DNA of 64,000 bases from Schistocephalus solidus (Eukaryota > Platyhelminthes > Cestoda > Diphyllobothriidea > Diphyllobothriidae). Below the pieces are notes generated by a model, which saw only the letters and a list, made by a program, of their open reading frames with translations, did no database searches and had not been told where the DNA came from. Where the stretch lies: NCBI GenBank assembly GCA_017591395.1, contig WEDG01002087.1, positions 124,001-188,000 on the forward strand. Reading direction: 5' to 3'. This document shows, in pieces, positions 1 to 64,000 of the stretch. Within the stretch, counting starts at the first letter, position 1, and each line of letters begins with the position of its first letter. The position numbers and the translations under genes were made by a program.

Positions 1-1087
1 ATCTGAAACCAGTCTTCGGTGTGTTGGCTAATATGGTCCCTTTCCGTCGCTGGCGAAAACGAAACGAAAACAGTTGACTAATTCAAAAGCATTTGTTGCC
101 TTTGTTACTACCATGGAAACAATGTCATCCGCAGCCCTGTTAGACATGGCATTTCAGCTGAAGGCATTATTTTTTGCCCATTAATCACTCATTATATGGA
201 GTCCTAGCCTTTTTCCCGTACAAGTTCCTTCGAAGTACCCGAGAACTACTTACCTCCACAGGATTCTTCCTAGGATGATAATACTTTTCGCGCATGCTGC
301 GCCAGCTTCTTTTGGACAAAAGCACAGTGATCTAGGACTTTGAATTGAGGTGGAGGCCGAGGTGAAGGCCTCTGTGCAACTTCCTGGGCTCGGTTATTGG
401 ATATTTCTCCGCAGTCATTAATTTCCGGTTGCGTCAAGTCCCGTTTTCTTACTAAGTATTCCGTTGTACAGTTTTATCGTCATCCTCTGCTAAACTTGGA
501 AGTTCACACATGGAACTGGGATATTGAAGGGAGATTCCGTGATTGTATGGGCACTAATGAGCCCTAGCGCATCGTATAAAGACTTTCTATTGGGTCGCAT
601 TTAGTTGGGTTCTCTCATCTTTTTTGCGCCCGATCTGTTTTATGTAAGTATCCCGACGAAGTTTTGTCATTGGAATATGGTGGGCTATTAATAGTTTTGT
701 TTTCATTTTTGAGGAACCACAATCAAACTGTGAGCTGAAAGCTTTTTCTTGATTGATTGGTTGGTTGATTGGTATTGTTTCATGCCTGCGCTTGAAATTA
801 TGGAGTTAGGCATACACACGCTTTAGGTTAAGTGGTATTTATAGATTTCCAACTGACGTAGACTTCATCAGCATATTTTGGAGAATGCCTGTATGGATGA
901 TAACGACACCTTGGAGGGGAAAATTGTGTCTGTAAGAGTCAATGCCGAACCCATACCAACATATTAAGGAAGAATGGAATCAGGTGTTGAGTTTATTCCA
1001 TGCGTTGCCTTAACTTTGACAAATAGAATTCTTTCACGGTAGGTGTCAGACACCATCAGACAAATAAAAGCTCTTCTTCACTTTCTT
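1..1087. other. No gene or repeat recognised
   Basis: AT-rich, apparently unique sequence. Short chance frames only; nothing with splice-site support. Confidence 0.5.
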
Positions 1088-1351
1088 TGCTGAACGCTTA
1101 CCCATCGCTAACGGAACTCACTCGTCCCATTCTGTCTTGGGGCTCACTCTCCAGCCTCGCCAGTAAACGCAGAGCAGCTAGTATTATAGGCAGATGAACA
1201 TTGCCGGCAAAGGCAATGGAGATTGGAATGACCATTTTTGGCTCATTAGCCGTCGTCAGCCAGTCCTACCAACCCTGAGTGGTGCACCACCCAAGGATCT
1301 AACCGCGACAAGTTAATCAGAAGTCTAACGCTCTAACCATTGCCCCGTCTA
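1088..1351 (-). mobile_element. Family A tRNA-derived SINE
   Basis: In + strand order: tail (GAACTCACTCGTCCC...GGGGCTCACTCTC), body (GGAATGACCATTTTTGGCTC) and tRNA-like head (CTAACGCTCTAACCATTG), so the element reads on the minus strand. The left boundary is approximate; the right side runs into (CTA)n. Confidence 0.7.
1221..1265 (-). ncRNA. Hammerhead motif, family A, decayed
   Basis: CUGACGA is present; GAAA has become AAAA (CCAAAAAUGG). Stem I GACUGG/CCAAUC has one A-C mismatch. Probably inactive. Confidence 0.45.
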
Positions 1352-1352
1352 C

Positions 1353-1376
1353 GACTACTACCACCACTACTACTTC

Positions 1377-1412
<36 letters not shown>

Positions 1413-1424
1413 TATTACTACTAC
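1353..1424. repeat. (CTA)n microsatellite with interruptions
   Basis: CTA/TTA triplets over about 70 bp, at the same place relative to the family A tail as in the 20.4-kb copy, so it is probably a part of the element that has grown. Confidence 0.8.
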
Positions 1425-1425
1425 T

Positions 1426-1735
1426 AGCCACGGTGTGGCTGCTGGCAGGGCTCGAAAGTGGGCCCCAAAGCAGAGCGGTACAAGTGAGTTCCGTTAACGA
1501 TCGGTGAGCGTTCATCAACGAATGTCCATTTTCCCGATCTAAACCAGTAAGAAAACTACTCTGAGGCTCAGTGTTTAGAGAGTTCGACTTCTGATCAACG
1601 GGTTGCAGGATGAAGCCTTGGGTGGGGCTCCACCTGCGTTTGGGTATGGCTGGCCGATGACAGTTAATGAGCCAAAAATGGCCATTCCTCGTCTTTGTCG
1701 GCATCGTTCATCTGCAATCGTAAGGTCGTAGTGCC
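1426..1735 (+). mobile_element. Family A SINE, tail-linker-head-body order
   Basis: Starts AGCCACGGTGTGGCTGCTGG (tail), then GATCGGTGAGCG, the linker TTCCCGATCTAAACC, the head (AGAGAGTTCGACTTCTGATC) and the body (GGGTATGGCTGGCCGATGAC). The order is what a slice through a head-to-tail tandem would give. Confidence 0.65.
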
Positions 1736-1754
1736 TACCAGCACTAAAGCGCCG

Positions 1755-1895
1755 TTTAATTTAAAGTGCAGGTTCGAGCTTTGGGTTGTGAACCACCTGA
1801 GGTTAGTAGGATTGGCTTCCGACAGCTAATGAGCTGGAAATGGCCATTCCAGTCTCCCTTGTCATTTTCGACAATAGTCATCTGCCTATTCTTAC
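1755..1895 (+). mobile_element. Family A SINE, partial
   Basis: GTTCGAGCTTTGGGTTG...GAGCTGGAAATGGCCATTCC...GTCATTTTCGACAATAGTC: part of the head plus the body. The hammerhead stem II here reads C-AGCT/AGCT-G with a paired closing position, but the CUGANGA box is damaged. Confidence 0.6.
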
Positions 1896-2504
1896 CTATA
1901 ATAACCCAACAAGCGTAATTCGTTCTAAACCCGAAGAGATACCCGTCAGGCTGATTATCGGATAAATTAGGATTGGCAAGTTTTTTGAGTGCATTTTCTT
2001 TGATAATGTGGGCGCTTGAGGCTCGAATTCCATTATTCTTGTGTGTAAGATACCTTTATTGAGAACAAACGTATGATGGTTCACATCCGTATTTTTATCC
2101 TGACATTATCTCGACTGAAACGATATTGAGACCGGTGAAAGGAAATAATTGAACCTCGCCCTTTATGAACGTGAACTGATAGTCCGTGTGGTCACAAGAC
2201 CTCCAACGTCATTATCATCGTCCGCAGACTAAAAAAGACGCGACCAACTTGTGCAGTCTCTCCGGATGGCTTCAGCAGCTGGTGTGAGAAACTGTCCTTA
2301 GCCAAATCCTAGGACAGATTTTTGACTTGGTAGGAGTAGGCAGCGTGGCTTTCTTCTCACCCAACGCAAACGACAGCCAACGCGGGGACTTCCAGTATTG
2401 CTTAATACCGTTCGATTCTGCCCATTCATTGGAGAGAAACCAGCCACCGTAACGAACCCCCCCCCTCCGCTTCCACCCTACTCCCCATAGTAATTCATTC
2501 TTTG

Positions 2505-2605
2505 ATGGAACCCACATCTTCTTCTCCTCCAAATCCTCCTCCCCCTCCACCCTCCTCCTTTTCTTCCTCCGCCTTCTCCATCTCATCATCCTCCTCCGTC
2601 TGTTC
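2505..2605. repeat. Polypyrimidine tract
   Basis: About 100 bp almost free of purines (CTTCTTCTCCTCC...CCGCCTTCTCC). A GTGCGTGCGTCCGCGCG patch follows at 2699-2733. Confidence 0.8.
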
Positions 2606-3139
2606 TACACGACTGAGGTCTCTGCGTACAATTTGTTTATCAGCGTGATACGATGCGCGCGTATGCAGTGTTCTGGCAGCCAAAGCACCGGGCCGTGCGT
2701 GTGCGTGCGTCCGCGCGTCCGCGCGTTTGCACCGGCCAGGCCATTATTCAGTGACAAAGCACAGAGGCAGCGTTTCCGTCGCCGTCAGTCATGGCCATTT
2801 TTTCCAATTTTCCTGCCATAAACTCACCAAATGAGGAGAACCGTTAAATCTTCGCTAGACTCTTCTGGAACGGCAGGATAGCGAATTGAGAAAGAGGACC
2901 AAAAGGATTATGCAAAGGTCATCGCCACCAGGCGCTCTAAAGTGGTTTGATTTGACGATGGAAAAATTAGTGCTCCTGTTTTGCTAAGAGATAGTGGTGT
3001 GATGTTGGAAATGCATTATTATTATTGTTATTATTATTATTAAGGCAAACCGACATAGTCTTCTACCTTTCGCAGACAGCTTGATACCAGCTCGACCTGG
3101 TTGTCCATATCCAGGATGCCTCTGCGGTCGGCCACGATG

Positions 3140-3430
3140 CAGGGGCGTACTATTCGTTTGTGGGCTGCGAATAATGCAGACTGGTCGCTGACGTTTGACT
3201 CTCGAGTTGTCTATGTTCATTTTGCTAAATCTGTGGTATCCCAAGACACAACACATTACTCCTGCTCGTACACAGCGATAAAATGATAAGATTTTTGCAG
3301 ATTTATGTGCTGGAAAGCTTGTCCATTGTAGTACAGGGGCGTACTCTCTTTCTCTGTATATGTTCAGTCTAATTAATTCGAGGTACCCCAAGACACAACA
3401 CCCTATTCCTGATCGTATACTGTGAAAGTT
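3140..3430 (+). repeat. Diverged direct duplication
   Basis: GGGGCGTACT occurs at 3143 and 3338, and CCAAGACACAACAC with TCCTG-TCGTA at 3240 and 3388. The spacing differs (about 195 and 148 bp), so one unit has an internal deletion. Confidence 0.4.
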
Positions 3431-3615
3431 GGGTTAAGACAACTGCAGGTTCAAAAGGGAAATTATTTAGTATCGTTAAAGTTTCAATTTATAATTTAAA
3501 TGTACCATAAATACTAATTTTTGAATGCATATATATGCATGTATTGGAGGCAGAAATCCTCGGAACTATAAATTGAAGTCAGATAAATTCTCTGGAAACA
3601 GACATTGAACTGCGT

Positions 3616-3785
3616 AAATTTTTTATACCGCTTCCCCAGATCGTTGTCAGACGCAGAGGGCAAAACCGTATCGATTTTTTAAGTGCATTGAAGATCGTAA
3701 CTGTCTTTGACACATTTGCTCTGCTCTGCGTCTGATGATGATCGGCAAACCGGTGTCGAAAAATTAAACAATAAAATCCTTTTTC
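3616..3785. repeat. Palindromic repeat with a hammerhead-like CUGAUGA...GAAA pair
   Basis: Arms 3616-3667 and 3713-3785 are diverged inverted copies sharing CTCTGCGTCTGA. The right arm reads CUGAUGA (3732-3738), a hairpin AUCGG-CAAA-CCGGU, then GUC-GAAA (3758-3761). Stem I and III pairing is poor. Confidence 0.35.
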
Positions 3786-3950
3786 CCAATAAAAACATAT
3801 CAGACATAAACATAAGTGCATGCGTACGGACCAGCCAGGAGACAACTAATAATAAGGGTAGATTGATGCAATACAGTTCCACGCTTTTTCTGCCTTCCTT
3901 CAGTTAAATATAAATCGGATCATCAGCTAGAACCAGAAAAAATAACAGGT

Positions 3951-4260
3951 AGTGGGGCGCTCACAGATCGGTTACAGGACTCACTCGTCCCTTTGTGCCT
4001 TGGGGCTAACTCTCAAGCCCCGCCAGCAGCCGTTAGGCAGCTAAGTATATAGACAGGATAACATGACCGACAAAGACAAGGGAGACTAGAATGGCTATTT
4101 CTGGCTTATTAGCCGTCATCAGCCAGTCATACCCAACCCCAGGCGCCGCGGCGTCCAAGCCTCGAACTCGCGACCTTGTTTGGGCAGACGTCCAACGCTC
4201 TACCCACTGCGCCACGAGCTCGTTGTCTTGCCGGTTTCGATCGGGAATATTAACAATGGT
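3951..4260 (-). mobile_element. Family A SINE, tandem unit 1 (310 bp)
   Basis: Begins AGTGGGGCGCTCACAGATCG and repeats at 4261 after 310 bp. Minus-strand order: tRNA-like head with GTGGCGCAGTGGGTAGAGCG, body with the hammerhead block (4084-4128), then the tail with a GGGACGAGTGAGTCC hairpin. Confidence 0.85.
4084..4128 (-). ncRNA. Hammerhead motif, family A
   Basis: As the 4394 copy, 310 bp away in the tandem. Stem I is GACUGG/CUAGUC (one G-U); core boxes intact. Confidence 0.65.
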
Positions 4261-4569
4261 AGTGGGGTGCTCACCAATCGGTTACAGGACTCACTCGTCC
4301 CGTTGTGCCTTGGGGCTAACTCTCAAGCCCCGCCAGCAGCCATAAGGCAGCTAAGTATATAGGCAGAATAACATGACCGACAAAGACAAGGGAGACTGGA
4401 ATGGCCATTTCTGGCTTATTAGCCGTCATCAGCCAGTCATACCCAACCCCAGGTGCTGCGGTGCCCGAGCCTCGAACTCGCGACCTTGTTGGGCAGAATT
4501 CCAACGCTCTACCCACTGCGCCACAAGCTCGTTGTCTTGCCGGTTTCAATCGGGAATATTAACAATCGT
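4261..4569 (-). mobile_element. Family A SINE, tandem unit 2 (309 bp)
   Basis: Over 90 percent identical by eye to unit 1. Hammerhead block at 4394-4438 is intact in all core positions. Confidence 0.85.
4394..4438 (-). ncRNA. Type I hammerhead ribozyme motif, family A (reference copy)
   Basis: On the minus strand the 45 nt read: stem I GACUGG, box CUGAUGA, then C, stem II GGCU/AGCC with loop AAUA, then A, box GAA-A, palindromic stem III region AUGGCCAU, H17 = U, stem I CCAGUC. All universally required hammerhead core bases are present (C3 U4 G5 A6 N7 G8 A9, G12 A13 A14, A15.1-U16.1, H17 not G), and stem I pairs perfectly over 6 bp. Predicted cleavage is after AUU, before CCAGUC. Odd points: stem II is closed by a C-A pair instead of the usual G-C, and stem III can form only two pairs within one molecule, a form known in animal retroelement hammerheads that work better as dimers. 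Confidence 0.7.
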
Positions 4570-4735
4570 AGTGGGGCGCTCACCGGCTAATAAGCCAGAA
4601 ATGGCCATTCCAGTCTCCCTTGTCTTTTCGAGCTATTGACACCAAGCCGTCGTCAGATGATGGCTGCCGGCGGGGCTCGAGAGTGAGCCCCAAGGTAGTA
4701 CGGGACGAGTGAGTCCCGTAACCGATCGGTGAGCT
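4570..4735 (+). mobile_element. Family A SINE, truncated third unit that switches orientation
   Basis: Fifteen bases of a third minus-strand unit (AGTGGGGCGCTCAC) jump directly to CGGCTAATAAGCC, the plus-strand body entered in the middle of hammerhead stem II, and continue through the body and tail to GATCGGTGAGC. The junction creates a fold-back with unit 2. Confidence 0.75.
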
Positions 4736-6623
4736 TGCATCCACCAAGATATATATGTATATGTTATGTAGGTATGTTTCTAAATGTGCAATGGGTTCGA
4801 ATAACCAGTGATCGATTCAAAACCCAAATCTTCAAAGTTCAATGCGGGAATATATTGCAACTGAAAATGGTTCTCTATGGCCAAGTTATTGGCAAACACC
4901 ATGAAGGACTTTGAGGATCGCACAGCACTCCCAGACGATGCCAATACGCAGAGAGACGCCATGTCGAGATGGCTGACGCACACCTTCCCAGATAGGCCCT
5001 TCAGGCTCGAAGCCCACATGAGGTCCCCTAAAATAGATAAGCTTCAATTTTCACAGCTCTAACGAGACGCCCCTGAAAGCCCTTATTAAGCAAAGGCCTT
5101 CTTGGAGCTTTCGCAAGTGAAACGAGAAAGACAGACCAAGTCCCGCAAAGAACCCCACCGCTCTTGCTCAAAGTTTCCACATAATAAGCTGGTGTTTTCT
5201 AATGTCCTTTCTCTTTATCTCTTTATCCTTGATTAGTATACTTTTAACATAATTTATTAGTCCGCCTACCACGTTGCCTGCTCTTATACCAAAATCCCTG
5301 CCAATAATTGGTTTTCTATACAAAGGAGGCCCCGATAGTGTGCACAAGTTCAGTTGCTCCCCCGCCCCGTCCGAGAGCATTTCGTCAGCCCGACCTCTTC
5401 CTTCATGTTGCCTTTGGCGCCGCCACCATGCCATTGCGTTTGCCGGCCCTTTATGCAGATTTTATTTAGTTCGCCTTCTCTGTAAGTAAACAACGCCTGG
5501 CTAGCGATCGTTTTTGCAGCCGAAGGATGGCAACTGACGTAAACAGTCCTGTCGCCTCACTCATGTAAGCTGGCTGTCGTTCTGGTACTGTCGTCGCGTT
5601 TTGTAACCCGCGTGTGAACAGTTGGATAAATTTGAAAATTGGGCTAGTGAGAGCGTGGTTCGATAGGGTTTTTTTGCAACCGATCCATTTGATTTTTCAT
5701 GTTACATGTTTAGGCTGCTTTCATCGACTCAATGCACTTATGGAATCCGACTTGAGACGATAAAGGTCTCGAAAACGTGACTGTCAAATCACCGCGCATT
5801 AATGCGGATAATGTGATATAAGTCCAGGACACAGTTTACCTTAATCTTCATCCACCGTAAAAGGGTGCAAACTGCGTTAAGTGCAGAACACGAAAAGAGG
5901 ACCTCGCACATGCAAGAGGTCGCGTATATCCTGAAATATGTGCAAATTCGAAAAAACTTCCTTCTTATTTGAAATCTGATCAAACTAAATTTATCAACAC
6001 AGCGGATTAAAATGAAAGATCCTTCTTTTAGTAAAAATACAAAATAAGTGTTGAAAGCAATATTTCGTTGGTTGGCAATGACAATTTGCTGAAAATTCAC
6101 GTCTGATTTGAAATTCAATTTGGACAATAACATAAATCCCTTCAGAAGTAAAGTAGCGCAAATTCACCAACGCTTTTAATTTTTTCATATAATTTTCATT
6201 TTAATATCCATGCGCAAATGACATTTTGTGACTGATCACTTGACTTCGATGTAATATTTACGTATCTGCATTGGTAGCAATGTTGGTGATTACGAAAACA
6301 GTGAAGTTACCTTGATCATAGTGATCGCGACGTCAAATTAACATAACTTTTTTTAAACTTAACACGTAGCAATGCCACTTAATACTGATGAAATTGGAAT
6401 AGCATTAGGCTGATACAATCATAAGCATACCATTTTTACGTTTCAAGACAATTTATGTTGCGTAATATTACTGTTTGCTTTCTTGCAACGGTGAAGTCTG
6501 TGGGGTTTCTTGGCATCCCAGTAATATTAGTTAACATACTTTAAGGTTTTTAATATCATGAATTGATTGTACAAACTGACTGGCCCCGAAGTCGATCCAA
6601 TCAAAAGTGTGAGTTCCATGGCA
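4736..6623. other. Unique-looking intergenic or intronic sequence
   Basis: Frames at 4877-5062 and 5274-5489 have no recognisable domain and no matching acceptor and donor. I see nothing else. Confidence 0.4.
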
Positions 6624-6945
6624 AAGAAGACGCGATCAACGTAACAAGAACTTAATTCGCCGGACGTTTCGGATTCATGCTCAAATTAATCATCAGAGAT
6701 AGTGGTTCTTCATACACAGGGCGTTGATGTATTTACATCGAGAATGCTTGCCCTCTGGTGTGATAATTACTTGGTGGCCAGCGGAAGGCTGTAGCATAGC
6801 GACTGCATTCTATAAATACTGAAACTCCCTGTGTATGAATTACCAGTATCTGCTGCTGCTACCTCTGACAATAGATTAGAGTGAGACTCAGAAATGTCAG
6901 GTGAATAAAGTTCTCCTTCCAGTGATAGCGTCTACTTCATCTCAG
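6624..6945. repeat. Family C palindromic element with a hammerhead-like motif in each arm
   Basis: Left arm 6624-6721 and right arm 6827-6945 are inverted copies (TTCATACACAGGG against CCCTGTGTATGAA; AAGAACTTAATTCGCC against GGTGAATAAAGTTCT). Left arm, minus strand: CUGAUGA ... CCGAAACGUC. Right arm, plus strand: ACCU-CUGACAA ... GAAAUGUC-AGGUG, where ACCU/AGGU would be stem I and A-UG-U a minimal stem III with C17. Stem II is not obvious. Confidence 0.55.
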
Positions 6946-7188
6946 GCTTTTTAGTCTGCGTCGGAAGTGCGTTCACCTATCGAGGTAGAGGACATGCCGA
7001 TTCAGTTTTGCCTTGCGGCTCGATCTACAGCTCCGCTGGCATTCGCAGTCTGTGGTTATTAAAATCTTCCAACTTCGACAGTCATTGAAAGTCTTTACAT
7101 ATTTGGTTGGTTTCTGGAGGCAGTTTTTTCCATGCAACTGACGGTTTGGGCCATATTTGCACGCTCTTACAAGCATTAACCTATTTGA

Positions 7189-7440
7189 GAAGAAGAAGAA
7201 GTTGCGATTGCTGCGACAAGAGCATTATTCGATTGACGTTTCGGATTCCAACTCGAACCCAGACACAGTATCAGCTACGAGGACTTTGTACACAGGGATT
7301 TGCAGCATTTATAAGATGCCGTCGTTATGCTACTGCATGCCTATGGCAATTAATGGCTCCCCTTCGAGTTGGAATCCGAAACGTCAGGCGAATAAAGATC
7401 TTGTCCCCGTGATCGCATCTTCTTCTTCTCAATTACTTCC
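7189..7440. repeat. Family C palindromic element, second copy
   Basis: Arms 7189-7257 and 7363-7440 pair closely (GACGTTTCGGATTCCAACTCGAA against TTCGAGTTGGAATCCGAAACGTC). The GAAACGUC-AGGCG end of the hammerhead-like motif is kept in the right arm; CUGAUGA is lost. The centre includes ATTTATAAGATGCCG, the inverse of the C element centre at 6.8 kb. Confidence 0.6.
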
Positions 7441-10400
7441 TGGGACTCGCATTTTCGCTTGTATCGGCAATAACCCTAAGTACTGAGGTGGGTGTATGCC
7501 TACATGGAATATACTAATGATTAAAGGAGAAATATTAGCTAATAACTTCTATCTTGAGAGCGTGACTTCGTCCTTTGTCATTTTTTCAAAATAATGTCGA
7601 AACAATATTGGAACCCTTTACGTGAATATATGCCTTCGTGGCATATATTGACGAATGCTTGCCTGTGGGCGAAAGGACTACAGTATTTCATTATTTTCGA
7701 ACGATTGTCTTTATCCCTCGCGAATTTTATTTTCCGTTCGAAGGTTATAGATGCATTATAGAATGGCCACTGAAATATTTTCAAACAGCTAAATCAGATC
7801 TTATTTATGACGTGTTTTCAAACGTCAAGAAACTGTGGGCGCACTTCAACACAAGATTTGTCTGTTGATAATAGGATTATACTTGAGGGCGCAATATACG
7901 CATATTTGCAAGCAGCCATTTTGAGGAAGTAAATTTTTTTATTTTCGGAAAATAACATGCTTTTTCATATACTGCCTAAATTACTTTACGCGTTCAAAAA
8001 AATAATTGTCAACCTGATAAACTTGCTTAGGTAAAGCTCTTCCGTTTAGATTAATGCGTTCTACCAGGAAAACAGGCACTCATTTATAGAGTTAGCCCAC
8101 GCAAATCAGTCAGCTGGGACGTTACTGAAATATACGGTTCCGTCGATTTGCGCCGGAATTTGGAATATTTTCTTGGATACAGTCAACAATAATCGCATTG
8201 TACATGAGAAAAAGAATTTTTCCAGAAAGCGTTAGGCTGTTAAGTAAACTACACAACGTTTTGAGTACGTTGAACTGATCACTTAGCTTTGGTCATTGCG
8301 TTCTATGAGTCACGTCACTTACGGCTTATTTCAGTTTGATAATCACAGTCGACGATGTCCGCCATGTGTCCCAAAGCAGGGGTTGGCGCAAGACGGTTAA
8401 TTGCGTGTGATGTTGTTTATATTTACAGTAGACTTGTTGGGAATCTACCGCACATTCTACTCCCGCCCTCCTGAAACCGTTGCTAAGGCGGCATCAGGAC
8501 GTCCAGATTCGGGCGTAGTGGCTTATAAAATTAAACAGGCAGTCTACGCGTACCACACGTTACCTGGTCCCCGCACAATGTGCCACGGTTCAGTAGAAAC
8601 GTGGATGCCACTTGGAGCCCATTCTAGTTGGAGTGTCACATAGGTCACAGTGCGGTGGAGCCATTGAGCCTGACTCTCCGTCCAGCGCGAACTGAATTAT
8701 TCAGTCAGTTTTCAACTTTCTAATCCCCCCCACTTTCCGTGAATTGTGATAGTTTAAAAGCGCGTCAGGTATGCTATAGTTGTGAGTTTGTTGAAAAGCT
8801 CCGTGGAGATGTAGTCGCCAGATTTGGTCTCACTGTCTCGTTCTCAGGCACCAGTACTCTTTACGGGCGGTGCAGCAGGAGGCCTGTACCTAGGCATTCT
8901 CCCCACACCCCCATGTGAGGAAAATACAAAGGACAATGACTTATGTAGTAGATTGATCATTTCTAGTTTAATTGTTTTGTTTGTAGAAGCCTCCATCCTA
9001 TGCAAGCTGTGGTTGTTAGAACTCTACCTGAACCGCTCGAGTCCTGCATAGCTTGAAGCCTTATCTTCTACGCAATTATTAAATCTGGAAAAAGGTGTTG
9101 GTTTGCGTTGACAAAGTATTATTGACACTTATCTTTTCTCTTCTGGCCATTGGAACCTTCTCTGTATCTGAGTAAACATGATTACGATTTGGATTGTGCC
9201 ATTTGACGACCAGAATTCAATGCTAGTTCAATGCATTACTGAACTTCTTCAAAAACCATTCAAATTCCGACCTAAATGCAGATATAAAAAGAGCTGGTTG
9301 CACTCATACTCATTAAAATTTAACCTTTCTGGCGCAATATACCATAGGCTCTTCCTGCAAGTTCGATAGAAAAAAAATCTGTCTCTTGTGCACATTTTAT
9401 GGAGCTAGTATCCATTAAAATGCTCATCTGTTTAAGGCATTACATTACTTCCTCGAGTAAACACCGCATTTATGCAAATATGTGAAAAGTGCAGCTTGTT
9501 TATTCAATCCTTAGTGGAGCCTATTTTCTTCGCGCCAGCTGGCGAGAGCGCAAGTCTAGCGTGCGTAGCTTTTGACCTGACAGGCAACGCCAGATGAACC
9601 TTTGTTCGGCAAAACATGGTACGCGGCAGCTGTCTAAACGGCGGTCTGAGCTTCGGATTTAGAAATGGATTGCGAGAAGGTAAGGGACAGAGTTCAGAAG
9701 CAGGTAAAAACTGCCAGAATGTAAAGTACTTATATGAGTCATCAGTACGTCAGTACAGCTATTACCCTTCAGACGGCATTTCCTCAGTAAAAGTGTTAAA
9801 AACCTGAGTGGATGTGTAGAAATTGGTTGCAGTTTTTTTTATTCAACAGGTCTTCTTCTGAGTTCATATCGCCGGCTATCTGAAAAAATCCCACTAACGG
9901 CTTGAACCGATATAACCGTAAATTCTTCTGTTCACGCAAAATATGTTCCTTAAGTTACTAAATTGGACTTAACCGAACAAAATTAGGTGAGTCAGTGCCA
10001 AAATGACCGGCTATTATTGTCTGGAAATAATAGAAAACTCGCTTTATCACCCTACCAACTGAGAAATGGCTGCATAAGACTCTGAAAGAAATCCGCATGA
10101 AGGCGCTACTGTATTGAAGAGCAAGTATCCTGTTTTGCCTGCTACTGGAGAAGATCTTCCATACCTGGAAAATAATGCGACAAACCACACCTAAGAAAAA
10201 GGCATAATTATGTTAGTACCTAAAAGCACCACTTGTTGATAAATGATTGAAGCAACAAAGAATTTGTCTTGTTTTCGGCTGTGGGCGTTGTAGAGGTCAT
10301 CGGATTTCTGTAGGCAATAGCGTAAATGGTTCCAATAAAGCTCTATAAAACCTTACAGTTCTGAAAACGGCCCCATTCGTTTCAATTTTTTCAATCGACC

Positions 10401-12539
10401 CAATGCCATCGTCTTTGGTCGCTTCGCCTCACCTGACCTCAACAATCTTGTCAAAAAGCTATCGCCCAGACCTATGACTAATCACCTTCATGCACACGCA
10501 CACCAGGCGCAGTGACCTTGGCCGAAACCGAGTCTTGGTTTGACCATGACTCAGCGCGTACTGGTAAGTCGACACTGGAATAGGCGACGCGACGACGGAT
10601 TCCCACCCGCCGTCTTCGCAACCGCTTTTTGGCCTTTGTTTACCGGTGAACTGGAGCAATCTACACGCCTATCCGCGCAAGCTTCTGTCTGTTGATGACC
10701 ATCGTCCTCTTCACTTGGCCGAGATCCTGCAGAGGAGTCGGTTTCGGCGAGTGAGGCTGAAATTAGACTGAGTAATTTGCATGACTGATTTTAGGCATAG
10801 GATATCTCCTGCTTAGCGTGCAACTTCTCTAACCACTCAAGATAAATTCTGGTCGACTTTTGCTGATCTAGGCGTTTGAGATGGGGCTGTGACGCTTCAC
10901 CCATCTTCCTCTGTCCTAATCATCGCCAACGATGAAGACGACTTTTAAGTAGCAGGGATGGCATTGATAAAGCTTTGCGCATCAGCTTGTTCGAGCGTCT
11001 TTGGAGCGTAGTCACCTCTGCGCTCGCCAAGTCTGCCTTATGCACCCGAACTAGATCCTGTGCCTTTGTGTGGGCGCGTCCGCATCGTTGGGCTGATTAA
11101 AAACGCCTCCGGCCTAACCAAATGTTCAAAACGATTGTCGGGATGTCCACTTCTTGTATTGTCTTGGCACCGATGATGATGTCTGGATGCTAGGAGACTC
11201 TCCGGAGGCATCCCTAAATCTGCAAGCTAAAAAATCATTCACTTAACCTGTCACCCCGACAAGAGAGCTCTCCTTTCCTGATCACTACTTTTCTCCTGCA
11301 CTTAGAGTACAAGCTGTTGTTACATAGCTTGTTTGACGTACTATCACAATCACTAAATAATAAGGTTGCCAAATTGGTTGGCTGTCCTTATCAGGTGTCA
11401 GCCTAGCAGCAACTGAATACTATCCTCTATGTATTTTACTGTATAATCGAGGGATCGGAAAGCTTGTCTTGTTCAAAGCCTATCGTTAATGCAAAAGCGT
11501 GGCAATACGCAGCAAGGTGTTTCGACTTGCGAAAATCTATATTCAGGCAAAAAGGTTAGTATGCTTGAACTGAACTGATGCAGAATATGCATCGTGCCCT
11601 CACACTCCGTCATCCTCTGGGAAATTCTGCCGTTTCACTGAAGAGTTTTTGAGGTAAAGTGATCATCAAACCATGTATTTCCAAATCACACATCAGGGAA
11701 AACTCAGTTATTGGAAATTTTTTTACTGAGACAGCGAATACACATGCATTTCAGTGAACGGTTGCTGAAGGCGTTCTCACCAGGCCAGCGTCCTGGCGAC
11801 CCCTGTGTGAAGTTTGAATTGTTAGTTGGAACGTAAAGTGTGCACGGCTGCGACGACCAATCGATGAAGACAGAAATATCGACCGCGAAATGGTTTTGGT
11901 GAGCAGAAGGCTGATTTACGCGGCCCACGCAGTGCTTGACAGTTGTGCTAGGCCGACCAAACGCAGCACGCGTAAACGGCCGCGCTGACGACCGTAAGAC
12001 TGCTTCGGCCCCTTTGACAATCACGCCCGTCCAAGTGACACATTAGTTGTATACATCACTCGCATGGGCATGAAATGAAGTTCATTTGTCACGAATGACT
12101 CGCGTTTGCAAGTAGACTCTTCTTCTGGCATTAAGTAAATTTGGAATTTGCAGAAGGCGGAAGAAGTTTATTTCAGTGAATTTGAAGTCTAGGCTTTCAT
12201 AGTTTCAAGATTCTGTTAGCATAACCTGATATTTATTGTATTTATAGTATAATTAGTAAAAAGCTGCGAGATGTGTTTGTTTAAAGCTATAAACACTGTA
12301 GGTAGCTTTTACCGAGTATACGCGTCAATTGCATGAGACACTCTGAGCACTCCACCACGTGCGAAGTGACACATTTTCCTAAAAAATACATGAACATAGC
12401 TACAGTTTACTTATGGTCTGATGGAAAAATGCAAACTAACGAGAAATGAAAAGCAAATTATTCACAAAAACAGTACATGCAAGTGGTTACTCATCATGTG
12501 AGCCCTTATGCGTGTCCTTGGGAGCTTATCTTGACCTTT
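7441..12539. other. Five kilobases with no supported feature
   Basis: Moderately AT-rich, no repeat family I could pair with another part of the window, and no frame longer than about 106 codons. The 11704-12024 minus-strand frame has no domain. Confidence 0.45.
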
Positions 12540-12720
12540 AGAGGCAATCTTAAAAATCTTATTCCAATAGTGACTCTAACCTTAAAACGCCAACTTCAAC
12601 CTTCAAACCTTAGCGGTAATGCTAAATTTAACCCTTACCACAGAATCCGAACCTAGTACTCAAACCTCAAAACCCTGTACCCCAAATAATTAATCCTAAC
12701 TCTAACATTAAACGCTAGTG
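12540..12720 (-). repeat. Degenerate CTAACC-like tract (probable family G interior)
   Basis: Words such as CTAACCTT, AACCTTCAAACCTT, ACCCTTACC and CCTAACTCTAAC repeat over about 170 bp. No intact terminal repeats are seen, so this is a decayed interior. Confidence 0.45.
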
Positions 12721-12960
12721 TCTGCGTTAAAGTTGTGCAAGTGTTAACAAAACCCACCAAAGAAAACAAAATTAGCAGGCAAGTTTTACAATAACAGCAA
12801 CAGGCTGGGACTGCATACGATGCCATCGCTTCCCCACCCCACCCCAGGTCCCCATTTTATTGTCGGTTCGACCGTTGATTCCCACGACATTTACCTTTGT
12901 GCGACCTCCCCCCCCACAGGCTGGCGTACGAATGGTGGCTTGCACGTGAAGTAGTTTAAA

Positions 12961-13090
12961 ATGCCAGTAGAATAGGCAGATGAATATTGTTAGCAAAAAC
13001 AAGGGAGACTGCAATGGCCATTTCTTGCTTATTAGCCATCGTCAGCCAGACATACCCAACCCCAGGTGGCGCATCACCCGAGGATATTAA
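12961..13090 (-). mobile_element. Family A SINE, inserted in family F (first part)
   Basis: GAATAGGCAGATGAATATTG...GCAATGGCCATTTCTTGCTT...CCCCAGGTGGCGCATCACCC: tail side and body on the minus strand, broken off before the tRNA head. Confidence 0.65.
13007..13051 (-). ncRNA. Hammerhead motif, family A, weakened stem I
   Basis: CUGACGA and GAAA intact; stem III AUGGCCAU intact. Stem I GUCUGG/GCAGUC has two mismatches. Confidence 0.45.
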
Positions 13091-13185
13091 GCTGCCTATT
13101 CTACTACTAGCCGCTGTGTGACTGCAGGCGAGACTCGATAATGAGCCCCAAGGCGATCGGTGAGCGTTCATCAGCGAATGCACTA
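13091..13185 (+). mobile_element. Family A tail in opposite orientation
   Basis: CTGCCTATTCTACTACTAGCC, then GAGCCCCAAGG and GATCGGTGAGCGTTCATC on the plus strand, abutting the minus-strand part. Same fold-back arrangement as at 4570. Confidence 0.6.
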
Positions 13186-13761
13186 ACAATAGACTGACGC
13201 AACAACTACCGCACCTCAGCCGACTTTCATGACTAAGTCAAGAAGACCAGAGAGGGCGCAGATGGCGGGCGTGGCGTGAGCCTGCGTCTAGGCCTGCCAG
13301 CATGCACCTTCCTACGTGTGTGGCATTCGTTATGATTGCCTATATCTGGCCCTTGCATGGGCCCACCACATCTACCGCATCCGAATGTTTTTGTTAATGC
13401 CTAGGGAAGGGATGGGGAGTTAAGCCACCCACAAGAGGACTTCTAACGTCTTAGCCCTGAAATGCTTATCAATATTTAAGTTGGAGACAATTAACTCCTG
13501 TGAGCCAACGACTATTTCTACCAATAATAGACTTAATGTGGTGTCAGCTATTTTGCTATATTGTTATTTTTGTGGTTTCCTGAGTTAGAGTGTTGGTACC
13601 TTTCTGTAAACATTTCAGTGCCCATCTGAGCTGGAATGCGTACAGTTTGACGCAGTTCTCCCGCATCGGCAGTTTAAATAAGTCCCTATAATGTGCTTGT
13701 CTTCATTTATGCGCGCATCGTTAGTGTGTCTAGGTGAAAGACAGGTACAGGGAAATTGGGG

Positions 13762-14458
13762 AAGGATGCCTTGTATGGTCACCCAAACAGGACACGGAAA
13801 AGGAAACGTCCACAATACGTGTGGCTTTGCGCCAACTTCTAAGAAACTTATGTGTATGCTAAGGGTTAAGTTTTTTATGGTGTTAACTGCAACGTTAAGC
13901 TATAAGGTAGGGCTAAGATTATGAGTAAGGTGACAGTTTCGTTTTATGTTAAGGTTAGTGCCCCCTAAACGGGCCACGTGGTAGATGCGTTGGACCAACA
14001 CGGGGGCCACATCAGGGCACGACATGTGTTGTTCGGGTTGCGCTCCGCTTACAAATGCCGAACATGGGAGGTTTGGTGGCACACCTAGGGGCGGCTAGGA
14101 CTTAGGGGACCCGGCCGCGCCAGCCACCTGCGTCCTCTCTCGCCTCCGGTCTTCTTGACTCTGTCTTGACACCGGGCTCAGGTGGGGGAGGAGGAGAGAG
14201 TGCGGTAGCTGCAGCGCAAGTCTACTATCACTTTAAACTAAATCACGCGTAAGTTACCGTCCCTGCTCCACTTTCCCATGGAGCATGTGGTGGACATCGT
14301 CGGACTACGACGGTTGAACTGTCGTATGTTAAGGTTAGTGTTAGCGTTAAGACACGGGTATATTTATCCCTCCTGAAATTTACCATAAGGCCACCTATTT
14401 TAAGCGGGTGGGACTGTTTCTTTTACCGTGTCCTGTTTAGGCGACCATAAAAGGCCTC
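13762..14458 (+). mobile_element. Family G TIR element interrupted by family F
   Basis: Left end TGCCTTGTATGGTCACCC...GGACACGGAAAAGGAAACG; right end CTTTTACCGTGTCCTG...TAGGCGACCATAAAAGGC. A family F element with target-site duplication lies at 13961-14324; removing it and one TSD leaves about 317 bp. Confidence 0.75.
13961..14324 (+). mobile_element. Family F retroposon, complete, with 16-bp target-site duplication, nested in family G
   Basis: A 364-bp element running from CCCCCTAAACGGGCCACG to GACGGTTGAACTGTCG. It is flanked on both sides by TATGTTAAGGTTAGTG (13945-13960 and 14325-14340), a perfect 16-bp target-site duplication inside a family G element. It contains the CTCAGGTGGGGGAGG polypurine block and a TTTAAACTAAATCACGCG segment shared with LINE 3' units. 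There is no coding capacity. The + orientation is defined by analogy with the LINE 3' end. Confidence 0.85.
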
Positions 14459-16394
14459 GCTACCGGAAATTATGATGCTTAAGATTGATCCAAACTACCT
14501 GCCCTGTTTGTTAACGTCTAAATGTCGCCATTTAACAGCAAACGTTAACTTTTTCAATCACTTTATGCCAGCCTGCCACACTTGGACACGCCTAAGACCG
14601 ACACAAATCATCTGGCGACAACATCGTTCAGGCGCGAACTAAACTTTTCGCTTGACTGCTGACAAGCCCAGCTGCTATCTTGCCCATAAACAAACTCAGA
14701 ACGCAAAAAATCTCCCCTCTTCCACGCGCGTGTGTAAGCCTGGCAGATTTGTCTGTCAACGCCTACGGCGCCATCCACCTTCTCTTTTGCCAGTTTATAC
14801 AACCGCATCCCAGCCCAAAACTTCTTCCTCGGCCCAGCTTCCTTGCTCACTTCCGCCGTCTGCTCTTCCCTCCCGTCTCGCCTCTGTGGTCCGTTTCAGT
14901 TCAGACCCGCTTGGTGGCCGCTGGGCGCGGATTTTACTACGCAGCCACCGATTCGGACTATTCAAAGTGGCCGTAGTTCAAATAATGCACGTAGTAGCTC
15001 CTTTCGCGCGGTGATTGTGCATAAAAGCCGTCAGAGTTCGTGGTGAAGGCATGCGTTCATCATTGCTTGAACCGTGTTGTGCTGCTGTAGAGGAAGGGGA
15101 CGGAACGGGGAGGGCTAAATTGATTGAGATATCATCACCTGCGACCGACCAAAAAGGTGTCGCTCTGATTGGACAACCCCGTCCAGCTTTTAGGATCAGG
15201 GACACACTTGGCGCCGTGGCGGCCGATGAATGGTTATGTGAAGCTGAAGCCCCTATACATCCGAGCATGTCATTTATTCTCTTAGTCTAATCGACCGCCT
15301 GACCGAAGCGCAAGCTGCTACGATATCTGCATACCGAAAATAAATGAGTGTTGAGGACCTGTAATGGTAATTCAAGCCCATCTTGCCTGAGCTTGTTCGA
15401 ATCCAAACTTTTGGGTAGTGTTGACAATCATATCCGCGAATTTTTCAATTACGGAAAAACAACTGAATCTCCACGTATGAATAGTTTTTCTAACTTTTCA
15501 AAATACTGTGTGAAGTTAATTTTCCTCAGTATACTACAAAGATGAAGAGAAGATGCAACCGGTCTGTTGTTGGTTAAGCCAAAGTTGCTCGTTTGTTTGG
15601 AGTAATTAGAACAAGCAGTGTGATAGCTTATTAAAGCAGGAAAATTATGATTTTCGAGATGTGCATTGGGTAGATGACAAATTTCCGGATAGACATCTGT
15701 TCATACGCCAGTCAATGCTTAACTGCTCATTCGAGCATCATGTCACAGCAGACTAATGGTCGCGTAACTGATTAATTATGCGAAAATTAAGAACGTTATA
15801 CTGAACCTTCAGTCGCTCGCGGTAATCTAATCATTTCACCTCTAGTCGGCCCAAGAAATTCTGGTAAACTACAGATGAGATCATGGCTAACTAGTCTATT
15901 TTATCTGCTGTCCTACCTTATTATCGTCTTCCTCCCTACGCTAGCACCATCACGGCTACCACAACCACCACCGCTAGCTGTGTCGGTTTTTGTCACCTTA
16001 AGACTATTTTCCTCTTTTTTACCACCCCACCCCTCCCTTTATTATGCGAAATGAGATCCTAGTCGTTTTCGGTGTTAGCAAGGTCTACAATGCTCCCTGT
16101 TACAACGGCAGTCCTCCCTTCGGTGCGAGAATCCCGCTTCAATTTTCCTTGCGTACCCGTCTCCTTTCCCGTAATCATCTACCTTATGCCGTTATGCTGG
16201 CTGACTATGGTTATATGGACGAAGGATGCAGTTGAGTAAAGGGCGCATGCAGATTTAAAACACACAATGATAAACTTTCACTAAGTGTTGAAGATATGCG
16301 TTAGAGACCAAGTGGTGAAATGAAAATGCCTCAGCAGAAAAGTAGCCCAGTTGAGGCCAATGACCAAAGAGCCCGACTGCAGTGGGCCCTTAGC
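14459..16394. other. GC-richer patch without a supported gene
   Basis: 14640-15260 is richer in GC and CpG, has overlapping 60-120 codon frames on both strands and an inverted CCAAT-like TGATTGG at 15166. This could be a promoter-proximal region, but no exon is convincing. 15300-16390 shows nothing. Confidence 0.35.
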
Positions 16395-16735
16395 GTAAGG
16401 AGGCTTTTTATGGCCACCTGCACAGGAAACGGGAAAAGGAACCGCACACAATGTATGTGACAGTGGGCTAAATTCCAAGAAAATGATGTTTTGGCTTAAG
16501 GTAAGGGTGAAGGCTAATATTTGAGTTAGGTTTAACTTTACAGTGAAGGTCGGAGCTGGAATTAGGGTCATGATTAGGCTAAAGGTTTAGAGTCTCCTCC
16601 TGGTTAGACCTAGTGTTAGAATTAATTTCCCGGTATATTTACCCTTGTTGAAATTTACCGTACCACCACCTTTTTTCCTTGGGTGAGGCATTTCCTATTC
16701 CCGTATCCTGTTTAGGCGACCACACAAGGCATAGC
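16395..16735 (+). mobile_element. Family G TIR element
   Basis: Left end TTTTTATGGCCACCTGC with ACGGGAAAAGGAAC; right end TTCCTATTCCCGTATCCTG and TTTAGGCGACCACACAAGG. The interior has GGTTAGGTTTAACTT-type words and GTATATTTACCCTTGTTG. Confidence 0.65.
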
Positions 16736-18149
16736 TGCCGGCCTAAGGAATGGCTTTTATGGTTAAGGATGGTGGCTGATCCGGAACTGAGCATTCCAGT
16801 TCGTGACGCATATGCTTCCGAACTTAAACCATTTTAAAACCTTTTCTCTCGTCGTGGTATGCTGATGAATTTTTGGCTCCGTCCCTATCACCTGAGATCG
16901 TGAATGGAGCTCATTTGGCCGGAACACGGAGCAACCAATCTGCCAATTCCCTTTTCAGTGACACCCGGAGAGAAGGCAACTAGCGCACCAGAATGACTGA
17001 CACGCTGGTTGCCAAAATAGAGGGCCAAAAGAGGGCAGTTGTACGGCAGGGACACCTCAGAGGCAGTCAAGACGGGAAGGATGAATTGCCAGCGTCCACA
17101 CATTTTCACGGACACTGTTTATCCATGTAAAGATAATTGTGACACATTCTTTTTCAACATTACTTTTCAGGCGTAAATTTCGGGAAATCTTTTGTTGCGA
17201 CGTACGCGGATTTTGTTGAGGTATAAACATATTGGTATCAGTATATTGGAAACAGCCTGGACCTGTTAAAAGAGAATTGGATCATATTTGGTTAGGCTTG
17301 ATTGGGCCTATGAGTAGTGTAGATAACGCCCTTTGTTCATTTAAAATACCACCTTGAAAGTCACCTTAAGGTCCACCACTTGCCCAGTACCCGGAAGTAT
17401 TTTACGATTGAACTTCCGTTAGCTTATTTTCGACCCATGGTAGCGACTTAAGAACATGTTCAGTCGGCCAGGTTTACAACTACGGTTTGCGGGGCCCCAA
17501 TGTGCTTGCACCCGCATCCGCCTGCAAAATATATCCGTTCACACGCGCATCGGATCCACACCATTACATTATCCCATCTGATTGGCAGGTAGACAGTCAC
17601 AGGCGTTTTTGTAATTATCCTTTATTTCGAATATTTTTCAAGATTAACCAAATTTATGAATGAACTTACAGAAAGTTATGGGCTCTACCAAACAAATTCT
17701 AGTAAATAAATTAAACAAGTACAGCACTACGTTCCATGTTCCCCATTTTTAAACCACACTGTTTATTTTCTCTGATTCGAATGCCTCTGAATGGGACATT
17801 CTATCGTCCAAGAAGGCGAACATTGTGTTTTTCTCGTGTTCGATCTGTCAGATAACTTTCGTGTGTACCTCGTTCATAATATTGGTTTATAGGTTTTTTG
17901 AGTTTTCACGAAAATATCTGTAAAGACCGGTCCCTGTTTCATACAGCGTACAACGGCCAATTAGTAAAAATGTTCTGCAGCTTCAGACGGCTTAAGCTCT
18001 TATCTGTCCCCTGTGTGGAGCAAGCACATTTTACACGTAAATAGGTTTACGAATCATTGCTGTGAGTGGTTTTCGTAAGTTCACTAGGCTGGGTAGCCCT
18101 CGGTAGTCTATTCTAGATGTTAACATTCCCTCTCTCATTTTTTGTTTAG

Positions 18150-19466
18150 AATTTTGCATCTCAACCTGGATTATTCAACCGAACCCGAAGTGCACATTTT
18201 GGAGGATCCACAGCACCAGTATTCTGCTCACCTAAACGGTTTAGAGCATCAGTCAGAGCAGGTAGGTGCTGACGAACACGAATTCGCACTGACCGCGGAG
18301 GCCACCAAGAACTCCTCGGATATTCACGCCTCTCTCGAAGGCTCGAAACAGCATATTCTAGCAGACGAGAGACAGATCGAGAGTCAAGCTTTGGTAGAAG
18401 AGGCAATTGCAGACGCAGAGCAATCCCGTCTGAGGGAAGAGCCGCAGCAGGAGCATCAAGAAGGATCAGAGAACATTTTTTCACCCATCTCACCCTTCGG
18501 TCCCGGCATACCAGCGGTCGAGGAAGGTCTCCTGGAAAACGGAGCAGAGACTGAGCACGACTTGCCAGATCCACACTTGTCGGACAGCTTCCAAACAGAG
18601 GAGTTCCTGCAGGAGCCTCCCTCCGAGACCTTTAGTGGTTTTGAAGGCAAATCGCAGCCCGCCCCCGAGGCTCACACAACTGAGAAGGAGAAGGAAGAAC
18701 CTGTCTGTGAGCACCATTCACAGTCACCTTCGCGAGGAAACTCACAAGTCTCTGAGCCAGAAGACATTCAGCTGATACCTCCAGAAGGTGGTATTTCTCA
18801 AGATCTTTATCAGCAAAAGGAGGAGGAGTTCGTAGCCTCGTCGGACTTACCTACAAAGAACAGCATACACGAAAACGAAGAGGACGAGAAAAAAGAGGAG
18901 CCGACCGAGCCAGAACACGAGACATTTGAACAGCAGCAGCATTTTGGCGCCGAAATTGAAGAGATTCCACCAGCGCCGCTGGTCTCTGCTCCGATAATTC
19001 TTGCAGCCGATTGCGAAGCGACACCCGAGGCTCCACCACTCGAAGAGGTTGAACACACTTTCGGGGAGGAGGGGGAAACCAGCACAAACAAGCCAAGCGA
19101 AATGGCTTCTGTCGAGTTTGTCAACGAAGGCCATCGTTACGTTCCCGAACACTGTGGTCCTGAGGCCTACGACCACGCCCACCATGAGCGGGCTCCAGGG
19201 GATGAAGTGGAACACTATGAACTGGGCCCAGCGATCGAGCATCCTCAGGTGGCTGAGCCCTGCAACGCCACTACGCAGGCCATAGCAATCAACGAGGCCC
19301 TGCCCATGCCGGTACCGGTCTATCAAGCGCAGTTCGAACCCCACTCTTTTGGAATACTAACGCTCCTGGATGCACCGCGGGAACATGAGGGCTATCAAGT
19401 TGAGGAGAAGGAGGAGGGAGGACACAAGACCTTCCAGGATATTCGCCAAGACCTGGAAAAACGAAA
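18150..19466 (+). CDS. Long internal exon of an unrecognised acidic, disordered protein
   Basis: A 439-codon open stretch lies between a strong acceptor (CTCTCTCATTTTTTGTTTAG, ending 18149) and a strong donor (CGAAA|GTGAGT, exon end 19466). Its length is a multiple of three, so the exon is symmetric (it starts with the last base and ends with the first two bases of a codon) and could be skipped without shifting frame. The product is very rich in Glu, Pro, His, Gln and Ser (for example EEEFVASSDLP, EEDEKKEEPTEPEHE, QQQHFG). It has no predicted membrane segment or globular domain I recognise, and ends in a basic-acidic helix (TFQDIRQDLEKRK). Composition and GC are clearly coding-like compared with the flanks. 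No initiator methionine is needed because it is internal; upstream and downstream exons were not found. If the donor is not used, the frame stops immediately at 19468-19470. Function unknown; a cytoskeletal or scaffold-type linker is a guess only. Confidence 0.6.
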
Positions 19467-20416
19467 GTGAGTTCGGATTGTATTCCTCCTCGAAAAGCAC
19501 TTTAACCCTCTTGATCGCTTTTGACGCTCCCTGTTTCCTGAGAGTAACTCTCTGTCTGATACAATATTACACATTTCAGTATCTGCAAAGGCTCCAGTTG
19601 AGACCACCAGGTTATTTCTACCAGTGTTTTGTTGAAAATAATTATTCAAGAAATCAAGGAGATCAACACAAATGGAAGGTTCGACACGCTCCTGTGACTA
19701 CTATTATTCAAAGCGAAATAAAAGAACTGTTGTAGCCGATTGAAACGGTAAACCTTTAGTGGCTTATTCATAATCGTTTTTAGCTAGCTGCGCTGACAAC
19801 TTCACACATAAACCTCTCATATGGTACACAGATTAGACACGATTCAATGCAAAATTTGTCCACCTTGAAAAGGGTGCTCACTGATCTGTTTGGTGTTCCG
19901 CAGCAGCAAACTCGCTCTGGTGTTCTCTAGGAATAAGCCTACTCCCCGCTTCTGCTGAGCCAACTATGTTATTCTTAGCTTGGTCGCTTCCGGTCTGCCA
20001 GGTTCTCTCCTCTCTGTAATCCCTGCAATCAGATAACGAGTCTGTCTGCTCCCAGAACACAACACAAGCCTGCGTGCATTTACTCCTCCATTAACATCGT
20101 TATCTATTTAAAGTAATGCCAACGAGGTACGCTGGCCAATTATGTAATTTTGCCTATTACATGCAGTGTATGAGGGCTCACACCACGTTCAACACTGCAA
20201 TCAATCTGCTTTTCGTTTGGCTTGCCGTATACCTATCGCTGGTATAAGAGAAGGAAGTATTTTCTGGCCCTAATTCGCTGCTCCGTGGCATCCGTATAAA
20301 AAATATACACGCTCTCAAACCCCCATACTGCTGCGAAGAAGTAAGAATTATGTATACGTTAAAAATATTTAAATAAATCTGTTATACAATGTGGACTTTC
20401 TGATGACATCCTGAAA

Positions 20417-20699
20417 ATGCTCTATGGTTAGAGCGTTTGACTTCTGATCAACAGGTTGTGGGTTCGAGCCTCGGGTTGGGCACCACCTGGGGTTGTGTGG
20501 GACTGACTGATGAGGGCTAATGAGCCAGAAATGGCCACTCCAGTCTCCATTTTCTTTGTCTGCGTGGTTCATCTGCCTCTACTACTACTACTACTACTAG
20601 CCACTGTGTGGCTACTGGAGGGACTTGAGAATGAGCCCCAAAGCAGAGCGGGACGAGTGAGTTCCGATAACGATCAGTGAGCATTCATCAACGAGTGTC
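20417..20699 (+). mobile_element. Family A SINE, single near-complete copy
   Basis: Order on the plus strand: head (GGTTAGAGCGTTTGACTTC, B box GGTTCGAGCC), body with hammerhead block 20501-20545, (CTA)n 20576-20599, then the tail AGCCACTGTGTGGCTACTGG...GCATTCATCAACGAGTG. This copy defines the family order. Confidence 0.8.
20501..20545 (+). ncRNA. Hammerhead motif, family A
   Basis: GACUGA-CUGAUGA, stem II GGCU/AGCC with loop AAUG, GAAA, stem III AUGGCCAC, stem I CCAGUC. The 16.1 position is C here (ACUCC), so A15.1-U16.1 is lost and cleavage would be impaired. Confidence 0.5.
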
Positions 20700-21284
20700 A
20701 AACATGTCATTAGTTGTAGTGAAACTGTTGCTAAAAATGATCTTTAAAATCTTTAAATAAAATTTAAATGTCAATTCAGTAAGAAGTTGTATATAAAGGA
20801 GCTTAACTGTCACGGCATGCAAAATTTTGTGCCCTCGATGGCTTATAGCTATCTTCGTTACTCAGTCGGATTTAAAATTGAGGGCCATACTGTAATGGTT
20901 CCCTTGCAACTCTCATTTGCATGAGAATCGAGAAAGGAGATTTCTGTGGAGTTACGGGTCACTAGTGTGTGACACGCATAAATGTGACCTAGATCTCGTC
21001 ATTCGAGGTAAAGTGCTGTCACTGAGAAAAGAAAAAGATTTATCGTGTGAATTTTTGAGACTGATTCCACGGGTCGAAGGTCAAGTTTCATGCAAGAGAC
21101 GCAAAATCCATTCAACTGACTGACTAACGTTTCCCATGCGTTTAAAAGTGAAGATGACCCGCAGTTTAATAAACTACTGCTCGCAGACACTGCCTTTCTC
21201 TGTCTTTCTTGCTTCTATCTACTGATCTTCACTTCGCATATTTTCTGCTGTTTTTAATACATGCATAAATATATAGGTGAATTC

Positions 21285-21680
21285 CCTAGCCCTAATCGCT
21301 GTGTGACTGCCTCTGGGGGGTGCTACATTAAGCCACAAAGCGCAACAGAACGAATTTGTCCTGTCAACGCACATCCAGGATATTTAATCTTCCCGACCAC
21401 AACAGAAAAGAAAATGGGTCCGTGGCTGAATTGGTAGATCGTTGGATTTTCAAACGCTCGGTGACTAAAGAACGTGGGCTCTAATCTCATGTCCTGCGAA
21501 GCTACGTTTGATTTAGCCTGGCTGACGACGACGTCCCGGACTCCAGAAATGGCAGTCACAGTTTCCCTCGTCATTTTCAGTCTCCTTATTCTACTAGTCG
21601 CCTGCGCGTTCTATATTGAGGCCAAAATCACAATGGGGTGAGTGTGTTCTCTAAATCAATCAGTGAACGCACTTCCAGCA
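21285..21680 (+). mobile_element. Family A SINE, diverged tail plus a following unit
   Basis: A tail (CGCTGTGTGACTGCC...GAACGAATTTGTCCTG, 21285-21370) is followed by a head (GGGTCCGTGGCTGAATTGG, 21417), a body with GGCTGACGACGACG, and another tail (TATTCTACTAGTCGCC). Strongly diverged and probably old. Confidence 0.5.
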
Positions 21681-22849
21681 TGCATGTGTATATAGTCTTC
21701 AAATTCTAGATAAATTTGCAAAGGAATGAAACAGTCCCATTCTCCTGTTTTTTACCAAGCTTAGTATTACATAAGGGAAGTGTCGACTTGAATATTTTAA
21801 TGTTCAAATGTATTTTTTTCCCGAGAGTTGAACTGGAGTTTTCTCCGGATAATGTGGTTGAGTGGGCTAAACACTTACAAGACCTGTCAGACCGAGAAAC
21901 CCCGATGAGCAGGCGTTTTGCCAGCATAGCGTGTTGCTCGCTGTGCTTAGTGTAAATTACGTTTACGTGTAAGTCGTCGATCACCTTAACTCAAGGTTAT
22001 GCATGCTTCCTGCTGTCAAGTTTTTGCCTATGAACAAAGATAAGTTTGGTTTGTTTTTTTTACCTGATGCAAGTAACAAAAAGGCCTCCTGGGCAGTTTT
22101 TTTATTTTTAAACTTGTATATATTTACTAGACTACTTTTTTGCCTCGCATGCTTTAGGTGACAATTTCAAGTGATGGCCGGCCACGAAGAGTGCCTAGGC
22201 GAATATTGTAGATCGGTATATCATGAAGACTTTGATGATACTGTTTACAGTTTTTCTGCACTAAATACCTCCGTCATCCGATTAAGTCATGCTGCTATGT
22301 ACTCGCATTCTTCCTACGCGTTGTACGGCCGCCAATTGAGTACATGCCCTCCGATGTTATGAGCTGCCATCTTACCCCATACTTCTTCTGTGGAGCACAG
22401 TTCAGGCTTTAATCATGGCGTATTTTATAGTACACTTAACACTAATTCCCAGACCTCGATGAATCCTCCCCATCTTACCAGCATGGCATTCAAGGCACCA
22501 CGTTCCAAAATCCCTTGTCAACTAACGTCATTGTTTACTCTCATGATTCATGACAGTGCACCCTGATATTCTACAAAACCTCTAAGTACTTCCGACAGAT
22601 TCTTTGTTCGTTTCATTTAAAGTGGCAGAGGTAAGAGCGAAGCGCAATCCAAGGCACCCACTATTGCTATCGCCCTCTCCAGACGGCCCAGCGCCTTCTA
22701 CCGCTTCACAAAATTGATCCAGAACTTCCGTCATTTTACTGCGAAATTAACAAGTCTGCAGTTGCGTGATAATACACAAAAACCTTATCACATTTAACAT
22801 TCCCATGAACTTACGTCGTGGCCTGGAAGTCTGTCAGCTGACTGGCTAA

Positions 22850-23215
22850 CTCGGGCCTCGATGACAGTGCTGTGAGTGTGTATGTGGGGTGACTGGCCAC
22901 AGGGCTGAGATTCAGTCTCAAGGACTGTGACCTCTATGGCACTCTCAAGAGCGTGAGGCTCGAGCAGGTCTTTCTTTGAAAACCTGGCACATTATGCGGA
23001 GAGAGCAGACCGCCTAGGGACTGTTTAGTTCTGTCAGTAACCACGGCCAAATTCACCTCCGGTTGTCTTGACGTTGCTCTGTCATTGGAGCCTTGTGGGT
23101 GAAGGAGGGAATAGTTTGGTAGATACTTCACGCAAAATCCACTGGTGCTGCGTGCACTCCATGGAGCCCGCGTTGGCCGTCGTCGCTCGAGATGGTCGAA
23201 CTGTCGTACATTGGA
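22850..23215 (+). mobile_element. Family F / LINE 3' unit, degenerate
   Basis: Contains GATTCAGTCTCAAGG and ATGGCACTCTCAAGAGCG near 22910-22955, and ends CGAGATGGTCGAACTGTCG at about 23190-23208, the family F terminus. The middle is diverged. Confidence 0.5.
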
Positions 23216-25479
23216 AGAACTAGTAGGACCGTTCTTAGCAATTAAGCAGGCCCCTGATTGCCTACTGCTCCGGACTTCACAAGTTGGCGCCTATCCAATA
23301 ACATATGAGAATACCTTTTGGCATGGCTGGGAAAGGTAGGCGGAATTAGGAACATAATCAGCGACATCTTCGTAGTTGCTGGTGATTCCGGGCATCCTGT
23401 AGACCTCAAAGAAGCTTTTCGTGTGATTTCTATGATCCCCCCGAGCAACTCTAAGCCACTGGGTAAGCGTTGGTTAACAAAAGCAGAAGCCGACGCCACG
23501 GGGTTACGAAATCCGGTCTTGTGCGCACAGAAGAACCCCATACAAGCTCCACGCTTATCGTAGTCAAAGGTTGACAAAGTGCACTAAATTATCCACGTCC
23601 TTTTGCTGACATTGGCTCTTCAGCCTCTGGTTACCTCCCCTTCCCTCCATATCCCCACGTTCTCCTTGTGTGGTAAGGCGAACTTTAATCAATTTAGAAG
23701 ACTAGTTGGCGAGCATACGCGTGCTATCGATAAATTCTCATCGGGCCAGTACATTTATATGGGAACGGAGTACAAGCTAAGACATACCAGTGAGTCGTGT
23801 TAATAAGGGAGTGGTGGTGATAAGAGCGACTGGTTGAGCGGCAGTGAGGGTTTGGTGGAGTTGTTCACGCGGGGAGGGGGGAGGGAGGAGATGGCGCGGC
23901 TTGCATGTAACTAAGCCTTCGTTGGCCCTGCTAAGCATGGAGCTTGTAGCAGGTTCTTTTGTGTGCACAAGACCACCTTTCTCAACCGGATGGTAGTGGC
24001 TTCTGTTGTTGCTAGTAACCGCTGACTCTAATTACTGACATGTTTAACTCATCCCCGTTCCCATATTAATATACTGACCTGAAGAGAAATAATGGAAAGC
24101 GAGCCTATGCTTATCAACTAATCTTCGGCCAATTTAAGCAAAGGACTAAGCCCGACTGGCCAGCACTGTTCAGAGGAGATTGAAATCGTCTTCCGAACCA
24201 CGTATATTAAAGGCGTACTTGGTACTTTTGCGTACAGGTTTCGAAAGCGGGTTGTCAACGGTCCGCCCTGTTAGCTTCAGTGAGCGTCACGCAGACTGCC
24301 TGCCCTGATTTCGGAGTCGGAAAACCAAATTTGGTGCGACGAGACCGTTAAGATGGAGTAGTCGATGTCACAGCTAAGACCGTCCCACTTTTAGTACACG
24401 CGGGGAGGAATGTTTACGTTTACTCTAGCACAGAGGCGTAACCGATAGGCACTCGCATCCCAGTCTCCGAGCATGTAATCGAGGAGTGACGCCCAAAACC
24501 ACCAGACGGATACGATTTCAGTCAGGACCGTGACAAGTGGGAAGCGCTAAGCGTAGGGCTGTACATGACAGCCACTTATACTCACTGTTCATTACATTTA
24601 CTGTTCTCCGTCCAGAAGCGATTGTTTCTGACTCAGTGGGCACTACGCTATGGTAACGACAATCGGCAATCGTGACGTAAAATTGAACCCCTTTCGGTCC
24701 TTCCGTATGCCTCCACTCCCACTAGGTTCGCTGCCTTCTCGACCTAACGAGATTCGGCTTTGCATTCTCCACAAAGCAACGAAAAGGGCCGAGCGCAAGC
24801 GTCCTTGCACCAATTACAAACTATTTCGTCCCAACACCCGTTGCGCCATCTCGTGACTCAGCCACCCGTCCGAATACGTGACCGACAGACCTCTTTCAGA
24901 GGCTGCAAGTGGTGTGTCAGGCAGGCAGGCAGGCAGATGACTAATATGGCCGAAGTGGCGTTCCTTTTTATGAAGGCGGTGGGGGAACTAAGAAAGAATT
25001 AATCGGAGATTCTTCCTCACCACCTCTGTTACAGCCACTGTAGTTGGAACTTTTTACACCTCTCTCCCACTCTCTCTCTCTCTCTCTCTAGCTCATTTTT
25101 TCATCCGGACTTGGATGTCTGTGTCACTTTTTCAACGCGGGTGTGCGCTGAATCACTGCACACAGACAACGTGAGGAAGAATTGCTTGCTGACGTTCAAA
25201 AGTGAACTGATTGGATGGTGCCAACCATGCAAGGACAAGAGGGACAGCGGAGGGGAGAGAGAAGAAGCAGAATGAGGAGGATGAGTATGAAAAGAGTTAA
25301 ACTGTGGCTAGCTCCCGTGCTCAGTCACCCCTAGTTTTACACCACTTTTTGGTACCTCGCATCGTTGACTGGAACGGTATCTGGACTCATTTTTCCCACC
25401 CAACAAATTTGGGCGCATTCTTGCTTTCACTTCAGCTTCAGTTGCGCACAGTTTTATTCAGCTGAATCACTGCAGAGAT
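23216..25479. other. No supported feature
   Basis: Frames of 60-110 codons occur on both strands (for example 23242-23577) without domains or good splice sites. Short CAGG and CT runs lie near 24918 and 25070. Confidence 0.4.
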
Positions 25480-25975
25480 GATGGCAAAACAAAAATTCCT
25501 TTGACCCACTTGTGAAACTCGGTGGCCTCGCCGGGATTCTAACCCACGCCAGCAAGGGGAAGGCTTTAGTGCAGCCAACGCTCTAGCCAACTGAGCTACG
25601 AGGCCCCGCCGGGAGCCATGAGTTTAATCACACTTGGGTCAAAGGAATTATTCAAATCTGCCAAAATCCTCTACTAATTAATTGTGCCTGGTAGTCATCT
25701 GGTGAATTCTAGATTGATTGCTTAGGAAATCCTGCATGGGCAGTCAGCTTGCTGTATCAGAATTGGTGGATTCCATGCGATGCAGTAAACTGGGCGTGTA
25801 ACTTGATCCAAGTGTGATTAAACTCACGGTTCCCGGTGGGGCCTCGTAACTCAGTTGGCTAGAGCGTTGGCTGCACTAAAGCCTTCCCCTTGCTGGCGTG
25901 GGTTTGAATCCCACCGAGTTTTTCACAAGTGGGTCAAAGGAATTATTCAAATCTGCCAAAATCCTCTACTAAAAC
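25480..25975. repeat. Family H: two inverted tRNA-like units with direct and inverted tails
   Basis: The minus-strand unit (25523-25606) and plus-strand unit (25838-25919) each read GGCCUCGUARCUCAGUUGGCUAGAGCG, then GGCUGCACUAAAGCC, a long variable segment CUUCCCCUUGCUGGC, and a T arm (GUGGGUUUGAAUCCCAC in the plus copy). The minus unit keeps a perfect 7-bp acceptor stem (GGCCUCG/CGAGGCC). The tail GTGGGTCAAAGGAATTATTC follows the plus unit; a near copy (CTTGGGTCAAAGGAATTATTC) also follows the 5' side of the minus unit. Class II tRNA-like shape, but repeated and with conserved flanks, so I call it a tRNA-derived repeat. Confidence 0.6.
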
Positions 25976-26264
25976 CAAAATTGACAACTTTCCATAGGTA
26001 TTTAGTGTCTTCCGTCGAGCGTGGTTTGTTTGGCAAGTGCTATGGAAGCTGCCACAAAACCAGCTCTCCATCTTAGCATGGTTATTAATGTGTTCCAAAA
26101 ATTGAAGTTTATATGATGGCCAAAGTGTTATCTGTGAGAAAGTAAACGACGATAGACTAGCTGCGAGACATGTCTCCTTCGGCGCGAGCTCAATGAGCCC
26201 TTCAGTAGAGATAGGTTAATCTTTCCCCTCCCCTCACGCGGCAAGGCAGCGGAATAGGAGCGCC

Positions 26265-26460
26265 CCGTAGCATTGGTGGCTTTGCGCTTAATTCCATTGA
26301 AATTATGGTTAGGACTAAGGCTTGGGTCAGAGTTAGTGGTATCATTAGATCACACGATTAGGTATGCCTCCTAAAATATGTGTTATTTCACTTGCTTTAT
26401 CGGGGTACGGAGTGGCTTAATACTCCCTTATTCTTCCTGGGAGACCATCTAACCAACACC
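26265..26460 (+). mobile_element. Family G, degenerate (weak)
   Basis: GGTGGCTTTGCGCTTAATTCC resembles the family G subterminal block, and ATGGTTAGGACTAAGG resembles the interior. Ends are unclear. Confidence 0.3.
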
Positions 26461-27540
26461 GATCAACCCTTGTAACTACTAATAACGCCCGCAAGTCGGA
26501 AATCGCAATCCCAGGGGTCAGCTTTCTTTGAAGCCAGTCTCGTGTCGTTTATAGCGTCTAAGGGAATTCGACCATTTGCCGTCGGGTAAACCAGATGCCA
26601 TCCTATTTTTTATAGCCTATTAGCAATTGTATATAAAATATATTTTTTGTATCTACTTTTGCAGCAATTATATTGCTGACATACGCCGGTAGACGAAACA
26701 AGGCTCGTTTTCTCACAACTACTATGCAAATGCGGAAACGAAAACAGTCAGTAGCTGGTGTGGTGATGAAGGCTGTCTGAATTTATTGCCTACTGGGCAA
26801 CTGCTTCTGAAAGAAACTTCGGGGAAAACATTAGTCACTGAATAGGAATGTGAATGCGGAGTCTTTTAGGCACCGTCGTGGCCACTAGTTTCTTATGAGG
26901 AGTAATCATCGGACAAAATATACATTGTTGATTAATCTTGGTGTTGTAGCCCATGCATTTCGTCCATTTCCAAGTTGAGAGTTCTGACATTTATCGTTCC
27001 TTTAAATGCGTTGATTGCTTTTCCTGCCTACACTTGGCGGTACTTTTGATCTCTCGTCGGTGGCATAACGTGTTCAAACGGCCTTGCGCAGTCATACCAT
27101 TTCCGAAAAACATCCATCGGCTTTAACTCATTCATTGGAATTAACCTCTGTTTACCGTACACAGTGTTTGTACGTCGATAAGCAGCTTCTTGTAGAAGCA
27201 TTGTTTTTCACAAAAAAATAGCCCAAATCCGGTCATGTTAGCTCACATTCCCTATAAAACCGTGGAAATGACTGATAAACTAGCGATTTGATTTTGAACC
27301 GGTTGATCCCAGTGCATGTGACGAAACCGGTATTAATTCAACACACCTCATAGTTTTCAGAACTCGAGACTGTTGAGAGTAGACAAAGTTACAACCAGTA
27401 CGATGATCAGCGTTTCTAGTTCCCGGTTTTATCTAAGGGGCCCAACTTACCAGCCCCTTCAGAGCCCCATGCAATTCTGTGTGCTCGTAATCACTTCGAT
27501 TTGCATCGAATCGGCGAATTTTGATTTTTCAGTATTTTAA

Positions 27541-27805
<265 letters not shown>

Positions 27806-28654
27806 ATGTTCGTCCTGTGAATCGCACTCTGGTATTGAGTAAATTTTACAGTTACTGACTCTTAACCACCCTCGTCCGCTTCTAGCTTTACTCTAACCTC
27901 TTAATTTCGTTTCGGTTGCGTACAGGAAATTCTTCTCCCTTTAATAGTGTTCACAAATGCAGGTTACGCTGCCAGGCGTATTTTCGGTGTGGATCCTAGC
28001 AAGCATTTAAACCAAAACGCCAGACATTTGTTGCGCCGGGCTTTGACCGCTAAGTATTGCGTCTGGGTTAGGTCCAGTTGTCTGTATGAAAAACCGTCTG
28101 TGATCAAAACAGGGAGAAAAAAAGGCGTCCTTCTGTTCTTCCTCTACAGTTGCACCGACTGTATGGGTGGAATGTAAACACGCAATGGACACGTCAAGGA
28201 CAGTAGGTTAGGCGGGTAACCTTACCCAATTATAGAAAATTAAATGCTCTCATTTGGGATATAGTAACTCAAGTGCACTCAATGTACTAAATTCGTGTCC
28301 TTCTTTTTGCGAGGTTGAATCCCACAAGAACAGTCAATCTCTTCACGATTTGCCAGTCAGTTAAAAAGGTTGAAAGCTCAACAATTAAAAATACTTGGTT
28401 TTTGTGATGGTCAGCTCATAGTGCTCTCGGCAGAGTTAACAAATAAAAGTGAAGGAGCTCATGGGAGGCGTAATAAAAGACGTTTCTCAAATAGTCCACA
28501 CTTACTGTAATCTCCTACAGTTTATATTGGCACAATAAACACACGTTCATGTCTAGGAACAGTACTATATAAGTAAACATATTTGGACGGAATGCAATTA
28601 CATTTATATCTTTGTATCTGGATAAGCCTCAAATTTCTGAGTAAGAACACTCCG

Positions 28655-28890
28655 GCGCAAGACAGTTCGACCGTAGCAAACGACGATGTCACCACAAGGT
28701 GTCCCACTAAGCAGGTGTAGTACTGGCCATTTGCGCGTGGATTCGTTCATATTGAGGGTCCTTGTATAAACGTCATGTACGCCCGTTCCTCCCTCACCCA
28801 CCTTGCTGTGATGGCAAGAAAATGTCAAGAAAACCGGAGATAGGCGCCGGCGCAGTGGCTATCGAAGCCAAACACCCGCCTATGTGTGCC
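28655..28890 (-). mobile_element. Family F retroposon, degenerate
   Basis: Opens GCAAGACAGTTCGACCGT, continues with GACGATGTCACCACAAGGTG and CCTCCCTCACCCACCTTGC, and has AAGAAAACCGGAGATAGGCG. Same order as in full copies. Confidence 0.55.
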
Positions 28891-30289
28891 ACACATGACC
28901 TGGGCCCCCCAGCCTATACCAGTCTTCGGTATGGGCGGCTTAAATTTCATCTTTGCGGGAGTACCGTAACGTCAACACTGAGATGGATCCATTTACGCCA
29001 GACTCTCCGAGATGTTCTACTTGTGCTCGAGACCGAATCAGAATTTATAAAATATGACATGCCTACTGATAAAAAAGCTAGTGGTGTAGGTTAAACTACT
29101 TATAGTAACCGTCACATTAGGAGGGGTCGAAAGAACGCGCTTTCCAAGTTGAAGAGGATTAACGGAGACCGGAAGAATGCGAATTATAAACATGATACTT
29201 GCATAGATACATTGTAGGAGATAATTTTGTAGTGGAAACTGATGGGAGGTGAGGGAGGGTACAGCATGTGCCTGCATGAAGATGCTTAAAGTATTGCGTG
29301 AGCAACTGAAGTAAAAAGACGCTGAACTACATATCTTTTCCTTGTATCTTGTTCTATGGAGGCTATTCACGAAAGAGGACCCTTTGTGTTGAGCCAAAAT
29401 CGGAAATAGAGTTCTAGTATATGTATTTGGAGTGAAAGGCAGCTCAAACAACAACCATTCAAACAGTTATAAAGGCAGCTGTGTTGGAACACTCCATCTG
29501 CGCTTTGAGACACATCGAGATGCAACAGAGGACGTGATGGCTGAAATACGACACCTTCAATGGGTACTCTGAGAAAAAAGCTAACCCTGCCACATCATAA
29601 CCTGCTGCACGCGAAACCGAGACGAGTGATGAGACGGCATCCAAGACTTGGCAAGACTTTCGCGTACCTAAAGAACGCTTTCTCATAATGGTCGAAATTA
29701 GGATTGCACACAAATAGAAACTTCCCTGTCCAGGTAAAAAAATGACTGAAGCCGTTTTGCGGCTAGGATAACACGACGATTACCTCGGATGTCGATGACC
29801 GGGCCCCCTCACCAATGAGAAAGAATTATGCCACATCTGAAAACGTGGCTGACTCGCTAGGACCGAAAAACGACGACATTTGCGTGCCAGTAACGGTTTC
29901 GTGAGCTGTGAACTTCGGGAAAACAATGAATTGCTGCCTGTCTAGCCTGTTGTTATTAAATCTATGATCCGTAGCGATCGAGCATGCCATATGACGAAGC
30001 ATTCAAGAAATTCATTTGGAAGAAGTGCTCATAGATTATCTGAAAAATCCCGTCTGTGAACCCACAGCGTCGCGTCAGCGTATGATTGTGTTTCTGTACT
30101 CAGGTAGTATTAACTGAAAAAAGGCAGAATAAGTCCAAAAGAGCTCTCTGTAACTCTACTGGCCTTTAGTCATTGATCAGAATAGTCCGGTCGCCAATCC
30201 CAGTTTATCCAAATTTGCCGTTGAGTATGTTTGTCCGCCAGAAATGCCTATCCCATTATCCCTCAACTTGTCAGCTTATATATATATAT
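28891..30289. other. No supported feature
   Basis: Unique-looking sequence; the 138-codon minus-strand frame at 29038-29454 has no recognisable domain. Confidence 0.4.
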
Positions 30290-30342
30290 AATTTTAATTG
30301 GTATGTAATTGTATAGAAGAAGATGGGAAGGCGTTCTCTGGA

Positions 30343-30416
30343 ACCAGGTGTTTAGTCAAATGGCGTTTCAACCGCTCACGTGAGCCCATCGTCTCTTTAG
30401 ATGAATAAACACCTGG

Positions 30417-30417
<1 letters not shown>
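30343..30417 (-). repeat. Short palindrome beside AT microsatellites with a hammerhead-like remnant
   Basis: ACCAGGTGTTTAGTCA (30343-30358) is inverted as TGAATAAACACCTGGT (30402-30417). The minus strand between reads AGACGA, GGGCUCACGUGAGC (a perfect hairpin), then GAAACGCC. (AT)n at 30421-30477 follows. Confidence 0.35.

Positions 30418-30420
<3 letters not shown>

Positions 30421-30477
<57 letters not shown>
30421..30477. repeat. (AT)n microsatellite
   Basis: 57 bp of pure AT dinucleotide next to the palindrome at 30343-30417. Confidence 0.95.
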
Positions 30478-30480
<3 letters not shown>

Positions 30481-30619
30481 ATTCTGAGAGACCCAGTGAG
30501 GAGCCGCAACTCTCGTTGCCGCATCATGTAGCAGCAGAAACAAAGACGGAACATGTTGGTGGGCTTTTAGTTAGTACATATGTCAGGAGTAAATTATACC
30601 GTCTTGGCCATATGCATAG

Positions 30620-30720
30620 GCAAAGACTAGGAAGACTGAAACGGTCATTTCTGGCTTATAAGCCGTACCTGTTGATTTGAAGTTAAACGCTCTAACCAGT
30701 GAGTATCGGGCTCGTTGTCC
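30620..30720 (-). mobile_element. Family A SINE, degenerate
   Basis: GGCAAAGACTAGGAAGACTG, GGTCATTTCTGGCTTATAAG, then GTTAAACGCTCTAACC and GGGCTCGTTGTCCCGCC. There is a deletion between body and head. Confidence 0.5.
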
Positions 30721-31171
30721 CGCCGTACTCCCGACATAGATACCAGCTAAAAGCCGAGACATGTTGTTCTGCTGCTCTATGACGCAGCAGCGTTGGGTTT
30801 GGCTCCTAAGTGGGTCTCCTAGCCTCCTCTACGTGGTTTATGTTATATGAATTCTAAAGAATATTCAAGCTACTAATTTCAGAAATTATTGATTCATACC
30901 TCGGTAAATGTAACCAAACTGCGCGACCTTGCGTATAAACGTGTTTTTTTCACTTTGCATGTATGATGTTACCAACCAACAAATCTCGTTGATTATTTAG
31001 ATAAATATTTGGAAGTAGGGGTCCGGTAGGTTAAATGTAAAGTTAATCCCAACGTATTAATTGGTAGTTGAATCGAAGTCTATCAAATTTTTTCCAGTTA
31101 ACCGTGTACTTCCATTCTGTAAACGAGTACTACTTCTAGTGATACACGTCTATATCGATTTGATTAAGTTA

Positions 31172-31290
31172 TAAAAAAACTCGGTGGCCTCGGTGGGATT
31201 TAAATCAATGACAGTTAACGCTCTGATCACTTGAGCCACGAGGCCTCATCGGGTAAACTGAATTATTAAACTCTGCACCTACATATCACA
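31172..31290 (-). repeat. Family H, third copy, degenerate
   Basis: AACTCGGTGGCCTCGGTGGG, GTTAACGCTCTGATCACTTGAGCCACGAGGCC, then GTAAACTGAATTATTAAACTC: same order as the minus unit at 25.5 kb, with the variable arm deleted. Confidence 0.55.
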
Positions 31291-33954
31291 ATGGTGCTTC
31301 CCAGTTGCCAGCATGGGTACGAATTGAAAATTCAAACGTGTGTTTCGCCAACTTTATATTGTTTTCTGTGATTAACTTTGTTCACCGCTGGTGGTTTTCA
31401 CGCGGTTCCTGTATCGCTGCACAGAACGCGGAAGTTGATGTTTATTTCACGATCGACACCGCTTGTCGGATGGCCTTAGTTTTCAGGGGGTTTTCAGTCC
31501 GTTGCACCTTCAGACTTATGATTACTTAGTAATCATCATAATGATAAGAATGCTCGCTTGGCGGCAGGCAAAGTTAAGCATATAACCCATAAGTAGGCAC
31601 GCGAAAATACCCAAGGCATCGACAGCCCGACGAATATGACCTGGCGACTTTGGACTCCTGCGTTTAACGAAAACATCTGATGCCTGCACAGAAGTTAAAG
31701 CTAGTCCCTATGGGTAACAGTATATTACCTGTCTCCACCGAATCTCCAAATGGTCATTCATTTTTGATCCATGTTTTGAAGCAATACTCTGGCCTAAGTC
31801 ACGCTGTTTAATCAGACTGTGGACCTTCGTCTTACGGTTGCAAAGATTAATCTAGTCAGTCATCTGTGTCTCGGTCATATTATTTGGCTTTCAAGGGTGA
31901 CATGCATGACTCCGGAATGTAGCATTTTGACTAGATATACAAATGTTTTGGTTTTCTGAGCGAACTCTTACCCCCCGACCTCGTAACCTTCGCTTTAGCT
32001 CCTACGTGCATATGCGCACGAAGGGAAGCACGTGTGCCTCCTGATCCGCTAATCCGGACTGTTTGCTGCCACCATTGTGGCTTTTGATGCTGTTGTTGGC
32101 ATGTTATCGAGCACCAACTTTAATCTCCTTCAGTTTCACGTCTTTCTTTTGGCGCCAGCGAGTGGTTATTGGCTGCGAGCCAGCCAGTATAAACATGCCA
32201 CTGGTTTTCAAGCGTAATGCGGTTTAGATAGGTATTTAGGTCTCAGCTATGGATCTTTCAGAATCGCTGATCGGATCTTACAAGCCAGCTCGTCACGGTC
32301 ACAAGAGACATTGCAATGGCAGTCAAGTTAAGACAACAGCAGTCACGCTCGCAGTCCTATGATTACGGTATTGAAACTTACTCAGTGAGTCCGAAAAGTC
32401 CACTGGATGGCAGCAGGTCTAGAGTTTCAACATTTTGAACGAAAAACACTGATGGTACGGGACTGCGAAGGACCCAGCCTACGGTAAACGAGACTGAAAC
32501 ATGTCATTTTAACTCTGAACTGCCTTAATCTACTAGTTTTACGTTTTTATGCAGTTTCGAGGCTACGTTACCGTACCGTATCGTGTCTTTCATCTCCTTC
32601 TAAAGTCAACAACCATGCGTGAGTCCCTCATGATGGGGGATACTCTATGCAGAAATAAGAAGGGGCATTCACAGGTCGAGGCCTATTGTGTATCTGACGA
32701 TTAGGTTAGTGGTAATTCTTGCACAGAGCTCTCCTTATATGCCTCGCCTTGCCGGTACGGGCAGGCTTTTTACAAGGGAAAGAGCGTCATATAATTAGAG
32801 CTGTGAGCAGGAATCTCCCGTCTCTGAAAATTGGTAGACTAAACCACTGCCGGACATGTCAGACACGCAATAAACCTCTCCCCGTGAATGTCGCTTCTTC
32901 TTTTGACATATCACATGGCAATCGCATTTTCACTATTATTAACATTTTATGTACTTAAAGTGGCTACCTAGGAACCTATAAGTCAACGCCACTGCGAGTG
33001 GACCATTTCTGATCCACCGCTATGGATATTTTGGTGATAAATAACGATTTGGTTGGGCTCTGGCTAAAGTAAGCACGCATGTCAGACATTTTGTGATTAC
33101 CGTGTGATCTTTGGTAGTCAAGGCTCCCCTCTGTGCTTTTTTGTTGTGCTATAAAGTGATCGGTTTTCACCTCGTTCGGGGATTTTTAAAGAATACAACT
33201 GTAACCATCTGGATTGTGCTTTCGAACGAGACATTGAGATTGGTAGCTAAAGCCTAAAAAGAGATCTGGGTGATGCTTACTCAACCAGTGGAATACATTC
33301 ACAGCATCTGGTTGTTGACACTGATACAGCACAAAGAAATGCACATTGATCTTCAGTGCGCCAGCACTATGGGCTTACAGAAATAAAAGATCAATCTCTC
33401 GACTTCTATTAAGCATTGAACAGCGCGGAACTTACATTTCCAGGGCAGCAGTCAGTGTTAAGCATTTCTTTCTCAGCAGACGGATTTAGCTTTTTTTAAA
33501 TAGACCGTTCTCCAAAAGGGGGACAATGGGGGCTGAGGACGGAGTCCGAATTCCCAGGCTCTGCTCTTTACTAACTTCAGATTTTATTCAGAGAAGCAGG
33601 CGAAAATTTGCTGAGTGATCTTGACAGACTAAATTGGTTGAGGACTACGGCCAACTTCTGCCGTAATTCAGCGCTGAAATTAAAAACTCGTGCAGCTACT
33701 GAATCCAACTACCGATTTCAAAACTAGCCACAGTTGTTTGACCACCTGAGTTATTAGGTCCCCTGCTTTCTGGCTTGTGAGCCTTCAAGGTGACCAATTT
33801 AGGAGTATATGTTGGTTCTAATCTTCTATTCGCGCTTCGGTGGAATGCATATGGCTCGGACACGTAAAAGCCAATAACAGGTGTTACCTAGAGCTCTGAA
33901 AACTGGGTAGTATCAGGTTTGTTTTGAAAAGCTTGCTTTCGAAAGGAAGGGGAG
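31291..33954. other. No supported feature
   Basis: Unique-looking sequence; no repeat paired with another locus in the window. Confidence 0.4.
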
Positions 33955-33965
33955 AAGAAGAAAAA

Positions 33966-33996
<31 letters not shown>

Positions 33997-34053
33997 AAGA
34001 AGAAGAAGAAGAAGAAGAAGAAGAAGAAGAAGAAGCAGAAGAAGAAACAGAAG
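33955..34053. repeat. (AAG)n microsatellite
   Basis: About 95 bp of AAG triplets with a few interruptions; apparent Leu or Phe frames across it are artefacts. Confidence 0.95.
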
Positions 34054-35077
34054 AAAGGGAAACTCGGGACGTAAATTCTTTTCACCCTGAGTGCGCTCAA
34101 CGACACTCATGAAATTTTAACGAAAATTCTGAAATACCTTTTCAGAAAGAAAGGATTACTTAAATTGGGTTATAATATTGAGTATCGACTACACAATTCC
34201 AAGCTATTTAAGACACGCCTGGACACCAGTTTTGTTTGCGCGTCTTTTGGGCCACCCGCAAAAACCGCAGTAGCTCAAAAATGACTGCTTAAGTCGTACA
34301 AATGTTTTCTATTCTATTTTAGTAAGTCTAAATATAGTTTATAGAAAACATGAGGATACTCATTCTTTTTGAACTCCTTTGATAGTTAATCACGTCTTCA
34401 TCAAATTTTATACTTAAGGGAAGCGTATATTTAGGATTTTAAAAGTTTTTTTTTCCATTCTTGATTATGTTGAGTTCGACCTGCCTTTGCACTTCTGTTT
34501 AGGGTTTTCGTTCTACAAGCTGTATGCCTTCCGTGTAAGGAATAGCGCAAATTCTTCTATGTCATTAAGAAGATACCATATGTTGCTCATAAAATTTTGC
34601 AAAGGTTGTGGACATCCTCGTTTACTTCATCAGGGGTATAAATAAACTACGAGATAAGATGCTAACTGAGTGACATTTTGCGGGCTTAACAGATTTCACA
34701 AATAGAAACTTTAATCTCGTAAGTTAGTCCTTTGTTTAGTAAAAAATGAAGTAGAATTAGTTGGCCATCAAATGAGCCCAACAAATAATATTCTTGCTTG
34801 AGTGTTCTATATAATAAAATTGATTTTGTAGAGACATCAAAAATCTGTGGGCAAAATGCATCCTACTTGAGTAATCATTTTGTTATCGACTACTGTAATT
34901 TCAGGCGATCTATTAGATATGCATTAAAATTTCCGTATCCTGACGTGTTGCACGATAACCGTTATCAATACCCAACTTAAGTGATCTTTCCTAATCCAAA
35001 ACGTGCTTCAGAATTTCAGGTAATATTGACTGTACTCTGCGTACTAGTTGTCGATAAAAACGTACTCGAAATCACAT

Positions 35078-35510
35078 CTTGCCCTACCCGTGGTTTTTAT
35101 TGATTGCGCGTTATCAACAAACAGTTGTCGCAGTGTTGCCCCATCCTACCAATGAGGGAAATTGGTTTACACGACGAAAGGTGTTTAGTTTGCGACATCC
35201 CCTCTTCTGGCTTCTGTTTACAAACGCACATCCATGATTCTATACGCAGCACCTTTTTCTACCTAACATCGCCGCGCAGGTACCGGCGCCTCTAGAACAC
35301 CGTTTTATCGCAGCTAGGCGGGGTAAGCGAATCTGCGCCGCCGCCAACTTCGACACACCAAACGTTGAAACGGCAAGCTTTCTACACAACGGATATATTG
35401 CACGCATTTACGATCGTTACACTAGTAGTGTTATATTCACATGCTTAAAGTACTAGGTAAAACAAATTTTGATAATGCGTCATGATGAAACTACGGGTAG
35501 GGCAAGATAT
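35078..35510. mobile_element. TIR element (MITE-like), about 430 bp
   Basis: Left end ATCTTGCCCTACCCGTGG (35078) and right end CTACGGGTAGGGCAAGAT (35491-35508) are inverted, and similarity continues inward for about 45 bp (GATTGCGCGTTATCAA against TTGATAATGCGTCATGAT). No coding sequence recognised inside. Confidence 0.6.
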
Positions 35511-36039
35511 GATGATGGCATCTCGAGTGCAGTTTTCTCGTAAACTTTAATGCAAACGCGTATGCCCGAATAGACCCCTCCGATGACGGCATGTCTTTAG
35601 GCATTGTGGACCGGCGAGGTAGGTCTCCTGATACAGGTATGCTAGTCTCACTGTGATTTATGCTCAAACATCCTACCAGGTGTATACGCGATAGGAGTGC
35701 GCCGTGGCGGGATGGGATGGTAGCTGGTTTAGCATCTACACAGTTAGACGCGTCACAAGAACGTGCGGTCTTTAGTAGTTTTGCTGCTAACATTGCTCAT
35801 AGCAGCCAGGGCAATGGGGAGAGCGCGAGTAAGATGAGCGTTTTAAAGGCTGATAACTAAGTTCAATACGGATGTGAGTGAGCGCTTCAAATTATCTCCT
35901 GATGTGAGGCGTGAGGACGGACAATATTCGCCACCGACCCGCTCAGCCGCAGCGGTGGCGACCGAAGACATGATCCCCAGTACTAGTGCCATGCTAGCGT
36001 GACTATAGCCCCAACAATCATTACGGTGCAAAGAACATG

Positions 36040-36306
36040 AAACCCTTGTTCGAATCCCAGTTTATAAGAACCTGGGACTACGTGTGGCTGGCTGATAACG
36101 GCTACTAGACCATTTTTGACTATCCAAATCCCCTTGGTCTCTGTTTTTAGTCATTCCGTTATCATTGTTGATCTCGATGTCACTGCCTGTGAGGGCTGTG
36201 GCGTGAGACCTCCGGCGCACAGGGACGGACATGTCCAGTAAACTGGTTGGTGAACGCAAATCTCACAATACCTAAGTAGATCGGTGAGCCGCACACTATC
36301 ATATAT
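36040..36306 (+). mobile_element. Family A SINE, degenerate, ending in an AT microsatellite
   Basis: B-box-like TTGTTCGAATCCCAG, body TGGCTGGCTGATAACGGC, tail end GATCGGTGAGCCGCACACTATC, then (TA)n. The tail is of the 49-kb subtype. Confidence 0.5.
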
Positions 36307-36316
36307 ATATATATAT

Positions 36317-36415
36317 GTATATTTGTTGTGCGTATGACGTACTGATGATTGGTAAAATCCAGAAAACAGCTGTCTGCATCTTGTCTGCTTTACCCTTAGC
36401 AACCTATATATACGA
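36317..36415 (+). repeat. Family B repeat
   Basis: TTTGTTGTGCGTATGACG, the hammerhead block, then CTTGTCTGC and CTTAGCAAC before TATATATAC. It matches the reverse complement of 63446-63530 throughout. Confidence 0.7.
36336..36380 (+). ncRNA. Hammerhead motif, family B, second copy
   Basis: GACGUA-CUGAUGA ... CCA-GAAA-ACAGCUGU-C-UGCAUC. Here the stem II closing pair is U-A (standard Watson-Crick). Stem II itself is weaker, loop II is shorter by one base, and one A is added after the GAAA box. Stem I has 5 of 6 pairs. Sits beside (TA)n at 36301-36316. Confidence 0.6.
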
Positions 36416-38984
36416 TAGAGTTTAACCGAAAATATGACTTTTTTTCGATTAGAAAATATTACTTAAATATAATTTTCAGCTTAATTATCGTACAGCATGA
36501 TTCCGAGATATTTCAGTATTGTCAGGGCGCCAGTTTCTGAGAAAGCCTCTGTCGGGTTGCCTTCAAAATCTAACTTATGCAAAAAATGGCAACTAATGTA
36601 GTCTGCAGTTTTCCATTGATTCTCAGTGTCCTTATAAATTCAAATATCCTTTAGAGAAAACATGTATATGAATACTTCTTTCTTGTACTCAGTCGGTAGC
36701 AAATTACCTCTTCTTCAAATTCCATACTTGAAAGAAGACTATTTTCCATTTAGTAATGCTGCTTGTAGAGTATACAACATGGTCCCTATTCACCGCCAAA
36801 TCTAATGAGCCCTATATAACCTCTTCGTAATAGGGTCCATAAATGTAGGAATTTCTCTCCAAGGATAGCATGCAGCTTGTGATTTTGGAAACCCTGAATG
36901 AAAGTGTAATGGCGGGTTGAGTTAAACTTATTCGGGAATTCAGAATGTATTCATAATTATGACTGAAATCAATGCATGTACATGGGTCAAGGTCCAGGAG
37001 TTGCAATTTCTTTTCTTTAACTTAATTCACTAATTTTAGTCGAAATTATTTTCACCCCATGTAAAACAGGCGTCATATGATCAGATCCTGTGTAAATGTG
37101 AAATGCTCCTATTTAAAGGAAACAAATCGGTGAAACCTACGTTTTGGGTTTTATTCGATGCCATATCTGTGAGTAGAGTTTAGAACGTTTCTATCTTAAC
37201 TGGTGATCATGTAGCTATCGGAACATCCACTTGTACACTTTTCGTCAAAATACTGTTAACCGGAGGAAGTGCAGTTTGTGTTCCTGGTGAGCATTTGTTG
37301 AGCATCTCGGTCATATTCAATAAAGAAGTCTCTAAAAATACAAAACAGTGGGATAATTGTAACCACTTTTGGATGTACTCCGGACTGGTTTTTTATTTAT
37401 CTGTTAGCCTGTATGCTTCAGAGATTTTATTTCCCTGTGAGAAGAACTTAGGCTTTTAGTGGACCGGGTCCTGTCACGTTTCCAATTTGCCTGCGCCACT
37501 AGGTTTCCTACGTTGTGCTATTTTTCCCTGTTTTCTCGTTTGTTACCCCCTATGAGGCTGAGTGATCATTTGTGTTCATTGAAGAACTACGGAATTTGAC
37601 ACCGACAGATGGAGCGTAGACTTTCCTGGGCGTTTAATTACTGCACTGAGTAGGTTTTCGACACGACAGAGAAGCCTGGTCTGTGAGAGAAGTTAATTTC
37701 CAAAGTCTGCCCTTCTCCCAGTGTGCGTGAATACGAGTAGTGGTTGAAGCAATAAAATGCGATCGGTTTGTCCATCCTCAGCGTTTGTAAAGGTTTCTTT
37801 CACGTGAGCTTCGCATGGTTCCCAATTGAAACACTTTCATCTTAAAAACCCCTCCGTTTAAATTCGGAAAGCTCTTACTCGTCCATGCTCACTGTCTACC
37901 GTCTTACACATACAGCCATGCCTCGGTTTCACCTGGTGTGCCCTTGCGTCATGGGTACCTATTTATAATTAAGGTATCCTCATTAAGTTACACCAAGCCG
38001 TTGTTTAGTGTAGTTAAATCCTTAACAGAAGTCCCATTTCGGGCTGTCCCGAACCATCTTATCTACTCGAAAAGAACCCAACTTGACAGCTGCAACCAGA
38101 CCCGCATTCGCCCTACATTTTGGATCCACACACCATAGCCAGCGACAGGTCGAGTTGACAGAGATACAGAACCTTCGGGATTTAATTGTATCCACAAACA
38201 AACGCGTTTGCTTCTTTTAAAACCAGATGTTGGACTCTCCTCCGTTGGCTAGCTGGTCTCTCATTCAGTCCACTGTGGTTATCTTTCATACACAGTCTTC
38301 TGCTATAACCGGAGGGACACGTTTACCTGCAACACTTCACTTTTGTACGAGTTAACACGAGGTGATCAAGCAAGTAAAAGTGGTCACTTGACAGGGAAGT
38401 TTCGTTTCCATTTGGCAGGCTGTGTTATGCTCAAAGCACAGGAAGGGGACGCTCGTGACCTGCTCTAAAGATGAAACAGGAATATTGGTTCAGAATCCCA
38501 AAATCTGTTTTACCAGCCAGGGAGCCTTCAGCGGTGTTTAGCAGCAAACACTAAACGTGTGAGTACATACAACTTTTCGATGGAAGATATCTGACCACTA
38601 TTCAACTTGTCCTTCGCACGCAAGAGCATCGACTACTTCACTCCTGGAGTTCTTTTGGTTGTCACAGTCCCCAAAAAGAGTAACAGTTAACACAGCATGC
38701 TGGCCAGAGACTCCATCAGTGGGATTTGCCATTTCCTTACGAGGTCAGATTCTTCGGTCCGTTGTGCATAGTTTAACCCATCTGTATGTGTTTGTGTGCA
38801 TCTTCTCTGCTGCACCACCTAGTGCCACGACTAAGAGCTTAAAAAATTACGGTTTTGGTAGCCCCAACGTTGGAATTTGGCTGATTTGTTAAACGTTATA
38901 CAGCGCGATCTTTACTTTTATGTTCTGGCTAGGAGCTGAGACACAGAGGAGATCTTGTTTTATTGCTGACGGTAGATAGCGGAG
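36416..38984. other. No supported feature
   Basis: Apparently unique, AT-rich on the left. No coding signal. Confidence 0.4.
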
Positions 38985-39050
38985 AAGGAGGTGAAGGAGG
39001 AGGAGGAGGAGGAGGAGGAGGAGGAGGAGGAGGAGGAGGAGGAGGAGGGC
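38985..39050. repeat. (GGA)n microsatellite
   Basis: About 60 bp of GGA; the open frames through it are poly-Glu, poly-Gly and poly-Ser artefacts. Confidence 0.95.
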
Positions 39051-39579
39051 GAGGGAAGCAGAGTGGTCGAAGATACAACCGTAGACACCCAGTTAGCGGA
39101 CATTATGGGCATATCCACAGGCCCCGATCCACTAAATGCCATATTAATTGACTGCACCCGTCCGGAAATTCACACACGTCACGTTTATAAGGCAACTTAT
39201 TTTGTCCATAGTGGCATTTACGATTGACCCTGATATGCTTGCCCTGGGTCACCTCGAGTGTAAGGTGGTTGTCCTCAACAGGGCTAAACACTAAAGGGCG
39301 ATGGATTCTGGTCAGAGTGGTTGGAAGAGCCTAATTCTGAAAGCTTAAAAATGCATACCACATGAGCGCGTTTCCTGTACATTAGATGTTTACACAGTAT
39401 TTATGCTTCAACACGGATGCCGCGGGGGGTGCAGATGCCAGAGGCGTCGTTGCTGATAATCTGTTATCAAGTCCATGTATTTTTCTAAAGTCCCTTCGGT
39501 CTTGTGAGCACATTTAACGTGACCCGGTATTATTCAGCCTCTGTGTAGGTCTTTTGTTTGGGTTAATTGCCCCGCCGCG

Positions 39580-39586
39580 CTCTCTC

Positions 39587-39619
<33 letters not shown>

Positions 39620-39620
39620 T
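39580..39620. repeat. (TC)n microsatellite
   Basis: CT/TC dinucleotides with one CCC interruption. Similar short tracts lie at 25070-25090 (CT) and 51532-51552 (GA). Confidence 0.9.
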
Positions 39621-40469
39621 CTGTCTTTTTGTACAAGGAAGGAATCTACATTCATAGGCTTTGCTTGGGTTGTATATTATTGCTGCATCTTTAAGTTTTC
39701 GTATTTGCTGCTGGAACAGATACAGGACGTGCAACCCCCAGCTGAAAAAACACAGGCTCGCTGATGCATAGATTGGTGCAAATGTGTGCCAGCGATAGAT
39801 TACTACATTTCTGTCCTCTTTACGGTCCAACCACAGCCGCACAAAATACCAGCATCTTCATGTAACTGCCGCCCATGCTGACAACACCAGCTTCAAAATC
39901 TGCGCCTTCTCCTAATCCACCCAGCCAATCAATAGGAGTTCTCCTGATGCGTTTTTTGTGCCGGTATCACATTCGCACGCACACACCCACATGGCCAGAG
40001 TTGTATGGTTGGCACGCCGTACTTTGCCCTTAACTGTGGTGGTGGGGGGGGGAGCTATGCTAGCACCGGAAACTGTGGCGGGCTGTCAGACGTTAAAACG
40101 GGGAAAAGTGATCGACTCGTAATCCGAGGTGCAGCAGCCACACCCGACCCGGCTCCCCCCCCACCTTAATACTTCCCAATCCGTGATGCTTTTGCTGATG
40201 CAATCGACGGTCTGCGATCGTGTGTGTGATTATGCAAGAGTTAGGGAACTAGGGTGTGGAAGAAGGTGCATCACACAACTGATCAAAAGGCTGGGAGGAT
40301 CACATGGTTGCATCTTGGTGAGAGCTACGCGACACTGCAGCGACTGACAGCCGCACCTACACAGCGACAAGGATAGGGGAATTTGAAATTCTAGTAGGGT
40401 GGAGGCTATAAAAGCACTGATGGCCGTAAGATAACGCCAAAAACAACAGTGAAGAGGGGCAACTACCAA

Positions 40470-40600
40470 AGTAGAAGTAGAAGAAGAAGAAGAAGAAGAA
40501 GAAGAAGAAGAAGAAGAAGAAGAAGAAGAAGAAGAAGAAGAAGAAGAAGAAGAAGAAGAAGAAGAAGAAGAAGAAGAAGAAAGAAAGAAAGAAAGAGAAA
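40470..40600. repeat. (GAA)n microsatellite
   Basis: About 115 bp of GAA passing into a short GAAA run. No gene. Confidence 0.95.
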
Positions 40601-42689
40601 ATAACGAAATAAAAACGAAGAGGGATATGTGAAGCATGAAGACAAGGGAGCTGAGACTAGAGTGGCCGCTTTGCAGCCATCAGCAGTGCTAACGAGTATC
40701 TGATCACGCGGGCCCTCCCGGGCCGCACAAAGCGTCTCAGTTGTTCCCTGCCTGGTGGTCCAAGGTGCACTCGGCTGCGTTGGCATTCGAGGGCCCTTGA
40801 AATCACTGTTTGTTTATCTTCAAGCGTACACACCCCGATCGCCTACACCTTCCCGCAGATAAGCGGGTTACAGGCCTCGATTTCGCAAGTGCGTGAGCGT
40901 AAACCCTAAAGTGGGCGGTACCGCTGCGTCAGAGGCAGGAAGTATTACCTGGACCACAGGAGCGAGCTGTCGCCTCCCCCCCCCCTCATCCGAGTTAATC
41001 ACCTGTCCTATATTTGTAACAAAAATGGATGTGTTTGAACGGATGGTGGTGTGGACGCTGAACAAAGCCCTCGCACTCTAGTCTGATTACCGTTAAATTC
41101 ACCGCTACTGCCTGGGAAAATCGTGGTTTTATTCGAGTTTTATGGACGACATATCATACCCTAACCGCCAAAGCTAACTGGAGATGCGAAGCCCTGACGA
41201 CATAGTGTCAGAAATTGTTTACCTATGCTTACATGAATGCATACTATCTTCAGAGTCGTGAGGTATTTTTGAGCTCCCTGGAACGGCCACGGCCTCAGGA
41301 TGCCAGTTTAGTGCCTGGTCAGTTGAGAGGGATGCTAGTGAGAAAAAGGAGATGTGATGGTTGAAACGAGAATTTTATTAGCACTTGAATCCATCGTCAG
41401 AGGCAGCAACAGATGACTGTAGTTGACAAGTCAGGGTTGCAGGATTTACAGGAGGCACTTACCATGCCACCACATGCCTACCATGATTAGCGACGCTGCA
41501 TCACCTGACTGCTCGACTTGGACAGTGGCTTCGTGCCAGTGATAGAGCAGGGAGAGCAAGTTTGAATGTGGAAACTCCGTCTCCATGACTTCCAAGGCAT
41601 ACCAAAAGCCGTGGCTTTGAAGGTTGCCAACAGACTGGTAACTCAGTCCTCTTCTTAGGTCGGAAAATTAGACTTCTGGGGCACTCACACTCAGTTGGGT
41701 CCCGAGCCGTCTCCCCCATCTTGGTTCATTTGGCAATGATCAGACATGTGTGGCACGCGTAGACGGGTTATTCGGCTTCATCAGCCACTGCGCCCCATCC
41801 CGACTCCGTTCTTCCTATCTTTACTTTAAGACCAGGCTCAGGTGGGTGAGGGATGGGGAAAATGCGGTAGATGCCACCCTAGTCTGCCTCACTATGAAAA
41901 ACATTCATGTGTACGTCTCCGTCCGTGCGTCTATCATGCTGTGGGGTGCATGAAGGGCAAACCTGCTAGCATCGCTGAGACTCAACATTTGTACGTTGAT
42001 CGCTTTCTCGCCTGCATTCGTTGTGTTTGTTCCCCTGGATAACGGGGAAAATTCGAGCATGCAAGGAGCAACAGAGAACTGCATGTATTTTCTGAAATTT
42101 GATCAACAAGCATGGGGGAATATAGAATAGGATCGGTAGAAGATACAGAGAGTGAACTGAGATTTAAACCAAAAAACGCTCCCTCCGTAAATTTCTATTT
42201 TAATGCCTATTTAATGACCTAAAGTGACTTACTGGTTATCAACAAGTCATCACCGAATCGAAGCAACGAACAACCAGCAAAACTTTCAAAGTTTGGGAGT
42301 ACTGCGCTAAAATTGAACACCTTTACTTACTAACAAAGGAAATTTTTTCGCTAGCATGTGTAGCTATAAAACGCCATATCAGAGCCCAAAGTGGTAGTTT
42401 CCTTGGATCTGACTATGCAAATGTAGCCTTGGTCACCTAAGACGAACTCTGCTACGCCTATGAGTGCGGTGAAGCTGAATTTCTCTCGTAAGGTGACAAC
42501 CAAGTGAACCGCAAACTGTTTTTATGTCATATGCCTCCTGCTTGCAGTCAATTTAAAAGAGCAATAACCTATCCCCGGCATATTCAGCGCTAAGTGGTCA
42601 CACGGGGAGGTCGCGGCCGACCGTCGTTTCTAGTGATACTATCAGCGAGCCGAATGCCCAAGTAATTATCCCAGCACTAATCATGAGAC
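40601..42689. other. Mostly unique, with one family F fragment and a possible family C remnant
   Basis: Besides the family F fragment at 41755, the minus strand at 41360-41412 reads CUCUGACGAUGG...CUAAUAAAAUUCUCG, resembling family C with the GAAACGUC part deleted. Confidence 0.35.
41755..41960 (+). mobile_element. Family F retroposon, degenerate fragment
   Basis: AGACCAGGCTCAGGTGGGTG, then AATGCGGTAGATGCCACC, then ACATTCATGTGTACGTC follow the order of the family F centre. Both ends are lost. Confidence 0.4.
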
Positions 42690-42812
42690 ATGCCGACTGC
42701 ATCCTATAGATACCGCACTCCTTACGCCCTCAGCATCCTTAGCTACGACTGTCTCTGATGATGGGGCTTATTGATGAGAAGTCGAAACTGCAGGTGAGGC
42801 AAATTCTTGTCT
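42690..42812 (+). repeat. Family C element, partial
   Basis: GCCGACTGCATCCTATAGATACCG matches the family C centre; GTCT-CUGAUGA (42755-42761) and GUCGAAACUGC-AGGUGAGG (42781-42799) match the motif arms. U16.1 is lost, so this copy is probably inactive. Confidence 0.5.
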
Positions 42813-43149
42813 CTGCGCTAGCATCTACTTCCACTCACTGGGCTCCTACAACTCGCCTTTTCGCTTGCAGATGGGCAGCCAGCCATGCTTTTGGCAGGCA
42901 CGATTCAGTTCACCCATTGTTCTTAATGCCTCTTATAATCGTCTTCCAGGAAGTGGAAGGAGCAAGATTGATTGTTATAGCCTTAATTTAGTTCCATAAT
43001 TAAGCACATGGTTACCCACTGATGCACTCACTGGGTCCTGAGGCTCGCAATAATGTATCGCTGTGTGGTCTCCATGGCCTATGTGCCAAGTGCGCTTCAA
43101 AGCAGATTGTGGTTTAGCTTGCTTGCGTTTAACTGACAGGTCTGCAGGT

Positions 43150-44012
43150 GTGTGCGTGTGTGTGTGTGCGACTCCGGACCAATACCGCCAATGCCCAGGC
43201 CCTGCCAACATGCCCGTGCTGTCAACGCATTTCCGCGCGCGAATCGGCCTGGTTGGACATCTTCGGACGCAATGCACCAACAATCCGACAATTCCAACTT
43301 CTACGTCAAATTCTGCCAACCCTCATTCTGACTCTCCCACCCTCACTCCTGGCATCAATTCCATTACTCCCACCATCATAGAGACCACATCCATCTACTC
43401 ATCGCTTGCTACCCCCACCTACGCCTTCGCCTTCACTACCACCACCACCATCAGCGATGGGGAATCTCTCCTAAGCTGTACTCAATGTGACCGCACATTC
43501 ACCTCACGCATCGGCCTGGTCGGTCACTTGCGAATACATCGTACAGAGACCGGTGAGCCAGTGCCTGGAACACCATCACACAGAGGAGATCGTCGCCTCC
43601 ACTTCCCTCACTGTCCTCGCGCATTGACTCATCGCATGGGCCTATTCGGTCACATGCGCATCCATGACAGCGGAATACACCACAATGCCGCCAACACCGA
43701 TACACCATGCACACCCTCCGCTCCTGCCATTCTTAGCGCCCCTGACACCCCCACTACCATGAATGACACCCCCCGGCCTCTACCGATTTCTCCTGCCCAC
43801 ACTGCGCCCGCAACTTCAACTCACGCATCGGCCTGGTCGGTCACCTGCGAATCCATCGCACGGAGGCTGGTGAACCAGTACCTGGGGCTCCGACATACAG
43901 TCGACGCGCCCACCTTCACTGCCCTCATTGCTCCCGCACATTTACACACCGCATGGGCCTATTAGGACACATGCGCCTCCACGACAACCTCCGGTTAACC
44001 ACCGGAGGCTAA
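43150..44012 (+). pseudogene. Non-LTR retrotransposon ORF, C-terminal C2H2 zinc-finger region, frameshifted
   Basis: Translation shows C2H2 fingers of one repeated type: CTQCDRTFTSRIGLVGHLRIH (C-x2-C-x12-H-x3-H), a decayed one around FPHCPRALTHRMGLFGHMRIH, then after a frame change CPHCARNFNSRIGLVGHLRIH and CPHCSRTFTHRMGLLGHMRLH, ending LRLTTGG-stop at 44010-44012. The fingers are linked by Thr/Pro/Ser-rich spacers and a TEAGEPVPGAPTY-type linker. Frame is lost twice: in the first finger near 43210, and at a C-run near 43770. The 5' end is cut at a GT-rich patch near 43150; no reverse transcriptase or endonuclease remains. From memory of tapeworm proteins, this finger block is the C-terminal tail of abundant reverse-transcriptase ORFs, so I read it as a 5'-truncated LINE rather than a host transcription factor. 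A second copy of the last fingers at 56405 supports repetitiveness. Confidence 0.75.
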
Positions 44013-45560
44013 GCGACATCAGCGCACACTACCTACACTAATACATCGAACACACCCTCACAATCACCATTTACCAGAGTATATCACGGTCTCCTAGAAA
44101 CCGTGGCTGGGAAGTCTGCCAATCTGACGCTTCCACCAGACCACGCCGTCGGCTCAGTGTATGTGCTATGTGTGTCGAGTGGCTGACCAGTGGACTGGGA
44201 GTCAGACGGCAATGGCTGCTCCATATCCCCTGAGTTAGTGAATCCTGGTGTGTGCGTTATGGGGGCCAGGTCGTGCTGTGGCGCGCGAAGACGGGTACGC
44301 CGATCCGTCAGCCAATGCGCCCACTCCCACATCAGGCAACTGACCGGCTCGGACAGTGTCTGATGGTGGGGGTTGGGGAGAGAGTGAGGTCGACAGCTCA
44401 GTGCATGTTCCTCACTATAAACAATCTGACGCGCTTGAAAACTATCACGGTGCGCTAAAAGCCGTGGCTTGGAAGGTTGCCAACTGACGGGATAACTCGG
44501 ACCGCGTGGTCAGCCCAATGTGTGTTTTGTGTGGAGTGGCTGACTGGCGGACTGAGAGTCAGGCTGCAATGGCTCCTTCTTAATGTGGTCTTTATAGCAC
44601 TCCCACTCTGAGGGATCCGAGCCAGGTGTGGTGGTACGCCCAGGGGCGGCTCCGGCCGCACCAGCCACCTACGCCCTCTCCCATCTCCGGTCTTCTTGAC
44701 TGTGTCATGAGACCGGACTCAGGTGGGGGAGGAGAAGAGAGTGCGGTAACGTTGAGTGCCGCGGTTGGAAGGTTGCCAATTGACAATTACACTCAGACCT
44801 CGCAGTTAGTCCAATGTGTGTTGTGTGGAGTGGCTGACTGGTGGTCTGAGAGTCAGGCTGCGATGGCTCCTTCTTAACGTGACCTCTGGCTATCTCACAC
44901 ATGTGAGATGTAAGCCGTTCAACCCCCTGTTGTGTGAAATCCTGGTGCTTGTGTTTGGGGGGCCAGGTCGTGTACGTAGTACACGTAGACGAGGTCACCA
45001 GCAGCTGCGCCTGCTTCCGCATCAGACAGCTGACCGGCTCGGACAGTGGTCTTATTGTGGGGGTGGGGAGGAGAGTGAGGTCGAGAGCTCAGCGTATTTT
45101 CCTCACCATAAACAATCTGACGCGCTTGAACCTATCATGGTGCGCTAAAAGCCGTGGCTTGGAAGGTTGCCAACTGACGGGATAACTCGGACCGCGTGGT
45201 CAGCCCAATGTGTAGTTTTGTGTGGAGTGGCTGACTGGTGGACTGAGAGTCAGGTTGCAATGGCTCCTTCTTACTGTGGCCTTTATGGCACTCCCACTCC
45301 GTGGGATCCGAGCCAGGTGTGGTGGCACGCCCAGGGGCGGCTCAGGCCGCGCTAGCCACCTGCGCCCTCTCCCATCTCCGGTCTTCTTGACTCTGTCTTG
45401 ACACCGGGCTCAGGTGGGGGAGGAGGAGAGAGTGCGGTAGCTGCAGCGCAAGGCTACTATCATTTAAAACTAATTCACGCGCAAGTCACCGTCCCTGCAC
45501 CCCCTGGTGTGGAGCATACGGTGGACCTCGTCGAAATCGACGGTCGAACTGTCGTGTGTG
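44013..45560 (+). repeat. Zinc-finger LINE 3' region: four related units of about 300-400 bp
   Basis: Downstream of the zinc-finger stop, four diverged units start near 44100, 44461, 44760 and 45152. Each has a GCCGTGGCTTGGAAGGTTGCC-like start, a block with GAGTCAGGCTGCAATGGCTCC, a CTCAGGTGGGGGAGG polypurine block, and (in units 1 and 3) CACTATAAACAATCTGACGCGC. The last unit ends at about 45556 with CGACGGTCGAACTGTCG, the same terminus as family F. Read as the tandemly reiterated 3' UTR of the LINE, or as several related insertions end to end. Confidence 0.6.
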
Positions 45561-45690
45561 CGACTTGGCGCGGCAGAAACTGTAGGTGTCCTAGGTATTT
45601 CCTGCTACAGGAAGCCAGTTACGCAGATATGCCCCAACTATTCCCTTCACTTTGTGTCACAGCGTGCAATGGTGGTGCCAGGCGTCACCC

Positions 45691-46055
45691 GACAGTTCGA
45701 CCGTCGTAGTCCGACGATGTCCACCGTATGCTCCATGGGAAAGTGGAACAGGGACGGTGACTTGCGCGTGATTTAGTTTAAAGTGATAGTAGACTTGCGC
45801 TGCATCTACTGCACTCTCTCCTCCTCCCCCACCTGAGCCCGGTGTCAAGACAGAGTCAAGAAGACCGGAGGCGGGAGAGGACGCAGGTGGCTGGCGCAGC
45901 CGGGTCCCCTAAGTCCTAGCCGCCCCTAGGCGTGCCATCACACGTCCATGTTCGACATTTGTTATGGGAGCGCAACCCGAATAACGCCTGCCATGCCCTG
46001 ATGTGGCCCCCGTGTAGGTCCAACGCATCTACCACGTGGCCCGTTTAGGGGGCAC
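45691..46055 (-). mobile_element. Family F retroposon, complete, with 14-bp target-site duplication
   Basis: About 365 bp, nearly identical to the copies at 13961 and 55893. GCCAGGCGTCACCC is duplicated at 45677-45690 and 46056-46069. Termini match the other full copies. Confidence 0.85.
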
Positions 46056-46809
46056 GCCAGGCGTCACCCAATGCCTCCTTTTTGGCATGTGTGCTATTGG
46101 CAAAAATGCGACGGTAGAAACCGCTTAGTTTGAATCACAGTCTCGGGTTTATTTTCCGCAGACGCGACTGTCTCACCATGCCCACGCCCTCCGCCCCCCT
46201 CACTTCTCTAAGCACAATAAGGCTAACTTTCGTCCGAAAGCTCTCACTGATAGGCACTTTGCACACTGAAATTGAAATTTCCGGTTTATTTCTAACCATG
46301 TGCTGATCATAACCCGAAACCGAATTTCAAATTTAAGGTAACGGTAGGTTATGTCCAGCACCAAGAAGGCCAGAAGCCCCAGGTCCGGGGGTAATAAGGA
46401 TTTTACGGGTGGGGCATTACATTGGGTAATCTAAGGCGTATACGGTCCTTGTTAAAATTGCATCTGTTGTTATTTCTGTTGTAAAGGCTCCAAGACATTT
46501 ATAGTCACAGCGGATAGTGGCTTGAAAACCCCGGGATTAATTCTTTGCCGGTTTCAGCCGCACAGACTTCGGTAAAATTATTTTGCTTTGAAATCAGTGT
46601 GAAAAAGGATAATTGTTCTGGCGTGAAACAGTAGCAAAATGTGCAATTTTCCATTGTCGAGCACAAAGGAGAACATGAGCCTCGGGGTTTCTGGCTTTCA
46701 TGGCACTGTACATAACCTACCACCACCAAGTTGAACGTTCCAGCAATGGGTAAGGGTTGCTTGTATGCATCTTCCCGGCAAGACACAAAAATCGGCTTCC
46801 CGTGTAATA

Positions 46810-46990
46810 GAGATGCCTCTGCGTAAATTCTAGGTTAACTCACTTAGGGTTTAGGACAGGATTGTTACACGGGAATAAGTATCCTTTCTGAAATTTAGCT
46901 GAAAACCGCCTCCATTTCAAGGAGGGCATTCAAATACTTAATTTTTTATGACACTGGTAGCACAGGTTTATGGCCAGTACCCTGCTTTAA
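46810..46990 (+). mobile_element. Family G, degenerate
   Basis: TAGGTTAACTCACTTAGGGTTTAGG is followed by CGGGAATAAGTATCC and GAAATTTAGCTG...CCGCCTCC, matching the right half of the 16.4-kb copy. Confidence 0.4.
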
Positions 46991-47839
46991 TTATGGTATC
47001 TAATTAACTAGTTGTATGCTAATGCCTGCATGTTGGTAGCTGATGTATTTCAGTTCAGACGCTCATACCAACTTTCGAACCGAGCCTGACAAGGTTTTTT
47101 CCAAAGTAGATACTCCTGGTTTCACGCGGTATGTTCCACGGAAATTAAACATGTTAGCAAAGAGGTTTACAATTTTAGCGTCCTGGGGTAGGGGTACGGC
47201 ACACAAGCTATCCTCACTTCACACTGAACCACGTGTTCTCCCCCATCTGCTGTTACAGGTGGCGGTGTATTTCACGTAGGAGCCGTGAGGTTTTGTTCTG
47301 ATTAGAGAGCAGGCATCATAATTTGATTTGGAAGGCAGTTCAGGCCTGGTGTTTGGAAGAGACAAGCAATTACAGGCTACTCAAGTCCCGCCTGTTCACA
47401 CCGGTGCTACTCTTTTATTTCTGGTGGCTTGTTAAAATGAAACCCTCAATTTGACCCTTATGGCAAAACATCAAAGCTGATTTTGATCCTGTTATAATTT
47501 GCCAATTAAGCGTCGAGCCAAAATGTCGGCACCTTAGCTGGAACCGGTTTTCAGCCTGCTATGCTGAGTTGATTCCCATCCTAACGTTCTGGCGCGCTCG
47601 CGCCATTCTCAAAATCACATGCCGGGACACTGAACTGTGGCGACAATTGTAGTCTTGAGTCCCTCTCTCACCACATCTCTCTACAGAGGTGCACGCCGGG
47701 TGCGTGGGTATGTGAGTGCGTTGCTGTTTGCGTTAGGACCATGCACACACAAGGCAACCGTCTTGTCACCCTCAGTTCGATGACGGTGCAGCCTCCCTGA
47801 AAGGTGTAATAAAGCACCATTTCCGTTCCATTTGAGAAG

Positions 47840-48415
47840 ATGGAGTCACCTGTGGTGGGTACGACCTTCACCCTGATCCTTCTCCTCCTCTTGCTCATCG
47901 GACTCCCAATATGCGCTTACTTCGGGGCCAGACTTTCCACCTACGGCGCCATTTTGGCCGGCATGATCATTCTGCTACTTGAGGACTATGAACAGCGGCG
48001 GGCGAAGCAAGAATCCCAGGAGTTTGTTGAGCTCTCTCTCATTGACCGTGTAATACTACCGATAACGGCTTCCTGTGAAGCTAGCGCAACCGATGAGTCA
48101 ATGAGTACATGCAGGCAGGCTATTTTTTTTCAACAAATCCCACATTGTTCATTTCATGCGGCAGGTTGCCCAAACCTTTCTCTTACCATACCCTATTTAT
48201 CATCATTTCCAATTTTTAAAATCATCGGATATCGACCGCGAAGTGTTCGCAACGAAAAAACGGGCGATGGAAATGACAGTTTCGAGCCTGTCTACCCTCA
48301 TCAGTCAGTCATAAAACAAGTCCGGGTGAATAAGATCCAAGAGTTGAATCGGAGTCGAGTTGCCCTGCTAGCAAGCTCTGCTGGCCGTAATCGAGACTTC
48401 TCGGGGTCACGTTAG
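47840..48415 (+). CDS. Possible small two-helix membrane protein (exon or short gene)
   Basis: ATG 47840 sits in a favourable context (GAGAAGATGG) and opens a 191-codon frame. The first ~65 residues look like real protein. One hydrophobic helix (TFTLILLLLLLIGLPICAYFGA, about residues 9-30) and a second (YGAILAGMIILLL, about 35-47) are followed by a charged cytosolic-type tail (EDYEQRRAKQESQEF). After about residue 70 the composition becomes unremarkable and may be read-through into an intron, but I could not identify a convincing donor. A pyrimidine-rich acceptor-like stretch (CTCTCTCACCACATCTCTCTACAG, ending near 47686) lies upstream and could open a 5' UTR exon. I do not recognise a family. 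It may be a first coding exon, a complete small protein, or chance. Confidence 0.35.
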   Translation: MESPVVGTTFTLILLLLLLIGLPICAYFGARLSTYGAILAGMIILLLEDYEQRRAKQESQEFVELSLIDRVILPITASCEASATDESMSTCRQAIFFQQIPHCSFHAAGCPNLSLTIPYLSSFPIFKIIGYRPRSVRNEKTGDGNDSFEPVYPHQSVIKQVRVNKIQELNRSRVALLASSAGRNRDFSGSR

Positions 48416-49149
48416 CTTAGCGTTTATCGGTCTGGTCTGAATATACAGCGGGGGACGGATGTTCCTTCTGGCATCTGAGCTCTCCTTTAGAGCTCTCATT
48501 AGCTGCCGCAAATTAGGGGGCAATAAATACTTATTGCTGAGTGGTTATTGTCTTCCCTTTTTCCGCCAATAGCCAGTCACTTTCCACACTAAGAAAAGTA
48601 CGACGTGAAATTTTAACCCACAACAATTGGTCGTTTTGCCGCAAGTAAAACAGCAACAATGAGCTTTCTGAGCACCAGAATCTCAGCGTTGAAGTTCGAT
48701 GGGGTTTGGATCTAAAGTACAAATCGATAGTGCGTTTCGGTTCACAGCAAGTAGACTAGACTCAACTGCGAAGGCAGCTTCTAGGCTGCTTGTTTATACA
48801 TCGCATTTGGCGGGCAACAGTCGTAGTGGCGATCATTAAAGGCTTCAAGGTCAAAAGTAAGTCAGAAGTACGGGGACCTTGGTAAGTTTACAAGGTACAA
48901 TATTTTGAAAGATAATTACTGTTGTTCTAGATAAATGATTGAATTTTTATCTATGCAGATACAATCGTTATTTTTGAGTGAGTCCTTTGGATGACCGGCG
49001 AGAAGGAGATACACCTATGGAAAAAATCTGAATGCGGCCCTGTTTATTTTGCTAGGGCGCATTGTCTATGCATCTAACGCAGTTAACAGCAATGCACAGT
49101 GGTACAAACATGTCCCATACAGTTAGTGAATCAGAAAACAACACATATG

Positions 49150-49189
<40 letters not shown>
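49150..49189. repeat. (TA)n microsatellite at the edge of a family A array
   Basis: About 40 bp of TA, directly followed by the family A tail terminus ATAGTGTGGGG. Confidence 0.95.
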
Positions 49190-49190
<1 letters not shown>

Positions 49191-49192
<2 letters not shown>

Positions 49193-49489
49193 AGTGTGGG
49201 GCTCACCGATCTGCTTAAGGAACATGTATGTTCCGTTGTGCCCTGGAGCTCAGCCTAGAGCCCTCGCAGGCGGTCGCATAGCGACGTGTAGCATATGATG
49301 GAATGGAACCGACAAAGACAAGGGAGACCGGAATGGCCATTTCTGGCTTATTAGCCGTCATCAGCCAGTCATACCCAATCCCAAGTGTGGCACACCTGGA
49401 TTCGAACCCGCGACCTTTGGTATTTGAGTCGAACGCTCTACCATTGAGCCACGGGCTCGTTTTTGTCGGTTGTGATCGGGAATATGATG
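49191..49489 (-). mobile_element. Family A SINE, tandem unit (299 bp), 49-kb subtype
   Basis: From ATAGTGTGGGGCTCACCG to the next identical start at 49490. The minus-strand head has GAGCCCGTGGCTCAATGG and a perfect B box, GGTTCGAATCC. Hammerhead block at 49326-49370. Confidence 0.85.
49326..49370 (-). ncRNA. Hammerhead motif, family A
   Basis: Core boxes CUGAUGA and GAAA intact. Stem I GACUGG/CCGGUC keeps pairing through a G-U, and stem III AUGGCCAU is intact. Confidence 0.65.
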
Positions 49490-49757
49490 ATAGTGTGGGG
49501 CTCACCGATCTGCTTAAGGAACATGTATGTTCCGTTGTGCCCTGGAGCTCAGACTAGAGCCCTCGCAGGCGGTCGCATAGCGACGTGTAGCATATGATGG
49601 AATGGAACCAACAAAGATAAGGAAGACCGGAATTACCATTTCTGGCTTATTAGCCGTCATCAGCCAGTCATACCCAATCCCAAGTGTGGCACACCTGGGA
49701 TTCGAACCCGCGACCTTTGGTATTTGAGTCAAACGCTCTACTATTGAGTCACGGGCT
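49490..49757 (-). mobile_element. Family A SINE, second tandem unit, cut at its head
   Basis: Nearly identical to the preceding unit; ends at TGAGTCACGGGC, where an inverted copy begins. Hammerhead block at 49625-49669 with one change in stem III. Confidence 0.85.
49625..49669 (-). ncRNA. Hammerhead motif, family A
   Basis: Core boxes intact; stem I GACUGG/CCGGUC. The stem III region is changed (AUGGUAAU), leaving A15.1-U16.1. Confidence 0.55.
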
Positions 49758-49905
49758 TATATGTGCTACACGTCGCTATGCGACCGCCTGCGAGGGCTCT
49801 AGTCTGAGCTCCAGGGCACAACGGAACATACATGTTCCTTAAGCAGATCGGTGAGCCCCACACTATCAGCATATTCTGATCACAACCGACAAAACAACGA
49901 GCCCG

Positions 49906-49959
49906 TGGCTCAATGGTAGAGCGTTTGACTCAAATACCAAAGGTCGCGGGTTCGAATCC
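49906..49959 (+). promoter_or_regulatory. Type 2 pol III internal promoter (A and B boxes) of family A
   Basis: TGGCTCAATGG at 49906-49916 fits the A-box consensus, and GGTTCGAATCC at 49949-49959 fits the B-box consensus exactly, at normal tRNA spacing. The same boxes occur on the minus strand in the tandem units at 49.2-49.75 kb, so several copies could be transcription starts. Confidence 0.75.
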
Positions 49960-49986
49960 CAGGTGTGCCACACTGGGATTGGGTAT

Positions 49987-50033
49987 GACTGGCTGATGAC
50001 GGCTAATAAAGCCAGAAATGGCCATTCCATGTC
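49987..50033 (+). ncRNA. Hammerhead motif, family A, with two small insertions
   Basis: GACUGG-CUGAUGA and GAAAUGGCCAUU are intact. One extra A is in loop II and one extra U in the distal stem I strand (CCAUGUC). Confidence 0.5.
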
Positions 50034-50146
50034 TCCATTATATCTATATAGATATCCATTACATATATATATATATTAGGGGAATTATATCATGAGGCAT
50101 TAATCGAAATGCTTACAGGTGGTTTGGGTACGAAAGAATTACTTTG

Positions 50147-50519
50147 TAAGTATGCCTTGTATGGCCGCCTAATCAGGACACGGGAATAGGAAACGCCTGC
50201 AATGCATGTAGCTTTGTGCCAAATCCCGGCGAGGGTTATGGTTAAGTTTAAGATTAGGTTTAAGGTCAGACTTAGCGTTAGGGTCAGGATTACGGTAAGG
50301 GTTAAGGTTTGGGTTCGTGTTAACTGTAGGGTTTAGGTTAAGGTTAGGTCTGGGGTTCAGATTAAGGTTTAAGTTCAGTTTTATTTTCAGGTTAGTATTA
50401 TGGTTAAGCCACTGGAATTCTGCCTACTTCGAAATGCATTGCAAGGCTACCTATGCTAAGTGGTCGGGGCGTTCATATTCCCATGTGCTGATTAGGCGGC
50501 CATTCAAGTCATACTTACC
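50147..50519 (+). mobile_element. Family G TIR element (MITE-like), best copy
   Basis: Terminal inverted repeats of about 50 bp: 50147-50199 (GTAAGTATG...ATGGCCGCCTAATCAGG, then CGGGAATAGGAAACGCC) and 50466-50519 read in reverse complement with few differences. The interior is a run of degenerate GGTTAGG/GGTTAAG words (50225-50405). No ORF that I trust. A non-autonomous DNA element is the simplest reading. Confidence 0.75.
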
Positions 50520-53263
50520 GATTACTTAGTGAGGGTTGCAACATTGTTAGCATGCTACATAATTTTGATATGATTCAGTAATACCTGAGTTGCCTCTTTG
50601 AGTGAACATCTATCCAACAGCCTGCAAAAATTGCACACGCTTGACTGCTTGAGTAGCATACATTACTTGCCTTGCTTTCAGGTGCCCTTATTAATCGAAG
50701 CATATTTTTAGGAAATAATGCATCAAACTACAATTTTGCAACTTATTCTCTAATACCACGTCGTTTTAAGTTTTATACTCTACAACAGTATCTTTCAGTA
50801 GAAAATTGTGTTTGTCTTTTCAAATAGCACCGTATCCATCAGTTCAGTAATGTTTCATCTGAATTACACACCGTGTTCCATATCGACTGTAAAATTTTAT
50901 GGACCGTCTCTGGCACAGTAATAATATTAAGGAATTATGATTTCCCTGAATAAAAATTTTATAGTTCAGAAACCCGAAATACTAACGAAACGGCAGGTCG
51001 GGTCCAACAATATTCGGAAATTATGCGAACGGAAGATATTTCATTCTTTGCACGGGAACTTACCAGAGGATGAACTATTTTACCAAACGACTGCATTTAA
51101 GGATATTTTGAAATTGGTTTCGACAAAATATGGTTCGATATGTTAGGGTATCAGTAGCCAATAGAGCAAAATTCTTATTATTTAAGTAGTAATTTCTTAG
51201 CAAGTGTGAACTTTGCATGCGGCCGGAGGGACCTGAATGATCAAGCTAACTTGGGATTATGGTGCGTGCTACTCAAAACTACCTAAGTCCTCCATTCTAG
51301 CCGCGATATCGTTTTAGGCCTATAATCGACCGTAGTCACTAAGACTGTCCACATCACAACCAATTTAAAGCATTTTTCTCGATCTGAAGTTAACTAGGAT
51401 CCACCGAGTTAAACTGTATGACCGTCCATTTGCCGTTCAAACAATTTAATCTTCTCTAACGCCCCTGTCCACCATTGCTTGCAATCCCATCAATAGTTTT
51501 TTTGACAAACTCAGACCTGGGAGTGGGAGGAGAGAGAGAGAGAGAGAGAGAGTGACACCGACCAAGGGGAATTCAGCCTTTCGAAAAACCCGCGCATTCC
51601 TCACTGTATTAAACCTGACGTGCTCGAATCTTTCACGAATCGCTACTAATCGTGGATAGTAGTGTTGCCAACTTGCGTATAAATCGGTCCTCATCGTGCG
51701 CAGAGTGCAGTGACTAGACTCCTAAGATTCAGGCCGGTATTACTTCTTCTCACTGTGCCCATTATGATGTTTCCACTAATTTTAGCTCCGAGTCATCCCA
51801 TAGTGTAGCCTGGTACATTTTGAGCGGGGAGCAAGTCGCGTACGGCAAGCGTAGACGGACTGTATTGACCTGTCAGAACCTGCGCCGGCGCGAAGATGCT
51901 GCCGCCTTCATATTTTTTGCCACTGGAGGCAGGGGCGGGGATGAGGGAGGCGATAGGGTGGTAGACGCTGCGAAAATCTACCATACCTATAAATTTATAT
52001 ACGCGCAAGTCAACCGTGTTGCGCCTACGCACTTGGGTACGATCTGAACGTCTCTGACTGTCTGGCTGTCATACTTTTGACTCCTGGAAACATAATAACT
52101 GAACCAGTCTGGTGACAGTCACATTCTGGACATCTGAGTTCTCATTTTACGAAATGGTTCTCTATCTGTTCTCTTGCTCTCGCTCTATGAAGGTAATGCA
52201 AAATTATACTGTTGGAAAATTCAGTTTGAAACCAAGCCGCCAGTTGACAGAACGGGATATAATTTACTGAGGCTGTTTCCAGTGCAAATTGACTAGCGTT
52301 CTTTGGCGTCCTTGGAAGTATTTCAGGCCTGAAAATTGGAGCTAGCACCTGTGCTGTCAGTATGGTGTACCGTTTTACCTCAATATATTTACTGCTAGCT
52401 GTATGTCGCTCCAAGTTATGGATTAATCTCTGAGGAAATTAAACAGCTGAGACTTTCTTATGTTATATACTGTACAATGGTGTTATAGGACCGGCTCTAG
52501 GTAATAACAAGGCCCGAAATTGTTTTGTAATGAGCATGGAGTCGTCCCTCGGCCATTAGAAGTGAGGGTCTAGACAGCAGACTCGATCGTGTCTCCGCCT
52601 TCGCGACGTTACCTCTATTCCCTTTTAAACTGGGATGGCACGATTCGGACAGAGAATGGGATGAGATACAGTCCATTTCCGTATTGGAGCGGTACTTTTT
52701 CCCAGGCCCATGGTCAACCTTCATCAGCTTACGTAATTCAGTAGTATTCTCAAGTTTCTGCTGCCACCGCGTTTGCGGAACCTAAAATCCTGCGCACAAC
52801 TGAATGCCTGTGCCTTGGCCATATGCGCATGCTCGTGCCTGTCTGTCTCACCCTTACAAGCCCGAGCCTTACACGGGCGCAGATACCTGTCTGTCTTTCC
52901 TGTTCCGCAGGCGGCTCCTGACGGCAGTCCATGTCACGAGTCTGTCCGCGCGCGTCTTACCCCGTAATTCGGCGCACGCATTCACACACCCACGCTGAAC
53001 ACACCAATGATTATCAAACTTTGGAAATGCGCGCTACTGAGGCAGGCGCGATGCGCCAGATTCCATGTGCGTGCGTGCGTCTGTGAAACCGGCAGCTGTG
53101 CCTGCAATCATTTCTTGCATTATTGCAAGCTTGCGCTGAATTGTGTTGCCCCCTCTCCCCCCGGCGTTATTCATTTACGTCCACCTAACCTGTGCTAACT
53201 AGTGCTTGCAGGACCCCATTTTATCCCCCCCTATCAACTCCCCTTTATTTCTTCCTTGTGCAG
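50520..53263. other. Upstream of the MuiA-like gene; no supported gene
   Basis: Contains the family F fragment at 51815 and short GA and GC-rich patches. The GC and CpG content rises from 52740 to 53160, which may mark the promoter side of the MuiA-like gene, but no TATA or initiator is decisive. Confidence 0.35.
51815..52030 (+). mobile_element. Family F retroposon, degenerate fragment
   Basis: A GGGGATGAGGGAGGCGATAG block is followed by GGTAGACGCTGCGAAAATCTACC and TATACGCGCAAGTCAACCGT, the same order as GTGCGGTAGCTGCAGCGCAAG and CACGCGCAAGTCACCGT in full copies. Confidence 0.45.
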
Positions 53264-53686
53264 TCTCAGTGGATCTCTACAACCTCAACCGGCAACAGCC
53301 GCTGTAATCAGCCGAACCTCAAATTCCACCAAAATGGAAGACCAACAACAAGGTTTCGACCAGGCTGTGCCCCAAGGTCATATGAGCACTCCAAATGCTG
53401 CACTAAATGGTGAGCACCATTTTGCTCATCACCGGCCTCCCATTCCGAACAGAGGCGACGAGCAGGATACCCTTGGACGCAAAGAGCGTAGTCGCAACAG
53501 TGGGCCAGCAGGCATCGCCCAGGTGCGGCAGACGCTGGCGCTGCCCGATCTGCAGTTGAACCATGTGACGGTGTTCACAGATCGAGCGGAACTCTGTCGC
53601 AGCATCACGCCTGTCTTCAAGGCAGGTGAGATTGTGGAAATGCTCTTCGAGAATATTTCATCTGCCCTGGATAAGGATTCTATTCG
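53264..53686 (+). CDS. DUF4140/DUF4139 (MuiA, F37C4.5-like) protein, first coding exon
   Basis: The exon follows a good acceptor (pyrimidine-rich tract ending TTGTGCAG at 53256-53263) and ends at a consensus donor, CG|GTGAGT, at 53687. I take ATG 53334 as the start: its context is ACCAAAATGG and the reading frame upstream has no better methionine, so 53264-53333 would be 5' UTR. The acceptor in front of the UTR could be cis or spliced-leader trans-splicing. The first ~75 residues (MEDQQQGFDQ...) are polar and low complexity. They are followed by LNHVTVFTDRAELCRS, a beta-strand-rich stretch, and FENISSALDKDSIR. This is the pattern of the N-terminal DUF4140 domain of the mucoidy-inhibitor MuiA family (VTVYPDRA...V, then LP-SLD-DSVRV). 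The exon ends after two bases of the last Arg codon and joins exactly in frame to 60967. The cellular role of the family in animals is not established. Confidence 0.85.
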
Positions 53687-54943
53687 GTGAGTGTTCATAG
53701 TACCATTTGGTTTTTTCTAAGAAAATGGTAAACAGCGCCTTTAGCAGCCCTAACCGCTCCCATCAGGTGACACTGTAATCAGCGTTTACCGTCTTTCGTA
53801 AGATCAAAAAAGCTACACTACCTTCATCTAAAAGAAATCCGGTTTTCATCCTTCAATTAACGGCTGTCTCCAATTTCAAATACTACGGTTCAAAGGCTTT
53901 GGCAGACCCTGCAGCTCGCACACACGGACGCATTCTTCGCGTTAACACCTACGTCCCCCTCCCTCTTGATACTCCCTCGTTCTAATTCAATTATTAGCTT
54001 GTTGGTTCAGAACAAGTAGGCTCGCAAAAACAGACAAACAGGTGCGCACGTGCGCAATCGTATTTACACCAAAGGATGCGCGAGTCGTAGTCATAGCTCT
54101 CAACAGAGTTGTCTACCTGCATCGCAGCTGTTGATTCATTCTATGCGCAGTTGGCAACCACTACTACCACCACCAGCGATGAGTTTGCTCCCATCTGAGT
54201 CCTCGTCTCCACTCGAAATCTGTGCTCACACGTGTGTGTTTCGATGTGCCTGTGTGTGTGTGTGTGCAAAAACAAGCCTAGAAGTTGTACCTGTTGATTT
54301 TCGGTCGCTCCTTTGCACGCACAAGTTCACCTCCTGTCGATCGCATTTCCAACCAGTGCAGTTCACATGCAGACCAAAGTATGCTCGTTCTGTGCCCCGA
54401 ACTTATGTTTGTTAATACACTTGCGTAAGTAGGGTGTGCATGGAACAGTAGGCTTGTTACACGATTCACCACTGTACTGCCGTCCTTACCGAAGCACTCG
54501 AAGACGCAGGTGTGTGTGTGTACGTGTGTGGGTACTTAAAATCTGATCTCGTCTAGGGGCTTACCTAATTGCAAGTGGATGTGGTCCTGGAAATGAGGCG
54601 AATGCAATGTCTGACGCTGCTGCGGCTTCTGCTACTAACCCACCGCACTGAGGCACGCACGCGTCGCTCTCCCAGCTACAGTCCCTTGACTGAAAAGTTC
54701 ACACAGAAAAGACCTTGTAGGTGAGGGTTTACTAGTAAATCAGAAGACTCTTTGTCAGCATAGGCTCCAGAAGTGGAAATAAATTCCTCTCAAGATGTAC
54801 CCAGAATGGGCGCCGTATGGAAAGTCCAAACCACGTCAACAGTTTCTGTCGGATGTTCTCGCCACAGTAACCAAATGAAGTTACCTTGCATAACTGCAGT
54901 CGTCATCACATTTTATTCCGCAGCCCCCCCCCCACCCCGACAG

Positions 54944-55200
54944 TTCGACCGTCGATTACGACGAGGACCACCGTATACTTCAGGGAAGGGTGGTGCAGGG
55001 ACGGCGACTTGTGCGTGATTTAGTTTAAAGTGATAGTAGACTTGCGCTTCATCGACCGCACTCTCTCCTTCTCCCCCACCTGAGCCCGGTGTCATGACAG
55101 AGTCGGAGATGGGAGAGGGCGCAGGTGGCTGGCGGGGCCGGAGCCGCCCCTGGGCGTACCACCACACCTGGCCCGGATCCCATGGAGTGGGAGTATTTAC
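54944..55200 (-). mobile_element. Family F / LINE 3' unit, partial
   Basis: Begins GACAGTTCGACCGTCG and continues through TTTAGTTTAAAGTGATAGTAG and the CTCCCCCACCTGAGCCCGG block to GGATCCCATGGAGTGGGAG. The far end resembles the LINE 3' unit (GGATCCGAGCCAGGTG) rather than the CCCGTTTAGGGGG terminus, so this copy is of the LINE-linked subtype. Confidence 0.7.
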
Positions 55201-55289
55201 AACGATTTAATGGGAAAATTTGATCGGCATTCCATAATAAGGTGGTGAGGCCTAAATTCAATTAAGCATAAATATTCCTGTGTCCAATA

Positions 55290-55480
55290 CTAACCCAAAA
55301 CCTCACCCGTAACCCTAATCTTAACTCTTACCCAATCATTCACTCGAACCTTACTTTAGCGCCAACCTTACCCTTCTTTCCCCGGATTTTAGCGCAAATC
55401 CGCCTGAATTCCAGGCTATTCCTAGTTCCGTATCCTGCCCGAGGGGGGAGGTGAGCGGAAAGAAGGGGGCCACAAGCAAT
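55290..55480 (-). mobile_element. Family G half copy
   Basis: CTAACCC/CCTTACC-type degenerate words run from 55290 to 55375 and are followed by TTCCTAGTTCCGTATCCTG, the family G end. The second end is not found. Confidence 0.5.
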
Positions 55481-55892
55481 CCCTACTGAAAACTTTCTGA
55501 TGATTGGCTCTTTTAAAAACAAAACAGGCATATACTGAGACGGCCATTTGTTGGTTCATTCCTATCCACGCATATCTTCTGGTCTTCCATGAATTTTGGA
55601 TCAAGGACTTGTGTTAGGAAGCTGATATTTACCGCCCGCGAAATAGGGCAATCTTGAATTGCCCTATTTACTGTAGGCAATATCACGAGAAATAAGGTTT
55701 GGACTGGCCGCTGCTTTTATCACATCCTCCATACACGTGATCGGCTGAACTTAAAGCAACCGTCTGGAAGCCGTACATTCGCTGACTGAACGCAAAACCA
55801 GTCTTAGAGGCAATCTAAATATGTTGGTTTTATCGCTCCTGCTACGGCTGCCATGACAACCGCTTGCCGCGTCATTAAATTACCTGCTGACA

Positions 55893-56255
55893 CGGCAGTT
55901 CGACCGTCGATTTCGACGAGGTCCACCGTACGCTCCACACCAGGTGGTGCAGGGACGGTGACTTGCGCGTGAATTAGTTTTAAGTGATAGTAGCCTTGCG
56001 CTGCAGCTACCGCACTCTCTCCTCCTCCCCACCTGAGCCCGGTGTCAAGACAGAGTCAAAAAGACCGGAGGCGGGAGAGGACGCAGGTGGTTGGCGCGGC
56101 CGGGTCCCCTAAGTCCGAGCCGCCCCTAGGCGCGCCACCACACCTCCATGTTCGGCATTTGTTATGGGAGCGCAACCCGAATAACGCATGCCGTGCCCTG
56201 ATGTGGCCCCCGTGTTGGTCCAACGCATCTACCACGTGGCCCGTTTAGGGGGCAA
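55893..56255 (-). mobile_element. Family F retroposon, complete, with 11-bp target-site duplication
   Basis: About 363 bp with the same termini (CGGCAGTTCGACCGTCG ... CCCGTTTAGGGGGCA). ACCTGCTGACA is duplicated at 55882-55892 and 56256-56266. It lies in the intron of the MuiA-like gene. Confidence 0.85.
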
Positions 56256-56404
56256 ACCTGCTGACAGCAACACTCCACTTTCCTAAGATAATCGCCGGGA
56301 TTCTGGACATCGAGGAAAACTGCCAGTTAGATGCAGGCATTAGCGCTAGTCTGTTCATGTCTTTCATTTTTTCCTTGTTCAGCTGACGTTAGGTCTTCAA
56401 CGAA

Positions 56405-56550
56405 CTGGCGTTCCACTCACATCCATCGCACTGAGGCTGGTGAACCAGTGCCTGCGGCCCGTCTCCACTGCCTTCACTGCTCCCGCTCCTTTACACACAC
56501 CGCATGGGCCTGGTAGGACATATGCACCTCCACGAAAACCTGTGGTAAAC
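56405..56550 (+). pseudogene. Second zinc-finger LINE ORF 3' fragment
   Basis: The DNA encodes HIHRTEAGEPVPA and LHCLHCSRSFTHT-like pieces in two frames, ending in the same Gly-Arg-rich block and stop as the 44012 copy. It is truncated on the left at about 56405 and frameshifted near the last finger. It lies in the intron of the MuiA-like gene and is followed by the same downstream repeat units as the 43-kb copy. Confidence 0.7.
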
Positions 56551-56639
56551 CACTGGAGACTAAGCCACATCAGCGCACACTACCTTCACCAATGCATAGA
56601 CAACACCCTCACTATCATCATGTACCTGAGAATATCACG

Positions 56640-57130
56640 CTTTCCTAGCAACCGTGGCTTGGAAGGCTGCCAATCTGACGCTTACACCAGACCACGCCGT
56701 GCTGTGTGTGTTGAGTGGCTGACCAGTGGACTGGGATTCAGACGGCGATGGCTCCTCCATATCCCCTGATTTAGTGAATCCTGGTGTGTGCGTTATGGGG
56801 GCAATGTCGTGCTGTGGCGCGCGAAGACGGGTACGCCGACCCGTCAGCCAATGCGCCCACTCCCACATCAGACAACTCACTGGCTCAGACGGTTGTCTGA
56901 TCGTGAGGGTGGGGGAGAGTGTGAGGTCGAAGGCTCAGTGCATTTTCTTCACTATAAACAATCTGACCAGCTTGAAATTATTTCGGTGCGCTAAAAGCCG
57001 TGGTTTGGAAGGTTGCTAACTGACGGGATAACTCGGATCGCGTGGTCAGCACAATGTGTGTTTTTTTTTGTGTGTAGTGGCTGACTGGCGGACTGAGAGT
57101 CAGGCTGCAATGGTTCCTTCTTAATCTGGC
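56640..57130 (+). repeat. Zinc-finger LINE 3' region, second copy (one and a half units)
   Basis: The same units as at 44.1-45.1 kb follow the zinc-finger fragment ending at 56550: ACCGTGGCTTGGAAGGCTGCC at 56651, and CACTATAAACAATCTGACC followed by AAAGCCGTGG near 56951-57002. The second unit fades out after about 57130. Confidence 0.6.
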
Positions 57131-58734
57131 CTTCACGTGCAAGAAGGTCCATGGACAGAATGTGCCGGTATGGACGTGCAGAAGAAAGGGTTGTCAGTCT
57201 GTTCGACCAGTAAGAAAGGGGAAGGAACACTTCAATTTGAAAGGACGACCACTGTAATCTGAATCTCCGTTAATTTGGATCTAGTTTATCTCTAAAGCAA
57301 CAGAATGTCACTGGACGAAGTGCCAAACTTATTGGGAGATTCCAAAATACGGTAGTTGGCTAGTTCGATTACCGTCGAGAAGTCTGCTCCGAAAGGGCAT
57401 TTGTCATTAGGCGAGGCAAGCTGACTGGAGCACCGGAAAACCCAATACAAATCGACGAGGCCGAATTTTCAGGGCACCGTAAGTACAATTATGACCGTCT
57501 TTTAGATGAAGATGCACCTGACGAAGAAAACGATGGTCATCCAAGGCAAAATTATCGTTTCTTTGGACTGTGTCAGGGGGGTTGATGTTAGGTACTTCTA
57601 AATACAAACGAGAGATGCAGTGACGTTGATCTCTATAATTAAACGCGAAGTAGTAGGCTCAGCAGTACATTCTGACGAATGAACAGCTTATCGGCAAGTT
57701 AATCAGACTGGGTTGCAATCACAAATCCGTCCAGTACGCCCAGCAAATAGAGAGGAGTGGGTTAGGTAGCAAGATTACGATTTTTAAGAAAAATCGCTGA
57801 GTTCCGCAACATTTATTTCAGAGCCACTTGGATGAAAACTGCTGGAGTGTTTTGAAAAGAGATGAAGATCAATTCGTAGCAGTCCTACGTGTTATTAAAT
57901 AGTAATTGTTTCTTACTCGTTATTAAATTCGGAATTCATTTTCGCAATATATTCAGCATATTTCAAACCTGATTCTGATTCTTCACCAGTCCCTATTAGG
58001 GTAGGAATCGAGCGGTAGTAGAACAGCAACTGTAGGACTCACGCTGTAGTAGCGCCACTCTATCTACACTCTATCTCCACTCTACTACTGGATTTTTCGT
58101 CACCACCAGCACCTGCTACTAGCATCGTGTTCTTATTTGTTTGCTCGACCCATATGCTGCCAACAGACGATCGTTTCGTACAGATGAGGTACTGAGACCA
58201 AAGACCCACTGTCATGACAAGAAATGTTTGGAAAGCTTTATCGGCTCCGGTGTAGATTCGGGCAAATTAACTACTTCGGAGGAACTGGAAATTTGTTCTG
58301 TTCGCCAATGGCTGAACACGCGGCAGCAGTGCAAAGAAAAGACTCCAGCTCTCAAGTCGCAGCTAATCGGACAGGACCCGGTCACCACGCATTCAAGTTC
58401 GACGAGGCGGAAGATCTTGCGAGAGATGACTGTCGCCTAATCTGCGAACTGCTTGTGTCATTATTCACTGGCTTCCAGTCGATTAACTAGCGAATGACCT
58501 CTATACCTTTCCATATTTGTTGCTGACACTTGGTCTGGACAGAGTGAATAGCCACGCGGGGAGCGTGTAGGTTAGCATTTTTCCACCGCCAGTGTTAGTG
58601 AGCCAGATGAACGAGTAATAATCATAATGAGTAATAATAATAATGTAACATGAGTTATGAACATTCGGCTGATACTTACTCGAATGCCGGCGATCAAGGA
58701 ATTATCGCACCAAAGAAAACCGTCTTATGAATGG

Positions 58735-58920
58735 GAAGCCTTAATCTTGATAGGCATGCGGAAGTATGGCGACTGTGTCCTATAAATACCGTGACCCCTC
58801 ATGCATTAAAACCCCGTAAATGATTCTCTCTTGGATGATGAGCTCGAGCCCAAAACGGAAACTTCGAGTAAATAAGGTTCATATTCCAGTGATCACATCT
58901 ACTTCTTCTGTACTGAGGTG
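58735..58920 (+). repeat. Family C element, degenerate
   Basis: CTATAAATACCGTGACCCC (centre), GGATGATGAGCTCGAGCCC, GGAAACTTCGAGTAAATAAGG, and CCAGTGATCACATCTACTTC in family C order. Lies in the intron of the MuiA-like gene. Confidence 0.5.
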
Positions 58921-59179
58921 GCTTGTCGGACCACTGGAGCAATTTGAGACGTGCCTCCTAGCGACCGTCTAATGACAACAATCCGGTTACGTAACTCCAT
59001 CCTAGGACTGCAGTCCCCGCAGCTTAATTAGCCGAACGCCCGCATGCAATCTGAGGCAAGATAATTGCTCACAGAGGCCCGCCCGCAGTAACCTGCCGCC
59101 ACAACTCTCCGTCCAATGAAGACAGCTTTCCGGGCACGCCACTATCAATCGTCGTTATAATAACAATAATAATATAAGC

Positions 59180-59300
59180 GAGAAAGTGATCGCGGAAAAA
59201 GAATCTGACCCACCCATCTTTTCGGACTCATGCTCGAGGCTCGTCATCAAAGACGGCGACGCATAAGCATCGTCCTATTTATAGTATACAGTTTTAAAAA
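59180..59300 (-). repeat. Family C element, degenerate
   Basis: TTTTCGGACTCATGCTCGAGG, CTCGTCATCAAAGACGG and CATCGTCCTATTTATAG are the minus-strand family C blocks. UUUGAUGA replaces CUGAUGA. Confidence 0.5.
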
Positions 59301-60324
59301 CATACTAAGCCGATCAAAATTAGCAACTACCCTTTCATCGCAGATGATCATACTTGGTGCAGTGTTTGCATTATGAGTCCATTACCTGTCGTTACTCACT
59401 ACACTTTTATCACCAGTGTTGGTTGGGATGATCGTGATCTGGCCACCGGATCTGGCCCCGGGTAAAATATTCGCCCGCGCGCTTCTCACATGACTACTTA
59501 CGCCGTCGGAGGCCACTCTGAAAGCGTCATATTCTCGAGGATGTCAATGGGCCATTATCGCACTTAATACGACCATCGGTGGTGTGGAGGAGCTACCAAC
59601 TGCGACCGTAAAACGGTGGCGTAACTACTCGACCGTGCACATATCATACCGCATGTGCATTCATTAACCTAATCTGCTCCTGTTTGTATTAATGCAGTGG
59701 AATAGGAATCCTACACATCAAATAAGCACATTTCTGGTTTCATCGACCAACTTAGCACCTCCTTAAAGTTTCCATTGCGTCCTGGGCAATCCATAGATCT
59801 TCTCAAGTTAAGTTTTAAATGCATTCGATCGCTTTCACAGGATATAGAAGCCAGTAACCTGTACTCTCGTACGCATTACTTCAAAGCGTATTAGCGCTTG
59901 TACTAAAAGGTTTCACCTGCGATTTCGTAGCACATTAATCTCATGAAATGCTCAATTCCTACTTCCAGTATTATATCGCCCCCAAACCACGTACCGCATA
60001 CCAGTCTTAAAGAACACTACCCATCGCAACTATATACACGGGACCAGATGTAATTGCAATACTCTTGACGTACGGAATTTTTTATATGAAAAACTGCCAG
60101 CAAACGTAGAACTTAAAATATCGGCGATGCTCCTGTTGCCGAATTTATGTTTAAGTTGTCATCATGGCTAATGCAGCAATTAGAATCTCCCCCCATTAAT
60201 ACTGGCATATATGCCGCCTCCCTTGATTTTAATGGTTATCTTAGCAGCATTCCAACAATTATATCTGCTTTGCGATAGGCAAATGTAATCGTATAAAATT
60301 TCCTGGGCAGATTATAATTACCGA

Positions 60325-60720
60325 GGAAGGAAAGGGAGACTAAAATGGTAATTTCGGGCTAATTAGCCGTCACCAGCCGTGTGTCGCAACACCTGAGGCT
60401 GGAACCCGCGGCCACGGATGTTAATAGTGGTACTGCGGGACTCACCACTCTCCTAACGAGACGTACTTGCGTCACGTTATGCCTTGGGGGTTCTCTCTCG
60501 GGCCTCGCCAGCAGCCGCAAAACTGCTTGTATTATAGGCAGTAGAACATTACCAACAAAGACAAGGAAGTCTGGGGTGCCTACTTCGGGCTTCTTAGCCA
60601 TTATCCTCAGCCATTCATACCCAATCCCAGGTGTTTCATCACCTGGGTCTCGAACACGTGACCTGTTGGTTAGAGGTCCATCGGCCTAACCATTGAGCCA
60701 CGAGCTCTTTGTCCTATCGA
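60325..60720 (-). mobile_element. Family A SINE, two tandem diverged units
   Basis: Unit one is cut (60325-60430). Unit two (60431-60720) has the tail GGACTCACCACTC...GGGGGTTCTCTC, body, and head TCGGCCTAACCATTGAGCC. The hammerhead blocks near 60348 and 60568 are decayed. Confidence 0.65.
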
Positions 60721-60810
60721 TTGTGATTGAGTGCTGGAGAGTTTCGAGATTGAGCCCTAAGATACAACGTGACGAATATGTCCTGTAACACGATCAGTAA
60801 GTGCCCCGCT
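60721..60810 (+). mobile_element. Family A tail in opposite orientation
   Basis: GAGATTGAGCCCTAAGATAC and CCTGTAACACGATCAGTAAG are the plus-strand tail, placed directly after minus-strand heads, as at 4570, 13091 and 62771. Confidence 0.55.
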
Positions 60811-60966
60811 ACCACTGTGTCACATTGTTCCCTGGTCTTAGATTCACCTCAGCCCGCCGCCTGGGACTTTACTGTTACTATTTGAACTCTTTTCGCACCT
60901 GCAACAGCGGATTATTAGGGTATAAATTAGGCCTAGGCTTTAATCCGGTCTTCTGGCTGCACCTAG

Positions 60967-61324
60967 GGTGGAATTGCGCGGCGCAGCCACAATCCTCGAC
61001 GTGATGTTGAATACGCGCCCTCTGGCCGAGCTGGAGGAGACCTGGTCGCAGAGCGTCGCCGACCTGCAGACGGAGTTGCGACACTGCCAGCGCCAGACAG
61101 CCAGCCTCACCGGCAAACTGCAGCGTCTGGAGAAACAGCGTGCTGTGCTGGACACCTTCGCCGATGGTCTGACAAAGCAGAATGAGGCGGACGGTGAAGC
61201 CGCAATAGCAGCCGCCCTGCCACCCCTGTCACCGGGGCCTCAACCATACAGTGATAAGCATCACGGCAAGAAGACTGTCGAGCCGGAGCCCTCGCCTAGG
61301 ATGCCAGAACGGAGTGCTTCTGAG
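60967..61324 (+). CDS. DUF4140/DUF4139 (MuiA, F37C4.5-like) protein, second coding exon (gene continues beyond window)
   Basis: The acceptor GGCTGCACCTAG ends at 60966. The first base completes the Arg codon left open by the exon ending at 53686, giving SALDKDSIR-VELRGAATILDV, which is the expected DUF4140 continuation (DSVRV....A.ILDV). Then comes a coiled coil of about 50 residues (LAELEETW ... LEKQRAVLDTFADGL), which in this family separates DUF4140 from the C-terminal DUF4139 domain. A disordered Ala/Pro/Glu-rich stretch follows (ALPPLSPGPQPYSDKHH ... RMPERSASE). The likely donor is GAG|GTAGCC at 61325, a weak but acceptable site at phase 0; without splicing the frame would add only six residues before a stop. 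The DUF4139 domain is not visible before 64000, so the gene is partial here. The frame-perfect and domain-perfect join across 7.3 kb makes the assignment firm. Confidence 0.85.
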
Positions 61325-62309
61325 GTAGCCTTATTTGTTGTTTAAAATGTCCACTCGGTGGCCATTTGTATCATTGTTGCTTTCACCCTCGAAAAGTGCT
61401 CGAATTGTTGACCCCATCGATCTGCCCAACAAAGCTTTTCTCCATAAAATGGCTTGTACTTATGGAGAAAAGTGTGAGATGAGGACAGAATGTAGAACTG
61501 ACTGGGTGTGGCTGAGGAAGGACTGACGTCATGCATCATGAATGAGCACAAGCATGTTGGATGTGTTTTCCCTCACGGTCATCGCTAACAGCGTTGTTTC
61601 AATCAACTGTTAATTTAACTATTGATAGGGGACCGCGCTCTGTTTGACAGTGTGTGGAAATGTACCAGGAGGAGGTAGCTACAGACAGTACACAGAGCAA
61701 ATGGTTCTGTGTGGCATGTTTATACAGCCTCTCCTATCTGCTCGATGAAGCGAGCAGCACTGTGTCTCTGAGGGTTCTTTTATGACCCAGTGACCCTGGT
61801 TTAGATGGTAACACACAATCTAAGTTTACGCAAAATAAACAGCACATCAACACACATTGCGCGGCCAAGCAGAAGCGGTTTTTCTAGGTTCCAGTTCATG
61901 TTTTGCTCTGTGAGATGCCGAATGCAAAAATTGGCAGAAAGTGGCAGTCAGATTAAAGCAGACTGCGCGGAGTCACAGAAAAAACGTAAATCAACCGAAA
62001 TTGCCGCAGTTCCTTAAAGTATTGATTTTTAGGGTGCCAACCCAAAATTTTGATAACCTATCTCTAACACAGCCGGGATGGCTTCCGATTCAGACTGAAC
62101 TGAGGTCAAGACGAAGGCCGGTGCCTCAGTCAGATTGGGTGTGTTTTTCTGAGGTAAAGTACGCGTAGCACGCTTCGTATGTGAAAATCCGCCCCATCCT
62201 GCAAGCCTTCGATCACCAGGTTTGACAATAACGTTGTCTCCAGAGGTAGAAGTATCCGTCCTGTCTGCTAATGGGTCTTCGAAATTTCGAGAACATTATG
62301 GTTTCTATA
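61325..62309. other. Start of the next intron of the MuiA-like gene
   Basis: Follows the weak donor GAG|GTAGCC. No repeat family recognised and no following exon seen before the family A arrays. Confidence 0.4.
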
Positions 62310-62341
62310 GGCAGACAAATATTGCTGGCAAAGACAGAGGA

Positions 62342-62385
62342 GACTAGAATGGCTATTTCTGGCTTATAGTCGTCGTCAGCCAGTC
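62342..62385 (-). ncRNA. Hammerhead motif, family A, one base deleted
   Basis: CUGACGA and GAAA intact with stem I GACUGG/CUAGUC. One base is missing in the stem II hairpin (CGACUAUAAGCC). Confidence 0.45.
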
Positions 62386-62652
62386 ATACACCCCAGGTGG
62401 TGCACCACCTGAGGATCGAACCCACGACCCGTTGATCAGAAGTCCAACGCTCTAACCATTGGGCCACGGGCTCGTTGTCTTGCCGGTTTAGATCGGGAAT
62501 ATTGACTTGCATTCTTTGGTGGACGCTCAGCGATCGCTATCAGAACTCACTCGTCCCGCTCTGCCTCGAGGCTCACTCTCGAGCTCCGCCAGCAACCGTA
62601 CAGCGTCTAGTAGTAGAATAGGTAGATGAATATTGTTGGCAAAGACTAGGGA

Positions 62653-62697
62653 GACTAGAATGGCCATTTCTAGCTTGTTATCCGTCGTCAGCCAGTC
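62653..62697 (-). ncRNA. Hammerhead motif, family A
   Basis: CUGACGA and GAAA present, stem III AUGGCCAU intact, stem I GACUGG/CUAGUC. Stem II is weakened (GGAU/AGCU). Confidence 0.5.
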
Positions 62698-62770
62698 ATA
62701 TCCGACCCCAGGTGGTGCACCACCCGAGGATTGAACCCGCAACCCGTTGATCAGAAGTCAAACACTCAAA

Positions 62771-62930
62771 CCATTCCAGTCACCCTTGTCTTTACAGGCA
62801 ATATTCATTGACCTATTCTACTACTATCCGCTATCTGGTTGCTGTAGTGGCTCAGGAGTGAGCCTCGAAACAAAGCGGGACCAGTGAGTTCCGCTAGCGA
62901 TCGGTGAGCGTTCATCAACATATGCAATTA
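62771..62930 (+). mobile_element. Family A body end and tail in opposite orientation
   Basis: TTCCAGTCACCCTTGTC...CCTATTCTACTACTATCC...GCGATCGGTGAGCGTTCATC on the plus strand follows the minus-strand units directly. Confidence 0.65.
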
Positions 62931-62949
62931 TGGTTTCTACTAATGGATA

Positions 62950-63350
62950 CATAATGGTTCTGCCTAGCGCAAAACTTAATACCATTAAAGGCAAGTGGGA
63001 CTGGGATTCCATTTCTAGCTTAGTAGCCATTTCAAAATTTCGGTTTGCATGACCTGCTATTCGATTTCCGGATTCGTTAAAAATTCGGCGTTATGTCCGG
63101 CGCTCTACCATGGCCTCATGTGCTTGTTTTCCTGTAAGTTGTGATCAGGAAAATAATTTTGGTAGACGATCCCTCATCACTCAGATTTTGGGACATGCTC
63201 GTTCTTCAGCGGCCCGGAGCATAATCTAGGATTCCTGTAGGTAATCGCGCAGTGACAGGTTATATACGTGTAAGATGATTACCAACGAAGTCTAAGGAGA
63301 CTGGGATGGCCATTCCGTCGTCAGTCAGTCGTAACCGTCCCCGGGTTTTG
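62950..63350 (-). mobile_element. Family A SINE, degenerate copies
   Basis: Body pieces GACTGGGATTCCATTTCTAGC at 62999 and GACTGGGATGGCCATTCCGTCGTCAG near 63299, with a head-like CGGCGCTCTACCATGGCC at 63098. Both are deleted and diverged. Confidence 0.5.
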
Positions 63351-63360
63351 ACAGCCAGTT

Positions 63361-63396
63361 TTGTTCGCCTACGTTTCCGTCTCGGTCCTCTGGATC

Positions 63397-63446
<50 letters not shown>

Positions 63447-63770
63447 CACAAATATGTTGCTAAGAGTGCAACAGGCAAGACGCAGACAGCTGTTTCACGG
63501 TCATTACCGATCATCAGTACATCATATGCCTTGTGCAGTGAGGTACATAAACAAGCCAAAACAAGTGCGTAACACTCATTCCATCCATGTGTCCTATGAC
63601 ACAACGTTCGTTTATCGCCGGTAGGTAACTGGCGGGCGGACAAATGGGATCGAGTGAGATCCTTACCACATTGAGTGAGTGCTTTCGCACTTGTTTTGGC
63701 TTTGTTTATATATATATATGATATATATATATATCATATATATATATATATATATATATATCAAGCGAAA
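63361..63770 (-). repeat. Family B repeat with flanking AT microsatellites and a long hairpin
   Basis: (TA)n at 63399-63445, then GCACAAATATGTTGC, the hammerhead block and AGTACATCATATGCC. Further right, CAAGCCAAAACAAGTGCG (63553) and CGCACTTGTTTTGGCTTG (63688) are inverted, with about 118 bp between them, followed by (AT)n 63708-63764. Confidence 0.65.
63479..63523 (-). ncRNA. Type I hammerhead ribozyme motif, family B (reference copy)
   Basis: On the minus strand: stem I GAUGUA, box CUGAUGA, U, stem II CGGU/ACCG with loop AAUG, U, box GAA-A, palindromic stem III ACAGCUGU, H17 = C, stem I UGCGUC. Stem I pairs over 6 bp (two G-U). The length (45 nt) and every spacing equal those of family A, while the stem sequences differ. 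The closing pair of stem II is U-U. It lies directly beside (TA)n at 63399-63445. Confidence 0.7.
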
Positions 63771-64000
63771 CATTTCTGAAATTATTAGAGTGCAGGACAT
63801 GGAGTCAGATGATTCGGACATGACTTTTTAGGGTCAGACCCGAAATTTCAATGAACATCTGGGTCGAAGACAATCAACCACTGTGGACTAACCACGTAAT
63901 GCCCATTCTACAAACAAGTAGTACTACGAGTAATATGAATCTTATATGGCAAAGACGTTATACCGTACTTCCGACGTAGATACTAGCTAAAAGCCCAGAC

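Follow-up and report, generated by a model that had tools for sequence, protein, structure and literature searches.

The 64,000-nt stretch of Schistocephalus solidus DNA analyzed here (hereafter the window) harbors a repeat family, family A, which we interpret as a non-autonomous SINE/retrozyme composed of a tRNA-like head, a hammerhead and a non-coding body, and probably mobilized by Penelope-type machinery. We assign this reading a probability of roughly two in three. The element is approximately 305 nt long and often lies in head-to-tail arrays. Its motif, head, tandem units, two types of 3′ end, AT targets and twin insertions can be read directly from the DNA. The tapeworm origin that had been proposed for the window was borne out by the open reading frame at 18124-19470, which is 98% identical to a protein of S. 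solidus and 64% identical to one of Spirometra.

A first-pass annotation of the sequence had placed a hammerhead ribozyme at 4084-4438. It was indeed found there, though on the minus strand, and because cores are located at 4432-4408 and 4122-4098, the interval covers two ribozyme motifs of a tandem dimer. A BLAST comparison of the unit with the window placed this head-to-tail dimer at 3950-4569 (minus strand); it consists of two 310-nt units of subfamily A1, which are 93% identical. The order within each unit, from 5′ to 3′, is tRNA-like head, hammerhead and body. Core match and pairing descriptor delimited the type I motifs to 4390-4444 (copy 1) and 4080-4134 (copy 2), both on the minus strand. 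From the hammerhead scheme, cleavage of copy 1 is predicted between 4400 (U17) and 4399, the corresponding prediction for copy 2 being between 4090 and 4089. The tRNA-like heads occupy 4473-4530 in unit 1, with A- and B-box-like sequences, and 4163-4221 in unit 2 (minus strand). In all, 23 pieces of the window matched the 310-nt unit (BLAST, E≤1e-3), and family A matches made up 4.6% of 124 kb that were unselected for the motif (window included). The window also contains a tRNA-Ser-like gene at 25521-25605 on the minus strand (ARAGORN; Rfam 36.5 bits), the sole tRNA in it above the cut-off, and a C2H2-like open frame at 43054-43965 (plus strand), which we take to be a frequent repeat of diphyllobothriid tapeworms.

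On the minus strand, copy 1 reads GGG-UAU-GACUGG-CUGAUGA-C-GGCU-AAUA-AGCC-A-GAA-AUGGCCAU-U-CCAGUC-U-CCC, and the order of elements in the family A motif is that of a type I hammerhead. The core CUGANGA...GAAA, stems I, II and III, the A15.1-U16.1 pair and H17 are all present. Stem I is interrupted by an internal loop (UAU/U), which presumably sits at the expected site of the hammerhead loop-loop contact. Stem I had been described as pairing perfectly. Pairing of the stems could be confirmed, but the foot of stem II carries an unpaired C.A mismatch, and stem III (AUGGCCAU) is a palindrome, whose pairing is weak within a monomer and becomes strong when two copies meet. The G-U changes of stem I, which had been taken as a sign of constraint, mostly represent one subfamily difference and carry little weight.

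The relaxed descriptor search that had been proposed along with the motif was carried out with thresholds of at least five pairs in stem I, four in stem II and two in stem III. It disclosed five sites in the window, four of family A and one of a second family (B), and no site in any of 60 dinucleotide shuffles. The 35-nt block with at most three mismatches was present four times (0.00 expected), and CTGANGA-N14-GAAA with one mismatch allowed was found 19 times (5.4 expected). The ten or more loci originally claimed are attained only when decayed copies are counted. Within the 604-Mb genome of S. solidus a strict 33-nt pattern gave 21,962 matches, its reversed control none. A looser descriptor (stem II at least three pairs, stem I at least four) recovered 61 motifs from loci L031-L050, which had been picked for containing the motif. 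By these counts, the hammerhead-like motif in the SINE was confirmed to be real and not a product of chance. The type I core and the pairing attributed to it were upheld by the descriptor hits and by compensatory changes in the single B copy.

This copy of family B (63474-63530, minus strand), identified by the pairing descriptor and by alignment with family A, keeps CUGAUGA, GAAA and the UAU/U internal loop. Its loop 2 is similar (AAUG, as opposed to AAUA in family A), and the triplet at the cleavage site is GUC. Stem I is formed by GGCA/UGCC and GAUGUA/UGCGUC, stem II by CGGU/ACCG and stem III by ACAGCUGU; all three stems differ from those of family A, yet pairing is retained. In an alignment of the 12 copies without internal gaps, changes on both sides affected 9 of 16 pairs (one cell each). 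None of 500 column shuffles reached nine pairs, and slid structures gave zero to two. Stem covariation between independent copies thus does exist, but since all nine covarying pairs are contributed by the one B copy, they amount to one contrast and not to nine.

A comparison with the Rfam model Hammerhead_1 (RF00163), also proposed in the first-pass annotation, yielded no match up to E=10 in the sequences scanned. A whole-genome scan with this model gave no informative signal, and control genomes likewise yielded nothing. The missing match makes it less likely that the motif belongs to the Rfam family and leaves the structural assignment untouched. The minimum-energy fold of a lone A1 motif was not a hammerhead (-17.0 versus -11.5 kcal/mol for the hammerhead), and the same applied to the B motif (-15.1 versus -9.9). 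Upon co-folding of two A1 motifs, a double hammerhead was obtained as the minimum-energy structure (-45.5 versus -34.0 for two separate monomers), as was the case with two A2 motifs (-44.1 versus -32.6); in both double hammerheads the helix III duplex was one pair longer at each end. Co-folding of two family B motifs gave no double hammerhead at minimum energy, nor did the minimum-energy fold of a 620-nt tandem dimer transcript include a single or double hammerhead. Folding of the monomer or of the full transcript was dropped as support for the hammerhead, the minimum-energy folds being different. The modeled A1 and A2 co-folds are consistent with dimer-dependent cleavage, which they fit but do not prove; cleavage of this kind has been reported for amphibians (PMC7229834).

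The unmatched Rfam model and the deviating monomer fold would speak for an accidental likeness, in which a conserved SINE block merely happens to hold CUGAUGA and GAAA. We consider such an accident very improbable, as it would have to account for the 60 shuffled windows devoid of descriptor hits, for a family B that retains pairing, core, 3/1 internal loop and GUC site with changed stems I-III, and for a minimal hammerhead-like motif at a similar place in the Penelope-like remnants described below.

A tRNA- or pol III-type head had likewise been claimed. A tRNA-like head was confirmed: that of subfamily A2 (L037, 790-858) reached 31.5 bits with the Rfam tRNA model, above the cut-off of 29, and the heads of the A1 copies in the window matched below this gathering score (15.1 bits in unit 1 and 16.4 bits in unit 2). 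A1 and A2 have the hammerhead block in common, around which heads and bodies have diverged. The A2 unit moreover contains self-inverted stretches at unit positions 264-290 (27 nt) and 131-146. Altogether, 18 tandem arrays were detected, with a period of 301-310 nt and 2.4 to 21.8 copies. Their consensus includes the hammerhead in 16 cases, and several short arrays start just 5′ of one hammerhead and stop just 3′ of another. These tandem hammerhead units support the parallel to Sm-alpha and retrozymes that had been drawn from the sequence. Arrays of up to about 22 units might suggest that unequal crossing-over has spread an ordinary satellite, with the hammerhead as a passenger or relic. This is very unlikely in our opinion, because the head-to-head pairs and the scattered copies of one to three units, whose 3′ ends are fixed and lie at AT runs, resemble insertions. 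The long arrays may grow by crossing-over.

For a survey of the ends of family A copies, 213 hammerhead matches in 76 partly overlapping loci and in the window were evaluated. Ends were counted only if homology stopped at most 300 consensus positions away and inside the locus, and identical junctions were counted once, which left 50 distinct ends on the 3′ side and 44 on the 5′ side. As many as 21 of the 3′ ends reside 36-46 nt past the motif (alpha) and another 13 are located 142-154 nt past it (beta). Together these two intervals, which were defined after inspection of the data, contain 34 of the 50 ends (about 3.9 expected), the other 16 lying elsewhere. At 28 of the 50 ends, an AT run of at least four repeats was present between 4 nt before and 24 nt after the end, compared to 123 of 17,689 background windows; with the search restricted to the 25 nt that directly follow the end, 23-24 of the 50 had such a run. 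The units of A1 and A2b contain ATAT/TATA solely at alpha and beta, while A2(L031) lacks it at beta. An A2 beta end at 36273-36306 has a decayed family B copy downstream of it (36330-36407, plus strand; 79% to the copy at 63493).

The 5′ ends are scattered, as truncation would give. An AT run adjoins 7 of the 44, and an inverted piece of family A adjoins 21 of them (matches of at least 30 nt; 22 in an earlier count) versus 2 of the 50 3′ ends. Since L015, L034, L046 and L047 each supply both halves, the 21 inverted neighbors correspond to 17 junctions. Post hoc, we noticed that nine of the 44 5′ ends precede the hammerhead core by 35-43 nt (1.3 expected). This position is the T-loop of the tRNA-like head; in A2 the self-inverted stretch 264-290 has its edge there as well. 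It is possibly a stop or a strand-switch site of the reverse transcriptase.

Neighboring family A pieces of at least 50 nt were arranged head-to-head, with 3′ ends outward, in 25 cases and tail-to-tail in three. The minimum length was introduced in a recount because of the self-inverted stretches of the A2 unit; earlier, looser counts that admitted very short pieces had given 24 versus 3 pairs, and 30 twins of which 26 were complete. The recount comprised L012-L076 and the window, L001-L011 being left out. L001-L050 and L055-L074 had been chosen for an intact hammerhead, so that only 124 kb were unselected. The unselected DNA contained five head-to-head pairs, all of them within the window, and no tail-to-tail pair; the selected loci contributed 20 and three, respectively. 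If an intact hammerhead was demanded in both halves, four head-to-head pairs and one tail-to-tail pair were left. Two of the 25 head-to-head twins were cut by a locus edge and were left out of the end pairing. The 23 complete twins comprised 13 alpha+beta, one alpha+alpha, one beta+beta, four alpha+other, three beta+other and one other+other. Thus, both ends could be typed in 15 twins, and 13 of these combined one alpha with one beta end, i.e., carried the tail on one inverted end only, as against the one alpha+alpha and the one beta+beta twin. The number of alpha+beta twins stayed at 13 under the looser as well as the stricter rule.

The dimer described above belongs to the single beta+beta twin, which is made up of 3950-4584 (minus strand) and an inverted partial copy at 4584-4734 (plus strand; BLAST of the unit and twin recount). 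In another twin, an A2 tandem copy at 49184-49757 (minus strand) with two intact hammerheads (cores 49340-49364 and 49639-49663) and a beta-type end inside an (AT)n run lies head-to-head with an A2 copy at 49761-50039 (plus strand), which has an alpha-type end. Three old A1 head-to-head pairs were found at 1096-1715 (left end beta, right end alpha), at 60470-60811 (left end of neither type, right end beta) and at 62306-62909 (left alpha, right beta), the last one with a possible 8-bp target duplication (ATTATGGT). Target duplications were present in two of 26 twins (8 and 9 bp), a result that was not significant as 43 of 300 shuffles were equally good; the test used the 26 twins of the looser count, four of which were dropped in the stricter one. 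The 9-bp case may be that of GGCTCTAAT, a possible target duplication on the two sides of a head-to-head A1 insertion at L060 (254-804). The first-pass annotation mentioned neither head-to-head insertions nor a possible link to Penelope, and the insertion anatomy is the new part of this analysis.

SINEs are usually mobilized by LINEs. A hammerhead retrozyme/SINE could accordingly have been moved by a LINE (e.g., RTE- or L1-like) that performs twin priming at AT-rich sites, AUAU merely annealing to the (AT)n primer. The ATAT at both start sites equals the target, as microhomology priming would need. However, L1 twin priming leaves one 3′ end only, whereas start-type ends were found on both outer sides in 15 of the 23 complete twins. 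In addition, poly(A) tails were absent from the 50 listed ends, save for an A-rich flank in L035, and Penelope-like remnants share some loci with family A. For these reasons we regard mobilization by a LINE as unlikely.

Pieces resembling GIY-YIG endonucleases were encountered at the loci L017, L029, L063, L067, L002 and L054. L036 contains an RT-like piece, which gave no match in a protein search. All scores with the Pfam GIY-YIG model were below its cut-off of 22.6 bits (L017 21.2, P0005 20.3 and L029 15.9), and the pieces in L063, L067, L002 and L054, which had no Pfam match at E≤0.01, were recognized by eye. There were 60 relatives, several of which are called GIY-YIG; with the exception of one entry that reads just "hypothetical protein", the named ones belong to Schistocephalus, Spirometra, Sparganum and Dibothriocephalus. 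In P0060 an RT segment is joined to the same C-terminus as in the GIY-YIG-like pieces. The weak GIY-YIG hits, the source names of the relatives and the join in P0060 provide modest support for the label Penelope.

The Penelope-like 3′ region was seen at five distinct loci. It ends at or near an AT run in L017, L003 and L063, and without an AT run in L029/L050 and L001/L002/L045. At L017 a minimal hammerhead-like motif precedes the (AT)n run by approximately 40 nt, and the same locus has a second, inverted copy of the region, positioned head-to-head. Such minimal hammerhead-like motifs, which lack a real stem III, reside at L031 4279 (plus strand), L055 180 (minus), L017 1897 (minus) and L050 4426 (plus); L017 and L050 have theirs in Penelope-like 3′ regions, whereas the motifs of L031 and L055 belong to another sequence family. 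A family A unit of 301-310 nt has no room for RT or GIY-YIG coding and therefore could only be a passenger of Penelope.

Endonuclease-bearing Penelope elements of a rotifer have direct and inverted pLTRs, most commonly head-to-head, with a tail that is optional on one inverted copy and a preference for simple AT-rich targets; target duplications of 8-10 bp occur in several cases and are absent in others (PMC3846280). Family A resembles them in its head-to-head inverted copies, one-sided tail and AT-rich targets. The purified Penelope protein of Anolis cuts AT-rich DNA and extends both strands from two adjacent internal start sites (PMC11167929). A hammerhead, two internal start sites and extension of both strands are further features in common. 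Unlike Penelope, family A encodes no protein, measures only about 305 nt and has a tRNA head. Its alpha-beta distance of approximately 110 nt exceeds the 31-bp or 30-40-bp tail, and its start sites have ATAT in common with the target, in contrast to the start site of the Anolis element, which is not homologous to the cut DNA (PMC11167929). Penelope elements have been suggested as movers of retrozymes on the basis of shared hammerheads, tandem copies and host genomes (PMC7229834), and a review by the same senior author mentions that animal retrozymes contain no motif pointing to their autonomous mover (PMC7761336). From the analogous insertion anatomy and the Penelope-like remnants at some of the same loci, we infer that family A is probably mobilized by Penelope-type machinery.

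Under this proposal, transcription by pol III would start from the internal tRNA-like head. In transcripts of at least two units, the palindromic stem III would enable double hammerheads, as in the two-motif model of family A, and the RNA would be cut once per unit. A host RNA ligase might then join the monomers into circles, by analogy with published retrozymes. A Penelope-type endonuclease/RT would nick (AT)n DNA and prime cDNA synthesis on both target strands at AUAU in the body, either at alpha (approximately 40 nt after the ribozyme) or at beta (approximately 150 nt). Reverse transcription running around the circular RNA would produce the tandem units.

The same idea may be extended to animal hammerhead retrozymes in general. 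They would be passengers of endonuclease-bearing Penelope elements, and copying of their circular or multimeric RNA would proceed from the two nicked strands of an AT-repeat target. Priming at alpha on one strand and at beta on the other would create a head-to-head twin with a long and a short end, the tRNA head would serve as the element's own promoter, and the shared hammerhead would mark the RNAs used by the enzyme. We advance this extension tentatively, as a reading that could well hold but is slightly more apt to fail. Which enzyme moves animal retrozymes was an open question in papers of 2020 (PMC7229834, PMC7761336). With more than 21,000 intact-motif copies and readable ends, the question of the mover can be addressed first with sequence data and subsequently in a two-component in vitro assay.

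The combined terms hammerhead ribozyme, SINE and tapeworm gave one match in open-licence literature, whose subject is Schistosoma haematobium. No hammerhead element of a tapeworm was found among the matches listed there (most subscription papers lie outside this scope), in agreement with the earlier supposition that the tapeworm version may be undescribed, and no joint mention of Schistocephalus and hammerhead was found in this literature. The features of the S. solidus element support its placement among the hammerhead SINEs/retrozymes as a representative from a tapeworm, and the family would extend hammerhead SINEs to tapeworms. The Sm-alpha and Sj-alpha elements of schistosomes are SINE-like and contain a hammerhead; those of S. 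mansoni derive from tRNA-Gln and count about 38,500 candidate copies (PMC2770079). Both systems thus are flatworm SINE-like elements with a hammerhead, a tRNA-derived part (in S. mansoni) and tens of thousands of candidates. In this comparison by description they differ in their hosts, trematodes there and a tapeworm here, and the accessible text of PMC2770079 does not mention a head-to-head anatomy with two start sites for Sm-alpha/Sj-alpha. The W-elements of S. mansoni are also flatworm repeats; they carry type I hammerheads with a very short stem III, for which functional evidence has been reported (PMC8490949). Unlike the S. solidus element they are satellites of the W chromosome, and the word tRNA is absent from the main text of that paper. 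In metazoans, platyhelminths included, non-LTR retrozymes are tandemly repeated and contain hammerheads of type I (Cervera & de la Pena 2020; PMC7229834). The S. solidus element shares with them the type I motif, a short helix III (palindromic in some) and dimeric to multimeric units in the range of approximately 170-400 nt, and is distinguished from them by its recognizable tRNA head and its defined 3′ ends.
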